The notes under the pieces are model-generated. The model searched no databases and was not told the DNA's origin. It worked only from the letters and a program-made list of their open reading frames with translations. Of a stretch of 57,122 nucleotides of DNA, positions 1 to 57,122 are shown piece after piece; positions within the stretch are counted from its first letter, which is position 1; each line of letters begins with the position of its first letter. Source of the stretch: Gemmatimonadaceae bacterium (GTDB lineage: Bacteria > Gemmatimonadota > Gemmatimonadetes > Gemmatimonadales > Gemmatimonadaceae). The stretch is from assembly GCA_036273715.1 (NCBI GenBank), contig DASUHB010000004.1, positions 1 through 57,122 of the forward strand, given 5' to 3'. The position numbers and the translations under genes were made by a program.

Positions 1-339
1 CTATTACACTATGCTGCATGGTTGCGCTGTAGTGTGCCTTACGCTGCATGCTTATCCTGCGAGGTTCCTCGATTTATCGCAAGAATTCGCTGCCTAAGTA
101 CGCGCGCTCCGAACAGCCTAGCCCTCATCCCATGGCAAGGGAAGCAGTTCCGCCGCGCGCGTGGGACACGCCGCCATGTTTAGGCTGCGACCGCACGCAG
201 TAGAATGAACGCGGACGTCGTGTAGACGCCGAGCGCCGGAGCGAGAGGCATAGGCGGTCCGCTGTTAGCGAAAGCGCCCGCGGGGCGGGCGCAAATCCTC
301 AGATCGTGTGTCAACCGACCGTACCGCGGTGATCGGATG
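1..339. other. Gene-free left edge
   Basis: I see no convincing coding region here. The first ~200 bases are less GC-rich than the rest of the window and have stops in all frames at short intervals. The only structure I can support is the hairpin at 274-292, listed separately. The stretch may hold the 3' flank of a gene lying outside the window. Confidence 0.5.
274..292 (-). terminator. Hairpin terminator after the flavin monooxygenase operon
   Basis: Perfect 8-bp arms GCGCCCGC/GCGGGCGC around a 3-base loop. On the minus strand the hairpin lies about 48 bases past the stop of the LLM monooxygenase gene and is followed by a short T-rich run (TTTCGCT). The T tract is weak, so the terminator call is moderate. 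Confidence 0.5.
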
Positions 340-1395
340 TCAGCTCGCCCGGCTCGCCGCCGCCCGCTCCCGCTCCACCAACGGCATCACCTGCTCCGCG
401 AACCGCTCCATCTCCTCGAACTGCGGGCTGCACTGCAGCAGCAGCAAGTTGAGCCCCGCCTTCTCGAGGTCGATGATCCGCTCCGCCACCTGCTCCGGCG
501 TGCCGACAAGCCCAGCGCGCAGCCCACGGTTAGACACCGAGTAATCCTCGAGACTCACCTGCTGCTCGAGCTTCGTGTTCGAGATCCAATCCTGATAGTT
601 GTTGTAGCCCGGCGACCCCGGCGACACGTTGGTGATCCGCTCCATCTCGCGCCGCGCCTCTCGCTCCGTGTCCCGGACGATGAAGTACGCCGCCATTCCG
701 TACGTCATCGGTTCCGCGCCCACCGCTTCGCGACGTTGCGTCATGTCGGCGATCTTGGGCGCGATGCGCTCGGCCGGATCGCCGTGCATGACGTATGCAT
801 CGCATGCGCGCGCGATGAGCGTCTTGGCCGCTTCCGATTCGCCGCCCGCATAGATCGTGGGGCGCGGCGCGCGCGCCGGCTTGGGCTCCAACACCAAGTC
901 ATCCACGTTGTAGTAGCGGCCGTGATACGAAAACGTGGGCTCGTGCCACGCGCCGTCGAGCACGTCGAGCCACTCCGCGGTGCGAGCGTACCGGTCGTCG
1001 TGCTGGTCGAACTGCACGCCGTACCGGCGCGCCTCGTCCGACCACCAGCTCGACACCACGTTGAGCGCCAAGCGCCCGTGCGCGATCTGGTCGATGTTCG
1101 CCGCCTGCTTCGCGAGAATGGCCGGCGAATGAAACGTCGGCCTAACGGCGACCATGAGTTCCAGCCGCTCCGTCACCGCCGCCAGCGCGGCCGCCGTCGA
1201 CCAGGCGTCGAGCGCCGGCGCATCGATGCCCTTGATGTCGTTCAGAAAGAGCTCGGCGATGAGCGTGATGTCGTAGCCGATCTCTTCGCTGCGACGCGCC
1301 AACCGCCTCACGTAGTCCCAACTGCTGTCCATGTTCTCGTCCGGCACGTTGCGCAGCCAGCCGCCGAACACCGGAAGCCAATAGCCATACCGCAT
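340..1395 (-). CDS. LLM-class flavin-dependent monooxygenase (SfnG/SsuD-like)
   Basis: A 351-residue member of the bacterial luciferase-like, FMNH2-dependent monooxygenase family, closest in look to the alkanesulfonate/dimethyl-sulfone monooxygenases (SsuD, SfnG). The N-terminus MRYGYWLPVFGGW, the region around VVSSWWSDEARRYG and the late YAGGESEAAKTL phosphate-binding-like segment fit that family, and the length is normal. The ATG overlaps the stop of the upstream ATP-grasp gene by one base (TAATG), so the two are translationally coupled. Together with the FMN reductase two genes upstream this makes a two-component monooxygenase: the reductase supplies FMNH2 and this enzyme uses it with O2. 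The substrate cannot be read from the sequence; a sulfonate or sulfone is the family-based guess. Confidence 0.85.
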   Translation of the reverse strand: MRYGYWLPVFGGWLRNVPDENMDSSWDYVRRLARRSEEIGYDITLIAELFLNDIKGIDAPALDAWSTAAALAAVTERLELMVAVRPTFHSPAILAKQAANIDQIAHGRLALNVVSSWWSDEARRYGVQFDQHDDRYARTAEWLDVLDGAWHEPTFSYHGRYYNVDDLVLEPKPARAPRPTIYAGGESEAAKTLIARACDAYVMHGDPAERIAPKIADMTQRREAVGAEPMTYGMAAYFIVRDTEREARREMERITNVSPGSPGYNNYQDWISNTKLEQQVSLEDYSVSNRGLRAGLVGTPEQVAERIIDLEKAGLNLLLLQCSPQFEEMERFAEQVMPLVERERAAASRAS

Positions 1396-2375
1396 TACGC
1401 CGCCTCCACCGTCGTTAGGCCCGCGCGCGTCTCGAGGTAGTCCGCGAGCCGGGCGAAGGGGTCGAACCCGATGACGTTGGGCGCGTCGGCCACGAAGTTG
1501 GACAACGCGTTGATGTCGTAGAAGTAGTGCCTGCCATCGCGATCGTCGACGAGATACTCGATCCCGCCCACGTCCAGCTTGGCCGCGCGCGCGATGCGCT
1601 CCACCTGCGCGATGACGTCGCGCGGCGGGTGCGCCGCCTCGACCCGCATGCCGGTGCGAGGCGCGTCGATCGCACAGGCGCCGCGCACCAGCTCCACCCC
1701 ATCCGTGCGCTGGCAGGCGTCGGCGGGACAGAGATCGTACGAGCCGGTCGCCGGATAGACGTTGATCGCGTACAGATACTCGCCGCCCAACGTTTCGACG
1801 CGCGTGATGTGCCCGTCGCGCAAGGGGCACGACTCCTGCACCAGCGCCGTGCCGTCGATGCCTAACGCAACCGAGCCGCGTGCAGTCTCGTCGGCCAGCG
1901 CCTCCGGGGTGTCGTAGCGCACGATGCCCGCGCCGCTCCCGCCCACGTTGGCCTTGACCAGCACCGGGAACCGGAGTCCCGCCGCGGCGCCCGGCGCTTC
2001 GGCCGCGTCGTTGATCACCACGGCGCGCGGATACGGCAGGCCCAACCCGTCGAGCAGACCGAGCTGCGTTGCCTTCGACAACTCGAGTGCATAGACGGCC
2101 GACCCGTTCACCGTGGGCACGCCGATGCGCTCCAGGTGCCGCAGCCAGTGCAGCGTGTAGTAGAGCGACTGCGCGTGCCCGCGCAGGTACGCCGACGGGC
2201 TCGCGCGATTGAACACGAGCGAGTACGGCGACTGGCGTTCCGACGGATCGAACCGATGCGACGCGGCGTCGAGCCGCACGTACGGCGTGCCGCGACGATC
2301 GAGCTCGGCGAACAGCGGCCGGAACCAGTCGGGATGCTCGTGAAAAATGGCAATCGGTCGATCGACGACGGACAT
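1395..2375 (-). CDS. ATP-grasp (RimK-like) ligase
   Basis: A 326-residue protein with the ATP-grasp fold: a nucleotide-binding lysine in FPVLVKANVGGSGAG, and a C-terminal metal-binding segment YFYDINALSNF. Such enzymes join a carboxylate to an amine or thiol with ATP; the substrate here is unknown. Start choice: an in-frame TTG at 2384 touches the FMN-reductase stop, but a GGAGAG Shine-Dalgarno lies 9 bases before the ATG at 2375 and would abut the TTG, so I prefer 2375. It sits between an FMN reductase and an LLM monooxygenase in one tight operon, which suggests it makes or modifies the substrate of the monooxygenase. That pathway role is inference. Confidence 0.8.
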   Translation of the reverse strand: MSVVDRPIAIFHEHPDWFRPLFAELDRRGTPYVRLDAASHRFDPSERQSPYSLVFNRASPSAYLRGHAQSLYYTLHWLRHLERIGVPTVNGSAVYALELSKATQLGLLDGLGLPYPRAVVINDAAEAPGAAAGLRFPVLVKANVGGSGAGIVRYDTPEALADETARGSVALGIDGTALVQESCPLRDGHITRVETLGGEYLYAINVYPATGSYDLCPADACQRTDGVELVRGACAIDAPRTGMRVEAAHPPRDVIAQVERIARAAKLDVGGIEYLVDDRDGRHYFYDINALSNFVADAPNVIGFDPFARLADYLETRAGLTTVEAA

Positions 2376-2380
2376 GTGTG

Positions 2381-2950
2381 TCAACTCTCCATGGAAGACG
2401 ACGACATCGCTCCGCGAACCGCACGAAGCCCTTCGGCGAGAGCAACCGCTTCGCCGGCGGCCATCCTCGCCCGCGCCATCAACTCAGCGTTAGGCGACCG
2501 TTCGATGAACTCGGCGTCCGTGCCGTAGACGCCGGCGGCCACGACGACCGCGCCGACGCTTGCGAGGAGCGGACGCAGCCCGTGATCGATGCACAGCGCG
2601 TGCGACGGCCCGCCGCCGGTCGCGATCGGAATCGCAACCTTCCCGCCTAACGCACCCGCAGCAAACAGGTCGCAAAACACTTTGAGTAGTCCGCTGTAGG
2701 TGGCGCGATATACCGGCGTGCTCACCGCCACGATGTCCGCCGCCGCCACCGATGCCAACGCCTGCTCCACCTCCGGCGCGGCGCGGCGGCCCAGCAACCC
2801 GTCGGCCGGCACGGTCGCGAGATCGACGAGCGTCGCCGCCACGCCGAGCGCGCCTAACGCCGCCAGCACGTCCTCCAAAAGACGCCTCGACTTCGACGCG
2901 GCGGAGGGACTGCCGGAAATGCCGACAACGGAAAAACCGTTTGAGCTCAA
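2381..2950 (-). CDS. NAD(P)H-dependent FMN reductase (SsuE-like)
   Basis: About 189 residues of flavodoxin-like FMN reductase. The N-terminal FMN phosphate loop reads GISGSPSAASKSR and the flavin-contact segment reads TPVYRATYSGLLKVF, both typical of SsuE/MsuE. It probably delivers reduced FMN to the LLM monooxygenase encoded two genes downstream. I chose a TTG start at 2950 because an AGGAAGG Shine-Dalgarno lies about 6 bases before it and the residues that follow run straight into the flavodoxin fold. Longer in-frame versions up to 3007 would add a stretch with no family resemblance. The gene ends 6 bases before the preferred start of the ATP-grasp gene. Confidence 0.82.
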   Translation of the reverse strand: MSSNGFSVVGISGSPSAASKSRRLLEDVLAALGALGVAATLVDLATVPADGLLGRRAAPEVEQALASVAAADIVAVSTPVYRATYSGLLKVFCDLFAAGALGGKVAIPIATGGGPSHALCIDHGLRPLLASVGAVVVAAGVYGTDAEFIERSPNAELMARARMAAGEAVALAEGLRAVRGAMSSSSMES

Positions 2951-3022
2951 AGGACCCTTCCTCACACCAACACCTGGGACGCACCGAACCGTTCCCGATC
3001 CGGCCATACCGTGACACGAAAC

Positions 3023-3054
3023 GGCCCGACTCTCCGAGCACAGAGAGTCAGGCC
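3023..3054 (-). terminator. Hairpin between the ParS-like gene and the FMN reductase operon
   Basis: Stem GGCC-GACTCTC / GAGAGTC-GGCC with one mismatch and an 8-base loop, lying about 47 bases past the stop at 3101 and 73 bases before the FMN reductase start. On the minus strand it is followed by GTTTCGTGTC. A terminator for the upstream gene is the simplest reading. Because it sits in the leader of a flavin/sulfur-type operon it could also be part of an attenuator; I see no riboswitch consensus. Confidence 0.45.
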
Positions 3055-3100
3055 GGACTCGACGATGACGCGCTGCATGCGTGCGCCTTAAGCAAGCATC

Positions 3101-3475
3101 TTAGACGGGCGCGCACGTCTGGGTCAAGCGCGTGCGCGCAGCCCGCCACGGACGGTGCCACTCACGCACGGCGAGCTCTTCAACGGCTCCAACGCGGCCG
3201 ACCAGGAGCGCCTCGAGCGCACTCGAGTCCTCAAGCTCGGCCCGCGACTGCCGCAACCAGTGTCGGACGACATCATCGTCGGCGTACACGTCCCGCAGCA
3301 CCGCCAACACGAAGCGCAAACCTCGCAACCGGCGCGCGGTGCGCAGCAGCGTCGAGTCGCCGAAGATGCTCAGCGGCAGTCCAGCGTGCGCCGCAAGCTC
3401 GGCGTGCGTCGGGGTCCTCACGCCAGGACCGCAAAGCCACTTCTCGAGCTCATCCCTGCCCATCACTTGGGTCAT
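3101..3475 (-). CDS. ParS/MbcA-like (DUF2384) antitoxin-domain protein
   Basis: A 124-residue protein whose second half (DVYADDDVVRHWLRQSR, then ALEALLVGRVGAVEELA) resembles the Xre/MbcA/ParS toxin-binding domain: a 'WLR..N..L' type helix followed by a 'P...L..G..AVE.L' helix. Antitoxins with this domain normally pair with a RES-domain toxin, but no RES gene is beside it, so it is either an orphan or a relative with another job. A second ATG lies four codons in (3463). Family assignment is by eye and moderate. Confidence 0.5.
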   Translation of the reverse strand: MTQVMGRDELEKWLCGPGVRTPTHAELAAHAGLPLSIFGDSTLLRTARRLRGLRFVLAVLRDVYADDDVVRHWLRQSRAELEDSSALEALLVGRVGAVEELAVREWHRPWRAARTRLTQTCAPV

Positions 3476-3612
3476 TGCCCATCGCCTCCGCCGCGCGACT
3501 GGCTCGCACGCGCGACAGCCATTACAATAGTAGTTCGGTGTGTCTTCGGTTTTTGAAAGCTAGCAGATGATTCGGAGGACCACAAGAGAGGCGCGACGCT
3601 GGTGTCCGATGC

Positions 3613-4314
3613 GTGCAAAATGAATTGCGACTGATACCATCGTTTCCGATGAGATTCGACATGCCATCGAGCCCCATCGTCGCGCAGGCCGAGTTGCCTT
3701 ATCACCGTGGGGCCGAGCAACTTATGTCTATGCCTTCGACTCGACCGCGCCGCTGGACGGAAGAGGAAGTCGCGCGCCTTATCGATGAACGCCCGGGCTA
3801 CACGCCCCGGTACGAGCTCGTCGACGGGGAGCTGTTAGTTACGTCTCCACCGACGACGCGGCATCAGCGAGCGTTGATGCAACTGGCCTTCAGACTTGGC
3901 CCGTACCTCAGCGAGCAACGGATCGGCGAGGTACTGTTCGGGCCGGTTGACTTTCGGTTGCGCCCAGGGACGCGCTTCGAACCCGACCTGTGCGTCATTC
4001 CCGCGCCTAACGGACTTCTTTCGGCCGCCGTGGATCCGATTCGGCACGCAATGCTCATCTGTGAAGCCCTGTCCCCGAGCTCGCTGCGGCATGATCGCTT
4101 CACCAAGCGCCGAGCGTTCCAGCGTGATCGCGTACCTGAATACTGGATTGTGGACGGCACGTCCGAAACGTTCGAGGTTTGGCACCCGGACGACGAAAGC
4201 GCCAGGGTCATTGCCGACCGCCTAACGTGGCGCCCGGAGGGGTGCACGGCCCTGTTCGAGCTCGACGTGAAAGACCTGTTCGCGAGTATCGCCGACGGCG
4301 CGCCGTTGCGCTGA
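3613..4314 (+). CDS. Uma2 family (DUF820) PD-(D/E)XK-type protein, copy 1
   Basis: Up to 233 residues. The Uma2 core is clear: PGYTPRYELVDGELLV, then the nuclease-like triad candidates D125 (RFEPD), E151 (ICEALS) and K165 (TKRRAFQR), ending in VPEYWIVD. The family has a restriction-endonuclease-like fold, but the cellular function is not established. The GTG at 3613 has no good Shine-Dalgarno; ATGs at 3649 and 3661 are reasonable alternatives because the three paralogues at 11-13 kb begin nearer that point. It is the most diverged of the four Uma2 copies in the window. A TACAAT -10-like hexamer lies at 3523-3528, without a clear -35. Confidence 0.8.
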   Translation: MQNELRLIPSFPMRFDMPSSPIVAQAELPYHRGAEQLMSMPSTRPRRWTEEEVARLIDERPGYTPRYELVDGELLVTSPPTTRHQRALMQLAFRLGPYLSEQRIGEVLFGPVDFRLRPGTRFEPDLCVIPAPNGLLSAAVDPIRHAMLICEALSPSSLRHDRFTKRRAFQRDRVPEYWIVDGTSETFEVWHPDDESARVIADRLTWRPEGCTALFELDVKDLFASIADGAPLR

Positions 4315-4359
4315 CCCACACTCGGCGCCATTCTTCGGGCGCGGTCGCACCGCGTCCCC

Positions 4360-7290
4360 ATGACGCACACGGATTTCATTCCGAGCACCAATCACCCCAC
4401 CCCGTCGCAGCGGCGCGCGATCGAAGCCGAACCGCGCTCCCTGCTCGTGCTCGCCGGCCCCGGCGCGGGCAAGACGTTCTGCCTCATCGAGCGCATTCGA
4501 TACCTCATCGAACAGCACGGGTTCGATCCGTCGCGCATCTGCGTCTTCACGTTCACCAATAAGGCCGCCGGCGAGATTGCGCACCGTCTCGAGACACGCG
4601 CCGGACTCGCGGACGCCGCGCAGCGCATCACGCGCGGCACGATCCACGCGTTCTGCGCCGATTTGCTGCGGCGCTACGGCGAGGACATCGGGTTGCCGGC
4701 CGGCTTCGGCCTCGCCGACGAGGATTATCAGTTAGGCGTCCTGCGCCGGATCGAAGGCCCTCGCCGCTGGCATCGCCACACGCTCACGCAGTTCTCGGCG
4801 TTCCGGTTTCGCAACATCGGCCTGCATCACGATTCGCTCGTCCTGTTCGACGCGTACGAGCGTCACCTCGTGCGACGCAACGTGCTCGACTTCGATCATC
4901 TCGTGATCAAGGCCGCGGAGCTCATGGAGCGCTCGCCGCGCGCGGCGGAGATTCGCACGCGATGGGACGTCGTGCTCGTCGATGAATTCCAGGATCTGAA
5001 TCGCGTGCAGTATCGCATCATCCGCGGGCTGGCCCGGGACCATCGCCACGTCTTCGCGGTGGGCGACGACGAGCAATCGATTTACTCCTGGGCCGGCGCC
5101 GACCGCGCCGTGTTCACCACCTTCGACCAGGAATTCCAGTTAGGCGAGCGCCGGATCCACCTCGAGGAGAATCGCCGCTGCCCGCGCACCGTGTTTGCGC
5201 TCGCCCGCACGCTCATCGAGCACAACCCGCCGATCTTCACCGACAAGATCGTGCCGCGCGCCGATCGCGACGACACCTTCGCCGTGCAGGCAGTGGATTT
5301 CGACACCGACGACGATGAAGCCGCCTGGCTCGTCGCCGACATCGCGCGGGATCGCCGCGACCACCCCGATCTCGATTTCGGCGACGTCGCCGTATTGTAC
5401 CGGAAACACGAAATCGGCGAGCGCGTCGAGACGGAGCTCGTGAACGCCGGCGTGCCCTGCCGCCTCGCTGCGGGGCGGGCGCTGGCAGAAGACCCCGTAG
5501 TGTCGTACCTCATCGCCGCGCTTCGCGTGATCGCGCGCCCCGACGATGCGCTGCTGCGGGACGGGTTCCTGCGCACCGTGCTGCCGCAATCGACCTTGCT
5601 CGAAGCCGAAGCGATGCAGACCACCGGCGCGAACGATTTGCGGGTGAAGTTAGGCCACATGCAGGCGCGCCTGCCGCGCCACGACGAGCGCGGCAAGCAG
5701 ATCCGCCGCGCGACGGCCGACCTGCGCAACCTCGAGGCGGTCGGCAAGCAACACCCATCGGTCGCGGCGTTGGTCCAGGAGCTGCTCTCGCGCCGCGTCG
5801 GCATGCTCCAGTCGGTGCTCGGCGACCATCTGGACGACATCAGCGATCCGGCGTCGGTCCCGGAAGTGGTGCGCATCGCCGAGCGGCTGCGCGACGCACG
5901 GGCGCGCGGCGCGCGGCTCTGGATCCCTCCGTTAGGCGGCGCGGGCATCGCCATCGCCGGCATGCTCGGCGATCTCAACGTGCGCGCCGTGCGCGGCGAC
6001 CCGCCGCCGGACTCGTCCCTGCATCTCACCGCCGCCGATGCGCCGACACTCGGACTGCCGCTCGCCGTGTTCAAGGCTGGACAGCTCCTCGAGATGACCG
6101 ACACGCGCTCGGCGTTCACCAACTACACCGCCGTCGACCTCGAAACCACCAGCGCCGTCGCGGCCACCACGGAGATCGTGGAGATCGCCGCGGTGCGGGT
6201 GCGCGACGGCACGGTGGTCGACACCTACTCGTCGTTGGTCAAGCCGAAGGGTCCCATTCCGGCCGACGCATCGGCCACACACGGCATTCACGACGCCGAC
6301 GTCGCCGGCGCGCCGCCCATCGCCGAGGTCTGGCCGGCCTTCCGGTCGTTCTGCGGCGACGATGTCATCGTCGCCCACAACGGCCACCACTTCGATTTCC
6401 CGATCCTCAGGCGCACGGCCAAGGCGCTCAACGGATCGTTCGACCTCAGCCTGTTCGATACGCTGCCGCTGGCGCGCGACCTGTTCCCGACGAGCCGCCG
6501 GTTAGGCGACTTGTCCCGCCAGCTCGGCATCCCCACCGGGCAATCGCACCGGGCGCTGGACGACACGGTGGCGCTGGCCAAGCTGCTGCCGGCGCTCGAG
6601 GAACGCAAACTCTCCCGCGCCCGCAAAACTGCGTTAGGCCACATGCTCGGCCCCCTCGGCGTTGCGTTAGGGTTGGATGACAGCGGGCCCCCGTGCGCGG
6701 AGGCGGCGCTGTTTGCCCGGATCACGAGGCCGTTTGCGTTAGGTAAGTACAGCACGTGCCTGGACTGGTACGAGCGCCACCGCGGCGCCGACGCGTCCCT
6801 CCCCTCCCTCCACGACCTGATCGAACGGTTGGGCGGCGTCGCGCTCATGCTGCGCATCCGCGCCGAAAAGACAGCGGACGAACGCTATCCAACGGTCATG
6901 GCGCGGCTTCGCCGCCTCATCGCCGAGATTCCCGACGGCACCCTGCAAGAGCAGCTGACCGATCTGCTCGAACGCATCGTGCTGTCGAAGTGGGATGGCC
7001 ACGACCCCGAACGCGGACGCGTGAATCTCCTCACCCTGCACTCGACCAAGGGTCTCGAGTTCTCTCGCGTCTACATCGTGGGCGCGGAAGACGGCGAGAT
7101 GCCCGGCGGCACCAACGCCAAGCCTGCCACCGAAGAGGAGATCCAGGAGGCCCGTCGCGTGCTGTACGTCGGCATGACGCGGACCATCGATCGCCTGGTG
7201 CTCACGCGCGTCCGGACGCGCGGCGAGAAACGCACGGGCGGCCATCGGTTCCTCGATGAAATGCGCCTGACGCCGAGCGCGCCGGCATGA
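4360..7290 (+). CDS. UvrD/PcrA-type helicase with embedded DEDDh 3'-5' exonuclease
   Basis: 976 residues, superfamily 1A helicase. Q-motif PTPSQRRAI at 13-21, Walker A GPGAGKT at 33-39, Walker B VDEFQD at 207-212, motif III GDDEQSIYSWAGA at 235-247, a motif-IV-like ENRRCP near 270, motif V LLTLHSTKGLEF at 890-901, and motif VI RRVLYVGMTR at 932-941. Between motifs IV and V lies a complete DnaQ/RNase T-like exonuclease (about 588-745): DLETT at 593-597, VAHNGHHFDF at 671-680, SHRALDDT at 729-736, the last carrying the DEDDh histidine. One protein thus combines ATP-driven unwinding with 3'-5' exonuclease activity, presumably in DNA repair. The downstream hydrolase gene overlaps it by 4 bp. Confidence 0.9.
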   Translation: MTHTDFIPSTNHPTPSQRRAIEAEPRSLLVLAGPGAGKTFCLIERIRYLIEQHGFDPSRICVFTFTNKAAGEIAHRLETRAGLADAAQRITRGTIHAFCADLLRRYGEDIGLPAGFGLADEDYQLGVLRRIEGPRRWHRHTLTQFSAFRFRNIGLHHDSLVLFDAYERHLVRRNVLDFDHLVIKAAELMERSPRAAEIRTRWDVVLVDEFQDLNRVQYRIIRGLARDHRHVFAVGDDEQSIYSWAGADRAVFTTFDQEFQLGERRIHLEENRRCPRTVFALARTLIEHNPPIFTDKIVPRADRDDTFAVQAVDFDTDDDEAAWLVADIARDRRDHPDLDFGDVAVLYRKHEIGERVETELVNAGVPCRLAAGRALAEDPVVSYLIAALRVIARPDDALLRDGFLRTVLPQSTLLEAEAMQTTGANDLRVKLGHMQARLPRHDERGKQIRRATADLRNLEAVGKQHPSVAALVQELLSRRVGMLQSVLGDHLDDISDPASVPEVVRIAERLRDARARGARLWIPPLGGAGIAIAGMLGDLNVRAVRGDPPPDSSLHLTAADAPTLGLPLAVFKAGQLLEMTDTRSAFTNYTAVDLETTSAVAATTEIVEIAAVRVRDGTVVDTYSSLVKPKGPIPADASATHGIHDADVAGAPPIAEVWPAFRSFCGDDVIVAHNGHHFDFPILRRTAKALNGSFDLSLFDTLPLARDLFPTSRRLGDLSRQLGIPTGQSHRALDDTVALAKLLPALEERKLSRARKTALGHMLGPLGVALGLDDSGPPCAEAALFARITRPFALGKYSTCLDWYERHRGADASLPSLHDLIERLGGVALMLRIRAEKTADERYPTVMARLRRLIAEIPDGTLQEQLTDLLERIVLSKWDGHDPERGRVNLLTLHSTKGLEFSRVYIVGAEDGEMPGGTNAKPATEEEIQEARRVLYVGMTRTIDRLVLTRVRTRGEKRTGGHRFLDEMRLTPSAPA

Positions 7291-7952
7291 GCCAGCCGTG
7301 GACCGTGGCCGTCGGGCCCGAGACGACATCGGCCACCTATGACGCTGCGTTAGGCGTTGCCGATGCTGCGCTCTTCGTCGGCGCGCACGGCGCGGGCGGA
7401 AACATGAGCGACCGAAGTATGGTCGCCACCGCCAAGGCGCTCACCGCCCGCGGGATCGGCGTCGTGCGATTCAACTTTCTCTACAGAGAAAAGAAGCGCG
7501 GCCGGCCCGATCAGATGCCCGTCCTCCAGGACACGGTGGCTGCAGTCGTCGAACACGCGCGCAGAGAGCTCGGCCCCAAACGGGTCGTGATCGGCGGCCG
7601 GTCGATGGGCGGTCGAGCCGCGTCCATGCTCGCGGCCCAGGGGTTCGCGGCTGACGGCCTGTTGTTGCTGGCCTATCCGCTGCATCCGCCGGGAAAGACC
7701 GGCCAGCTGCGCGATGCGCACCTGCCTGACATTCGGATGCCGGTGCTGTGCTTCTGCGGCACGCGGGATCCGTTCATCACGCGCGACATCATGGAGCGCG
7801 CGCTTCAACGAATGACGGCGCCGTGGGAGATGCATTGGGTGGAAGGTGCGGACCACAGTTTTCACGTGCTCAAGTCGTCGGGGCGAACCGATGCGGCGGT
7901 CATGGAGGATATGGCCGCCACCGCGCGGCGATGGATCGACCGCGCGCTTTAG
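7287..7952 (+). CDS. Alpha/beta hydrolase (dienelactone-hydrolase-like)
   Basis: 221 residues. The nucleophile elbow is GGRSMGG with Ser106; Asp161 (CGTRDPF) and His190 (GADHSF) complete a plausible catalytic triad. This matches small alpha/beta hydrolases of the KANL3/Tex30-like group. No signal peptide, so cytoplasmic. It starts inside the helicase stop (ATGA overlap), so the two are translationally coupled, although no shared function is obvious. Substrate unknown. Confidence 0.8.
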   Translation: MSQPWTVAVGPETTSATYDAALGVADAALFVGAHGAGGNMSDRSMVATAKALTARGIGVVRFNFLYREKKRGRPDQMPVLQDTVAAVVEHARRELGPKRVVIGGRSMGGRAASMLAAQGFAADGLLLLAYPLHPPGKTGQLRDAHLPDIRMPVLCFCGTRDPFITRDIMERALQRMTAPWEMHWVEGADHSFHVLKSSGRTDAAVMEDMAATARRWIDRAL

Positions 7953-8035
7953 GCGTGGGGGTGCGTTGCGCCAGACGCCAGTCTTTGCCTTGAGACAACA
8001 CCACCATTCGACGTCCGCTTTGCGAGGAGAACACG

Positions 8036-8401
8036 ATGCAATACGCGCTGCTGATTTACGAATTGCCGCGAGCTTTCGAGGCGCGCAAGAACGACGAGGA
8101 CCCGTACATCGGCGCCTGGCGCGCGTACTACAAGGCCATCGTCGAGGCCGGCGTGTACGTTGGCGGCGATGCGCTCGAGATCCCCGAGACCGCGACGACC
8201 GTGCGCCTTACGAACGGCACGCGACGCGTGCAAGATGGCCCGTGCGCCGAGTCGAAGGAGCAACTCGCGGGCATCTGTGTGCTGGAGCTTCCATCGCTCG
8301 ATGCCGCGCTCGATTGGGCGGCACGGTGCCCCGCGTCGTCGCTCGGCGCTGTCGAGGTCCGGCCGGTCAGTCACGAGGCGAGGATCCGGATCACCGGATG
8401 A
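8036..8401 (+). CDS. YCII-related / DGPF domain protein
   Basis: 121 residues. It carries the signature QDGPCAESKEQLAG, a DGPF-type variant in which the fourth residue is C, in a YciI-like ferredoxin fold. A strong Shine-Dalgarno (GAGGAGA) precedes the ATG. It overlaps the following ECF42 sigma factor gene by 4 bp. DGPF proteins are the characteristic neighbours of ECF42 sigma factors; this pair matches that known arrangement, although the biochemical role of DGPF proteins is not settled. Confidence 0.88.
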   Translation: MQYALLIYELPRAFEARKNDEDPYIGAWRAYYKAIVEAGVYVGGDALEIPETATTVRLTNGTRRVQDGPCAESKEQLAGICVLELPSLDAALDWAARCPASSLGAVEVRPVSHEARIRITG

Positions 8402-9630
8402 ACCCTGGCGGCGCGGCGGACGCGCATCGAACGATCGAACGCGTCGCCCGCGAGTCGTACGGCAGGCTGCTGGCGCGCCTCATCGCGCACACGCGCGACG
8501 TCGCCAGTGCCGAGGACGTGTTAGGCGACGCGTTGGTCGCGGCGCTCGCCACGTGGCCTCGCGACGGAGTTCCGAACAGTCCGGAAGCATGGCTCGTCGC
8601 CGCGGCGCGCAACTTCTACATCGATCGCGTGCGTCACGACCAGGTGGTGCGGGCACACGAAAGTGTCGTAATGACGCCGGATGTCGCGGCGATCGATACG
8701 AGCGCTCCGGCTGATTTTCCCGATGAGCGCCTCAAGCTGCTGTTCGTGTGCGCGCATCCGGCAATCGACCCCGCCATGCACACGCCGCTCATGCTGCAGA
8801 CCGTGCTCGGCCTCGACGCGGCGCGCATCGCGCAAGCATTCCTGATTTCGCCGGCGACGATGGGTCAGCGTCTGGTGCGCGTCAAAACGAAAATTCGCAT
8901 GGCCGGGATCCCGTTCGAGGTGCCGCAGCCCAACGAGTTAGGCGCACGGCTCGACGCCGTGCTCGAGGCCGTCTATGCCGCGTTCGGGATCGGCTGGAGT
9001 GCGATGCCGGGCGCCGACGAGCGCGGCCGCGAACTGGCCGAGGAATCGATCTGGCTCGCGCGCGTGCTCCTGGAGTTGATGCCCGACGAGCCGGAAGTGT
9101 TGGGCCTCTTGTCTCTCATGCTCCACTGCGAGGCGCGGCGCGCGGCGCGCCGGGAACCGGACGGTCGCTATGTTCCGCTCTCGGAGCAAGACGCGCGTCG
9201 CTGGTCGTTAGGCATGATCGACGAGGCCGAGCGGTGTCTCGGCCGCGCCTCGGCGTCGGGTTGCCCCGGCCGGTTTCAGCTCGAGGCCGCGATCCAGTCC
9301 GTGCACAGCGAGCGCGTGCGTGACGCCGCGACCAACTGGGCCGCCATCGTGTTGTTCTATCAACAGCTCGTGGCGATCTCGCCCACGTTAGGCGCGCGCA
9401 CCGGCTACGCCGCCGCGGTCGGCGAGGCGACCGGACCCGCGGCAGGCCTCGCCGCGCTCGATACCATTGCCCGCCACAGCGTCTCGACCTACCAACCGTA
9501 CTGGGCCGTACGCGCCCATCTCCTCCAGCGGCTCGGCCGATCGTGTGACGCCTCGGAGGCCTTCGACCGGGCGATCGGGCTCGCGGAAGACCCGGCAGTG
9601 CGCGCATTCTTGCTCCAGCGGCGCGGCTGA
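8398..9630 (+). CDS. ECF sigma factor of group ECF42 with C-terminal TPR-like extension
   Basis: 410 residues: sigma2 region (about 15-85, with AEDVLGDALVAAL and YIDRVRHD), sigma4 region (about 115-170), then a long C-terminal helical extension. The extension contains PYWAVRAHLLQRLGR, close to the conserved ECF42 signature near the C-terminus. The ATG overlaps the stop of the DGPF gene (ATGA). There is no anti-sigma gene nearby, as expected: in this group the C-terminal extension is thought to control activity. The frame is open far upstream of 8398, but the coupled start and the sigma2 position fix the N-terminus here. Confidence 0.88.
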   Translation: MNPGGAADAHRTIERVARESYGRLLARLIAHTRDVASAEDVLGDALVAALATWPRDGVPNSPEAWLVAAARNFYIDRVRHDQVVRAHESVVMTPDVAAIDTSAPADFPDERLKLLFVCAHPAIDPAMHTPLMLQTVLGLDAARIAQAFLISPATMGQRLVRVKTKIRMAGIPFEVPQPNELGARLDAVLEAVYAAFGIGWSAMPGADERGRELAEESIWLARVLLELMPDEPEVLGLLSLMLHCEARRAARREPDGRYVPLSEQDARRWSLGMIDEAERCLGRASASGCPGRFQLEAAIQSVHSERVRDAATNWAAIVLFYQQLVAISPTLGARTGYAAAVGEATGPAAGLAALDTIARHSVSTYQPYWAVRAHLLQRLGRSCDASEAFDRAIGLAEDPAVRAFLLQRRG

Positions 9631-9737
9631 TCGTCCGCGGCCCACCTGTCGAAATCGCGACCGCTCGCCCGTCACTCTCCAGAGGACGTGGCGATCGCCA
9701 CGGTCCCGTCTCCACCTGATCGCCGGGGGATCTCCGC

Positions 9738-10460
9738 ATGCGCCTAACCAACGTCAGGATGATCAATCTGGGAGCATTGGCACTGGCCATCATTCCATGC
9801 GCCGTGTGCGGCGCGCAGACGCACGAAGCCAAGAGCAAGTACCCGCAGATGGCGCCCGTCGAGCAGTACCTCATGCCGAATCGCGTCGAGGAAATCGCGT
9901 TGGCGCGAACCGCGGCTCCCAAATCCATCTCGCGCGATGCCGAGGTGCTCGTGCTCGGCCGGCACGGCTACGAGACCGCGGTCAAAGGCACGAACGGGTT
10001 CGGATGCCTGGTCGATCGGGCGTGGGATGCCGGGTTCGAATCCGCGGAGTTTTGGAATCCGAAGATCCGCGGCCCCATCTGCTTCAATCCGGCGGCGGTG
10101 CGCAGCATTCTGCCGCTGGTGCTCGAGCGGGCAAAGCTTGCGTTAGACGGCTTGACCGTCACGCAGATCATGGACAGCACCACCGCGGCCACAACGCGAA
10201 AGAGCAATCCCGTCCTGCACCCGGGAGCCATCTGCTATATGATGTCCAAGGCGGCATATCTCACGGACGGCGGCGACCACAACCTGTCGCACCTGATGCT
10301 CTACACGCCATCCGTCGATGGTGCATCGTTAGGCGCAGATGCGAAAGGCTCGCCGGTGATCATGGGGCAGCACAGCATTCCTGGAGCGCCGGCGCCGGTT
10401 ACCGAGTTCTACGTTGCCGTGCCCACGTGGTCGGACGGGACGGCGGTCAGGGCGCACTGA
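9738..10460 (+). CDS. Conserved secreted protein of unknown function
   Basis: 240 residues with a clear Sec signal peptide (about 1-28, hydrophobic core INLGALALAIIPCAVCG, then A-Q-T). The mature part begins with a segment built around PQMAPVEQYLM and EIALARTAAP, then VLGRHGYETA and FWNPKIRGPICFNP. I recognise these as shared by a widespread uncharacterised family of soil bacteria, but I know no function for it. Several conserved cysteines and aromatic residues suggest a folded periplasmic domain. Its stop codon lies inside the first unit of the GGACA-rich repeat that follows. Confidence 0.75.
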   Translation: MRLTNVRMINLGALALAIIPCAVCGAQTHEAKSKYPQMAPVEQYLMPNRVEEIALARTAAPKSISRDAEVLVLGRHGYETAVKGTNGFGCLVDRAWDAGFESAEFWNPKIRGPICFNPAAVRSILPLVLERAKLALDGLTVTQIMDSTTAATTRKSNPVLHPGAICYMMSKAAYLTDGGDHNLSHLMLYTPSVDGASLGADAKGSPVIMGQHSIPGAPAPVTEFYVAVPTWSDGTAVRAH

Positions 10461-10586
10461 AGGCGGACAAAATCCGGACACCGCCGGACACGACCGGCCG
10501 TGAAGGCGGACAAATCCGGACACCGCCGGATACGACCGGCCGTGAAGGCGGGTGATCCGGCTTTGTCCGGCCGTGTCCGGCTTCAG
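10458..10586. repeat. GGACA-rich tandem and inverted repeat
   Basis: Two near-identical units, 10458-10500 (43 bp) and 10501-10542 (42 bp), each beginning TGAAGGCGGACAAA and ending CGACCGGCCG. A partial third unit and an inverted copy (GTCCGGCCGTGTCCGGCTTC, about 10565-10584) follow, so the transcript can fold back. The block covers the stop codon of the secreted-protein gene and reaches the stop of the convergent cupin gene. Related sequence recurs at 13139-13185 and within 26461-26560. Confidence 0.75.
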
Positions 10587-10936
10587 TGTACGACCGTTAG
10601 GAGCATGCGGCAGCCGTGTTCTGACCGCGCGGCGTGCACGACGCCTGCGCCAAAGACGATGACATCGCCAGCCGCCAACGCGTACTCCCTGCCGCCGGCG
10701 CTGAACACGACATCGCCCTCGATCACGTGGACGCTGACTGGTCCGTCGGCATTGTGTGCCGGCATGTCGCCGGGCGCGGCGAGGGCGAGCAGCGTGAGAC
10801 GCAGCGCTCCTTCCTTCACCAGAGTGCGCGCGGTGCGTCCGTGCTTGGTGAGGAGCGTGGTGTCGATCGTTTGTTCATCGCGCGGGAGGTGATGAACGAG
10901 CACATCGCCTTCCAGCACGCGGTCGAGTGAAGACAT
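10583..10936 (-). CDS. Small cupin-domain protein
   Basis: 117 residues forming a single cupin beta-barrel. Motif 1 is weakly kept (PAHNADGPVSVHVIEGDV) and motif 2 region reads AAGDVIVFGAGVVHAA. Only some of the usual metal-binding histidines are visible, so metal binding is uncertain. Such small cupins often sense or dispose of small molecules. Convergent with the secreted-protein gene; no operon partner. Confidence 0.75.
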   Translation of the reverse strand: MSSLDRVLEGDVLVHHLPRDEQTIDTTLLTKHGRTARTLVKEGALRLTLLALAAPGDMPAHNADGPVSVHVIEGDVVFSAGGREYALAAGDVIVFGAGVVHAARSEHGCRMLLTVVH

Positions 10937-11025
10937 GAGGGTTCGCCCAGGTTAGCAGGTCTCTGCAACAGATGCACACCACGGTCGGTGAAACGATGAC
11001 GCGATGACGATGCGATCAGTATACC

Positions 11026-11661
11026 GTGCCGCATGCCGAGTTGCGCGATCCAACTTTGGCCGAGCAAATTATGGGCATGCCAGCCGCTCAGGGGCAACGT
11101 TGGACCCGGGAGGACGTCGAGCGCCTCGTTGAGGAGCGCGAAGGCTATTCGCCGCGCTACGAGCTCGTCGACGGCGAGTTGCTGGTGACCCCGAGGCCGG
11201 GCGGACGACATCAACGTATTGCGCTCGAGCTCGCGGTGCTGCTGCGCGACTACGTGGTTCGGCAGCGGTTGGGAGAAGTCCGTCTAGGCCCGGGAGAGGT
11301 CGCGCTCGATGGAGAGAGTCGTTTCGAGCCCGATATCTTCGTCGCGCCGGCGATCGACGGCCGGCGTGCGTCGGCTGACGCTCCGGTATCGCACCCGCTT
11401 CTCATTTGTGAGGTGCTGTCCCGCGGATCCGTGCGTCATGACCGCATCACGAAGCGCCGCGCCTTCCAACGTCATGCAGTTCCCGAGTACTGGGTGATTG
11501 ATGGAAGCGCCGAGGCGATCGAGGTCTGGCGCCCTGGTGACGAGCGCGCGGTCTTGGTTGACGATACACTGACCTGGCAACCCGCGGGCTGCGGCGCTCC
11601 GTTCGTCCTGGATGTGAAAACGTTCTTCGCGGACCAGGCTGACGACGCGCCATTCGCCTAA
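11026..11661 (+). CDS. Uma2 family protein, copy 2
   Basis: 211 residues with a GTG start. Uma2 core: EGYSPRYELVDGELLV, catalytic-type Asp in RFEPDIFVAP, Glu in LICEVLS, Lys in ITKRRAFQR, then VPEYWVID. First of three tandem copies. The 60-odd bases before its start (including ACGATGACGCGATGACG) are recognisably duplicated before copy 3, so the duplicated unit included the upstream region. The stop TAA lies within a GCCTAAC heptamer. Confidence 0.85.
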   Translation: MPHAELRDPTLAEQIMGMPAAQGQRWTREDVERLVEEREGYSPRYELVDGELLVTPRPGGRHQRIALELAVLLRDYVVRQRLGEVRLGPGEVALDGESRFEPDIFVAPAIDGRRASADAPVSHPLLICEVLSRGSVRHDRITKRRAFQRHAVPEYWVIDGSAEAIEVWRPGDERAVLVDDTLTWQPAGCGAPFVLDVKTFFADQADDAPFA

Positions 11662-11754
11662 CGGTCGGAGTCTTCCGACCTATTCGCGTGTCCGCAACAA
11701 ATGAACACCATCGTCAGCGTGTTGATGACGCCACGATGATGCGACCGCGTTACC

Positions 11755-12390
11755 GTGTCGCATGCCGAGTTGCGCCGCCCGCCTTTCGCCGAGCAGATTA
11801 TGGTCATGCTAGCCGCTCAGGGCCACCGTTGGACCCGCGACGACGTCGGTCGCCTCGTCGACGAGCGCGAAGGCTATTCGCCGCGCTACGAGCTCGTCGA
11901 CGGCGAGCTGCTCGTGACCCCGGGGCCAAACCGACGCCACCAGCGTGTGGTAGTCGAGTTGACTGTTCAGCTGAATGCGTACGTGCGCAGTCAGGGATTG
12001 GGCGAGGTCAGCCTCGGTCCGGGCGAGGTCGCGCTCGACGGAGAAAGTCGTTTCGAGCCCGACATTTTTGTTGCTCCGGCAATCGACGGTAGGCGCGCGC
12101 CAGGCAGTGACCCCGTTTCGGAGCCGCTTCTCGTGTGCGAAGTGCTCTCGGCGGGTTCATCGCGCCATGATCGCATCACCAAGCGCCGCGCGTTCCAACG
12201 TCATGGCGTTCCGGCATATTGGGTCATCGACAGCAGCGCGGAAGCCTTCGAAGTGTGGCGGCCGGGGGAGGAGCGTGCGACACTCGTCGACGACGTGCTA
12301 ACATGGCGTCCGGCGGGAAGTCGGGAGACGTTTAGGCTCGATGTGCGCGCGTTCTTTGCGGACCTTGCCGACAATGCGCCGCTTGCCTGA
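11755..12390 (+). CDS. Uma2 family protein, copy 3
   Basis: 211 residues, GTG start, the same length as copy 2 and collinear with it throughout: AEQIMVMLAAQGHRWTRD, EGYSPRYELVDGELLV, RFEPDIFVAP, VCEVLS, TKRRAFQR, VPAYWVID. All candidate active-site residues are kept, so it is probably intact. Divergence from copy 2 is concentrated in surface segments such as 60-85 and 100-115. It is about 93 bp downstream of copy 2 with a related upstream sequence, which points to tandem duplication followed by drift. Confidence 0.85.
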   Translation: MSHAELRRPPFAEQIMVMLAAQGHRWTRDDVGRLVDEREGYSPRYELVDGELLVTPGPNRRHQRVVVELTVQLNAYVRSQGLGEVSLGPGEVALDGESRFEPDIFVAPAIDGRRAPGSDPVSEPLLVCEVLSAGSSRHDRITKRRAFQRHGVPAYWVIDSSAEAFEVWRPGEERATLVDDVLTWRPAGSRETFRLDVRAFFADLADNAPLA

Positions 12391-12431
12391 AGGCGTAGAA
12401 ATCGGACTACGCGGGATGAATTGATGTCCGC

Positions 12432-13103
12432 GTGAGTGCAGTAGTTTCTATGCTGGCGCATGCCGAGTTGCGCCACAAGACTTTGGCCGAGCAGATTATG
12501 GTCATGCCTGCAACGCGCCCGAACCACTGGTCTCGCGAGGCCGTCGCGCACCTGGTGGAACAGCGCGAGGGATACTCCCCGCGGTACGAGCTGGTGGATG
12601 GTGAACTGCTCGTGACGCCCGCTCCAAGCGGTCGCCATCAACGCATCACCTTCAGGCTCGCGGTTCTGCTCGACGAGTACGTGCGACGCCAGCACCTTGG
12701 CGAGGTGCGGTTAGGCCCGGGCGAGATCGCCCTCGAAAGTGACAATCGTTTCGAGCCCGACATCTTTGTTGCGCCGATGGTCGATGGCGTGCGCGCGCCC
12801 GCGAACGACCCGGTGACGAACCCGTTGCTCATTTGCGAGATAGTGTCTCCGGGATCTGTCCGTCATGATCGTATCACCAAACGTCGCGCGTTCCAACGCC
12901 GCGGCGTTCCGGAGTACTGGGGTGTGGACGGAAATTCGGAAGCGATAGAAGTGTGGCGCCCGAGTGACGAGGGCGCGATGCTCATTGACGACGTGCTAAC
13001 GTGGCGCCCCACTGGATGCCGGGAGCCGTTCACGCTCGGCGTCAAAGCGTTCTTCGCGGACCAGGCTGACGCCGCACCTTCGCCTAACAAGCCGAGAAGC
13101 TAG
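12432..13103 (+). CDS. Uma2 family protein, copy 4
   Basis: 223 residues from a GTG at 12432; an ATG seven codons on (MLAHAELRHKTL) gives an N-terminus closer to copies 2 and 3. Core motifs intact: EGYSPRYELVDGELLV, RFEPDIFVAP, LICEIVS, TKRRAFQR, VPEYWGVD. The usual V/I before the last D-region is changed to YWGVD. It ends in a short extra tail containing SPNKPRS. Third member of the tandem Uma2 array; only about 41 bp separates it from copy 3. Confidence 0.85.
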   Translation: MSAVVSMLAHAELRHKTLAEQIMVMPATRPNHWSREAVAHLVEQREGYSPRYELVDGELLVTPAPSGRHQRITFRLAVLLDEYVRRQHLGEVRLGPGEIALESDNRFEPDIFVAPMVDGVRAPANDPVTNPLLICEIVSPGSVRHDRITKRRAFQRRGVPEYWGVDGNSEAIEVWRPSDEGAMLIDDVLTWRPTGCREPFTLGVKAFFADQADAAPSPNKPRS

Positions 13104-13138
13104 GCCACGTTGGGCGCCTGATGCGCTACGCCGTGCGG

Positions 13139-13185
13139 TGAGGCGTTCCGGTCGTGTCCGGCTTCGTCCGCCGTTGTCCGCTCAC
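13139..13185. repeat. Second copy of the GGACA-rich repeat
   Basis: On the minus strand it reads GCGGACAACGGCGGACGAAG then CCGGACACGACCGG, matching the composition and order of the units at 10458-10542. It lies between convergent Uma2 copy 4 and the DUF72 gene, and may also act in transcript termination. Confidence 0.6.
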
Positions 13186-13883
13186 AGAAATACCCGCCGA
13201 AACGCGTCCACCGCGGGCGGCCCCGATCCAGCGCCTTCGTCATGCTTGAAGTACACGTACGCCTCGCCCCACGGCAGCCCCGCGAGCCTCTCGGCCCAAC
13301 CGCCTAACGCCGGCTCGTCGTAGTCCAGCCGATGCAGCCGCGCATACCCCCACGCCGCCGTCGCCACCACCGGCGACGCAAACTCCGGCTGCTCCGTGAT
13401 GCACATGGCGATGTTCCGCCCGCGCAACACGTCGTACACGTCGTCCTCGAACCACGTCGGATGCCGGAACTCGATCGTGAACCGCCGATCGTTCGGCAAC
13501 GTATCGACGAACGCCTGCAACCGCGGCAGGTCCTTCTTCAGATTCGGCGGGAGCTGAAACAGCACCGGGCCTAACCGCCCGCCCAACACCGACGTGTTCG
13601 CGAGCAGAAACTCCACCGCGCTCGCGCACTCCGGCTTGAGCCGCGCATGGTGCGTGATCCGCTGGCTCGCCTTGATCGCGAACGTGAACGCGTCCGGCAC
13701 CTGCGCCGCCCATTCCCGCAGCACGTGCTCCTTGGGCAGCCGGTAGAACGTGTTGTTGATCTCGACGCTCGGAAACTTCCCCGCGTAGAAGCCGAGCATC
13801 CCGTCGTCCTTCAGATCCTCGGGGTAGAACGAGCCCTTCCACTCCTTGAACGCGTACCCGCTCGTCCCCGCGATCAACTTCAC
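13182..13883 (-). CDS. DUF72 (YecE-like) protein
   Basis: 233 residues of the DUF72 TIM-barrel family: N-terminal IAGTSGYAFKEWKGSFYP, EINNTFYRLP, FAIKASQRITH, LGPVLFQLPP and TIEFRHPTWF are family hallmarks. Function unknown for the family. A GTG start overlaps the Ku stop by 4 bp (GTGA), so it is translationally coupled to Ku. Confidence 0.88.
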   Translation of the reverse strand: MKLIAGTSGYAFKEWKGSFYPEDLKDDGMLGFYAGKFPSVEINNTFYRLPKEHVLREWAAQVPDAFTFAIKASQRITHHARLKPECASAVEFLLANTSVLGGRLGPVLFQLPPNLKKDLPRLQAFVDTLPNDRRFTIEFRHPTWFEDDVYDVLRGRNIAMCITEQPEFASPVVATAAWGYARLHRLDYDEPALGGWAERLAGLPWGEAYVYFKHDEGAGSGPPAVDAFRRVFL

Positions 13884-14701
13884 GACGCCTTTCTCCCCTT
13901 CTTCTGCGGCTTCTCCGTCGCCGCGGCCGGCGCCGCCGACAGACTCGCCTTGAGCGCTTCCATGAGGTCGATGATCTTGCCGCCAGTCTCCGGCGCCGCC
14001 TCCGCCGTGATCTCCTGACCCGCCACCTTGCGCTCGATGGTCTCGAGCACACGCTCGCGCACCGTGTCCTTGTACTTGGTCGGCTCGAACGCATCGGTCG
14101 ACGTCTGCTCGATGAGCTGCTTCGCCAACGCCAACTCCGCCGGCTTGACGTCGCCTTCGGGCACCGTCACTTCGGTTGTCGGCCTAACTTCGTCGGCGTA
14201 GTGCAGCTGCTCCATCACCAGCACCCCGTTCAGCGGACGCAGGAGCACCAGGTACTGCTGCCCGCGCGCCGCGTACTGGCCAAGCGCCGCGCGGCCCGTG
14301 TCCTGGAGCGCGGCCACGAGCAGCCGGTACGCCCGGTCGCCGCCCTTGTCCGGACCCAGATAGTACACCTTCTCGAGATACTCGCGGTCCACCTTGGACA
14401 GCGGGACAAATTCAGCGACATCGATGGTGGCCGTCGCCTTTTCCTCGAGCGCCTTGAGCTCTTCCGGCGACAGAATCACGTACTGATCCTTCGCGAATTC
14501 GTAGCCCTTCACCGTTTCGTCGCGCGGGACGATGTCGCCGTCCTTCGAGCAGACGTACTGCTGCTTGAGGCGCGAGCCGCACTTCTTGTGCAGCATATTG
14601 AACGAGACGCTGGCCTTGGATTCCGACGACGAATACAAATTTACCGGGACAGAGACCAAGCCGAACGAGATCGTGGCAGCCGCGATTGGACGAGCAGGCA
14701 T
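13880..14701 (-). CDS. ku: Ku protein for non-homologous end joining
   Basis: 273 residues, the normal size for bacterial Ku. Starts MPARPIAAATISFGLVSVPV; the core includes LHKKCGSRLKQQYVC and YLGPDKGGDRAYRLL. The homodimer threads onto DNA ends and recruits LigD. The C-terminal tail is lysine-rich (EKPQKKGRKAS), as in other bacterial Ku proteins. It is divergent from ligD with about 60 bp between the starts, and followed by coupled DUF72. Upstream in-frame codons exist, but homology begins at this ATG. Confidence 0.93.
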   Translation of the reverse strand: MPARPIAAATISFGLVSVPVNLYSSSESKASVSFNMLHKKCGSRLKQQYVCSKDGDIVPRDETVKGYEFAKDQYVILSPEELKALEEKATATIDVAEFVPLSKVDREYLEKVYYLGPDKGGDRAYRLLVAALQDTGRAALGQYAARGQQYLVLLRPLNGVLVMEQLHYADEVRPTTEVTVPEGDVKPAELALAKQLIEQTSTDAFEPTKYKDTVRERVLETIERKVAGQEITAEAAPETGGKIIDLMEALKASLSAAPAAATEKPQKKGRKAS

Positions 14702-14761
14702 AAGCGCGAGAGAATAGGGAGTGAGGTGACCGTGCCGAAAGTTCCGTCGCCCGGGGTGCAC

Positions 14762-17404
14762 ATGGCAAGTGCCGACGACGTACCGCCGCAAGGTGACAAT
14801 CTCAGCACCTACCGAGCCAAGCGCTCCACCGACAGCACGCCGGAGCCGTTCGGGACGGTGTCGGCCGTATCCGGACATCTGTTCGTGGTGCACAAGCACG
14901 CGGCGCGGCAGCTGCACTTCGACCTGCGTCTCGAGATGGACGGCGTGCTCCGCTCATGGGCCGTCCCCAAAGGGCCATCGTACGACACCAACGACAAGCG
15001 GCTGGCGGTCAAGGTCGAGGACCACCCGCTCGAATACGGGGACTTCGAGGGGATCATTCCCGCGGGGAACTACGGTGCGGGCGGCGTGATCGTGTGGGAC
15101 CGCGGCGAATGGGTGCCGCTCGAGGATTGGCGGCAGGGCCTCGAAAAGGGCAAGCTCCTGTTCGAGCTCAAAGGCTACAAGCTGCACGGCAAGTGGACGC
15201 TCGTGAAAATCAAGAAGAGCGAACGCGATTGGCTGTTGATCAAGGAGCGCGACGCCTACGTCAAGACGCCCGGCGACGAGTTCCCCGAACAGTCGGTGTT
15301 GTCCGGCCTAACGGTAGAAGAAGTCAAGGCCGGCGGCCTCAAGACGAAGACCGAGTCGGTGCGCGTCGAGCTCGACGACAGCGAGGCCAGGCGCGTTCGC
15401 GTGGACCCGCGCAGCGTCGAGGTGATGCTGGCCGAGCCGTCCGACACCATCTTCACGCGCGACGGGTGGCTGTTCGAGCTCAAGCTCGATGGGTACCGCC
15501 TGATCGCGAGCAAGCAGCACGGCGAAGCGCTGCTGCTCACGCGCAACGGCAACGACTACACGGCCGTATTTCCCGAGATCGCCCGGGCCATCGAAGCGCT
15601 TCCGTTAGACAGTTGCATCGTCGACGGCGAGGTGGTGGTGCTCGACCCGCAGGGGAAGCCGAGCTTCGCGCGGCTGCAGCAGCGCGGCCGGTTGACGTCG
15701 ACGCTCGACATCAAGCGCGCGGCCGTCGAGCTTCCGGCCACCTTCTACGTGTTCGATTTTCTCGCGTTCGACGACTTCGACCTGCGTCCCCTGCCGCTCG
15801 TCAAACGCAAGGCGCTGCTCGCCGAGTCGGTGCCGAAGTTAGGCGCGGTGCGCGTACTCGACCACATCGAGCGCGAGGGCGAACGCTTTCTGGAGCAGGT
15901 GGCAGCCCTCGGCCTGGAAGGCGTGATCGCCAAGCGCGCCGATTCGACGTATCGCGGCGGCCGCACCGACTCCTGGCTCAAGATCAAAGCCGAGAAGACG
16001 GGCGACTTCGTGATCGTCGGGTTCACCGCGCCCAAGGGCGGCCGCGGGCATTTCGGCGCACTCCAGCTGGCCGACCTGGTGGACGGCACGCTGACCTACG
16101 CCGGCCGCGCCGGCACGGGATTCAACGACGCGTTGTTAGGCGAAATCGGCCGCATGCTCGCGGCGATCGTGCGGCCCGATCCGCCGTGCGCGGGGCCCGC
16201 GTTCGAACCGGGCGCCGAGCCGCGACCGTCCACGGACATTCCCGAGACCAAGACCACGACGTGGGTCGAGCCCAGGTACGTCTGCGAGGTGCGCTTTCGC
16301 GAGTGGACGCCGGACGGCGTGCTGCGCCATCCGGCGTTCCTGCATCTGCGCGCCGACAAGAACCCGGAAGATTGCGACCGTCAGGGCTGGAACGCGGCGC
16401 CGGGCACCGCCCCGACGCGCGATACGCCCTCGCCCGATGCGTCGGGCAACGACTCGGCGCCGCCGGCAGTCGCGCCGCAGCCGGAGGAGAAAACGGTCGC
16501 GTTCTCCAACGTGAAGAAGGTGTACTGGCCGGCCGAGCGGTACACCAAGGGCGATCTCATCGAGTACTACCGGGCGGTGTCGCCCATGCTGCTGCCGTAC
16601 CTGCGCAACCGGCCGGTGGTGTTGACGCGTTATCCCGACGGCATCGACGGCAAGATGTTCTACCAGAAGGACGCGCCCGAGTTCGCACCGCGCTGGATCC
16701 GGACGATTCCCATCTGGAGCGAAGACACGCAGCGCGAGATTCGCTACTTCGTGTGCGACGACGAAGAGACGCTGCTCTACATCGCGAACATGGGTTCGAT
16801 CCCGCTGCACATCTGGGCGAGCCGGGTGAGCTCGCTGGAGCAGCCCGACTGGTGTGTGATCGACCTCGACCCGAAAGAAGCGCCGTTCTCGGACGTCGTG
16901 CGCACGGCCATCGTGCTCCGCCGGCTCTGCGAGTCGATCGAGCTGCCGAGCTACGTCAAGACGACGGGGAAAACCGGATTGCACATCCTGGTGCCGTTGG
17001 GCCGGCAGATGACGTACGCGCAGTCGCGCACGTTAGGCGAGCTCCTCGCGCGGGTGGTGCTCCGCGAGAGCCACGGCTACGCGACGATTATCCGCCATGT
17101 GACCAAGCGCGGCGACAAGGTCTATCTCGACTATCTGCAGAACCGGCACGGACAGACCATCGTGGCGCCGTTCAGCGTGCGGCCGCTCCCCGGCGCGACC
17201 GTGTCGATGCCGCTCGTCTGGGACGAGGTGAACGACGCGCTCGACCCGAAGGCGTTCACGATCCGGAACGCGCTCGAGCGGATGGAGCGGTTAGGCAGCG
17301 ATCCGTGTGCGGCCGTCCTGGAGCAGCAGCCGGATCTGGGCGCCGTGCTCCAGCGGTTGTCGGCGGTGCTCGCGCAGGGCCAGGATCCGGTCGACGAGGC
17401 GTGA
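14762..17404 (+). CDS. ligD: LigD: multifunctional ATP-dependent DNA ligase
   Basis: 880 residues in the order phosphoesterase-ligase-polymerase. The phosphoesterase (about 15-170) carries HFDLRLEMDGVLRSWAVPKG. The ligase (about 215-530) has the adenylation lysine K241 in ELKLDGYR and later VEPRYVCEVRFREWT. The polymerase/primase (about 585-880) has VIDLDPKEAPF. Partner of Ku in double-strand-break repair, usually in stationary phase or spores. Start: ATG 14762 gives the usual short leader before LSTYRAKR; in-frame GTGs at 14726 and 14732 follow an AGGGAG and are possible. Convergent with msrA, with a hairpin between them. Confidence 0.93.
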   Translation: MASADDVPPQGDNLSTYRAKRSTDSTPEPFGTVSAVSGHLFVVHKHAARQLHFDLRLEMDGVLRSWAVPKGPSYDTNDKRLAVKVEDHPLEYGDFEGIIPAGNYGAGGVIVWDRGEWVPLEDWRQGLEKGKLLFELKGYKLHGKWTLVKIKKSERDWLLIKERDAYVKTPGDEFPEQSVLSGLTVEEVKAGGLKTKTESVRVELDDSEARRVRVDPRSVEVMLAEPSDTIFTRDGWLFELKLDGYRLIASKQHGEALLLTRNGNDYTAVFPEIARAIEALPLDSCIVDGEVVVLDPQGKPSFARLQQRGRLTSTLDIKRAAVELPATFYVFDFLAFDDFDLRPLPLVKRKALLAESVPKLGAVRVLDHIEREGERFLEQVAALGLEGVIAKRADSTYRGGRTDSWLKIKAEKTGDFVIVGFTAPKGGRGHFGALQLADLVDGTLTYAGRAGTGFNDALLGEIGRMLAAIVRPDPPCAGPAFEPGAEPRPSTDIPETKTTTWVEPRYVCEVRFREWTPDGVLRHPAFLHLRADKNPEDCDRQGWNAAPGTAPTRDTPSPDASGNDSAPPAVAPQPEEKTVAFSNVKKVYWPAERYTKGDLIEYYRAVSPMLLPYLRNRPVVLTRYPDGIDGKMFYQKDAPEFAPRWIRTIPIWSEDTQREIRYFVCDDEETLLYIANMGSIPLHIWASRVSSLEQPDWCVIDLDPKEAPFSDVVRTAIVLRRLCESIELPSYVKTTGKTGLHILVPLGRQMTYAQSRTLGELLARVVLRESHGYATIIRHVTKRGDKVYLDYLQNRHGQTIVAPFSVRPLPGATVSMPLVWDEVNDALDPKAFTIRNALERMERLGSDPCAAVLEQQPDLGAVLQRLSAVLAQGQDPVDEA

Positions 17405-17423
17405 GCCGCGGCGGCGACGCGGC

Positions 17424-17444
17424 GGCGTGCGCCTAACGCACGCC
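17424..17444. terminator. Bidirectional hairpin between ligD and msrA
   Basis: Perfect 8-bp arms GGCGTGCG/CGCACGCC with a 5-base loop CCTAA, so that loop plus closing base spells the abundant GCCTAAC heptamer. It lies between two convergent stops (17404 and 17459). No T tract, so it may work with Rho or only as a 3'-end stabiliser. Confidence 0.55.
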
Positions 17445-17458
17445 GGCCGCCGCGCCGC

Positions 17459-18001
17459 TCACGCCCCCGACCCGACCGTTGCGCCGCGCTTCGGCAGCAC
17501 CCAGCCCGGCCGGACGAAGTGACAGGTGTAGCCGGTCGGGATCCGCTCGAGATAGTCCTGATGCTCGGGCTCCGCTTCCCAGAAGGGGCCCGCCGGCACG
17601 ACGTCCGTCACAACCTTGCCCGGCCACAACCCGGACGCGTCGACATCGGCGATGGTGTCGCGGGCAACGCGCTCCTGCTCCGGCGTGGTGTAGAAGATCG
17701 CCGAGCGATAGCTCATCCCGATGTCGTTGCCCTGGCGGTTGCGCGTGGTGGGATCGTGAATCTGGAAGAAGAATTCGAGCAGCTTGCGGAAGCTGGTGAC
17801 CGACGGATCGAAGATGATCTCGATCGCTTCGGCGTGGGTGCCGTGGTTGCGGTAGGTTGCGTTAGGCACGTCGCCGCCGGTGTAGCCGACGCGGGTGGAG
17901 ATGACGCCGGGCTGGCGGCGGACGAGTTGCTGGACACCCCAGAAGCATCCGCCGGCGAGCACCGCGCGTTCGGTCCGTGCTCCGTCGATCGAGTTCGTCA
18001 T
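17459..18001 (-). CDS. msrA: Peptide-methionine (S)-S-oxide reductase
   Basis: 180 residues with the active-site GGCFWG (Cys19), then TRVGYTGG and a segment containing [13 protein letters not shown] and [11 protein letters not shown], all diagnostic of MsrA. It repairs oxidised methionine in proteins using thioredoxin. ATG 18001 is preferred: AGGAGGG lies about 9 bases before it. An in-frame GTG at 18010 is possible. No partner msrB is nearby. Confidence 0.93.
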
Positions 18002-18054
18002 GTTGTTCACCCTCCTCTGCTCACCGTAACCCGGACGCGCGGACTGTTCAAGGG

Positions 18055-20739
18055 TCAGTCGGCGCGGAGCGCGATGTTGGGATCGACGCGCGCCGCGCGC
18101 GCGGCCGGCATCGCGCAAGCGAGGCAGGTCACGCCCGCCAGCACGCCGACGACGGCGGCAATGACGACCGGGTCGTGCGCGGATTCGTCGAAGAGCAGCG
18201 GCGCGAGCCACCGGCCGGCGATGAGCGCGATGGCGATGCCGAAGGCCAGCCCCACGCCGCCCAAGCGCAGGCCGTCGCGCAGCACCAGGCGCGCGACGTT
18301 GGCGAGGCGCGCGCCAAGCGCGATGCGGATGCCGATCTCGTGCGTGCGCTGCGCCACGTTATACGCAATGACGCTGTAGATGCCGATCGCCGCGAGCACC
18401 AGCGCCAGCAAGCCCAACGCGGAGAACATCGTCGCCCCGATCTGCCACGACTGCTCGGCGGCCCCGACGATGCGGCTGAACGGTATCACCACGACGTAGC
18501 TGACGCCCGGCATCACCGATTGCAGGCGCCGGCGCACGAGCGCCAGCTCGTCCGCGCTGCGGCCCCGCACGCGCACGTACAGTCCGTACGCGGCGCGATT
18601 GGCCTGTGCCGCGGGAATGTAGTAGCTCGCGTCCGCCTGGTGCGAGATCTGCCGAAGCACGACGTTCTCCGAAACGCCGACGACCGTCGAGCACGCCGGC
18701 CCATCGACCTTGACGCACTTGCCTAACGGATTTTGCCCCGGCCACAGCCGCCGTGCCATCTCGGCGCTGACGACGATCGCGAGGGGCGCGCCGGGGCGGT
18801 CCGTCGAGTCGATCGCCCGGCCGGCCAGGATCCGCGTGCCCACGGTGCGAAAATAGCCCGGCGAGACGAGCTGGAGATTGAACGGACCCAGATGTTCGGC
18901 CGAATCGACGCCCGGCACGCTGATGCCCGTCCCCTCGAAGCTGTAGAACGGCGTGCTCACCATCTGCGTGGCGCCCTGGACGCCCGGCAGCGCCGACGCC
19001 TCGTCGGTGAGGCGCTGCATCAACCGCTTCTGCGCATCGGTCGAGAGCGTCATGCCCCGCAGGTTCACCTCGACGACGAGCGTATGGCCGACGTCGTAGC
19101 CTAACGGAAGGCCGCGGACGTTGGCAAAGCTGCGCACGAAGAGGCCGGCGGCGACCAGCAGCGCCGTCGAGAGCGCACCCTGCACGATCACGAGCGCCGT
19201 GCGGGCTCGCGACCGCTGGTACGTACCCTCGCGCACGCCCGCCTTGAGCGCCGCCGCCAGATCGCCGCGGAGACCGAACAGCGCCGGCGCCATCGAGGTC
19301 GCCAGTCCGACGACGAGCGTGATCGCGGCGCAGAAGGCGACCGTGCGCGCGTCGACCACGGCGCCGCTCACCGGGTCCCCGCCCGCATAGAGGAGGAGCA
19401 GCCCCGACGCCGTGACCCACGCAATGCCTAACCCGACGAGACCGCCGGCCACGGCCAGCAGCGCTCCCTCGGTGAACAGCTGCCCAACGAGGCGGCCGCG
19501 CCCAACGCCTAACGCCACCCGCAGCGCGATCTCGCGCCGGCGGCGGAACGCCCGCGCCAGCATCAGCCCCGCGACGTTGGCGCCGGCCACGATGAGCGTC
19601 ACGACGGCAACCGCCCCCACCCAGAACGGCACCCGCCCCTGCGCGCCCGCATCCGGACCCCGGAGCACCTGCGTCGGCGCGAGAATCGCCGCCGGCTTCG
19701 CGGCCTCCACCGGAGCAAGCGTCGGGTCCATCGCACGCTCCGCTTCCCAGCTGCGGCGATACGCCGTCGTGAGGTCTGCTGTCGCCGCAGCCAGTGACAC
19801 GCCCGGCTTTCGACGCACCAGAATGTCCAGCCACCCCCAGTCGTAGTTGTCGGCGAACGTCTTTTTCCGCAGCCCGCCGTACGCCGTGACGGGAATCCAC
19901 GCCACGACATCGGCGCCATCATCGGTGCCCACAAACCCCTTCGGCGCGACACCGATGATCGTGTACGTGCCGCGATCGATCGCGAGCTGCGATCCGAGCA
20001 CGTCGCGACGACCGCCGTAGTGCGATTGCCAGTAGGGATAACTCAGGACCGCGACCAGCGCGCCCTGCGGCGCCCGATCTTCCGACGTCGAATAGAATCG
20101 GCCAAGCACGGGACGCATGTCGAAGAAGGAAAAGAAACTTGCCGTCGCCCGACCCACCGGCATCTCGCTCGCATCCTGCCCAACGCCAACCGCCAGGATG
20201 CCCGGGGAATACGCCGCGGTTTGCGACACCGACGACGACCACTCCGCGAGATCCAGGTAGCGCCGATACTCGAACGAGTTGTCGGTCCGGTGTGTACCGC
20301 GGAAGTCGTACGCGCGATACACGCGGCTCACCATGGACGGATCGTGCATCATCGGCGGCGGCCGGAACATCAGCCGATCGATCACGCCAAAGATTCCTGC
20401 CGTCGCGCCGATGCCGAGGCCCAACGTCACGATGACGGCCAGGGTGAAGCCCGGCGTGAGGCGCAGCGTGCGGACCGCGTAGCGGAGATCCTGGATAGCG
20501 GCGTCGAGCAGCGCGACGCCGCGCGCCTCGCGATCCGCCTCTTTCGTCCGCTCCACGCCGCCTAACGCAATCCGTGCCCGCCGCTCGGCCGCAGCGCGCG
20601 GCAGGCCGGCCCGCACGTACTTGTCGGCCTCGCGCTCGAGGTGAAAGCGCAGTTCCGCATCCAGCTCGCGCTCCACGGCGTCGCGCCGCAGCACCGCGCG
20701 CAGGCGGTGCACCAACTCACTCCAGAGACGCCCGACCAT
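18055..20739 (-). CDS. ADOP-type ABC transporter permease (FtsX/MacB-like), 1
   Basis: 894 residues. A cytoplasmic N-terminal prefix domain (about 1-75, [17 protein letters not shown]) is followed by two MacB_PCD/FtsX units. The first transmembrane helix is at [21 protein letters not shown]; the C-terminal block contains [22 protein letters not shown] and ends [12 protein letters not shown]. This is the 'acidobacterial duplicated orphan permease' family, which has no ATPase encoded beside it. The permease starts 3 bp after the PadR stop, so the regulator and permease form one operon. Cargo unknown; relatives are tied to envelope stress or peptide export. Confidence 0.88.
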
Positions 20740-20742
20740 GGA

Positions 20743-21069
20743 TCACCGCATCTCGAGCACGAGGGAGACGGCGGTGGTCAACTTCTGCCACGCATCCAGC
20801 TCGTCGCCGAGCTGCTTGCGTCCCGCGTGCGTGAGCTCGTAGAACTTCGCGTGGCGGTTGTTCTCAGACGGCCCCCACGTCGCCTTGATCCAGCCGCGCC
20901 GCTCGAGCCGGTGCAGCGCCGGATAGAGCGACCCTTGCGGCACGTCGAGCATGGCGCGCGAGACTTGTCGCAGGCGCTCGGAAATCGCCCACCCGTGCTG
21001 CGGCTCGAGCGAAAGCGCCTTCAGAATCAGAAGATCGAGTGTGCCCTGCGGAAGATCGAGGCGGTCCAT
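20743..21069 (-). CDS. PadR-family transcriptional regulator, 1
   Basis: 108 residues. Winged-helix core with the PadR hallmarks GTLDLLILKAL, then VPQGSLYPALHRLERRGWI and FYELTHAGRKQL, followed by a short dimerisation helix. It is first in an operon with the orphan permease. Its own start is 7 bp from a 19-bp inverted repeat that spans a candidate promoter; the Shine-Dalgarno AAGGGA is part of that repeat. This implies autorepression by DNA binding, by RNA folding, or by both. Confidence 0.92.
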   Translation of the reverse strand: MDRLDLPQGTLDLLILKALSLEPQHGWAISERLRQVSRAMLDVPQGSLYPALHRLERRGWIKATWGPSENNRHAKFYELTHAGRKQLGDELDAWQKLTTAVSLVLEMR

Positions 21070-21075
21070 GACAGT

Positions 21076-21129
21076 TCCCTTGCGCTTCTACAGGGCACGA
21101 TACTGCGCGTCCTGTAGAAGCGCAAGGGA
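21076..21129 (-). promoter_or_regulatory. PadR1 promoter and 19-bp inverted-repeat operator
   Basis: Perfect arms TCCCTTGCGCTTCTACAGG (21076-21094) and its complement (21111-21129), spacer 16. On the minus strand a -35 TTGCGC (21125-21120) and a -10 TATCGT (21102-21097) are 17 bp apart. One arm overlaps the -35 and spacer; the other lies just after the -10. The repeat begins immediately past the stop of the sensor kinase gene (21130), so in RNA form it may also end that transcript. Confidence 0.7.
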
Positions 21130-22869
<1,740 letters not shown>

Positions 22870-23296
22870 GCCTCCATGGGAACCCACGCCCTCGCACTCG
22901 CCGCAGGTGAACGCGAAAACGGGAGAGGTGCCGTGGCGCGAGTGCGCGCGAACGAACACCCGGTCCGCATCTGCCGTGGTGAGCGACGAGCGTCGCCACC
23001 GACATCGAAAAAAGTACGGTGGGGTCACGCCATGGCAAGAGAGCCCATCGTGAGCGAGCGACAGGCCGGTGGTCGTCCGATATTGGCCCCCCGCCCCCGT
23101 TGCCCTGCTGATCGCACCACTCGTCCCAACCCCCTTCCATTGCCGGATGGTCACGACTATTTCACCGGTGCTACGCCCCGAGGGCGGCCTGCGCCGGAAC
23201 GTGGCCGCATTCTTGCGCGCGAACGGGTCGGCAGCTCAGGCGCGAATCCCACCGCGTTCGGCCACCACGGGACATTCCGGAGGTTTCGGCCAGGGA

Positions 23297-25063
<1,767 letters not shown>

Positions 25064-25088
25064 ACCGCGCGAGCTGCGTCGCGCGCGC

Positions 25089-25745
25089 CTAGAGGCGCGT
25101 CTTCTCCTTCCTCCATTCCAGCCGGTAGTCCACGGCCGCGCCTCGTGATCCTTCGTACGCGAGCTGCGCCATGAGCAGTGTGAACGGCTCCATGTAGCGC
25201 GCGATCCGAAGGGGACCCGCATCGACCGGATCGAATCCCACATCGCGGATCAAACGGGCGGCGAGCTGTTTCGCTCGTGTGTCGTCGCCACAGTAGACGA
25301 GGCTCGGCGGCTTCGTATTGCCGCGCGCCTTGAAGACGCTGAACAGGACCTCGCTCGGGACGGTGCCGAACGCGGATACGACACGCGACCCGGGCGCCTT
25401 CTTCGCCAACTCTTCCGCGCCGGACGATGTGTGCGCAACGACGAGCGTCGCATCGCTCGCGTCCATTGGCAGCGAGCACGTGACGATCACGGCGCCCGAA
25501 ATGTGGCCGGCTTCCTCGAGCACAGCGTCGACGCGGGACCAGTGCACGGCGAGCAGCACTGCGTCGGCCTCCCGCGTGGCGTCTGCCGGCGTCCCTGCGC
25601 GCGCCCTGTGCCCCGCGTCATGCGCCAACCGCTCGAGCTTGGCAGCGTCGCGTGAATAGCTGAACACCACTTGGTGACCGGCACGCGCGAAGAGCGTACC
25701 GAGTTTGCCACCCATGAGGCCGGAACCGAGAATGCCGATGCGCAT
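25089..25745 (-). CDS. NADPH-dependent F420 reductase-like / NAD(P)-binding oxidoreductase
   Basis: 218 residues. Rossmann start MRIGILGSGLMGGKLG, followed by FSYSRDAAKLERLA and EADAVLLAVHW. This matches the F420H2:NADP oxidoreductase/ProC-like N-terminal fold (YadB-type 'NADP oxidoreductase coenzyme F420-dependent'). Whether it uses F420 or another partner cannot be judged; no F420 biosynthesis gene is present here. Convergent with the PAS-PAS kinase (26 bp between stops). Confidence 0.78.
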   Translation of the reverse strand: MRIGILGSGLMGGKLGTLFARAGHQVVFSYSRDAAKLERLAHDAGHRARAGTPADATREADAVLLAVHWSRVDAVLEEAGHISGAVIVTCSLPMDASDATLVVAHTSSGAEELAKKAPGSRVVSAFGTVPSEVLFSVFKARGNTKPPSLVYCGDDTRAKQLAARLIRDVGFDPVDAGPLRIARYMEPFTLLMAQLAYEGSRGAAVDYRLEWRKEKTRL

Positions 25746-25929
25746 GCGCGCGCTCCTTCGGAATGCAAGGAACGAGACTGGTCCAGCAATGGTCGCGCCG
25801 AGGCGAGCCGTTGGCCAGGTGTGGGTAATGCCGACTTGGAGGAAGATCTGGATCCGGTGGACATGGAGCGGGCGGGGCGGGACGCGGTCGGCTGGCGGGG
25901 GCCAGCGCGCCGCTTCCCCACGTCTATCG

Positions 25930-26316
25930 ATGGGTGCCACCGCGTTCACTGCGTTGGGCGGCCTCGCACTGTGCCTGGCGGCGCTCGGCCTCTATAGTGT
26001 GATCGCGTACGGCGTCGCGCACCGCAGACACGAGTTGGGCGTGCGCATGGCCCTCGGCGCCCGATCGGCAGACATCGTGCGCCTGGTCGTCGGCGAGAGC
26101 ATTCGATTCGCGGTGAGCGGACTGTTGATCGGCGGCATCGTGAGCGTGGCCGCCGCGCACTGGATCGCGCCGCTGCTATTCGACGAATCGCCGCACGATC
26201 CGGCCGTGTTCGCGGTGGTGGGCGCCGTGTTGATCGTGACCTCGCTCGCGGCGAGTTGGCTGCCGGCTCGACAAGCCGCACGCGTAGATCCAACGACAGC
26301 GCTACAGGCCGGCTAG
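25930..26316 (+). pseudogene. Remnant of an orphan FtsX/MacB-like permease (C-terminal end)
   Basis: 129 codons that match only the last transmembrane block of the ADOP permeases: ALGLYSVIAYGVAHRRHELG, GVRMALGARS, then DPTTALQAG at the end, collinear with the final ~128 residues of the permease at 18-20.7 kb. The N-terminal ~700 residues and the PadR partner are missing, and upstream sequence in this frame has no family resemblance. It is therefore a deletion remnant, although the frame itself is still open and could be translated from ATG 25930. Confidence 0.8.
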
Positions 26317-26439
26317 GAGGGCCTCCGAATGTTGGGTCGCACGCCGCTCGTCGGTGTCCAAAGGCGGCCGAAGGCGATGCCGAACAACTGCAACAGCTTA
26401 ATAAGGATGGTTCTTCGGAAATTTTCGGGAAACACGGCG

Positions 26440-26575
26440 AGAGTGATACGCTCATGAAGACGCGGACACGGTGCGGACACGACGGACACGACAGACAAAA
26501 CAACGTCTTTGATTGTTATCCGGGCTGTGCCCGTTGTGTCCTGCTTTGTCCGCGTCTTCATGAGCGTAGCACTCT
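26440..26575. repeat. MITE-like inverted repeat 1
   Basis: 29-bp terminal arms (26440-26468 and 26547-26575) that are complementary with one mismatch; the shared core includes GCTCATGAAGACGCGGACA. The interior is rich in GGACAC and again roughly self-complementary, so most of the 136 bp can fold into one long hairpin. No coding capacity. The interior resembles the GGACA repeats at 10.5 and 13.1 kb. Confidence 0.75.
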
Positions 26576-26613
26576 GCCCGTCCGGCGGCGAGTCTCCGCC
26601 CGAAGCGCCACAT

Positions 26614-26773
26614 GGAGAGGTCCACGACAAAGGCTCTCATAGAACAACAGGGATGCAAGAGATCGGTCGGCGTGCGTCCGCGCTTAACGACGCGTCGTTG
26701 CGGTTGGATAGGCACCGACCCTATCTCTTACATCCTTTTCTTATCCTTTTGCACCTTTGTCGTAGATCTCTCC
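26614..26773. repeat. MITE-like inverted repeat 2
   Basis: Terminal arms follow GGAGAGRTCYACGACAAAGG at both ends (2 mismatches in 20). Partial complementarity continues inward (GGATG.AAGAGAT, GGTCGG) to a perfect 14-bp central palindrome AACGACGCGTCGTT at 26686-26699. The whole 160 bp can form an imperfect hairpin. It lies 38 bp after repeat 1 and 53 bp before the cupredoxin gene. It is noticeably less GC-rich than its surroundings. Confidence 0.7.
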
Positions 26774-26826
26774 AGGCGGAGCGGGCCCCGCGAAGCGTCA
26801 CTAATGTCAAACCAGGGCAGCCACCC

Positions 26827-27336
26827 ATGTCATCACGACACCGCTCTCGCCTAACGGCGATCGGCGCAACCGCCTGGACGCTGGTAGCCGGCGTCGCGTG
26901 CAGCGGCGGCAGCTTGTCGAGCGCGGCGCACGCGCCGTACACGCCGGTGACGCGCACGGTCACGATCACGACGGTTCCGCTCCTCGTCAAAGAGGATCAA
27001 CGGGTTCTGCCCTTCCTCGGTGCGGACTTCGCGAAGGGCGGCGTGCTGGACGGAAAGGAGGTGTATGCGTTCTCTCCGTCGTCGGTGACCGTCGTCGAAG
27101 GCGACACCATCCATTTCGTGCTGATCAATCCCGAGGATGACGTACACTCGTTCGTCCTGCCGGACATGGCGGTGTCCCTGCCGCCACAGAAGACGACCAC
27201 CGTGAGCTACGTCGCCACGCGACCGGGCATCTTCCGGTTCGTGTGCTCGATTCCGGCGCACCTGCCGATGATGTGGGGACAGCTCATCGTGCTGCCGGCG
27301 TCGTCGATGCCGGGCGCGGCGCGTGAGGCGCGTTAG
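26827..27336 (+). CDS. Exported cupredoxin-domain protein
   Basis: 169 residues. A hydrophobic export signal (about 8-26) ends in AGVACSGG; a lipoprotein modification at Cys25 is possible but the lipobox is imperfect. The mature part is a cupredoxin with copper ligands His107 (DVHSF), Cys140, His145 and Met148 or 149 (FVCSIPAHLPMMWG), like the blue-copper fold of nitrosocyanin or oxidase subunit II relatives. It probably carries electrons or copper in the periplasm. The stop TAG falls inside the terminator arm that follows. Confidence 0.82.
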   Translation: MSSRHRSRLTAIGATAWTLVAGVACSGGSLSSAAHAPYTPVTRTVTITTVPLLVKEDQRVLPFLGADFAKGGVLDGKEVYAFSPSSVTVVEGDTIHFVLINPEDDVHSFVLPDMAVSLPPQKTTTVSYVATRPGIFRFVCSIPAHLPMMWGQLIVLPASSMPGAAREAR

Positions 27337-27373
27337 GCAACAGCGGCATTGCGGCCGCCGCTGTTGCCTAACG
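27331..27373. terminator. Bidirectional terminator built on GTTAGGC pairs
   Basis: 17-bp perfect arms CGTTAGGCAACAGCGGC and its complement around a 9-base loop, between the convergent cupredoxin and ankyrin genes. Each arm starts with the abundant heptamer GTTAGGC in inverted orientation. There is no strong T tract on either side. Confidence 0.65.
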
Positions 27374-27383
27374 ACAGCGCGTG

Positions 27384-28961
27384 TCACTGATTCTCAGCGG
27401 CAGCCCGCCGCCAGGCGCCGATGATGTCGAGGATGCTTTGGGACGGCTCGGCGCCCGGATCCCATTCGGTGGGCGACCCCGCGTCGAGAAGCAGCCGCCC
27501 AACGGCCGCGAAGTCCCGGGCGTTCGTCGCGTGCGACCGCTGCCCTTCCGCCGCCCAGACGAGCGGCGTCCCATGAAATTCGGCGTCCCGCGCCGACACC
27601 GACGCTCCGCGCGCCAGCAGCACGCGAGTCGTATCCACCTGCCCGGTCATGGCCGCGGCGTGCAGGCCGGTCCTGCCCATGTCATCGTCCGCGTGGTTCG
27701 GATCGAAACCGCACGCCAGCATCGTGTCGAGCACGATGGCATCTCCGCGCTCGGCGGCGCGGTAGAACGCGCCGTAGTGCTCGGGCCCGATCTCGTTGCG
27801 CAACGTCGAATTCGCGGCGAGCATCGCCTGAGCGCGGGCCCGATCACCGCGGCTGCACGCGGCGACGAACCGGTCGACCTCCGAGAGGTCGCTCGCGCCT
27901 CCGTGCACAGCGAGCCAGTCGGCGACCGCCGCGTTTCCGGACATCGCCGCCACGGCGTACGGCGTGCGTCCATCCAGTCGCGGCCGTGCCGGATCAGCGC
28001 CGCGCCGCACGAGCTCGGCGGCGAGCTCCGGCGACCCACGGCGCGCCACCGCGTGCAGCGGCCTCTCACCGTTAGGCGGGAAGACGGGATCGGGATCCGC
28101 GTCGTGATCGAGGAGCCATTGCGCGCCGACGGTGCTCTCGGACCACGTGAGGATCGCATACAGCGCCGCCGAGCCATCGGTCGCCCACGGTTGATTCACG
28201 TCGGCGCCATGCGCGTACAGCAGATCGAGCGCCGTGACGTCGCCGCCGCTCGCGGCGATGACGAGCGTGACGCCGTCATTCGGGTCGGCGCCCGCCTCGA
28301 GCAGTACCTCGGCGAGCGGCAGCAGATGCGCCACGCACACGGCGCTCCACAGGACCGGTCGGTAGACGCCGTGGTGGATCCACGGCACGCGCGTATTGGG
28401 GTCGGCTCCCGACGCGAGGAGCCGGCGCGCCACCGCCACCAGGCCATCGCCGCGATGCGGCGGGCCAAAGCCTAACGCGGTATGGCAGACGTACACCAGC
28501 GGCAGCCACCCGCGGGATCCGCCGGGATCGCTCGCCAGCGACGGCCGCTCCGTGAGGCGTGCAGCCACGGCGTCCGCATCGCCCATGAGCAGCGCGGTGT
28601 AGAAATTGGCGTGCGCGGTGGCCGGGTGCAGCGCGAGCAGCCGCGCGGCGCGGTCGGGACGGCCGTCGGTGGCTGCCTCGATGAACTGCGTCACCGCGTC
28701 GCCTGCCTCGGGGGTGAGCTCCTCCACGCGCGCGCCCAACGCGTTCCACGACGGGAACCCGTGCTCGCGCGCGATCACCGATTGCGCATCGTGCAGCGCG
28801 GCCGATGCGGCGAGCGCGTCGTCGTTGCGTTGGTGGGCGAATGCGGGAAGCGTGCGAAGCCGCGCGAGCGCGGCGGCGTCACGGGCTTTCACTGCGCGCA
28901 ACAGGTCTTTGGCCTGGCGCTTGAGCTGCCCGAGATTCGGGCGCTCGGGTAACTGCGTCAT
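27384..28961 (-). CDS. Ankyrin-repeat protein
   Basis: 525 residues. About ten ankyrin-like units, e.g. 'VARRLLASGADPNTRV', 'LAEVLLEAGADPNDGVT', 'LLYAHGADVN', 'GRTPYAVAAMSGNAAVADWL', 'GLHAAAMTGQVDTTRVLLARGA'. The N-terminal 90 residues (LGQLKRQAKDLLRAVKARD and REHGFPSWNALGARVEE) form the cap typical of soil-bacterial ankyrin proteins. No signal peptide or enzyme domain; a cytoplasmic protein-protein scaffold is likely. GGAGG lies 5-6 bases before ATG 28961. A 150-bp gap to the arsenic operon holds nothing I recognise. Confidence 0.85.
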   Translation of the reverse strand: MTQLPERPNLGQLKRQAKDLLRAVKARDAAALARLRTLPAFAHQRNDDALAASAALHDAQSVIAREHGFPSWNALGARVEELTPEAGDAVTQFIEAATDGRPDRAARLLALHPATAHANFYTALLMGDADAVAARLTERPSLASDPGGSRGWLPLVYVCHTALGFGPPHRGDGLVAVARRLLASGADPNTRVPWIHHGVYRPVLWSAVCVAHLLPLAEVLLEAGADPNDGVTLVIAASGGDVTALDLLYAHGADVNQPWATDGSAALYAILTWSESTVGAQWLLDHDADPDPVFPPNGERPLHAVARRGSPELAAELVRRGADPARPRLDGRTPYAVAAMSGNAAVADWLAVHGGASDLSEVDRFVAACSRGDRARAQAMLAANSTLRNEIGPEHYGAFYRAAERGDAIVLDTMLACGFDPNHADDDMGRTGLHAAAMTGQVDTTRVLLARGASVSARDAEFHGTPLVWAAEGQRSHATNARDFAAVGRLLLDAGSPTEWDPGAEPSQSILDIIGAWRRAAAENQ

Positions 28962-29114
28962 ACATCCTCCATGCGATAGCCGGCGGTCCGCAAGCAGGCC
29001 AGCACGGAGATGACAGCGGTCACCGTGAATGGAGGAGTGGACTCGGTCCTTCGCGCGGACCCGCGGGCGCCTCCCGGGCGCACGCCGTAATAGTCGGCGC
29101 TCCGAGCGTCACCG

Positions 29115-29594
29115 TCAAGGTTTGTCGCGTACCATCGCGACTGCCGTCGCCGGGCACGCCGACGCGAACTCCACCGTCTCGGCGATCGCGTGTGGAATCC
29201 TCGCTCGCTCCACGCGCTCGAAGCCGAACCGGGGGAAGAACCGTTCAGCCGTCACCGTCAGCAAGTAGAGCGCATGAATGCCGCGGGCGTCCGCGTCGGC
29301 GATTGCCTGCCTAGCGACCGCCTGCCCGACGCCCCGGCCGCGCCAATCGGGGTGCACGGCCACGGAACGCAGCACCGCCATGTCACCGCGGACGTCCAGG
29401 CCGGACACCGCGACGATCTGCCGTTGGGCGCCGCTCGACTCGGCCACGAAAAAATCGCCGGCATGTTCCCTCATGATCTCGGCCACGCCCGCAATGGTCA
29501 GATCGGCGCCGGCCAGCACGCGCTGGATTGCGCCGGCGTCGTCCTGCGTCGCTCGGCGAATGGAAGCTGGTCCGGCAGTCGTCGATGTCGTCAT
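29115..29594 (-). CDS. arsN2: ArsN2-type arsenic-resistance GNAT acetyltransferase
   Basis: 159 residues, GNAT fold. The acetyl-CoA-binding segment reads VHPDWRGRGVGQAVAR. The ending TAERFFPRFGFERVER and then AETVEFASACPATAVAM is the ArsN2 signature. ArsN relatives acetylate organoarsenicals and so detoxify them. The ATG overlaps the arsM stop by 4 bp (ATGA), tying the two functions together. Confidence 0.85.
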   Translation of the reverse strand: MTTSTTAGPASIRRATQDDAGAIQRVLAGADLTIAGVAEIMREHAGDFFVAESSGAQRQIVAVSGLDVRGDMAVLRSVAVHPDWRGRGVGQAVARQAIADADARGIHALYLLTVTAERFFPRFGFERVERARIPHAIAETVEFASACPATAVAMVRDKP

Positions 29595-30466
29595 CGTGTT
29601 GTCCTGGGTTTCGTGGCGCGCACGAATCCACTCATTATCCTTCCCGCGACTTGATCGGCAAGGCCGACATCGAGACCCGTGCCGGCGAGCAGAGCAGCTG
29701 CATCGTCGCGCGTGTAGACGCGCGCCGGCTCGATGGTCGCGTTCTCGAAGCCGACTTCCGTTAGGAGATCGATGAACTCCTGCTCCTCCAGTGCGCCGGC
29801 CACGCACCCCGTCCAGAGCGGCATGCTCGCCTTGACAACATCGGGCAGCCCGCCGCGCACCACGACGTCGCTCACGGCGAATCGGCCGCCGGGCTTGAGC
29901 ACGCGGAACGACTCGGCGAGCACGGCGCGCTTGTCGCCCGACAGGTTGATGACGCAATTCGAGATGATCACATCGACGCGATTGGATGGGAGCGGGATCG
30001 CCTCGATATGGCCCTTGAGAAAGTCGACGTTCGACGCGCCCGCGTTCGCCGCGTTCTCGAGCGCCAGCGCCAGCATCTCGTCCGTCATGTCCAACCCGTA
30101 CACCTTCCCGGTTAGGCCGACGCGCTTCGCCGACAGCAGTACGTCGATGCCGCCGCCCGAACCCAGGTCGAGCACGACGTCGCCCTCGTGCAGCTCGGCC
30201 AGGGCCGTCGGATTCCCGCAGCCGAGCGACGCGACCAGCGCCTCCGATGGCAGGCCCGCGACTTGTCCGTCATCGTACAGATTCGCACTGATGGGATCGC
30301 ACGACTGGCGCGTGGTCCCGCAGCAGCCTGCCGAGCTCGACGGCTCGCAGCAGGACACACCGCTCTCTCCTCGAGCCACCTGTCTCGCGATGCTGCCATA
30401 GCGCTCTCGCACGACGTCGCGAAGCCGGTCGGCTTCCACGGATCCCTTGCCACCGTTCTCGGTCAT
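29591..30466 (-). CDS. arsM: Arsenite methyltransferase
   Basis: 291 residues. SAM-binding DLGSGGG at 100-106. Candidate As(III)-binding cysteines: Cys83 (SLGCGNP), Cys171 (NCVINL) and Cys221 (TGCVAGAL), the three-cysteine set known for ArsM. A Cys-rich N-terminal segment (CC at 39-40, CC at 48-49, C56) may bind arsenic as well. It converts As(III) to methylated forms. A strong AGGAGGAGG ribosome-binding site precedes ATG 30466, and an ArsR box lies only 16 bp further upstream. Confidence 0.93.
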   Translation of the reverse strand: MTENGGKGSVEADRLRDVVRERYGSIARQVARGESGVSCCEPSSSAGCCGTTRQSCDPISANLYDDGQVAGLPSEALVASLGCGNPTALAELHEGDVVLDLGSGGGIDVLLSAKRVGLTGKVYGLDMTDEMLALALENAANAGASNVDFLKGHIEAIPLPSNRVDVIISNCVINLSGDKRAVLAESFRVLKPGGRFAVSDVVVRGGLPDVVKASMPLWTGCVAGALEEQEFIDLLTEVGFENATIEPARVYTRDDAAALLAGTGLDVGLADQVAGRIMSGFVRATKPRTTR

Positions 30467-30481
30467 AGCCTCCTCCTGTTA

Positions 30482-30497
30482 ATCAAAAAATGTTGAT
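30482..30497 (-). promoter_or_regulatory. Second ArsR operator, before arsM
   Basis: Matches ATCAA-N6-TTGAT exactly (ATCAAAAAATGTTGAT). It lies between arsR and arsM, immediately upstream of the arsM ribosome-binding site. It probably gives ArsR separate control over arsM, or blocks read-through. No convincing -35/-10 pair is visible beside it. Confidence 0.7.
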
Positions 30498-30521
30498 GTA
30501 TTGATCACGACGATGCTGCGA

Positions 30522-30857
30522 TCAGGTGCAACACCCGGACGCCTGACGCACCGGCATGGCGCGGCGTCGCGGCGCGAGTCCGGCCACGGCGTGCTCCATC
30601 TCGACGAACGCGTCGCGGCGCAGCGAGTAGTAGACCCAGCGGCCATCCTTCCGGTCGGACACCAGTCCCGCGTCCTTGAGCACCTTGAGATGGAACGACA
30701 GCCGGGACTGGGCCGCGCCTAACGCATCCTGCAGCTCGCACACGCAGCGCTCGCCGTCGCGCAGCATGGCGACGAGCGCCACCCGCGTGTCGTCCGAAAG
30801 CGCGTGGAACAGCCGGGCGGACCGGCGCATGTCAGCGGCGGAAGTCGTCGTGGGCAC
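30522..30857 (-). CDS. arsR: ArsR/SmtB-family arsenic-responsive repressor
   Basis: 111 residues of winged helix. The metalloid site Cys38/Cys40 is in ERCVCEL, the classical ArsR position in the DNA-binding helix; SRLSFHLKVLKDAGLVSDRKDGRWVYY-type recognition and wing follow. The extra C-terminal CC (SGCCT) may add thiol ligands. The GTG at 30857 is only 5 bases from the -10 box, so the mRNA would be leaderless or nearly so; an ATG at 30830 lacks a Shine-Dalgarno. Confidence 0.92.
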   Translation of the reverse strand: MPTTTSAADMRRSARLFHALSDDTRVALVAMLRDGERCVCELQDALGAAQSRLSFHLKVLKDAGLVSDRKDGRWVYYSLRRDAFVEMEHAVAGLAPRRRAMPVRQASGCCT

Positions 30858-30862
30858 ACCGT

Positions 30863-30890
30863 ATTATATCAACTATTGTTGATTTGACAA
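30863..30890 (-). promoter_or_regulatory. arsR promoter with overlapping ArsR box
   Basis: On the minus strand: -35 TTGTCA (30890-30885), 16-bp spacer, perfect -10 TATAAT (30868-30863). The spacer contains ATCAACAATAGTTGAT (30883-30868), an exact ATCAA-N6-TTGAT ArsR box. The repressor would therefore block RNA polymerase directly and release with As(III). Confidence 0.88.
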
Positions 30891-30906
30891 GCCCCGCGAT
30901 CCCGGA

Positions 30907-31857
30907 CTACCGCGACTCGCCTCGCGCCCGTAACCGCACCGTCGTGCCCCATGGATCCCGCGCCACCACGTCGCCGCCATCGCGCTCCGCCGCGTGGCCC
31001 GCCGCACGGAGACTCTCGAGGACGCCCGCAACCGCCTCGGCGTTAGGCACTTCGAGCGTCCACTCGGCGAGGCGCGCGTCACCCTCGTCCGGCGCGCGCG
31101 CACCGGCACCCGCCCACGTGTTCGCGCCGAGGTGGTGGTGGTATCCGCCCGCGCTCATGAATAGCGCGCCCGGATAGTTCCACGCCGTCCGGTCGAATCC
31201 CAGGCCATCGGCGTAAAAGGCCGCCGCCCGATCGATGTCGCCGACGTGGAGGTGCACGTGTCCCATCTCCGTGCCTAACGGCATCCCGGTCCAGGCCGTA
31301 TCCCCCGCGGCCGCCAGCAGGCCCGCCACGTCGATGGGATCGGTGGCCATCACCACCTGCCCGCCCTGCCGCCGCCATGTGTCTCGCGGGCGATCGGCAT
31401 ACACCTCGATGCCGAGGTTGTCCGGGTCCTGCAGGTACAACGCTTCGCTCACCAGGTGATCCGCCGACCCGGCGCGTTCGCCGGATGCAGCCAGGTGTCG
31501 CACGAACCGGCCGAGCGAGGCGCGATCGGGCAGCAGGATCGCGAAGTGATAGAGGCCGAGCCGGCCTCGGCGCGGCGCCGGAGCGGCGCCGCGGCGCTCG
31601 TCGAGCAACACCAGCGGCCTAACGGAACCGTGAGCTCCGAGCGACGCGTGACGCGCGCCGCGATCGAGCACCCGGAGGCCGATGACGCGCGTGTAGTAGT
31701 CGAGCGACCGCCCCAAATCGGCGATGTCGAGCCGCACCGGCCCGACCCGCGTGGCAGACGGCAGCCGAAATCCGCGCGGCGCCTCGCCGAAACGGCCCGG
31801 CGTCTCCGCGTCTCCGCGGTCGCCGGCGTCCACACGGTCGTTGGACCGCACGTTCAT
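30907..31857 (-). CDS. catE: CatE-like extradiol dioxygenase (VOC family)
   Basis: 316 residues with two vicinal-oxygen-chelate modules. Module 1 has LYHFAILLPDR and DPDNLGIEVYADRPRDTW; module 2 has MGHVHLHVGD and SAGGYHHHLGANTWAG. These are close to catechol-2,3-dioxygenase CatE/YfiE of Bacillus, which cleaves catechol in aerobic ring degradation. The usual third Glu at the C-terminal DPWG segment is absent, as I recall it also is in CatE. Divergent from the hybrid kinase (about 73 bp between starts). It lies about 14 bp from the ArsR promoter at the other end. Confidence 0.8.
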   Translation of the reverse strand: MNVRSNDRVDAGDRGDAETPGRFGEAPRGFRLPSATRVGPVRLDIADLGRSLDYYTRVIGLRVLDRGARHASLGAHGSVRPLVLLDERRGAAPAPRRGRLGLYHFAILLPDRASLGRFVRHLAASGERAGSADHLVSEALYLQDPDNLGIEVYADRPRDTWRRQGGQVVMATDPIDVAGLLAAAGDTAWTGMPLGTEMGHVHLHVGDIDRAAAFYADGLGFDRTAWNYPGALFMSAGGYHHHLGANTWAGAGARAPDEGDARLAEWTLEVPNAEAVAGVLESLRAAGHAAERDGGDVVARDPWGTTVRLRARGESR

Positions 31858-31930
31858 CGCCTTCCCAAGCGGTTCCGCACGCTGGTCCGAGTTTTGAGAG
31901 ATACGCGTATTGTCTACTTCGAGACGCTGC

Positions 31931-34900
31931 ATGAAATCTGCCTCAGGAAACGTGGAGGCCACAGGCCCATCCGCGGAGTTGGACGCGGATCGGAACAGCT
32001 CGCTCTTTGCCGGTGGAGGCGAGATGGGCGAGCGGATGCGCACGTTCGACTGGGCGTCGACGCCGCTGGGCTGCCCCGACCAGTGGCCGCAGAGTCTCAA
32101 GACGTGCGTGCGCATCATGCTGACATCGCGCCAGCCGATCTGGATCGGCTGGGGTGAGCAGCTGATCTTCATGTACAACGACGCCTACAGACCCATCATC
32201 GGCGGCCGTCATCCGCACGCGCTCGGTCAGCCCACGTCGGTCATCTGGCACGAGGTGTGGGATGTGATCGGTCCGATGCTGACGACCGCCATGCGTGGCG
32301 ACCGCGGGACGTACGTCGAAGCACAGCTCCTCATCATGGAGCGCAACGGCTACGAGGAGGAGACGTACTACACCTTCTCGTATAGCCCCGTACCGGATGA
32401 CGCAGGTAACACGGGAGGCATCATCTGTGCGAACACCGATGACACCCGGCGCGTCATCGGCGAACGGCAGACGGCCCTGCTCCGCGATATCGCCGCCAAG
32501 TCATCTGAAGCGCGCACGGCGGAAGACGCGTGCCGGCTCGCCGCCAAGGCGATCGACGAGAATCCGCGTGACGTCCCGTTGGCGCTCGTGTACTTGATCG
32601 ACGCCGGCGACCCATCGCGAGCCGTCCTAACCGCGGTGTCGGGACTCTATGCCCAACGCGCTTCGCCCGCGCCGTGGATCGTGGCGACGGACGGAGCCTT
32701 CTTTCCGGAGGCCGTGGCGCAATCCGAGGACGCGACCTTCCGCCTGCTGGACCTGCCCTCGAGCTTCGGGGCATCCCTCACCGGACGATGGCGGCGGCCA
32801 CCGACGCGGGCGGCCGTCCTCCCCATCGCCGCCCAGGGTGACAGCCGACCCGCAGGCGTTCTGATCGCGGGTATCAATCCCCTGCGACAGATCGACGACG
32901 ACTACCGTCGATTTCTCAAGCTCGTCGCGTCACAGATTTCAGCGGGCATCGGCAACGCGCAGGCGTTTGACGCGCAGCGCGAGCGCGCCGACGCGCTGCT
33001 CGCCCTCGACCGTGCGAAGACCGCGTTCTTCTCGAACGTCAGCCACGAGTTTCGCACCCCGCTCACGCTGTTGCTCGCGCCGGCCGAAGAGGCCCTCACC
33101 GACCAGCACACGACCAGCGCCAACCGCGAACGGTTAGGCATCGTCCACCGCAACGGCCTGCGCCTGCTCAAGCTCGTGAATTCCCTGCTCGACTTCTCGC
33201 GCATCGAGGCCGGGCGCATGCAGGCGGTATACGAGCCGACCGACCTGGCCGCCTACACGGCAGAAGTCGCGTCGAGCTTCCGCTCGGCCGTCGAGCGCGC
33301 GGATCTGCGGCTCGTCGTCGAGGGCGGCGCGCTGCCCGAGCCGGTGTTCATCGATCGCGACATGTGGGAAAAAGTGGTGCTGAACCTGCTGTCCAACGCG
33401 TTCAAGCACACCTTCGAAGGCGAGATTCGCGTGACGGTCGATTCCGACGATCACCGGGCGCGCCTGGTGGTGCGCGACAGCGGCGTCGGGATTCCCTCCG
33501 ACCAGCTGGCGCGCATCTTCGACCGCTTCCACCGCGTGCCTAACGCGCGCAGCCGGACGCACGAAGGCACCGGCATCGGGCTGGCGCTGGTGCAGGAGCT
33601 GGTGAAGCTGCAGGGCGGGACGATCGACGTCGAGAGCACACCGGGATACGGCACCGCATTCACCGTCGCGATCCCGTTCGGCGCGGCGCACCTTCCGCCC
33701 GATCGCGTGACACGCGAGCCGCATCGCGAGCACGACCTCGAGCGCACCGTCTCCGTCACTGCCACCTACGTCGAAGAGGCGCTGCGCTGGCTGCCCACCG
33801 ACACCTCGGCACCCGATCGGGACGCCGCGGCCTCGCCGGCGAGCGCCGACCCGGTCGTCCAGCATCCGACGGTGGTGGTCGCCGACGACAACGGCGACAT
33901 GCGCGAGTACGTGACGCGCCTGCTGCGCGAGCGCGGCATGCGAGTGGTCCCAGTGTCTAACGGAGCCGAGGCGCTCGATGCGATCCGCATCGCCCGGCCT
34001 AACGTTGTATTGAGCGACGTCATGATGCCCGAGCTGGATGGCTTCCAGCTGCTGCGTGCGGTCCGCGCCGATCAGCGCGTCGCCTCGGTGCCGTTCATCC
34101 TCTTGTCGGCGCGGGCCGGCGAAGAAGCCCGGGTGGAAGGACTGCACGCCGGCGCCGACGACTACCTCGTGAAACCGTTCAGCGCGAAGGAGCTCCTCTC
34201 GCGCGTCGACTCCCAGGTGCGCCGCGCGCGCGACCTCGCGCACGAGCGCCGACGCGCCGATGACGAGCAGCGCCTGCGCGTTGCGATCGAATCCGAGCGG
34301 GCGCGCTTTCGCAGCTTGTTCGTGCAAGCCCCGGCCGCCATCGCCGTGCTGCGCGGCCCCGATCACGTCTTCGAGATCGCCAACCAGGCGTACCTCGCCA
34401 TGGTCGGCAACCGCCCGGTGCTCGGCCAGCCGGTGCACGAAGCGATTCCGGATCTCGTCGGACAGGGCGTCTACGAGGCCTTCGACACCGTGTACGAAAC
34501 CGGCCGGCCCTTCGCCGCGAGCGAGTTTCGCGCCGAATTCGATGCCGACAACGACGGCGTCGCCGAAGAACACTTTTACAACTTCGTGTGTCAGCCCATC
34601 CGCGGCAGCGAGGATACGGTCGAAGCGCTGTTTTTCCACGCCGTCGAAGTCACCGATCTCGTGCGCGCCCGCCGCGAAGCCGAGCGCACACGGGCGGATG
34701 CGGAGGAAGCGAATCGCGCCAAATCGGATTTCCTGGCGGCAATGAGCCACGAGCTCCGAACGCCGCTCAACGCGATTGCTGGACACGCCGAGCTGCTCGA
34801 CATGGGCATCCATGGCCCGGTCACCGCCGGCCAGCACGAAGCGTTAGGCAGAATTCAGCGGAGCGAAGCGCACCTGCTGTCGCTCATCAACGACATTCTC

Positions 34901-35431
34901 AACTTCGCCAAGCTCGAAGCCGGCCGCGTGGAGTACCAGCTCGACGATGTCAGGCCGTGGGAGGTCGTGCAGGAAGTGCTGACGATGGTGCATCCGATGC
35001 TCGTCGGCCGCCAGCTGACGTCCGAGGTGCGCGTCTCGCGCGAAGTCGTGGCGCGCGGCGACCGGGAAAAAATCAAGCAGATCGTGCTCAACCTCTTGTC
35101 GAACGCCATGAAGTTCACGGACGCCGGCGGTCACATCGAGATCGACACGCCGCGCCGCGCAACGGGCGATACCCCGGACGGGGTCGTCTTACTCCGCGTG
35201 TGGGACACCGGCATCGGCATCCCGCGCGACCGTCAGGACATCGTGTTCGACCCGTTCGTGCAAATCCATCGGAAGCTGACGCACAGCACCGAAGGTACGG
35301 GGCTCGGACTCGCGATCAGCCGGGACTTGGCGCGCGGCATGGGCGGCGATCTCCGCGTTCGGAGCACGGAGGGCGGCGGGTCCGCCTTCACGCTGTCGTT
35401 GCAATCGGCGGCGCGCGCAGGCAACGACTGA
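31931..35431 (+). CDS. Giant hybrid sensor kinase: PAS-GAF-HK-REC-PAS-HK
   Basis: 1166 residues. Order: PAS-like (about 35-175, WASTPLGCPDQWPQSLK), GAF (185-345), first HisKA with His372 (SHEFRTPL), HATPase with DSGVG and GTGIGLA, receiver (646-765) with phosphoacceptor Asp696 (LSDVMMP) and Lys748 (VKPF), second PAS (790-915), second HisKA with His940 (SHELRTPLN), second HATPase with DTGIG and GTGLGLA. Two complete kinase cores flank one receiver, which allows an internal phosphorelay. There is no output domain and no separate regulator nearby. An in-frame TTG at 31910 is an alternative start. Confidence 0.9.
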   Translation: MKSASGNVEATGPSAELDADRNSSLFAGGGEMGERMRTFDWASTPLGCPDQWPQSLKTCVRIMLTSRQPIWIGWGEQLIFMYNDAYRPIIGGRHPHALGQPTSVIWHEVWDVIGPMLTTAMRGDRGTYVEAQLLIMERNGYEEETYYTFSYSPVPDDAGNTGGIICANTDDTRRVIGERQTALLRDIAAKSSEARTAEDACRLAAKAIDENPRDVPLALVYLIDAGDPSRAVLTAVSGLYAQRASPAPWIVATDGAFFPEAVAQSEDATFRLLDLPSSFGASLTGRWRRPPTRAAVLPIAAQGDSRPAGVLIAGINPLRQIDDDYRRFLKLVASQISAGIGNAQAFDAQRERADALLALDRAKTAFFSNVSHEFRTPLTLLLAPAEEALTDQHTTSANRERLGIVHRNGLRLLKLVNSLLDFSRIEAGRMQAVYEPTDLAAYTAEVASSFRSAVERADLRLVVEGGALPEPVFIDRDMWEKVVLNLLSNAFKHTFEGEIRVTVDSDDHRARLVVRDSGVGIPSDQLARIFDRFHRVPNARSRTHEGTGIGLALVQELVKLQGGTIDVESTPGYGTAFTVAIPFGAAHLPPDRVTREPHREHDLERTVSVTATYVEEALRWLPTDTSAPDRDAAASPASADPVVQHPTVVVADDNGDMREYVTRLLRERGMRVVPVSNGAEALDAIRIARPNVVLSDVMMPELDGFQLLRAVRADQRVASVPFILLSARAGEEARVEGLHAGADDYLVKPFSAKELLSRVDSQVRRARDLAHERRRADDEQRLRVAIESERARFRSLFVQAPAAIAVLRGPDHVFEIANQAYLAMVGNRPVLGQPVHEAIPDLVGQGVYEAFDTVYETGRPFAASEFRAEFDADNDGVAEEHFYNFVCQPIRGSEDTVEALFFHAVEVTDLVRARREAERTRADAEEANRAKSDFLAAMSHELRTPLNAIAGHAELLDMGIHGPVTAGQHEALGRIQRSEAHLLSLINDILNFAKLEAGRVEYQLDDVRPWEVVQEVLTMVHPMLVGRQLTSEVRVSREVVARGDREKIKQIVLNLLSNAMKFTDAGGHIEIDTPRRATGDTPDGVVLLRVWDTGIGIPRDRQDIVFDPFVQIHRKLTHSTEGTGLGLAISRDLARGMGGDLRVRSTEGGGSAFTLSLQSAARAGND

Positions 35432-35447
35432 CCGCGCGTCGAGGTGC

Positions 35448-35798
35448 CTAACGCTGCCGTCGCGCATCGCGGTGCGCAGGCTCCAACGCGGCGCGCGGCT
35501 CGGAGCGATAGAACTCGTCGATGCACGCCGTGATGACATCGCTGAGCACTTCTTCCAGACGACGGCGTTGACCGGGGGGCCGTAGCTCGTGGCGGGAACC
35601 CCAACTTTTCTTTACGGCCACGATCAATTCTTCGGGAAGCAGTCCGGCCGCGCGCGCGATTGCGCATACCGGGCGCGTGAAATCGGCGAGCTCACGGCGC
35701 GATGGTTCTCGTGCGTCGCTCGCCAATAGCCGAAGCCACAGCTCCGTCAGGAGCCGCTCCGCCTCATCCGGAAGCATCCGTCCGTCATTGCCGGCCAT
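35448..35798 (-). CDS. Small helical protein of unknown function
   Basis: 116 residues from ATG 35798 (MAGNDGRMLPDEAERLL). Predicted mainly helical, with a charged pattern LTELWLRLLASDAREPSRREL and a C-terminal arginine-rich tail. I do not recognise the family. It converges on the giant hybrid kinase with 16 bp between stops; a GCCTAAC heptamer marks the gap. Codon use fits its neighbours, so I take it as real. Confidence 0.6.
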   Translation of the reverse strand: MAGNDGRMLPDEAERLLTELWLRLLASDAREPSRRELADFTRPVCAIARAAGLLPEELIVAVKKSWGSRHELRPPGQRRRLEEVLSDVITACIDEFYRSEPRAALEPAHRDARRQR

Positions 35799-35935
35799 CG
35801 GGTGCCTCTGCACTCGAGGCCCTACATGCGCGAATCCACAATGCACGCTCGGCTTGAATCGCGCACTCGGGCGCTAACGCCAAAGTGCTACCCATTCGCG
35901 CGATCGACAAGGGGGACGCGTTTCCTCCCCCGGCG

Positions 35936-36291
35936 CTCGCTGCGGGCCTCGTGAGAAAGCGCTCGTGCACGGGCACTGCCACGACAAGTCGATCCCCGGC
36001 TTCGATGAGATCGGCACGGTGTTTGACAAGACCGGCCTCGACTCCAGGTTGCTCGATGCGGGCTGCTGCGGCATGGCGGGTGCGTTCGGTTACGAGCGGG
36101 GCGCACAGTATCGCGTGTCGATCGCCTGCGCCGAACGGGTGCTCTTGCCCGCGGTGCGGCACGCGGACGAAGATACGCTCATCATCGCCGATGGGTTCAG
36201 CTGCCGGGAGCAGATCGTGCAGACCACCAACCGGCGGCCGCTGCACCTGGCGGAAGTCCTGAAGCGCGCTCTGGACCGAGGAGGGCCATGA
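35936..36291 (+). pseudogene. 3' fragment of an FAD-linked oxidase / Fe-S (CCG-domain) protein
   Basis: About 110 codons matching only the C-terminal CCG domain of large FAD/Fe-S dehydrogenases: HGHCHDKS, LLDAGCCGMAGAFGYE, and ADGFSCREQI ... LHLAEVL. Complete relatives are near 1000 residues, with an FAD-binding and a 4Fe-4S part before this. Both are missing, and the sequence just upstream in this frame has no such resemblance. The reading frame from GTG 35965 stays open and its stop overlaps the SDR start (ATGA), so the remnant may still couple translation of that gene. Confidence 0.75.
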
Positions 36292-37289
36292 AAGAAGTCA
36301 TCGTCGTCACCGGTGCGTCGGCAGGGTTAGGCAGGGCGATCGTCCGGCGGTTTGCGCGCGACGGCGCGGCCATCGGGCTCATCGCGCGCGGCCGCGAACG
36401 CCTCGAGCAAACGGCCTTCGAGGTCGAGTCGCTCGGCGGACGCGCGCTGATGCTTCCGTTAGACGTCGCCGACGCCGACGCCGTCGAAGCCGCCGCGGCG
36501 CGCGTCGAGGCGGAACTCGGCCCGATCGACGTCTGGATCAACAACGCCATGGTGTCCGTCTACTCGCCGATCAAGCAGATGAGCGCCGCGGAGTTTCGCC
36601 GCGTCACCGAAGTCACCTATCTCGGGTACGTTCACGGCACGCTGGCGGCGCTCAAGCGGATGCTGCCGCGCAACCGCGGCGTGATCATCCAGGTCGGCTC
36701 GGCGCTGGCGCACCGCAGCATTCCGCTGCAGTCGGCGTACTGCGCGTCCAAACATGCGATCATGGGATTTCACGAGTCGCTGCTCAGCGAGCTCATCCAC
36801 GACGGCAGCAAGGTGCGCACGACCATGGTGCAGATGCCGGCGATGAATACGCCGCAGTTCGATTGGGCGAAGAGCCGCCTGCCCCGCCAGCCCCAACCCG
36901 TGCCGCCGATCTATCAACCCGAGGTGGGCGCCGATGCCGTGCACCATGCCGTTAGGCACGACGTCGGACGCGAGTTCCTCGTGAGCTGGTCCACGATCAA
37001 AGCGGTGGTGGGCGAGAAGCTCGTGCCGGCGTACATCGACCGCGACCTCGGCAGGAGCGGCTACGCGGCCGAGGAAACCCGGACGCCGGTGGAACCGGAT
37101 CGCCCCGACAACCTCTGGCATCCGGTGTCCGGCGATTTCGCCGCGCACGGCCGATTCGACGACCGGTCGCGCTCATCGAGCGTCGAGCTGTGGATGGCAA
37201 AACGGAAGCCGTGGCTCACGTTAGGCGCCGCCGTGGTCGGCGCCGTCATCGCCGGGGCCGCGATCACCACTCGGCACGACGATGGGTGA
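36288..37289 (+). CDS. Short-chain dehydrogenase/reductase with C-terminal membrane anchor
   Basis: 333 residues. Rossmann TGASAGLG at 8-15, catalytic Ser138, Tyr151 and Lys155 (YCASK). Longer than a usual 250-residue SDR: the extra tail (240-330) ends in a hydrophobic helix WLTLGAAVVGAVIAGAAI, suggesting attachment to the membrane. Starts within the stop of the truncated FAD oxidase. Its 3' end overlaps the convergent DoxX gene by 69 bp. Substrate unknown; lipid or steroid-type carbonyls are common for such tailed SDRs. Confidence 0.85.
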   Translation: MKEVIVVTGASAGLGRAIVRRFARDGAAIGLIARGRERLEQTAFEVESLGGRALMLPLDVADADAVEAAAARVEAELGPIDVWINNAMVSVYSPIKQMSAAEFRRVTEVTYLGYVHGTLAALKRMLPRNRGVIIQVGSALAHRSIPLQSAYCASKHAIMGFHESLLSELIHDGSKVRTTMVQMPAMNTPQFDWAKSRLPRQPQPVPPIYQPEVGADAVHHAVRHDVGREFLVSWSTIKAVVGEKLVPAYIDRDLGRSGYAAEETRTPVEPDRPDNLWHPVSGDFAAHGRFDDRSRSSSVELWMAKRKPWLTLGAAVVGAVIAGAAITTRHDDG

Positions 37290-37841
37290 GACCCGTGCGC
37301 CGCGCACTTCGCGGATGCGCTCCATCACCGGCGTCCCGACCACGGCCCGTCGGGCGCCGAGGGCGGCGGTCAGTGAAAACGCGACCGGCCGGCTGATGAC
37401 GAACGTCGCAAAGCACATCGCCAGCACGAGGTGATCCAGCGCCGCGCCAAAATACTGCCACGGTGCGACGTTCGCGCCCGGATAGTTGGAGGAAAACAGC
37501 AGGGCCATCATGTAGATGAATCCGGCCACGCTGGCCGTGCGAGCCAGGATGCCCAACAACAAGGCGAGCCCGATCGCGAGCTCTCCGTATGCCACGAGAA
37601 CGGCGATCGGCACCTGGTGCGTGAGCACGAATCCCCGCAGGACCGGCCGCATGAACGGATACGCCGCACCATCGGCCAGAAAGCGATGAATCCACCCGGC
37701 GAAGCCGCCGCCTAACGTGAACTGCGTGCCCACCACCTTGTACTCGGCGAAGATGAGGAACAGTATCCCCACGGCGATGCGCAGGAGCGAGAGCGCGCGG
37801 CTGTTGCGGTCGGCAGTGCCAGGTTGTTCGGAAACGATCAT
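37221..37841 (-). CDS. DoxX-family membrane protein
   Basis: 206 residues with four predicted membrane helices (LLRIAVGILFLIFAEY; VPIAVLVAYGELAIGLALLL; SVAGFIYMMALLF; LDHLVLAMCFATFVI), the DoxX/SURF4 layout. DoxX proteins are linked to redox or thiosulfate/quinone metabolism in some organisms. The last ~23 codons overlap the convergent SDR gene; the tail has low complexity, so the functional end may be earlier. Confidence 0.78.
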   Translation of the reverse strand: MIVSEQPGTADRNSRALSLLRIAVGILFLIFAEYKVVGTQFTLGGGFAGWIHRFLADGAAYPFMRPVLRGFVLTHQVPIAVLVAYGELAIGLALLLGILARTASVAGFIYMMALLFSSNYPGANVAPWQYFGAALDHLVLAMCFATFVISRPVAFSLTAALGARRAVVGTPVMERIREVRGARVSPIVVPSGDRGPGDDGADHGGA

Positions 37842-37964
37842 CGGGAGTCGGTTGTGGGAAATCACCGGCCATCGAGCTCGGCATAACCTGCGCCCGCGCA
37901 CAGAGATTCCGTAGCGGCGGGGTGGCATGCCGCCGCCGCAAGGCATCTCACGCAACGTTCCGGA

Positions 37965-40703
37965 TCAGTCGTCGCGCAACGCACCGATCGGATCGATCCG
38001 CGTTGCCCGCCTTACCGGGACGAGCACCGCGGCGACCGCAGCCACGAGCAGCACGGCGACCGCCGCCGCGATCGATGCCGGGTCGCTCGAGATGTCGTTG
38101 AGGTGGTGCTCGAGCAGCCGCACCGCGAGGAGCGACAGCGGGAGTCCGAGCACCACGCCGACGGCGACGGGACGGAGTCCGTCGCGGAGCACCATCCATG
38201 CGATGACAGAGCGGCGCGCGCCTAACGCAGACCGGACGCCGATTTCGGTGGTCCGGCGCCCGACGCTGTAGCTCATCACGCCGAACAATCCGATGGCGGC
38301 CAACATCAGTGCGAGCGCGCCGAGTCCCGTCGCCAGCCGTGCGACCAGGCGCTCGTCTCGAATCGAAAAGCGGATGAGCTGCGGCACCGTCTGGAGGTCG
38401 TCGATCACGATGGCCGGGTCCGTCGCCGTGATCGCGCGCCGAACCGACGGCAGCAGCCGCGCCGGATCGCCCGTCGTGCGGACGAGGAGCCGAAGCTCGG
38501 TGGGCTGCGCGAACTTCGTCGTCCCGCTCTTGTAGAGGTACGGGATATAGATGCGGCGCTCGACGCTGGGCGCGCTCGTCGTGTCCAGCGACTGTGACCG
38601 CACGTCCGCGATTTCGCCCACGATCTGGACGATGCTCGAATCATCGAATCGCGCCAACTGCCCAACCGGATTCGCGCCGTGAAAATAGAATCGCGCAAAC
38701 GACTCGTTGACGAGCGCGGTTCGCGGCGGCGTGCCTTCGTCCTGCGGTCCCACGTCACGACCATGAATTAACCGTGCGCCGATGGTCTGCGCGTATCCAG
38801 CGCCGACTCTGTCCGCCGCACAGGAACTGTCGCGGATGGCGGCGCCGACCCAGCCGGGGACGCTGACCGTAGTGTGCCATTCGCTCCCGGAAAAAATGCC
38901 GAGCATCGAATACGTCACACGCGCGACTCCCGGAACCGACGACACCCGGTCGTGCAAGGCGTGCACCGCGCTCGCGAGACGCTCGGACGCGTAGCCCGGC
39001 GTCGCAATGTCCAGGTCGGCCACGATCAGGTGGTCGCGATCGAAGCCCAACGGCTGCGACTCCGTCTTCACCAGGCTCCGCGTGAGGATCGACGCGCCCA
39101 CCAGCAGCAACAGCGACAGCGCGACCTGGCAGGCGATGAGTGTCCTGCCGAAGCGCGCGCTGTGCGCGATCGACCGGCCCGTCGTGCGCAGCACGGAGGC
39201 GAGGTCGACACGCGACGCGCGGAGCGCCGGCATCAATCCGAATGCGAGCGCCGAGGCCATCGAGACGGCGAGCGTGAACGCGATCACGTGCGCGTTGGGT
39301 CCGACCTCGAGCGAGATCGCATCGCCATCCGCCGCCATGAGCAGGAGCATGCGGCTGCCCCACCAGGCAACGACCACCGCCAGCGCGGCGCTCACGACCG
39401 CCAGCACGGCGCTCTCCGTTAGGAGTTGGCGGACGACACGCGCGTGGCCTGCACCCAGCGACAAGCGGAGCGAGATTTCGCGCCGGCGCGCGAGGCCGCG
39501 GGCCAGCAGCACGTTGGCGACGTTGACCAGCACGATGCACAGGAGCAATGCGACGCCGAGCATGAGCGCGATGAGCGGAGCGCGAAACGTTTCGCGCACG
39601 CCGGACAAGCCGCGTGCACCCGGCGCAAACGCGATCGTGAGCCCGCGATCCTTGATCTCCGCCAGCTCGTCGGCCGTGGCCGCGGCGAGAACGGCCGACC
39701 GCACCGCCGGGGTCGTTCGGGCGCGCACCTCGTCCAGCGTTAGGCCTGGCCTGGCGCGGCCGATGAGCAGCAGCCACATCATGCGGCGGTCGCGCAGGAT
39801 CGGGACGTTCGGATGCATCCGGTCGTTGAGCGCGACCGGAAGATAGAGGTCCGTGGACTGCCCCACGACGTCGCCTGTGAATCCGCGCGCCGCGACGCCG
39901 GTGATCGTGAGGCGCACGCCGTTGACGACGATGTCGCGGCCCGCGACCGCCGGATCCCTGCCGAACCGCCTAACCCAGTAGTCGTAGCTGATCGTCGCCT
40001 GGGGCGGCGCGCCGGGCGCGTCCGCCGTGCTGTCGAACGTGCGGCCGAGCGCGGCGCCGACGCCCAGCACCGCGAAATAATTCCCGCTCACCATTCGCCC
40101 AACCGGATGTTCGGACTCCGCCGAGCGCTGGCCGATGCGCGCGTCGACGCGGCCCGCTTCGCCCACCGCCGCGAGTCCGGTGAAGGCGCGCGCGTCGCCG
40201 CGCACGTCGAGGTAGAGCGGGTACGAGTACGACTTGCCGTCGGGCGTCCCGTGGCCCCGCGAATACACGTTGCCCGGATCGCCGACGATGACGAGCGCGC
40301 CGGGATCTTTCACCGGCAGCTCGCGATTCAGCACCGCATCGATCAGCGAGTAAATGCTCGCATTGACACCGATGCCGAGCGCGAGCGACAGCGCGATGAC
40401 CGTCGTGATCCCCGGCGCGCGTCGCATGCTGCGCAGGGCAAAGCGGACGTCGCGCTCGATGGTGTCGAGCCAGACCGGCGCGGACATGCCGCGCGCCTCC
40501 TCACCCAGGTAGGTGAGGTTGCCGAAGCGCCGGCGCGCCGCCAGCTCGGCGTCGCGCGGCGAGAGTGATCCGTGCGCCGCGTGCGCGCGCTGCGACGCGT
40601 CCAGCTCGAGGTGGAACTGCATTTCGCGCGCGCGGTCGCGCGCCCGACGCGAGCGATGGAGCAGCGCGCCGAGGCGATAGCGGAGGCCGTCGAGGCGTGA
40701 CAT
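37965..40703 (-). CDS. ADOP-type ABC transporter permease (FtsX/MacB-like), 2
   Basis: 912 residues, the same architecture as the permease at 18 kb: cytoplasmic prefix (AREMQFHLELDASQRAH, 1-85), first transmembrane helix about 100-120 (TTVIALSLALGIGVNASIY), MacB periplasmic domain, three central helices, second periplasmic domain, and a final block with FGVMSYSVGRRTTEIGVRSA ending ATRIDPIGALRDD. No ATPase gene is near. It follows a PadR gene by 3 bp, as in the first operon; the two operons share a plan but are diverged in sequence. Confidence 0.88.
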   Translation of the reverse strand: MSRLDGLRYRLGALLHRSRRARDRAREMQFHLELDASQRAHAAHGSLSPRDAELAARRRFGNLTYLGEEARGMSAPVWLDTIERDVRFALRSMRRAPGITTVIALSLALGIGVNASIYSLIDAVLNRELPVKDPGALVIVGDPGNVYSRGHGTPDGKSYSYPLYLDVRGDARAFTGLAAVGEAGRVDARIGQRSAESEHPVGRMVSGNYFAVLGVGAALGRTFDSTADAPGAPPQATISYDYWVRRFGRDPAVAGRDIVVNGVRLTITGVAARGFTGDVVGQSTDLYLPVALNDRMHPNVPILRDRRMMWLLLIGRARPGLTLDEVRARTTPAVRSAVLAAATADELAEIKDRGLTIAFAPGARGLSGVRETFRAPLIALMLGVALLLCIVLVNVANVLLARGLARRREISLRLSLGAGHARVVRQLLTESAVLAVVSAALAVVVAWWGSRMLLLMAADGDAISLEVGPNAHVIAFTLAVSMASALAFGLMPALRASRVDLASVLRTTGRSIAHSARFGRTLIACQVALSLLLLVGASILTRSLVKTESQPLGFDRDHLIVADLDIATPGYASERLASAVHALHDRVSSVPGVARVTYSMLGIFSGSEWHTTVSVPGWVGAAIRDSSCAADRVGAGYAQTIGARLIHGRDVGPQDEGTPPRTALVNESFARFYFHGANPVGQLARFDDSSIVQIVGEIADVRSQSLDTTSAPSVERRIYIPYLYKSGTTKFAQPTELRLLVRTTGDPARLLPSVRRAITATDPAIVIDDLQTVPQLIRFSIRDERLVARLATGLGALALMLAAIGLFGVMSYSVGRRTTEIGVRSALGARRSVIAWMVLRDGLRPVAVGVVLGLPLSLLAVRLLEHHLNDISSDPASIAAAVAVLLVAAVAAVLVPVRRATRIDPIGALRDD

Positions 40704-40706
40704 GCG

Positions 40707-41054
40707 TTAGGCGCCGCGCATCACGCGCCCGACGGCGAGCGCGATGCGTTTGTACTCCGCCGTGCGTTCGCCGAGCTGTTTGCGGCCGGCGGCGGTGATG
40801 GTGTAGTAGCGCGCCTGGCGGCCGGTGGGCGTCGGTCCCCACCTGGAGGTGACCCATCCTTTCACTTGCAGCCGCTCGAGCGCCGGGTAGAGCGACCCTT
40901 GCTCGACGGAGAGCACATCCTGCGAGAGCCGCTCGATGTGCTGCGCGATCGCGTAGCCGTGCATCGGCGCGGCGCTCAGCGACTTGAGGATCAGCATCTC
41001 CAGGGTTCCGGCGCCGAGCGGCCCACGGCCGCCCGCGGCATCGTCGCGCGGCAT
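40707..41054 (-). CDS. PadR-family transcriptional regulator, 2
   Basis: 115 residues from ATG 41054 (MPRDDAAGGRG). Core: GTLEMLILKSLSAAPMHGYA, VEQGSLYPALERLQVKGWV, YYTITAAGRKQLGE. Wing and C-terminal helix complete. It heads the second permease operon. Longer in-frame starts would extend into the operator region, so they are unlikely. Confidence 0.9.
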   Translation of the reverse strand: MPRDDAAGGRGPLGAGTLEMLILKSLSAAPMHGYAIAQHIERLSQDVLSVEQGSLYPALERLQVKGWVTSRWGPTPTGRQARYYTITAAGRKQLGERTAEYKRIALAVGRVMRGA

Positions 41055-41066
41055 AGTCAGTCCGCT

Positions 41067-41111
41067 ACAGGTAGACGGCAGCAATATGCAGTTGGCTACC
41101 TGTCGCGTCAA
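41067..41111 (-). promoter_or_regulatory. PadR2 promoter and operator
   Basis: On the minus strand: -35 TTGACG (41111-41106), 17-bp spacer, -10 CATATT (41088-41083). Inverted repeat ACAGGTAG (41067-41074)/CTACCTGT (41096-41103); one half lies in the -35/-10 spacer, the other after the -10. The layout is the same as for PadR1, where the half-sites read CTACAGG/CCTGTAG. Confidence 0.72.
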
Positions 41112-41156
41112 GCTCGAGCCGCCGACGAGCTCAGGCGCCGTCACCGCCCGCCGTAC

Positions 41157-41933
41157 TCACGCCGCGCCCAACGGACAGCTGGCGCAGAGCCCGCCGCCCG
41201 GAACGAGGTAGAAGCGACAGCAGCTCGCGCGGCGCAGATGCAGATGCACGGCCGCGCCCGATGCGACCGGCGTGATCGCCGGCCGCATCTCGGCGACCAC
41301 ATCGTCGCCGGAAAAGAACGCGTCCAGCAATCGCGCCAGAGGCCGCTGATCATCGTGATCCGGCCAGAAGGCGATGAAGTGCGTCGCCCAGAGCGACGTG
41401 AGCACGCCCCAACTCGCTCGCTCCGCAAACCCGGACCAGCGATACAACGCGTCGACCACCGGCGCCCCTTGCGCCGCCAGCCCGTCGCGCAGCGTGCGGA
41501 GCAGCGCCGCCTCGTCCGGCACCACTCGCATCGATCCCTGCGCTGCCGACGGATGCGCCGCCGCCACCGTGCCTCGCGCTTCGTACACGGCGGTGGCATC
41601 CACGTACGCCGACCGGTTGAACCGCACCGCGATGTTCTCCAGCGCGCAATCGGGAACGCAGCCGAATCGCAGATACGGAGCGATCACCATCGCAGACGTC
41701 CAACCGAAGTGGAGCGCGAAGGAGCCGGCGATGGTCCGCCGATCATCCGTCCGGGAACGCGCCCCGATGCGCTCGAGCAGCGCGCTGAACGGACCGGTCG
41801 TGGCATCCCGAAAATCGTCGCCGCGGATCCATCCCCCGTCCATCGGGCGCCCGACCTCCACTGCCCAACCGGGCGCGAGCGCCCGCAACCGCTCGTACAT
41901 GGCGGCCACGGGCGATGGCGAGTCGGCGCTCAC
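41157..41933 (-). CDS. FhuF-like (2Fe-2S) siderophore-iron reductase family protein
   Basis: 258 residues. The C-terminus holds the FhuF-type cluster ligands Cys238-Cys239-x10-Cys250-x2-Cys253 (ASCCRFYLVPGGGLCASCP). The rest resembles the IucA/IucC-FhuF accessory fold (VAPYLRFG..., FGWTSAMVIAP). Such proteins reduce ferric siderophores in the cytoplasm. GTG start. Divergent from nothing here; the neighbour at 42 kb is on the same strand 45 bp upstream. Confidence 0.75.
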   Translation of the reverse strand: MSADSPSPVAAMYERLRALAPGWAVEVGRPMDGGWIRGDDFRDATTGPFSALLERIGARSRTDDRRTIAGSFALHFGWTSAMVIAPYLRFGCVPDCALENIAVRFNRSAYVDATAVYEARGTVAAAHPSAAQGSMRVVPDEAALLRTLRDGLAAQGAPVVDALYRWSGFAERASWGVLTSLWATHFIAFWPDHDDQRPLARLLDAFFSGDDVVAEMRPAITPVASGAAVHLHLRRASCCRFYLVPGGGLCASCPLGAA

Positions 41934-41977
41934 GCGCGCAGCCGCCTCGCTTCCGTTAGGGCGAACGCGCGCACGCG

Positions 41978-42817
41978 CTACGGCTCCGCGCGGCCGGCGG
42001 CAACCGAATCGGCGTGGTGCCGCCGGCGGGCCGCCGCGATGGAATCCAGCCGTTGCCAGATCCGCTGCAAAGCGGCCTTCGTCTGCGCATTGATGGTGCT
42101 GTCACGCTTCCGTTGGGCACGCGACGGCCCGCCGAACGGTATCGGCGCGTCGAGGGTCACGCCGCCGCGAGCCGACGGCGACATCGGCGCGCCGGCCGCC
42201 TTCGCCGCCATGTCCGCCATCGCCTGCGCCCGGAGCTGCGCATCCCGGTCCGCTTGCGGCGGCACCGTGAACAACGCCGACGGGACGTGCGCCGAGCCGC
42301 CGGACGCCCGGGCGCCGCCCCCGTTGGGCAGCAGCAGCGGCGAAATGCCGTGCGCCGTCCATTCCCGCTCGAAGCGCGACACCGATGGCGGACTCGTCCT
42401 GTCCGGCGCCTGCGTTCCGGCACTCGAGTCCGCCACCGCAGCGTTAGGCCGCGGTTCTCTCGCGCGGCGCTCGTCGGTTGGGGGCGCCGCCGTCCGCGGT
42501 CGCACCGGTGTCCGAGACCGCACCACCGGCCGAACCGGTGGCAGCGCCGCGGTCGGCAGTGGACGGACGTACGCGATGCGCTGCGCATCCGGATCGGCCT
42601 CGTGCGATCCCGCCGGCGCGGCTACAGGCACGAAACGAGACGGGGCGCTCGTGAACACGAGAAGCGCGGCGGCGATCGTCATCCCGGACGCAGCCGCAGT
42701 GCTCGCGATTCGATCGACTCTCGAGACAGGGACGGCGCGAAGTCGCATTACGCGCACGTTCGCGAGTGCCTCGACCGGCGTCAACTGCTGAGCTTGCGAT
42801 TTCCGGCGATTTTCCAT
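41978..42817 (-). CDS. Single-pass membrane protein with proline-rich region, unknown function
   Basis: 279 residues. One transmembrane helix at about 40-58 (STAAASGMTIAAALLVFTSA), then a long proline/arginine-rich linker (60-140), and a C-terminal helical region ending in AALQRIWQRLDSIAAARRRH. The topology recalls TonB-like or anti-sigma proteins, but no C-terminal TonB fold is visible. I do not recognise the family. Confidence 0.6.
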   Translation of the reverse strand: MENRRKSQAQQLTPVEALANVRVMRLRAVPVSRVDRIASTAAASGMTIAAALLVFTSAPSRFVPVAAPAGSHEADPDAQRIAYVRPLPTAALPPVRPVVRSRTPVRPRTAAPPTDERRAREPRPNAAVADSSAGTQAPDRTSPPSVSRFEREWTAHGISPLLLPNGGGARASGGSAHVPSALFTVPPQADRDAQLRAQAMADMAAKAAGAPMSPSARGGVTLDAPIPFGGPSRAQRKRDSTINAQTKAALQRIWQRLDSIAAARRRHHADSVAAGRAEP

Positions 42818-42939
42818 CGACTCTTGCCGCCGACGGCCGAATCATCAAGTTCTGACACACTGCTGAGGGATTTCTCGTCGGCACGTCGCCTGCAACCCCT
42901 TCGAGCAGGATCGTACCCGTCGTCAGGCAAGGTGCTCGA

Positions 42940-43719
42940 GTGAGAATCGCGCAGACGCGTCTCATCACCGTCAGCCGGGAATTCGGGGCCGGAGGAAGCG
43001 AGCTGGCCGCCGCAGTAGGCGCTCAACTCGGCTGGCCGGTGCTGGATCAGGAGCTCATCCACCGCGTCGCGGAGCGCCTCCGGTGCGCCCACACCACGGT
43101 CGAGCACCTCGACGAGCATCCGCCGTCACTGGCAGCGCGCATCGCCGCCGTCCTCATCATGCCGCAGTCGGAGATGATTTCGTTTCCGCCGGCAACCGAT
43201 GTAGTGACGGCGGATCGCATCGCCGAGGCCACGCGTGCCGCGATCGTCGAGGCCGGCAAGTCGCCGCCGTTAGTCGTCGTCGGGCACGGGGCGCAATGCA
43301 TCTTCGCCGGCCGTGACGACGCGCTGCACGTTCGCGTCGTCGCTCCAGTGGAGGCGCGGGTCGAGCGGGTGATGCAGCGTTTCGGCATCGACGCTGCCGG
43401 CGCAATGACAATGCTGCGCCGCGCCGATGCCGACCGGCAGGCCTACGTCCAGCGGCACTTTCATCAGAACTGGCGGAGCGAGCTGCTCTACGACGTGCTC
43501 ATCAACACGGGACGCGTGTCCATCGCGGACGCAGCGACCATCGTCGTCGAGGCCGCAGCCAGGTGCGAGCGCGCCGGCGCGGGCGACGCACGCCTAACGG
43601 ACGCGCCCGGGGCTCCGATCGCCCGCGCCCGAGACACGGCGCCCGGGTTCCGGCCCCAGGAAACCGCGGCCCGCTATGCTACCGGCGGCGCCGGCGACGC
43701 TCCCGCGCAGGAAGCGTGA
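42940..43719 (+). CDS. Cytidylate-kinase-like family protein
   Basis: 259 residues, GTG start. P-loop-like N-terminus ITVSREFGAGGSELAAAVG, then WPVLDQELIHRVAERL and VVVGHGAQCIFAGRDDALHVRVVAP, the pattern of the 'cytidylate kinase-like' (Cmk2/AAA_33) family. It probably phosphorylates a nucleotide or small molecule; CMP-kinase activity is not assured. The last 41 bp overlap the convergent sensor kinase. The low-complexity tail after residue 205 is of doubtful function. Confidence 0.78.
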   Translation: MRIAQTRLITVSREFGAGGSELAAAVGAQLGWPVLDQELIHRVAERLRCAHTTVEHLDEHPPSLAARIAAVLIMPQSEMISFPPATDVVTADRIAEATRAAIVEAGKSPPLVVVGHGAQCIFAGRDDALHVRVVAPVEARVERVMQRFGIDAAGAMTMLRRADADRQAYVQRHFHQNWRSELLYDVLINTGRVSIADAATIVVEAAARCERAGAGDARLTDAPGAPIARARDTAPGFRPQETAARYATGGAGDAPAQEA

Positions 43720-45964
43720 GCGTGAACGTCGCTCCCTGCCCAACGACGCTCTCGACGCTGAGCCGGCCGCCCATCAACTGCGCAAGACGGCGGCTGATCG
43801 CCAGTCCCAGCCCGGTCCCTCCAGACTCGCGCGTATAGACGTACGCCGTCTGGACGAACGGCTCGAAGATGCGCTCGAGATCTTTGGCGTCGATGCCGAT
43901 TCCGGTGTCGATGACGCTGAACGCCGTCGTCGCGCCGTTCGCCGCGCAGGCAAGCGTGACGCGGCCGCCAGCCGGCGTGAACTTGATTCCGTTAGACAAG
44001 AGGTTCAACAGCACCTGCCGCACGCGCAGCGGATCGCCGACGTAGCGCGTGTCCGGCGCGCACTGCGCGGAGAGCTCGACGCCCCGTGCGTTCGCCTGGT
44101 GCCGCACGACCGCCAAGGCCTCGTCGATGACATCGACGGCCACGGATTCGGCACTGTCGATGACGAGCTGCCCCGCTTCCACCTTCGACAGGTCGAGAAT
44201 GTCGTTGATCAGCTCGAGCAGGTGCTCGGTATTCTTTCTGATCCGCTGGACATAGTCGGCGCGCGCCGGCTGCTGGTCTTCGCCGATGCCGAGCTGGAGC
44301 AGATCGGTGAATCCGAGAATCGCGTTGATCGGCGTGCGCAACTCGTGGCTCATCGTGGCCAGGAAGGCGGATTTGGCGCCGTTCGCCGCCTCCGCCGCCT
44401 TTCTCGCTTCGTCGGCCGAGCGTTTTGCGTCCGTCAACTCGGCGTGGATCCGTGTACGGTCGAGCGCCTGCCCGAGCTCTTTCGAGAACGTGGAGAACGC
44501 CGTCACATAGTCGGCGTTGAACGTGCGCGGCGAATTGTAGCGGAACGCCAGCACACCGATGATGTCTCCCGCGACTTTCACCGGCGCGTTGGCAATGGCG
44601 CCGATGCGCAGCACGCGCACCATGTCCCGCATCTCCGGAAAGCGCTCGCAGATCGCGTCGGGCGTCTCGAGCATCAGCGGCTCGCCGAACGCGAGCACAG
44701 CGTTAGGCGGCAACTCCGCTTCGACCGGCAGGAGCTGCGCCGCCCGGCGCGACGCGTCGGTGCCGCCGTACGTGCCGCACAGCTCGAGGTACCGGCGGTC
44801 CCCGCTCAGACGCCACAGGCCGACCGCGTCCGCTTCGAACACCTGGCGCGCCAGGTTCGTCGACGTGTCGATCGCATCGGCGACCGTGGCCGAGCGCGAA
44901 AGCCCAACGGTGAGTTGTTGCAGGCGCGACAACCATTGCGCGCGCTCGGTCGCATCTGCGTACAGCTCCGCGCGCTCGACCGCCGCGCCCGCACCGCGCG
45001 CAATGTCGGTGGCAAACGCGAGATCGTCGTCCGAGAACCGCGCCGACACCGGCGCGACCAGGGTCAGGACGCCCACCGTGCGGCCGGCCGTTCGGATCGG
45101 GACGAACATGGCCGACGCGCCGTCGAGCCGGCGGCACAGCTCAAACCCATCGGCGCACACCGCATCGTGCCCCGCCCGCCCGTCATGCCACTGCACCGTG
45201 CGCACCGTCGGCTCGGTCGTGCGCAGAACATCGGGCATATCGTTAGGCATCGCCGCGTCGAGGGGGAACCGCGCGTCCAGCAACCAGCGCACCGCAGCCG
45301 GATGCTCGTGGGCAACCGCCACGCGCCGCAGCGCGCCCGACCGGCGATCGAGCAAGTCGATGGTGCACACGTCCGCGAGCTTCGGCACGAGCATGGCGGC
45401 CAGATGATGCAGTGTCTGCTCGCAGTCGAGCGACTCGTTGAGGAGCGCCGTCACCCTCGACAGAAATTCAGCGCGGTCGCGTGCGCGCGCCTCGATCGTC
45501 TCTCGCGCCTCGGCTGCGCGCAGGCTCTCGAACGAACCCGTTACATCGCGGATGACATTGACGACGAACTCGACGCGTCCGGCATCGTCGCGCATGGCGA
45601 ACGACTTGACGTCCCTCCAGCGCCGCCGGCCGGTTGCGCGCTCGAGGACCTGAAGGATGCCGTGCGCCTCTCCATCGCGGATCGCGCGTCGTCCCGGCAG
45701 ATCCTCGAGACGCATCGGTGCACCCGACTGATCCATCACGTCGAAGTTGCGAGCGTAGTCGCCGACCGGCGCCGCCAACAACTCCGCGGGCGACGAATAT
45801 CCGCTCAGGCGCGCGCCGAGCTCATTGGCGTACACCAGTGCCCCGTCGGGGGCCTGCACGGTGATCCCATCCGTGAGCCGTTCGACGAGCGACCGGAAAT
45901 GCGCCCACGAAAGCCCACGCTCTGACGCCGACTGGCTCAATGCTTGGATATCGAGAGAGTGCAC
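43679..45964 (-). CDS. PAS-GAF-GAF sensor histidine kinase
   Basis: 761 residues, soluble. PAS about 24-140, GAF1 about 170-335, GAF2 about 350-500, short coiled coil, HisKA with His540 (SHELRTPIN), HATPase with DTGIG and GTGLGLA, and an arginine-rich C-terminus. GAF domains suggest a small-molecule or chromophore input; no chromophore-binding Cys stands out. GTG start. No response regulator gene is adjacent. Its C-terminus overlaps the cytidylate-kinase-like gene. Confidence 0.88.
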   Translation of the reverse strand: MHSLDIQALSQSASERGLSWAHFRSLVERLTDGITVQAPDGALVYANELGARLSGYSSPAELLAAPVGDYARNFDVMDQSGAPMRLEDLPGRRAIRDGEAHGILQVLERATGRRRWRDVKSFAMRDDAGRVEFVVNVIRDVTGSFESLRAAEARETIEARARDRAEFLSRVTALLNESLDCEQTLHHLAAMLVPKLADVCTIDLLDRRSGALRRVAVAHEHPAAVRWLLDARFPLDAAMPNDMPDVLRTTEPTVRTVQWHDGRAGHDAVCADGFELCRRLDGASAMFVPIRTAGRTVGVLTLVAPVSARFSDDDLAFATDIARGAGAAVERAELYADATERAQWLSRLQQLTVGLSRSATVADAIDTSTNLARQVFEADAVGLWRLSGDRRYLELCGTYGGTDASRRAAQLLPVEAELPPNAVLAFGEPLMLETPDAICERFPEMRDMVRVLRIGAIANAPVKVAGDIIGVLAFRYNSPRTFNADYVTAFSTFSKELGQALDRTRIHAELTDAKRSADEARKAAEAANGAKSAFLATMSHELRTPINAILGFTDLLQLGIGEDQQPARADYVQRIRKNTEHLLELINDILDLSKVEAGQLVIDSAESVAVDVIDEALAVVRHQANARGVELSAQCAPDTRYVGDPLRVRQVLLNLLSNGIKFTPAGGRVTLACAANGATTAFSVIDTGIGIDAKDLERIFEPFVQTAYVYTRESGGTGLGLAISRRLAQLMGGRLSVESVVGQGATFTLTLPARERRRRRR

Positions 45965-46037
45965 GTGTCAGCGGCTGTTGCCAAGCTATGAGCATATCGC
46001 GCCTTCGCGGCTGGAGCAATTCGCAAACGCCTTCGAC

Positions 46038-46955
46038 TTACGGGCGCACGCGAATGACGGGTTTCCCCGACCGCCGCTTGGTCGAATTGAACGTGGCGAC
46101 CGCATCGCCGAGGGGCGCGACGGCACCGATGTTGGTCCGCAGCCGTCCGTCCCGCACGCGCTGCACGATCTCGTTCAGTTGGCCACGATCGGCCTCGACG
46201 ACGAAGTCGATCGCCAATCCGTCGACGGGCCGCGCCTCGACCGGCCCGACGATCGACACCAACGTTCCGCCGGGTCGGATCAGTCGCGCGGACCGCTTCC
46301 CAATGTCGCCGCCAATGACATCGAACACGAGGTCGACGCCGCCGACGTCCTCGAGCCTGTCGTGCTCGAGGTCGATGAACTCCTGCGCGCCCAAGTCGAG
46401 CGTCTTCTGCCGGTCTGCCACGCGTCCGGTGCCGATGACATACGCGCCCGCCAATCGCGCGAGTTGCGTGACCATCGACCCGACTGCGCCAGCCGCGCCG
46501 TGCGCGAGGACGCTCTGCCCCGCCTCGAGGCGTCCGAGCTGAAACAATCCCTGCCATGCGGTAAGGCCTGAGATCGGCAGACTGGCACCCACCGTGAAGT
46601 CGACGTCGCCCGGGAGCGGCGCGATGTTGCGCGCTTCGATCGCCAGAAACTCGGCAAGGGTGCCGTCGCGATACCAGTCCGCGAGCCCGAACACGCGCTG
46701 TCCGACCGACAAACCCGTCGTGCCGTAACCGAGGGCTGTGACCACGCCGGCCATCTCGTGTCCCGGGATCGACGGTGTGCGCTGGCGACCGACGCGATCG
46801 GTCCAGGTCGACGGCCACGTCAGTTCGGTGGGGACGAAGCCCGATGCATGAACCTGGATAATGACGTCGTTGATTGCTGCCTGCGGTGTGGGCCGCTCCG
46901 TCAATTCCATCCCGGCCGTGCCTGCAGTCTGGTCCATCACCACGATTGCCTTCAT
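46038..46955 (-). CDS. Quinone oxidoreductase-like NADP-dependent MDR enzyme
   Basis: 305 residues of the zinc-independent medium-chain dehydrogenase/reductase family: PGHEMAGVVTALG, then the nucleotide-binding AHGAAGAVGSMVTQLAR and FDVIGG. No structural zinc-lobe cysteines. It likely reduces quinones or alkenals with NADPH as a detoxification step. Start ATG 46955. It is the first gene of the motif-poor stretch. A MerR-type operator lies 140 bp upstream but points the other way. Confidence 0.85.
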   Translation of the reverse strand: MKAIVVMDQTAGTAGMELTERPTPQAAINDVIIQVHASGFVPTELTWPSTWTDRVGRQRTPSIPGHEMAGVVTALGYGTTGLSVGQRVFGLADWYRDGTLAEFLAIEARNIAPLPGDVDFTVGASLPISGLTAWQGLFQLGRLEAGQSVLAHGAAGAVGSMVTQLARLAGAYVIGTGRVADRQKTLDLGAQEFIDLEHDRLEDVGGVDLVFDVIGGDIGKRSARLIRPGGTLVSIVGPVEARPVDGLAIDFVVEADRGQLNEIVQRVRDGRLRTNIGAVAPLGDAVATFNSTKRRSGKPVIRVRP

Positions 46956-47093
46956 CGAAAATCATCTCCTCAATCAGTTGTGACCCTCTTCGTTCCGGCT
47001 AACGCTCCAGCTCCAAGCGCACGCCGACCGACAAGCCTGTAAGCATCAATGGCACCGAAGATGGTCTCGAAATTTGAACCCATGAGCTGCACC

Positions 47094-47125
47094 TTGACTC
47101 TATACTCAGGTATAGAGGTTATCCT
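47094..47125 (+). promoter_or_regulatory. MerR-type promoter with 19-bp spacer
   Basis: -35 TTGACT (47094-47099), 19-bp spacer, -10 TTATCC (47119-47124). The spacer region holds the perfect palindrome CTCTATAC-TCAG-GTATAGAG (47098-47117). An over-long spacer with a centred dyad is the signature of promoters twisted into activity by MerR-family regulators. No merR gene is present within several kb. Confidence 0.75.
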
Positions 47126-47270
47126 GCGATTGGGAATCGCCCGAGGGGAACGATGCGCAAGGCGCATGAGTGCTCTGTTCGTGGACCGCAGGGTTGAGAT
47201 GGCTGGCATACGCGAGAAGAGCGTTGTCGGCGCGACGAGTGGAACCGTCGGTTCACCCGACTCCACCGCC

Positions 47271-48479
47271 ATGCCAACGCTCGCCGACATCCAGCGCGCC
47301 CGCGCGCTCATCGCTGCCACCGTCGTGCACACGCCGCTCGTACCCGCGCTCGCGCTCCGCGACCGCGTCCCTGCTCCGCTCTTTCTCAAGCTCGAAAACC
47401 TGCAGCGCACCGGATCGTTCAAGGATCGCGGTGCGTTGAACCGCCTCCTCGCGCTCACGACCGAGGAACGCGTGCGCGGCGTCGTCACCGCGAGCGCCGG
47501 CAACCACGCACAAGCCGTCGCCTACCACGGCGCGCGACTTGGTATTCCGGTGCAAGTCGTGATGCCCGAGCACACGCCGCTCATCAAGGTGTCGAACACT
47601 CGCCGGTTCGGTGCGGACGTGCGCTTTCATGGGGCGACGCTCGACGAGGCGATCACGGAAGCGAAGCGTCTCGAACGAGAGGAGTCGCGCGTCCTCGTGC
47701 ACGCCTTCGACGACGACCGCGTGATCGCCGGCCAAGGTACGATCGGCCTCGAGTTGCTCGAGCAGCACGCGAACCTCACCGCAGTGGTCGTGCCGATTGG
47801 CGGCGGCGGTCTCATCTCGGGCATTGCCATCGCGATCAAAGAGCAGCGTCCGTCAGTAAGGATCTTCGGCGTGGAAGCCGCCGCGGCGCCGTCCGCACTC
47901 GCGTCGCGCACCGCCGGGCACATCGTAAAGCTCGAGTCTGCGGACACGCTCGCAGACGGCATCGCGGTGAAGCGTGTGGGCGAGCGGCCGTTTCCACTCA
48001 TCGAGCGATACGTCGACGACATCGTGAGCGTAGGCGAGGACGAGATCGCGATGGCAATCCACCTGTTGCTCGAGCACGAGAAAGTGTTGGCCGAGGGCGC
48101 GGGTGCGGTCCCGCTCGCGGCGCTGGTTGCAGACAAGCTGCCGATCGCCAAGCACGATGTCGTCGCGATGGTACTCTCGGGCGGCAACATCGATGTCAAC
48201 ATGGTCGAGCGGATCATCGCCCGCGGCCTGGTCACTGACGGGCGGCTCGCGATGCTCGCCATCACGGTGCCGGATCGTCCAGGGAATCTCGCACGCGTGA
48301 CCACGCTGGTGGCGGCCGCGGGCGCCAACGTGCTCCAGCTCTCGCACGCGCGCGCCTTCGCCGACATCTCGGTGCGAGACGTGGAGATCGTGATGCAGCT
48401 CGAGACCCGCGGGCCGGAGCACGTGCGAGAGGTCGTTCGCGCGCTCGAACACCACGGCTTCGGCGTACGCCGGCAATGA
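47271..48479 (+). CDS. Threonine ammonia-lyase (deaminase) with C-terminal ACT domain
   Basis: 402 residues from ATG 47271 (MPTLADIQRARALI), the usual family start. PLP lysine K51 in RTGSFKDRGALN; glycine-rich phosphate loop PIGGGGLISG; SGGNIDVN near 300; an ACT domain (about 325-402, AITVPDRPGNLARVT). It converts threonine to 2-oxobutanoate and ammonia. A longer frame from ATG 47166 would add 35 residues of no family resemblance, but starts just downstream of the MerR-type promoter. Confidence 0.88.
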   Translation: MPTLADIQRARALIAATVVHTPLVPALALRDRVPAPLFLKLENLQRTGSFKDRGALNRLLALTTEERVRGVVTASAGNHAQAVAYHGARLGIPVQVVMPEHTPLIKVSNTRRFGADVRFHGATLDEAITEAKRLEREESRVLVHAFDDDRVIAGQGTIGLELLEQHANLTAVVVPIGGGGLISGIAIAIKEQRPSVRIFGVEAAAAPSALASRTAGHIVKLESADTLADGIAVKRVGERPFPLIERYVDDIVSVGEDEIAMAIHLLLEHEKVLAEGAGAVPLAALVADKLPIAKHDVVAMVLSGGNIDVNMVERIIARGLVTDGRLAMLAITVPDRPGNLARVTTLVAAAGANVLQLSHARAFADISVRDVEIVMQLETRGPEHVREVVRALEHHGFGVRRQ

Positions 48480-48551
48480 ACGGACTCAGGGAATCCATTC
48501 CACTCTCGACCACATCGACACAATCCAACTCACGAGTTCACGAGGAACACG

Positions 48552-48830
48552 ATGACACCCGACAACACGAACGATACGAGGTGCGCCAATACGCATGGCG
48601 CCGATCGCGTTAGCATCGCTGCTGGCGCTCGACCTGCGCATCCGAATCTGGATTGTTCGCTGAGTGTGAACGCGGTGCTCGCGCGCTATCCGTCCACGGG
48701 CCCGGTCTTCCATCGCTTTGGACTCGACACGTGCTGCGGCGGCAGGTTGAGCGTTGCCGATGCCGCACGCGCCGCCAACGTCGACGGGGAAACTCTGTGC
48801 GGCGCGCTCGAGGAGGTCATCGCCGCCTAA
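48552..48830 (+). CDS. DUF542 / ScdA-N domain protein
   Basis: 92 residues. The C-terminal ~55 residues (VNAVLARYPSTGPVFHRFGL, DTCCGGRLSVADAA) are the DUF542 domain found at the N-terminus of RIC/ScdA iron-sulfur-cluster repair proteins, with the conserved Cys-Cys pair. The haemerythrin domain of full RIC is absent, as in short stand-alone homologues. GAGGAACACG precedes the ATG. Its TAA stop is part of the only GCCTAAC heptamer between 45.3 and 53.5 kb. Confidence 0.8.
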   Translation: MTPDNTNDTRCANTHGADRVSIAAGARPAHPNLDCSLSVNAVLARYPSTGPVFHRFGLDTCCGGRLSVADAARAANVDGETLCGALEEVIAA

Positions 48831-49002
48831 CAGTCGTGGCAAACGCCGATGCGCTCGCCGCGGCCCGCGTGGACGTCGAGCTTAGACGTCGAGGAGCGAG
48901 CTGCGTGGGCCGGCGCGGCGGTGAGACATCCGTCACGCCGCCCGGCACCCGTCGGCGCGAACATTCATCGTGACGCCTTCCTCTTCTGCAATGCGAGGAG
49001 AC

Positions 49003-49416
49003 ATGGCACAGAGCGACCAGTTGCGCGAAAGTCCATTCTATGCGTGGCTCGACCGCGCCGAGATTGGACACCTCGTCCGGCGCGCGCAAGCGCTGACGCC
49101 GGGCGAGCGCTTGATCCTGATGAAAGGCTTGATCCCCAAGCTCGTGCGCGACATCGGCGATGCGAACGTGCACGCATTCCTCGACGAACTCACGACGAAC
49201 GTCGAGCGATTCGCAGAAGCGATGGCGCATCCCGGCGAGGGCGGCGCCACGCGGCAAACGCCGAGCGAGCGCCTCGGCGGACCCGTCCCAGGGCAGCGAG
49301 CGCACTGGCATCTGCCGGGCACGAGAAATCCCCGCCGGCCCGGCGGCCGTGCGCTCGAGCGCGAATGGGAAGCCGCAGCATGGGACGAGCTGCGCGGCGA
49401 GCAGTCCGCGCCGTAA
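49003..49416 (+). CDS. Hypothetical protein between DUF542 and AhpD-like genes
   Basis: 137 residues from ATG 49003 (AGGAG lies 3 bases before it). The first ~80 residues are helical and well ordered (SPFYAWLDRAEIGHLVRRAQ, LTPGERLILMKGLIPKLV). The remainder is proline/arginine-rich. No family recognised. Same strand and spacing as its neighbours, so probably one operon with 48552 and 49451. An alternative start at 48970 is less likely. Confidence 0.6.
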   Translation: MAQSDQLRESPFYAWLDRAEIGHLVRRAQALTPGERLILMKGLIPKLVRDIGDANVHAFLDELTTNVERFAEAMAHPGEGGATRQTPSERLGGPVPGQRAHWHLPGTRNPRRPGGRALEREWEAAAWDELRGEQSAP

Positions 49417-49450
49417 GTCGGACTTGAGAGTCGTACTGCGAGGAACACCA

Positions 49451-49942
49451 ATGACACGTCGAGTCGACTATTCGCACATCGCGCCCGGCGCGGTGCATGC
49501 GATGAAGGCATTGCAACAGTACACGCAAAGCTCAGGGCTCGAGCATTCGCTCCTCGAGCTGGTGAAGCTCCGCGCTTCGCAACTCAACGGCTGCGCGTAC
49601 TGCCTCGACATGCACTCCAAGGATGCGCGCGTCGCGGGCGAGACGGAGCAACGCATTTATGTGCTGAGTGCGTGGCGCGACGCACCGTTCTACACGCCCC
49701 GCGAGCGTGCGGCGCTCGCGTGGACGGAAGCCGTGACGCTCATCCCCGGCGGCGTCTCCGACGAGCTGTTTGCGAGCGCGCGCGAGCATTTCGACGAGAA
49801 GGAACTGGTCGACCTCACGCTGGCGATCATTACGATCAACGGTTGGAACCGCCTCTCAATCAGTTTCGGCACGGAGGTAGGCAGCTACCAGCCGCGCCAG
49901 GCGCACACTCTCGCGGGAGCGAGCGCTTCGGAACATCGCTGA
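49451..49942 (+). CDS. AhpD-like carboxymuconolactone decarboxylase family protein
   Basis: 163 residues with the AhpD active site Cys48-x2-Cys51 and His55 (NGCAYCLDMHSKDAR), typical of peroxidase-type members rather than true decarboxylases. It would reduce peroxides with a thiol or lipoyl partner. GAGGAACACCA before the ATG, almost the same ribosome-binding site as for the DUF542 gene, supports joint expression under oxidative or nitrosative stress (inference). Confidence 0.85.
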   Translation: MTRRVDYSHIAPGAVHAMKALQQYTQSSGLEHSLLELVKLRASQLNGCAYCLDMHSKDARVAGETEQRIYVLSAWRDAPFYTPRERAALAWTEAVTLIPGGVSDELFASAREHFDEKELVDLTLAIITINGWNRLSISFGTEVGSYQPRQAHTLAGASASEHR

Positions 49943-50066
49943 ACATCACTGAGCCTGCCAACGTTCGAGACCGCCGGACTGTCTCACTGACCGGTGATGT
50001 CGGCCGACGCGCTGGTCGATCCGGTACCCCGCAGCCTTCAACGCCGCTCCCTCAACCCATTCGGCA

Positions 50067-52583
50067 ATGCATTCCGCCATTCGCCGTCTCGAGCTCCCGT
50101 TCCGCACGCTGTTCAAAACGCCGTTCGTGACGATCGTCGCCATCCTGTCGCTCGGGCTGGGGATCGGCGCGAACGCCGGGATCTACTCGCTGTTCAACGA
50201 GATCCTGCTCGCGCCGCTACCGGTTGCCCACCCCGATCGCCTGGTCAACTTCGCCAGTCCGGGCCCGCAAGTGACGTATTACAACTGCGGCGCGGCCGGC
50301 GACTGCGACGAGGCCTACGACTACCCGATGTTCCGCGACCTGGAGCTGGCGGCGCCGAAGACGGCGTTCAGCGGGATCGCCGGGCACATGCCGTTCAACG
50401 TCAGCCTCGCCATGCCCGGGCAGACTCCGATCACCGGCGATGGGGTTTTGGTATCGGGATCCTACTTCCCGGTGCTCGGCATTCAGCCGGCGCTCGGACG
50501 CCTGCTCGACCGGACGGTCGATCAGCCGATCGAGGGGAATTACGTGACCGTACTGAGCTACGCGTTCTGGCAAAACGCCCTCGGGGGGAACCCGGCGGTG
50601 CTCGGTAAACAGATCACGGTGAATGGGCAGTCGCTGACGATCATCGGTGTTGCACCGCGAGGGTTCAGCGGCACGACCCTGGGCGTGCGGCCGGACGTGT
50701 TCGTCCCGATCAGCATGGCCGGCCTCATGATCGACGGATGGAAGGGCGTCGAAACCGACCGCGACGAGCACTTCGTGTACATCTTCGGCCGCCTCGCGCC
50801 GGGCGCTACGACGGAGCAAGCTGCGGCGTCGCTGAACCCCACCTATCACGCGATCATCAACGACGTCGAGGCGCCGCGGATCAAAGGCCTGGGCGGCCAG
50901 ACCGCGGCGCGATTCCGCGCCCAGCTCATCACGCTCAGCGACGGGCGCAGAGGCCAGAGCTCGGCCATCACGGCGTCACGGCTGCCGCTCACACTGCTCT
51001 TCGCCGTCACCGGCATCGTGCTGCTCATCGCCTGCGCCAACATTGCCAATCTGCTGCTGGCGCGCGCTGCGAACCGCACCACGGAGATGGCGGTGCGGCT
51101 CTCGCTCGGCGCCACGCGGTGGCAGCTCATCACGCAGGTCCTCACCGAGTCACTGCTGCTCGCCGTGCTTGGCGGCATCGTGAGCATCGTCATCGCATAC
51201 TGGACGCTGGACGGAATCACCGCACTGTTGTCGACCGAGGCCGCCCGGGCGTACGACTTTCATCTGAGCACGCAGGTCTTCGCGTTCACCGCAGTCGTCT
51301 CGCTGGCGACCGGAGTGCTCTTCGGGCTCGCGCCCGCGCTCTCGAGCACGCGGCCCGACCTGGTGACGGCGCTGCGCAATAACTCCGGCAAGCTCGCCGG
51401 CGATCGCGGCGCGGAACGCTTCCGCACGTCGCTGGTCACCGTTCAGATCGCGCTCTCGATGGCGCTCCTGATCGGGGCGGGACTCTTCATCGAGAGCCTC
51501 CGGAACATCAGCCGCGTCGATCTCGGGATCGACATCGAGCACGTCGTGCAGTTCGGCGTCTCGCCGGCGCGCAGCGGTTACGACAGCGCTCGCACCATGG
51601 CGCTGTACGACCGTGTCGAGCAAACGCTCGCGGCGCTTCCCGGCGTGCGAGGCGTTACGTCGTCCACCGTTCCGCTGCTCGGAGGCAACAACCGGAGCCG
51701 GTATGTGTCGGTCGAAGGATTCAGGAAAGTGGCCGACACCGACGACATCTCGCGCTACAGCAACGTGGGGCCGAACTACTTCCACGTGCTCGGCGTGCCG
51801 CTCCTCGCGGGGCGCGACTTCACCGCGGCGGACAAGGCGGGCGCCACGAGAGTGGCCATCGTGAACGAGGCGTTCGCGAAGAAGTTCAATCTCGGCCGCA
51901 ATGCGGTGGGCAAGCATATGTCCGTGTATAATGATTCTTTAAACATCGAGATCGTGGGGTTGGCAAAAAATTCGAAATATTCGCAGGTGAAGGACAATAT
52001 TCCGCCCGTCTACTTCCTTCCGTTGGCGCAGTCGGAGCTTCAGGGCGAAAACACGTTCTACGTGCGTACGGGCTTGCGGACGGACCAGAGCATTCGCGCC
52101 ATCCGATCGGCGATGCAGACGATCGACCCGAATCTGCCGCTCGAATCGCTCGAATCGCTGTCGCAGCAGGTGCGCGAGAACGTCTATCTCGACCGCATGA
52201 TCAGCACCTTGACGGTGGCGTTCGCGCTCCTCGCGACGCTGCTGGCGGCGATCGGCCTGTATGGCGTCCTGGCGTACTCGGTCGCGCAGCGCACGCGTGA
52301 GATCGGCGTGCGCATGGCACTGGGCGCGAACGCGGGTTCCGTACGCGGGCTCGTGTTGCGCCAGGTGGGCGTGCTGACATTCATTGGCGGGGCCATCGGG
52401 ATCGCCGTCGCGCTGGCGCTGGGCCGGGCCGCCCGGTCGCTCCTGTACGAGCTCCAGGGATACGATCCGGTGGTAATCGCGGCGGCGGCGGGCGTGCTGG
52501 CGATGGTCGCATTCGCGGCGGGCTTCCTTCCGGCGCTCAGAGCCTCGCGGGTCGATCCGATGCAGGCACTGAGATACGAGTAG
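50067..52583 (+). CDS. ADOP-type ABC transporter permease (FtsX/MacB-like), 3
   Basis: 838 residues. It lacks the cytoplasmic prefix domain of the other two: the first transmembrane helix comes after about 20 residues (FVTIVAILSLGLGIGANAGIY). Two MacB-type periplasmic domains and the closing block VLAYSVAQRTREIGVRMALG ending SRVDPMQALRYE are present. No padR and no ATPase gene beside it. It also contains no GTTAGGC heptamer, unlike permease 1, which suggests separate origin. Confidence 0.88.
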   Translation: MHSAIRRLELPFRTLFKTPFVTIVAILSLGLGIGANAGIYSLFNEILLAPLPVAHPDRLVNFASPGPQVTYYNCGAAGDCDEAYDYPMFRDLELAAPKTAFSGIAGHMPFNVSLAMPGQTPITGDGVLVSGSYFPVLGIQPALGRLLDRTVDQPIEGNYVTVLSYAFWQNALGGNPAVLGKQITVNGQSLTIIGVAPRGFSGTTLGVRPDVFVPISMAGLMIDGWKGVETDRDEHFVYIFGRLAPGATTEQAAASLNPTYHAIINDVEAPRIKGLGGQTAARFRAQLITLSDGRRGQSSAITASRLPLTLLFAVTGIVLLIACANIANLLLARAANRTTEMAVRLSLGATRWQLITQVLTESLLLAVLGGIVSIVIAYWTLDGITALLSTEAARAYDFHLSTQVFAFTAVVSLATGVLFGLAPALSSTRPDLVTALRNNSGKLAGDRGAERFRTSLVTVQIALSMALLIGAGLFIESLRNISRVDLGIDIEHVVQFGVSPARSGYDSARTMALYDRVEQTLAALPGVRGVTSSTVPLLGGNNRSRYVSVEGFRKVADTDDISRYSNVGPNYFHVLGVPLLAGRDFTAADKAGATRVAIVNEAFAKKFNLGRNAVGKHMSVYNDSLNIEIVGLAKNSKYSQVKDNIPPVYFLPLAQSELQGENTFYVRTGLRTDQSIRAIRSAMQTIDPNLPLESLESLSQQVRENVYLDRMISTLTVAFALLATLLAAIGLYGVLAYSVAQRTREIGVRMALGANAGSVRGLVLRQVGVLTFIGGAIGIAVALALGRAARSLLYELQGYDPVVIAAAAGVLAMVAFAAGFLPALRASRVDPMQALRYE

Positions 52584-52652
52584 CCGGAAGGCAGCGTCAT
52601 GCATGATTCCTACGGCAGTCCAGCCTTCGTTGCGGTCACCATTGTGCGCCGC

Positions 52653-52682
52653 AAAAAACGGCCTGCCGCGCTCGGCAGACCG
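52653..52682 (-). terminator. Rho-independent terminator after tRNA-Gly
   Basis: On the minus strand a GC-rich stem with arms around CTGCCG and CGGCAG (with one bulged base each side, closed by CGG/CCG), loop of 4, directly followed by six T residues. It lies 31 bases past the tRNA 3' end. Confidence 0.85.
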
Positions 52683-52712
52683 TCTATTAAGCCGCCACTT
52701 CCAGAGTTAAAG

Positions 52713-52785
<73 letters not shown>

Positions 52786-52994
52786 GTACTGCCCTGCTCC
52801 GCAACAACGTAGCTCCCGCCTGAGTCTCACTCAAGTCCGAAAAGAGCCAGCTGCAACGTTCATCAGTTTGTTGCCGGCGCCCACCTGCAACCGCGTGAAC
52901 ATTACGGCAAGATTACAACGCCGCGCCCTCTCATCGCGTAGCAGCCTCGTACGCCCCCGAATCGCTTCACCCGTCCAACAAAGGAATTCGCTGC

Positions 52995-55328
52995 ATGCAT
53001 AAGATCGTCGCCGCCCTCTTCGCGCTCGCGACGCCGGCCATCCTGCAGGCCCAAGTGTCCGTCCACGGAACCGTGGTCGACAATCAAAGTGGTGCACCCA
53101 TCCCCGGCGCTACAGTCACCGCACCCGACACGACCGTCCGCACGATGACCGACGAGCACGGCGCCTTCAGGCTTTCCTCGACCAGCGCGCTGGACCACAT
53201 CATCGTCTCGTCGGTCGGCTATGTGACCAAGGACGTCCCGGTCACGAATCCATCGGTGGCCATTCGCATCCGTTTATCGGTCGCGCCGGTCAAGCTCGCT
53301 GGCGTCCAGGTGGTGGCCAACAGCCCATCGCCATCGACGGCCGTCCTCACGGAGCACGACCTCGATCGATCGAGCGGCTTGAGCCTGCAAAGCTCGATCA
53401 ACACAGTGCCGGGTGTGTTCATGCAGACGCGCACGCCGTGGGGCGGCGCGCGGATCACCCTCCGCGGCTACTACCCGAGCACGAGCGGCAACAGCCCCAA
53501 CTCCAACGGGCTCGGCTACCAGGTGTTCTTGAACGACATCCCCATCACCGACGCCACCGGCGCCACGGTCCTCGACGACATCGACTACTCGACGTTAGGC
53601 AGTGTGACGGTGGTCAAGGGGCCGGCGTCGAGCCTCTACAACAGCTACATCGGCGGCACCGTGCTGCTCAACACGGCCCGGCCGGCGCCAAACGCAACGA
53701 GCGCCGGCCAGCAGGTGGTGACCGGCACCGACGGGCTCGTGCGCACCAACACGTCGTTCGAAACGGCCAACGACAACGGCGACCTGTCGCTCAACTACGG
53801 GCACCAGACGTACGACTCGTTCCGCCCGCACAGCGGCTCCACGAAGAATTACTTCCGCGCCGCCGGCGACATGGTCGTGAGCAATGCGCAAACGGTGTCG
53901 GCGTACGTCTCCTACAATCGCTCGTTCGAGGAGCTCGCCGGCGAGATCGACAGCACGCCGTTCTACGGTCGAGTGCCGGAGAGCAACGCCGCCTACCTGG
54001 CGAACAATTCGCACATCCGTGTCAACAGCTTCATCAGCGGACTCACGGACCAGATCAGGTTCAGCGACCACTTCAACAACCAGACGACGGTGTTCGGCGT
54101 CGGCCGGCAGTCGGGCCAGCCGTTCGCGCACGGATTCACGGATGTCAACCAGTACAACTTCGGCGCGCGCACGCAATTCGGCTTCACCGGCCAGTTAGGC
54201 GCGAGCACAGGCGTGGGCGGCACGCTGGGCGCCTCGGTGCAGCAGTCGAACCTCACGACGAACGGCGTGTTCATCGTGCCGGCGCCGCCCTTCCCCGAGC
54301 GCCCAACGGATCAGGAGAACGGCGCGACCGCGTCCTCGCTGTTCACGGAGTGGAGCTTTCTCTTTCCGGAGTCGTTCACCGTTACCGCCGGCGCCAGCCT
54401 GAACAAGAACCAGTTCAACATCCGGAACCTGCTCGACTCGGGCACGCTGTTCGACACCACGCAGGTGTCGTCGGAGACGTTCGGATGGGAGTTCGATCCG
54501 CGGATCGCGGTGAGCAAGGAAATCCACGGAAACGCGCTCCTGTACGCGAGCGTGAGCGCCGGCTATGCGCCGCCGCTCTTGAGCAACGTGGTGGCGAGCG
54601 ACGGCACCGTGGACCTCGATCTCGAGCCCGAACGCGCCGTGCAATACGAGGTGGGCGCGCAGGGCACGTTTCTGCGCCAGCGCCTAACGGGACAGCTTTC
54701 GGTGTTCGACATCGAGAACACGAACAAGCTGGTGTCCGAAACGGCGAACTCCGTGACGTTCACCACCAACGCCGGCCACCAGCGCAACCGCGGTGTCGAG
54801 CTGTCGCTGAGCTACCTCGCCGTGAGCGACACGACGCGTCCCATTTCCAGCGTGCGGCCCTGGGCGTCGTACGCCTTCACCGACGCCAAGTTCACCGACT
54901 TCAAGAGCGACAACAACGCCAACGCGCAGACGGTCGACTTCTCAGGCAACAATGTGCCGCGCGTTCCGCGCAACATGTTCAACGCGGGTTTCGACCTGGG
55001 AAGCAACGTCGGCGTCTACCTCAACGGCACGTACCAGTATGTGTCCAAGGTGCCGGTGACGTTCGACAATTCGACATGGGTTCGTTCGTACGACCTGCTC
55101 GGTCTCAAGCTCGGCTACAAGAAGACGGTGAACACGCACTGGCTGCTCGACCTGGCCGTCGGTGGTGACAACCTCACCGGGAGCACCTACTATAGCTTCC
55201 TCTTCGTGGGCGCCAACTACGCCGCGCTCGCGCAGGCGCAGGACGGCGGCCGCGGCGACGGGTACATCATTCCCGCGCCGTACAAGGCGCAGCTCTACAG
55301 CACCATCAGCCTCAAGTATCTGTTCTGA
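52995..55328 (+). CDS. TonB-dependent outer-membrane receptor
   Basis: 777 residues. Signal peptide about 1-20 (MHKIVAALFALATPAILQAQ), a carboxypeptidase-regulatory-like beta-sandwich (22-105, HGTVVDNQSGAPIPGATV), plug (125-235, with SINTVPGVF and GGARITLRGYYPS), and a beta-barrel ending in ...STISLKYLF with the aromatic C-terminal residue needed for outer-membrane insertion. It takes up a large ligand such as a siderophore or polymer fragment with TonB energy; the ligand cannot be inferred. The upstream 200 bp contains no recognised regulator box. Confidence 0.9.
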   Translation: MHKIVAALFALATPAILQAQVSVHGTVVDNQSGAPIPGATVTAPDTTVRTMTDEHGAFRLSSTSALDHIIVSSVGYVTKDVPVTNPSVAIRIRLSVAPVKLAGVQVVANSPSPSTAVLTEHDLDRSSGLSLQSSINTVPGVFMQTRTPWGGARITLRGYYPSTSGNSPNSNGLGYQVFLNDIPITDATGATVLDDIDYSTLGSVTVVKGPASSLYNSYIGGTVLLNTARPAPNATSAGQQVVTGTDGLVRTNTSFETANDNGDLSLNYGHQTYDSFRPHSGSTKNYFRAAGDMVVSNAQTVSAYVSYNRSFEELAGEIDSTPFYGRVPESNAAYLANNSHIRVNSFISGLTDQIRFSDHFNNQTTVFGVGRQSGQPFAHGFTDVNQYNFGARTQFGFTGQLGASTGVGGTLGASVQQSNLTTNGVFIVPAPPFPERPTDQENGATASSLFTEWSFLFPESFTVTAGASLNKNQFNIRNLLDSGTLFDTTQVSSETFGWEFDPRIAVSKEIHGNALLYASVSAGYAPPLLSNVVASDGTVDLDLEPERAVQYEVGAQGTFLRQRLTGQLSVFDIENTNKLVSETANSVTFTTNAGHQRNRGVELSLSYLAVSDTTRPISSVRPWASYAFTDAKFTDFKSDNNANAQTVDFSGNNVPRVPRNMFNAGFDLGSNVGVYLNGTYQYVSKVPVTFDNSTWVRSYDLLGLKLGYKKTVNTHWLLDLAVGGDNLTGSTYYSFLFVGANYAALAQAQDGGRGDGYIIPAPYKAQLYSTISLKYLF

Positions 55329-55503
55329 TCGAGCGGCCGCGCGCACGGGCTCGCACGACCTGCCGGCGCGCGGCGGCCAGCACGCCGAGCTCTGCCGCAT
55401 CCAGACGGTATCGTTAGTCATATGGGATGAGGCCGGTGACGTCCGATCCGCCCATCCGTCTCCCCGGAGCGCACCACGCAATGGAATTTTCCGGAGGAGG
55501 ACG

Positions 55504-56028
55504 ATGCGATCTCGGTATGTCTGGGTATTGGCCGCGCTGGTCGCCGCATGCAGCAGCGCGACCGGGTCGAACGGCACGAGCGGCGGCGGGGCCGGCTCCT
55601 ACGATGTGTTCTTTCAGCCGACGATGACCGCGGCGAGCATCAACGGATCGGCGACCCTGCCGCAGACGCTGGGCACGATCTCGTTAGGCACGCCGGCCGG
55701 CGACGGCTCGTTCAGCGGGTCCTTCTCCATCAACGACAACGGCGGCTCGGGCACGGTCGCGGGCACGATGACGACGGGCGGCTCGGTCACGATCACACAC
55801 TTCGGCGACCCGAATCTCACGCCGCTCGAGGCGGTGGCGTTTCTCGAGACCGCAATGCCCTCGTGCGACTTCACGCAGGCGGCGTCGGGGGCGATGGGCG
55901 GCGTGGTGCAGAACGGCGACATCGCCCTGAGCGGCGTGCTCACGCTGCCGTGCTCGTGGACCGACGGCGACAGCACCGTCGTCGTGCCCACCGTGGTGAC
56001 GGTGCAGGTGTCCGGCAGCCAGGACTGA
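55504..56028 (+). CDS. Small lipoprotein of unknown function
   Basis: 174 residues. Lipobox LVAAC at 12-16 with Cys16 the lipid-modified residue. The mature part is rich in Gly, Ser and Thr with alternating hydrophobic residues, suggesting a beta-rich fold (GTISLGTPAGDGSFSGSFSI, SGTVAGTMTTGGSVTIT). Two later cysteines (in MPSCDF and LPCSW) may form a disulfide. No family recognised. Confidence 0.7.
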   Translation: MRSRYVWVLAALVAACSSATGSNGTSGGGAGSYDVFFQPTMTAASINGSATLPQTLGTISLGTPAGDGSFSGSFSINDNGGSGTVAGTMTTGGSVTITHFGDPNLTPLEAVAFLETAMPSCDFTQAASGAMGGVVQNGDIALSGVLTLPCSWTDGDSTVVVPTVVTVQVSGSQD

Positions 56029-56056
56029 CGTCCGACAACCGCCTAACGCCCGACGC

Positions 56057-56587
56057 TCAGCGTGTGGAGTCGGGTCGCGCCGAGAGGCGCTGGCGAATCA
56101 TCTCCTGGAGCTGCGGCGCGTATTTTTCGCCGAGTGCGCGGCCGACTTCCGCGCCGCGCCGCATGAGCTCCGGCTGTGCGATCGCCATCTTCTGCCCGAG
56201 CGGCGTCGCATAGAATCCGATGAGTGTGCGCAGCTCGTCGTCAGTGAATTCCTGCGCATACACCCGCATCATCGGCGGGCCGAACTGGCTCCACGTCAGG
56301 TATTTGGCCGCCCACTCGTCGAACACGTCGCGGTACATGGCGAGCGCCGGCTGCTGCCGGATCATCGCATCGAAGCTGTTCTTCATCGCCGCGTGGATCA
56401 GCGTGTCGGCGTGCATCTCGCGCATCAGGGTGTCGGCGAGCGCCAGGCGGGCGGCCGGCGGCTCGACGGTATCGTTAGGCAGGGGCGCCGCGGTATCGCG
56501 GGCGCCGGCGGCGCCGGTCTGGCCGGCGAGCGCAGCGGGGGCGGCCGCCAGCGCGACGGCGAGCGCTGCGTGCATGCCGAATCTCAT
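56057..56587 (-). CDS. DUF2059 exported protein
   Basis: 176 residues from ATG 56587. Signal peptide about 1-22 (MRFGMHAALAVALAAAPAALA-GQ). The DUF2059 domain lies at about 90-150: YAQEFTDDELRTLIGFYATP and GQKMAIAQPELM match its pattern. A periplasmic helical protein of unknown role. Convergent with the lipoprotein gene, with a GCCTAAC heptamer in the 28-bp gap. Confidence 0.82.
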   Translation of the reverse strand: MRFGMHAALAVALAAAPAALAGQTGAAGARDTAAPLPNDTVEPPAARLALADTLMREMHADTLIHAAMKNSFDAMIRQQPALAMYRDVFDEWAAKYLTWSQFGPPMMRVYAQEFTDDELRTLIGFYATPLGQKMAIAQPELMRRGAEVGRALGEKYAPQLQEMIRQRLSARPDSTR

Positions 56588-56718
56588 GGGGGTCGGGGGT
56601 AGCGCGCGACACGCGACGAGGTGGCAGTCACCATCCCGGGCATCGCGACGTCGGAGAGACGGAGGCGCGCGGCCTGGGCGGCCGCAGCGTGTTCGGGTGA
56701 TGGTTGGCCTAACGAAGA

Positions 56719-56745
56719 GAGCCAGCGCTCGGGATTGAACCGAGG
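56719..56745 (-). other. tRNA T-arm-like remnant
   Basis: On the minus strand the sequence CTCGG-TTCAATC-CCGAG forms a perfect T-arm with the invariant TTC, followed by CGCTGGC, which resembles an acceptor 3' half. I could not find a matching 5' acceptor, D-arm or anticodon arm in the 80 bases before it, so it does not make a whole tRNA. It may be the tail left by integration of an element at a tRNA gene. Confidence 0.35.
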
Positions 56746-56854
56746 ACCGCGCGACTCCGTACGAACGCCAGATGACAATTAGCCGCCGATTGGCGCAACG
56801 TATGGTCGTTTTTCTATTGCGCAAGCCCCCCTCTCGACCCGAAACCGACCCAAA

Positions 56855-57016
56855 ATGCGTAACGAAAACGGAACCGTGCTCGCTCACGGTCCGGCAGGCG
56901 CTCACCATCGCCCGGTGGGCACTGTGAACTGGCGCGCCCAATCGCTCATCGACGCTCTAACCGTGCAACTCGCCAGTGCCCCAACCCCCGAGGAATCGCA
57001 ATGCCCGACCTCATGA
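56855..57016 (+). CDS. Small hypothetical gene (53 codons)
   Basis: 53 residues, starting MRNENGTVLAHGP and ending in SQCPTS. No family recognised, no signal peptide. Its stop overlaps the next start (ATGA at 57013-57016), which supports translation. The region just upstream (56780-56855) is clearly less GC-rich than the rest of the window. A mobile-element or phage gene is possible. Confidence 0.4.
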   Translation: MRNENGTVLAHGPAGAHHRPVGTVNWRAQSLIDALTVQLASAPTPEESQCPTS

Positions 57017-57122
57017 CGCTCGACGAGGCGCCCGTCCAGAAGCCCATTGCGCCGGTCACGCTCCCCACGCGCCGCGACTACGCGATCACCACCGCCGCGC
57101 TAGAGTTCCGCGCCGAGCGGCT
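57013..57122 (+). CDS. Partial hypothetical gene, runs off the window
   Basis: Open from ATG 57013 (MTLDEAPVQKPIAPV) to the window edge with no stop; an in-frame ATG at 57001 is the alternative start. About 36 residues are visible and no family can be named. The 4-bp overlap with the preceding small gene suggests an operon continuing to the right. Confidence 0.45.
   Translation, partial: MTLDEAPVQKPIAPVTLPTRRDYAITTAALEFRAER

Follow-up and report, generated by a model that had tools for sequence, protein, structure and literature searches.

The question raised by this locus is why a promoter of the type used by MerR regulators stands ahead of a threonine deaminase gene in an operon that holds no complete merR. 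The window, by which we mean the whole stretch of 57,122 nucleotides that was analysed, comes from a draft Gemmatimonadaceae genome (G000; 81 contigs, 98.7% complete), and at 47094-47125 it reads TTGACT CTATACTCAGGTATAGAGGT TATCCT. A TTGAC-like -35 element starts at 47094, and a spacer of 20 bp before TATCCT holds a dyad (47098-47117) with arms of 8 bp each (47098-47105 and 47110-47117, centre 47107.5) and no mismatch. This confirmed the perfect dyad in an over-long spacer that an earlier note on this DNA had described. The 19-bp spacer given in that note was dropped, since TTATCC at that distance matches TATAAT in 1/6 positions versus 4/6 for TATCCT at 20 bp, and since the 20-bp spacing gave the top score, alone or tied, in 27/30 surveyed promoter sites. 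The 16-bp core of the dyad, CTATAC-N4-GTATAG, has a single exact copy in the window, where shuffles average 0.10 at ≤2 mismatches, and is unique in the 4.34-Mb draft genome with ≤1 mismatch allowed (control 0). A sigma-70 promoter scan that admits only spacers of 16-18 bp returned no promoter. Promoters with spacers of 19-20 bp are, according to the available text of PMC8113463, activated by MerR regulators. Judged by these sequence features, the site is confirmed as a genuine promoter of the MerR type. The features of the locus are collected in the table.

Table. Features of the threonine deaminase operon and its promoter region in the window.
Feature	Position	Strand	Basis
-35 element TTGACT	47094..47099	+	sequence
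MerR-type operator (predicted), perfect dyad CTCTATAC-TCAG-GTATAGAG	47098..47117	.	sequence, window and genome searches
-10 element TATCCT, 20-bp spacer	47120..47125	+	4/6 TATAAT matches
14-codon leader ORF MRKAHECSVRGPQG, translation putative	47153..47197	+	sequence, comparison with G004 and G420/L079
Threonine ammonia-lyase with ACT domain (TIGR01127), native first operon gene, conserved start MPTLAD	47271..48479	+	459.9 bits vs cut-off 378.75; PALP and ACT
Deletion junction, net loss of 377 bp against G004	48500..48502	.	alignment with G004; junction recurs in G325:C59
merR remnant, last 17 codons and stop (TLDHIDTIQLTSSRGTR*)	48502..48555	+	alignment with G004
DUF542/ScdA_N protein, next operon gene	48552..48830	+	PF04405, 43.8 bits, cut-off 32.5

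To place the promoter among its kind, 395 Gemmatimonadota genomes, sampled evenly from a larger set, were surveyed. A strict promoter pattern found 14 sites in 13 of these genomes and a relaxed one 30 sites in 25, and reversed-pattern controls found 0 in all 395. A metal-type merR was present in the fetched locus at 24 of the 30 relaxed-pattern sites, starting ≤130 bp downstream of the -35 element at 15 of the 30, 220-1399 bp downstream at 6 and upstream at 3. Dyads of this sort do arise by chance, and survey site L167 (in G254), with a poor -10 element and no merR in 16 kb of contig, is probably such a coincidence within a coding frame; it was set aside yet is counted among the 30. For the window, a palindrome that arose by chance between ordinary genes is hardly credible: the dyad is exact and unique in its genome, the -35 and -10 elements are properly spaced around it, the reversed control was empty, merR adjoins most sites of the pattern, and merR lies in the same operon in both a sister genome (G004) and an outgroup (G420/L079).

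In G004, which belongs to the same genus, the threonine deaminase is 96% identical to that of the window (41 genomes searched), and the locus (L006) runs from the promoter through threonine deaminase and a complete gene for a metal-type MerR of 143 aa to DUF542, with the merR stop overlapping the DUF542 start. The same order of promoter, threonine deaminase, merR and DUF542 was found in the outgroup G420, whose enzyme is 88% identical and whose MerR shares 80% identity with the G004 protein over the best segment. L079, the MAG Gemmatimonadaceae bacterium GZL_HY_2_bin.24, is the same genome as G420 (100% over 4200 bp), and because the sequences are identical the two were counted as a single outgroup; the ancestral order is thus known from one outgroup genome only. 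The operator core CTATACTCAGGTATAG has the same letters in G004 and G420/L079. Because promoter and enzyme are already adjacent in both, we regard threonine deaminase as the native first gene and not as a recent capture, and the earlier proposal that a deletion had put it under this promoter does not hold. Nor do the relatives carry merR where it had been expected, between 47153 and 47271, since in G004 and G420/L079 it follows threonine deaminase. Orthologous loci with the same spacing and no merR, which would have spoken against a deletion, did not turn up either, as among the carriers of promoter and enzyme (G000, G004, G420/L079) only the window's genome is without merR. Threonine deaminase matches at E ≤ 1e-110 were found in 7 of 179 family genomes; three of the six genomes of the genus in the sample (G001, G003 and G005) are without a close orthologue at this threshold.

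The comparison with G004 also locates what is missing. From the threonine deaminase stop to the DUF542 start there are 72 bp in the window vs 449 bp in G004, and the end of the shorter interval aligns with the end of the G004 merR, at 12/17 residues and 49/54 bases identical, with a stop that shares an ATGA with the DUF542 start, just as the merR stop of G004 does. At this length the remnant escapes tblastn at E 0.01, and it is identified from the G004 alignment. The same junction is present in a partial contig of another assembly (G325:C59), which matches the window with 99.87% identity over 2300 bp and begins inside the enzyme gene, with the promoter beyond its reach. Its bin belongs to another genus, and the contig may be a misbinned piece of the same population; we take it as confirmation of the junction, not as a second event. 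The deletion of merR suggested by the earlier note is consequently upheld as regards the loss from the operon, with the window and G325:C59 bearing the scar and G004 and G420/L079 the intact gene, but its site is after threonine deaminase. The enzyme itself evolves under purifying selection between the window genome and G004 (dN 0.023, dS 0.175).

Loss in the window lineage is the simplest reading of this pattern. The direction of change could be the opposite, with merR inserted in G004 and G420/L079 and the window representing an older merR-less operon, as the loci differ by a single gene within an otherwise collinear order, and three more distant forms of the enzyme, in G002 (of the same genus), G046 and G329 (77, 73 and 70% identical), are accompanied by neither dyad nor merR in the fetched stretches; G002 has the enzyme with neither promoter nor merR. 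We consider such an insertion very unlikely, because a homologue of the final 17 codons of merR, overlapping stop included, is present in the window, which would be unexpected at an empty site, because the promoter type itself is associated with merR, and because the merR-containing order is common to two lineages, G004 and G420/L079.

The region between promoter and threonine deaminase (47153-47270) measures 118 bp in the window and 110 bp in G004, and G420/L079 is without this leader, its threonine deaminase starting 57 bp past the start of the -35 element. The ATG at 47153 does open a 14-codon frame, as had been noted, but it is no merR start, since the G004 merR is complete further down the operon; with merR elsewhere in G004 and no leader in G420/L079, the frame was ruled out as a merR remnant, and from the sequence comparison it is a leader. 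At its position G004 has a diverged ORF of 25 codons. The opening of the frame reads M.KAHECSV in both genomes. In genus g41 (L068 and L069, minus strand; L176) a MerR-type promoter is separated from merR/rpsD by a small CC-containing ORF in which ECCGWDVW precedes ELAG. Kinship of the leader frame with this ORF was unsupported, as the g41-ORF query matched 4 of 179 family genomes, one of them weakly, and missed both G000 and G004. Upstream of the promoter the window carries a quinone oxidoreductase-like gene (46038-46955, minus strand), and none was found by tblastn in the first 12 kb of G004's operon contig.

The regulator that appears to have been lost can be described from its G004 counterpart, which has the domains MerR_1 and MerR-DNA-bind and a cysteine pair, C112 and C122. 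Its best score was to the mercury MerR family (TIGR02051), 129.7 bits and below the cut-off of 150.85, and it also fell under the NCBIfam cut-offs of CueR, ZntR and CadR-PbrR. The closest solved relatives are 4ua1 and 5crl (mercuric regulator) and CueR. Mercury is bound in Tn501 MerR by the cysteine ligands C82, C117 and C126; in the G004 protein the two C-terminal cysteines have counterparts in C112 and C122, and an alanine takes the position of the first cysteine of 4ua1 and 5crl, so the set of three ligands is incomplete. The protein is like the CueR, ZntR, CadR and MerR families in its domains and cysteine pair, and unlike them in its sub-cut-off scores and this alanine.

No match to this MerR was obtained in G000 at E ≤ 0.001, either with the G004 protein as query (21 candidates scored) or with a MerR profile built from nine members (93 candidates scored). 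A cognate merR, present in G004 and G420/L079, was accordingly not found in the draft G000, and a genome search for a MerR with other dyad-bearing targets, as the earlier note had advised, led to a single-copy dyad and no metal-type MerR. G000 has three MerR_1 hits that match neither query nor profile; judged from the translations, one resembles HspR/MlrA, one looks like a short MerR-like protein, and one appears to be of the citrate-synthase type and to carry a MerR-like domain at its N terminus. Possibly, a relocated merR lies on sequence missing from the draft.

These searches bear on the possibility of continued control in trans, exerted on the promoter by a second MerR-type protein or by a factor outside the MerR family. 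From the -35 through the -10 element 0/32 bases differ between window and G004, compared with 19/102 aligned bases in the upstream sequence and 36/250 fourfold sites, and a promoter without decay runs against expectation for an old loss and a useless site. Regulator genes lying apart from the promoter occur elsewhere: three other genomes with an apparent local loss (G050, G069 and G064) retain a metal-type MerR elsewhere, and in Synechocystis merA is distant from the gene of the MerR regulator Slr0701, as stated in the available part of PMC6741143. Nevertheless, we consider control in trans unlikely, as the searches of G000 at E ≤ 0.001 gave no metal-type MerR, its three MerR_1 proteins match neither query nor profile, and the conservation of the promoter may simply predate the loss of merR. 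Because this loss is undatable, the unchanged promoter is no proof of present function.

Taken together, we favour, with a probability of about 0.85, a MerR-regulated operon with the ancestral order promoter, threonine deaminase, merR and DUF542, from which a net deletion of 377 bp took nearly all of merR and left the rest intact. In the ancestral operon MerR would have bound the dyad, and the deletion would have spared promoter, operator and flanking genes. Without MerR the promoter, with its 20-bp spacer, would probably be weak and unregulated, neither inducible nor held repressed. We expect this weakness because the 19-bp mer promoter stays unactivated without MerR, according to the available text of PMC11049809.

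The window is not alone in this respect. Six of the 30 relaxed-pattern sites are without merR in the fetched locus, namely L167, L169, the window, and the sites in G050, G069 and G064. At L169 (G201) there is no merR within 1.5 kb, and its contig carries two merR matches at distances of about 3.3 and 4.0 kb. G050 and G069 share one common scar, a merR end resembling DCPLLEALGPI between a small ORF and rpsD, and in G210, of the same genus, merR is intact. The mer-like operon of G064 (L175/L180, 5302-5540) has about 17 N-terminal MerR residues, which match other MerR starts, followed by merT-like and merA-like genes (names from translations); a 3' merR remnant was suspected there and was unsupported. 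G050, G069 and G064 each retain another metal-type MerR elsewhere by profile search, and in G000 none was found. If the scars are read correctly, merR would have been lost at least three separate times, in the window, in the rpsD operon of G050/G069 and in the mer-like operon of G064. It is a tentative idea that excision of MerR from intact operons is recurrent and possibly selected in Gemmatimonadota, turning an inducible system into one that is constitutively weak or controlled in trans. In the parts of the literature on mer operons without merR that were available, nothing was found on deletion of the regulator, and a search joining MerR family, spacer and threonine dehydratase gave no match.

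Among known systems, the Tn501/Tn21 mer promoter offers the nearest comparison, and we take it that the dyad core directly follows the -35 hexamer there as it does in the window. Both have an over-long spacer between -35 and -10 that holds a dyad, as described in the available text of PMC11049809. They differ in spacer length (20 bp in the window, 19 bp in mer), in the arms (CTATAC/GTATAG in the window, CCGTAC/GTACGG in mer), and in that the window's promoter serves threonine deaminase and its regulator gene has been deleted. The promoter is of the same class as those of the autoregulated metal-type merR operons of Gemmatimonadota, e.g. G155, where a mercuric-reductase-like (merA-like) gene, read from its translation, lies downstream; unlike in these operons, threonine deaminase in the window lineage came ahead of merR, and merR is gone. 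Threonine deaminase and DUF542 would thereby be added to the native targets of a metal-type MerR. At this locus merR has been deleted naturally and its promoter has stayed intact, and the sister genome retains the regulator; the pair allows one to ask how a promoter with a 20-bp spacer behaves without its activator-repressor and why the operon was kept. The same promoter type also precedes genes for secreted-looking proteins with a HCD.MDGPVV motif (L037/L172 and L076; G046 and G299), and in both genomes relatives of the G004 merR lie near them.
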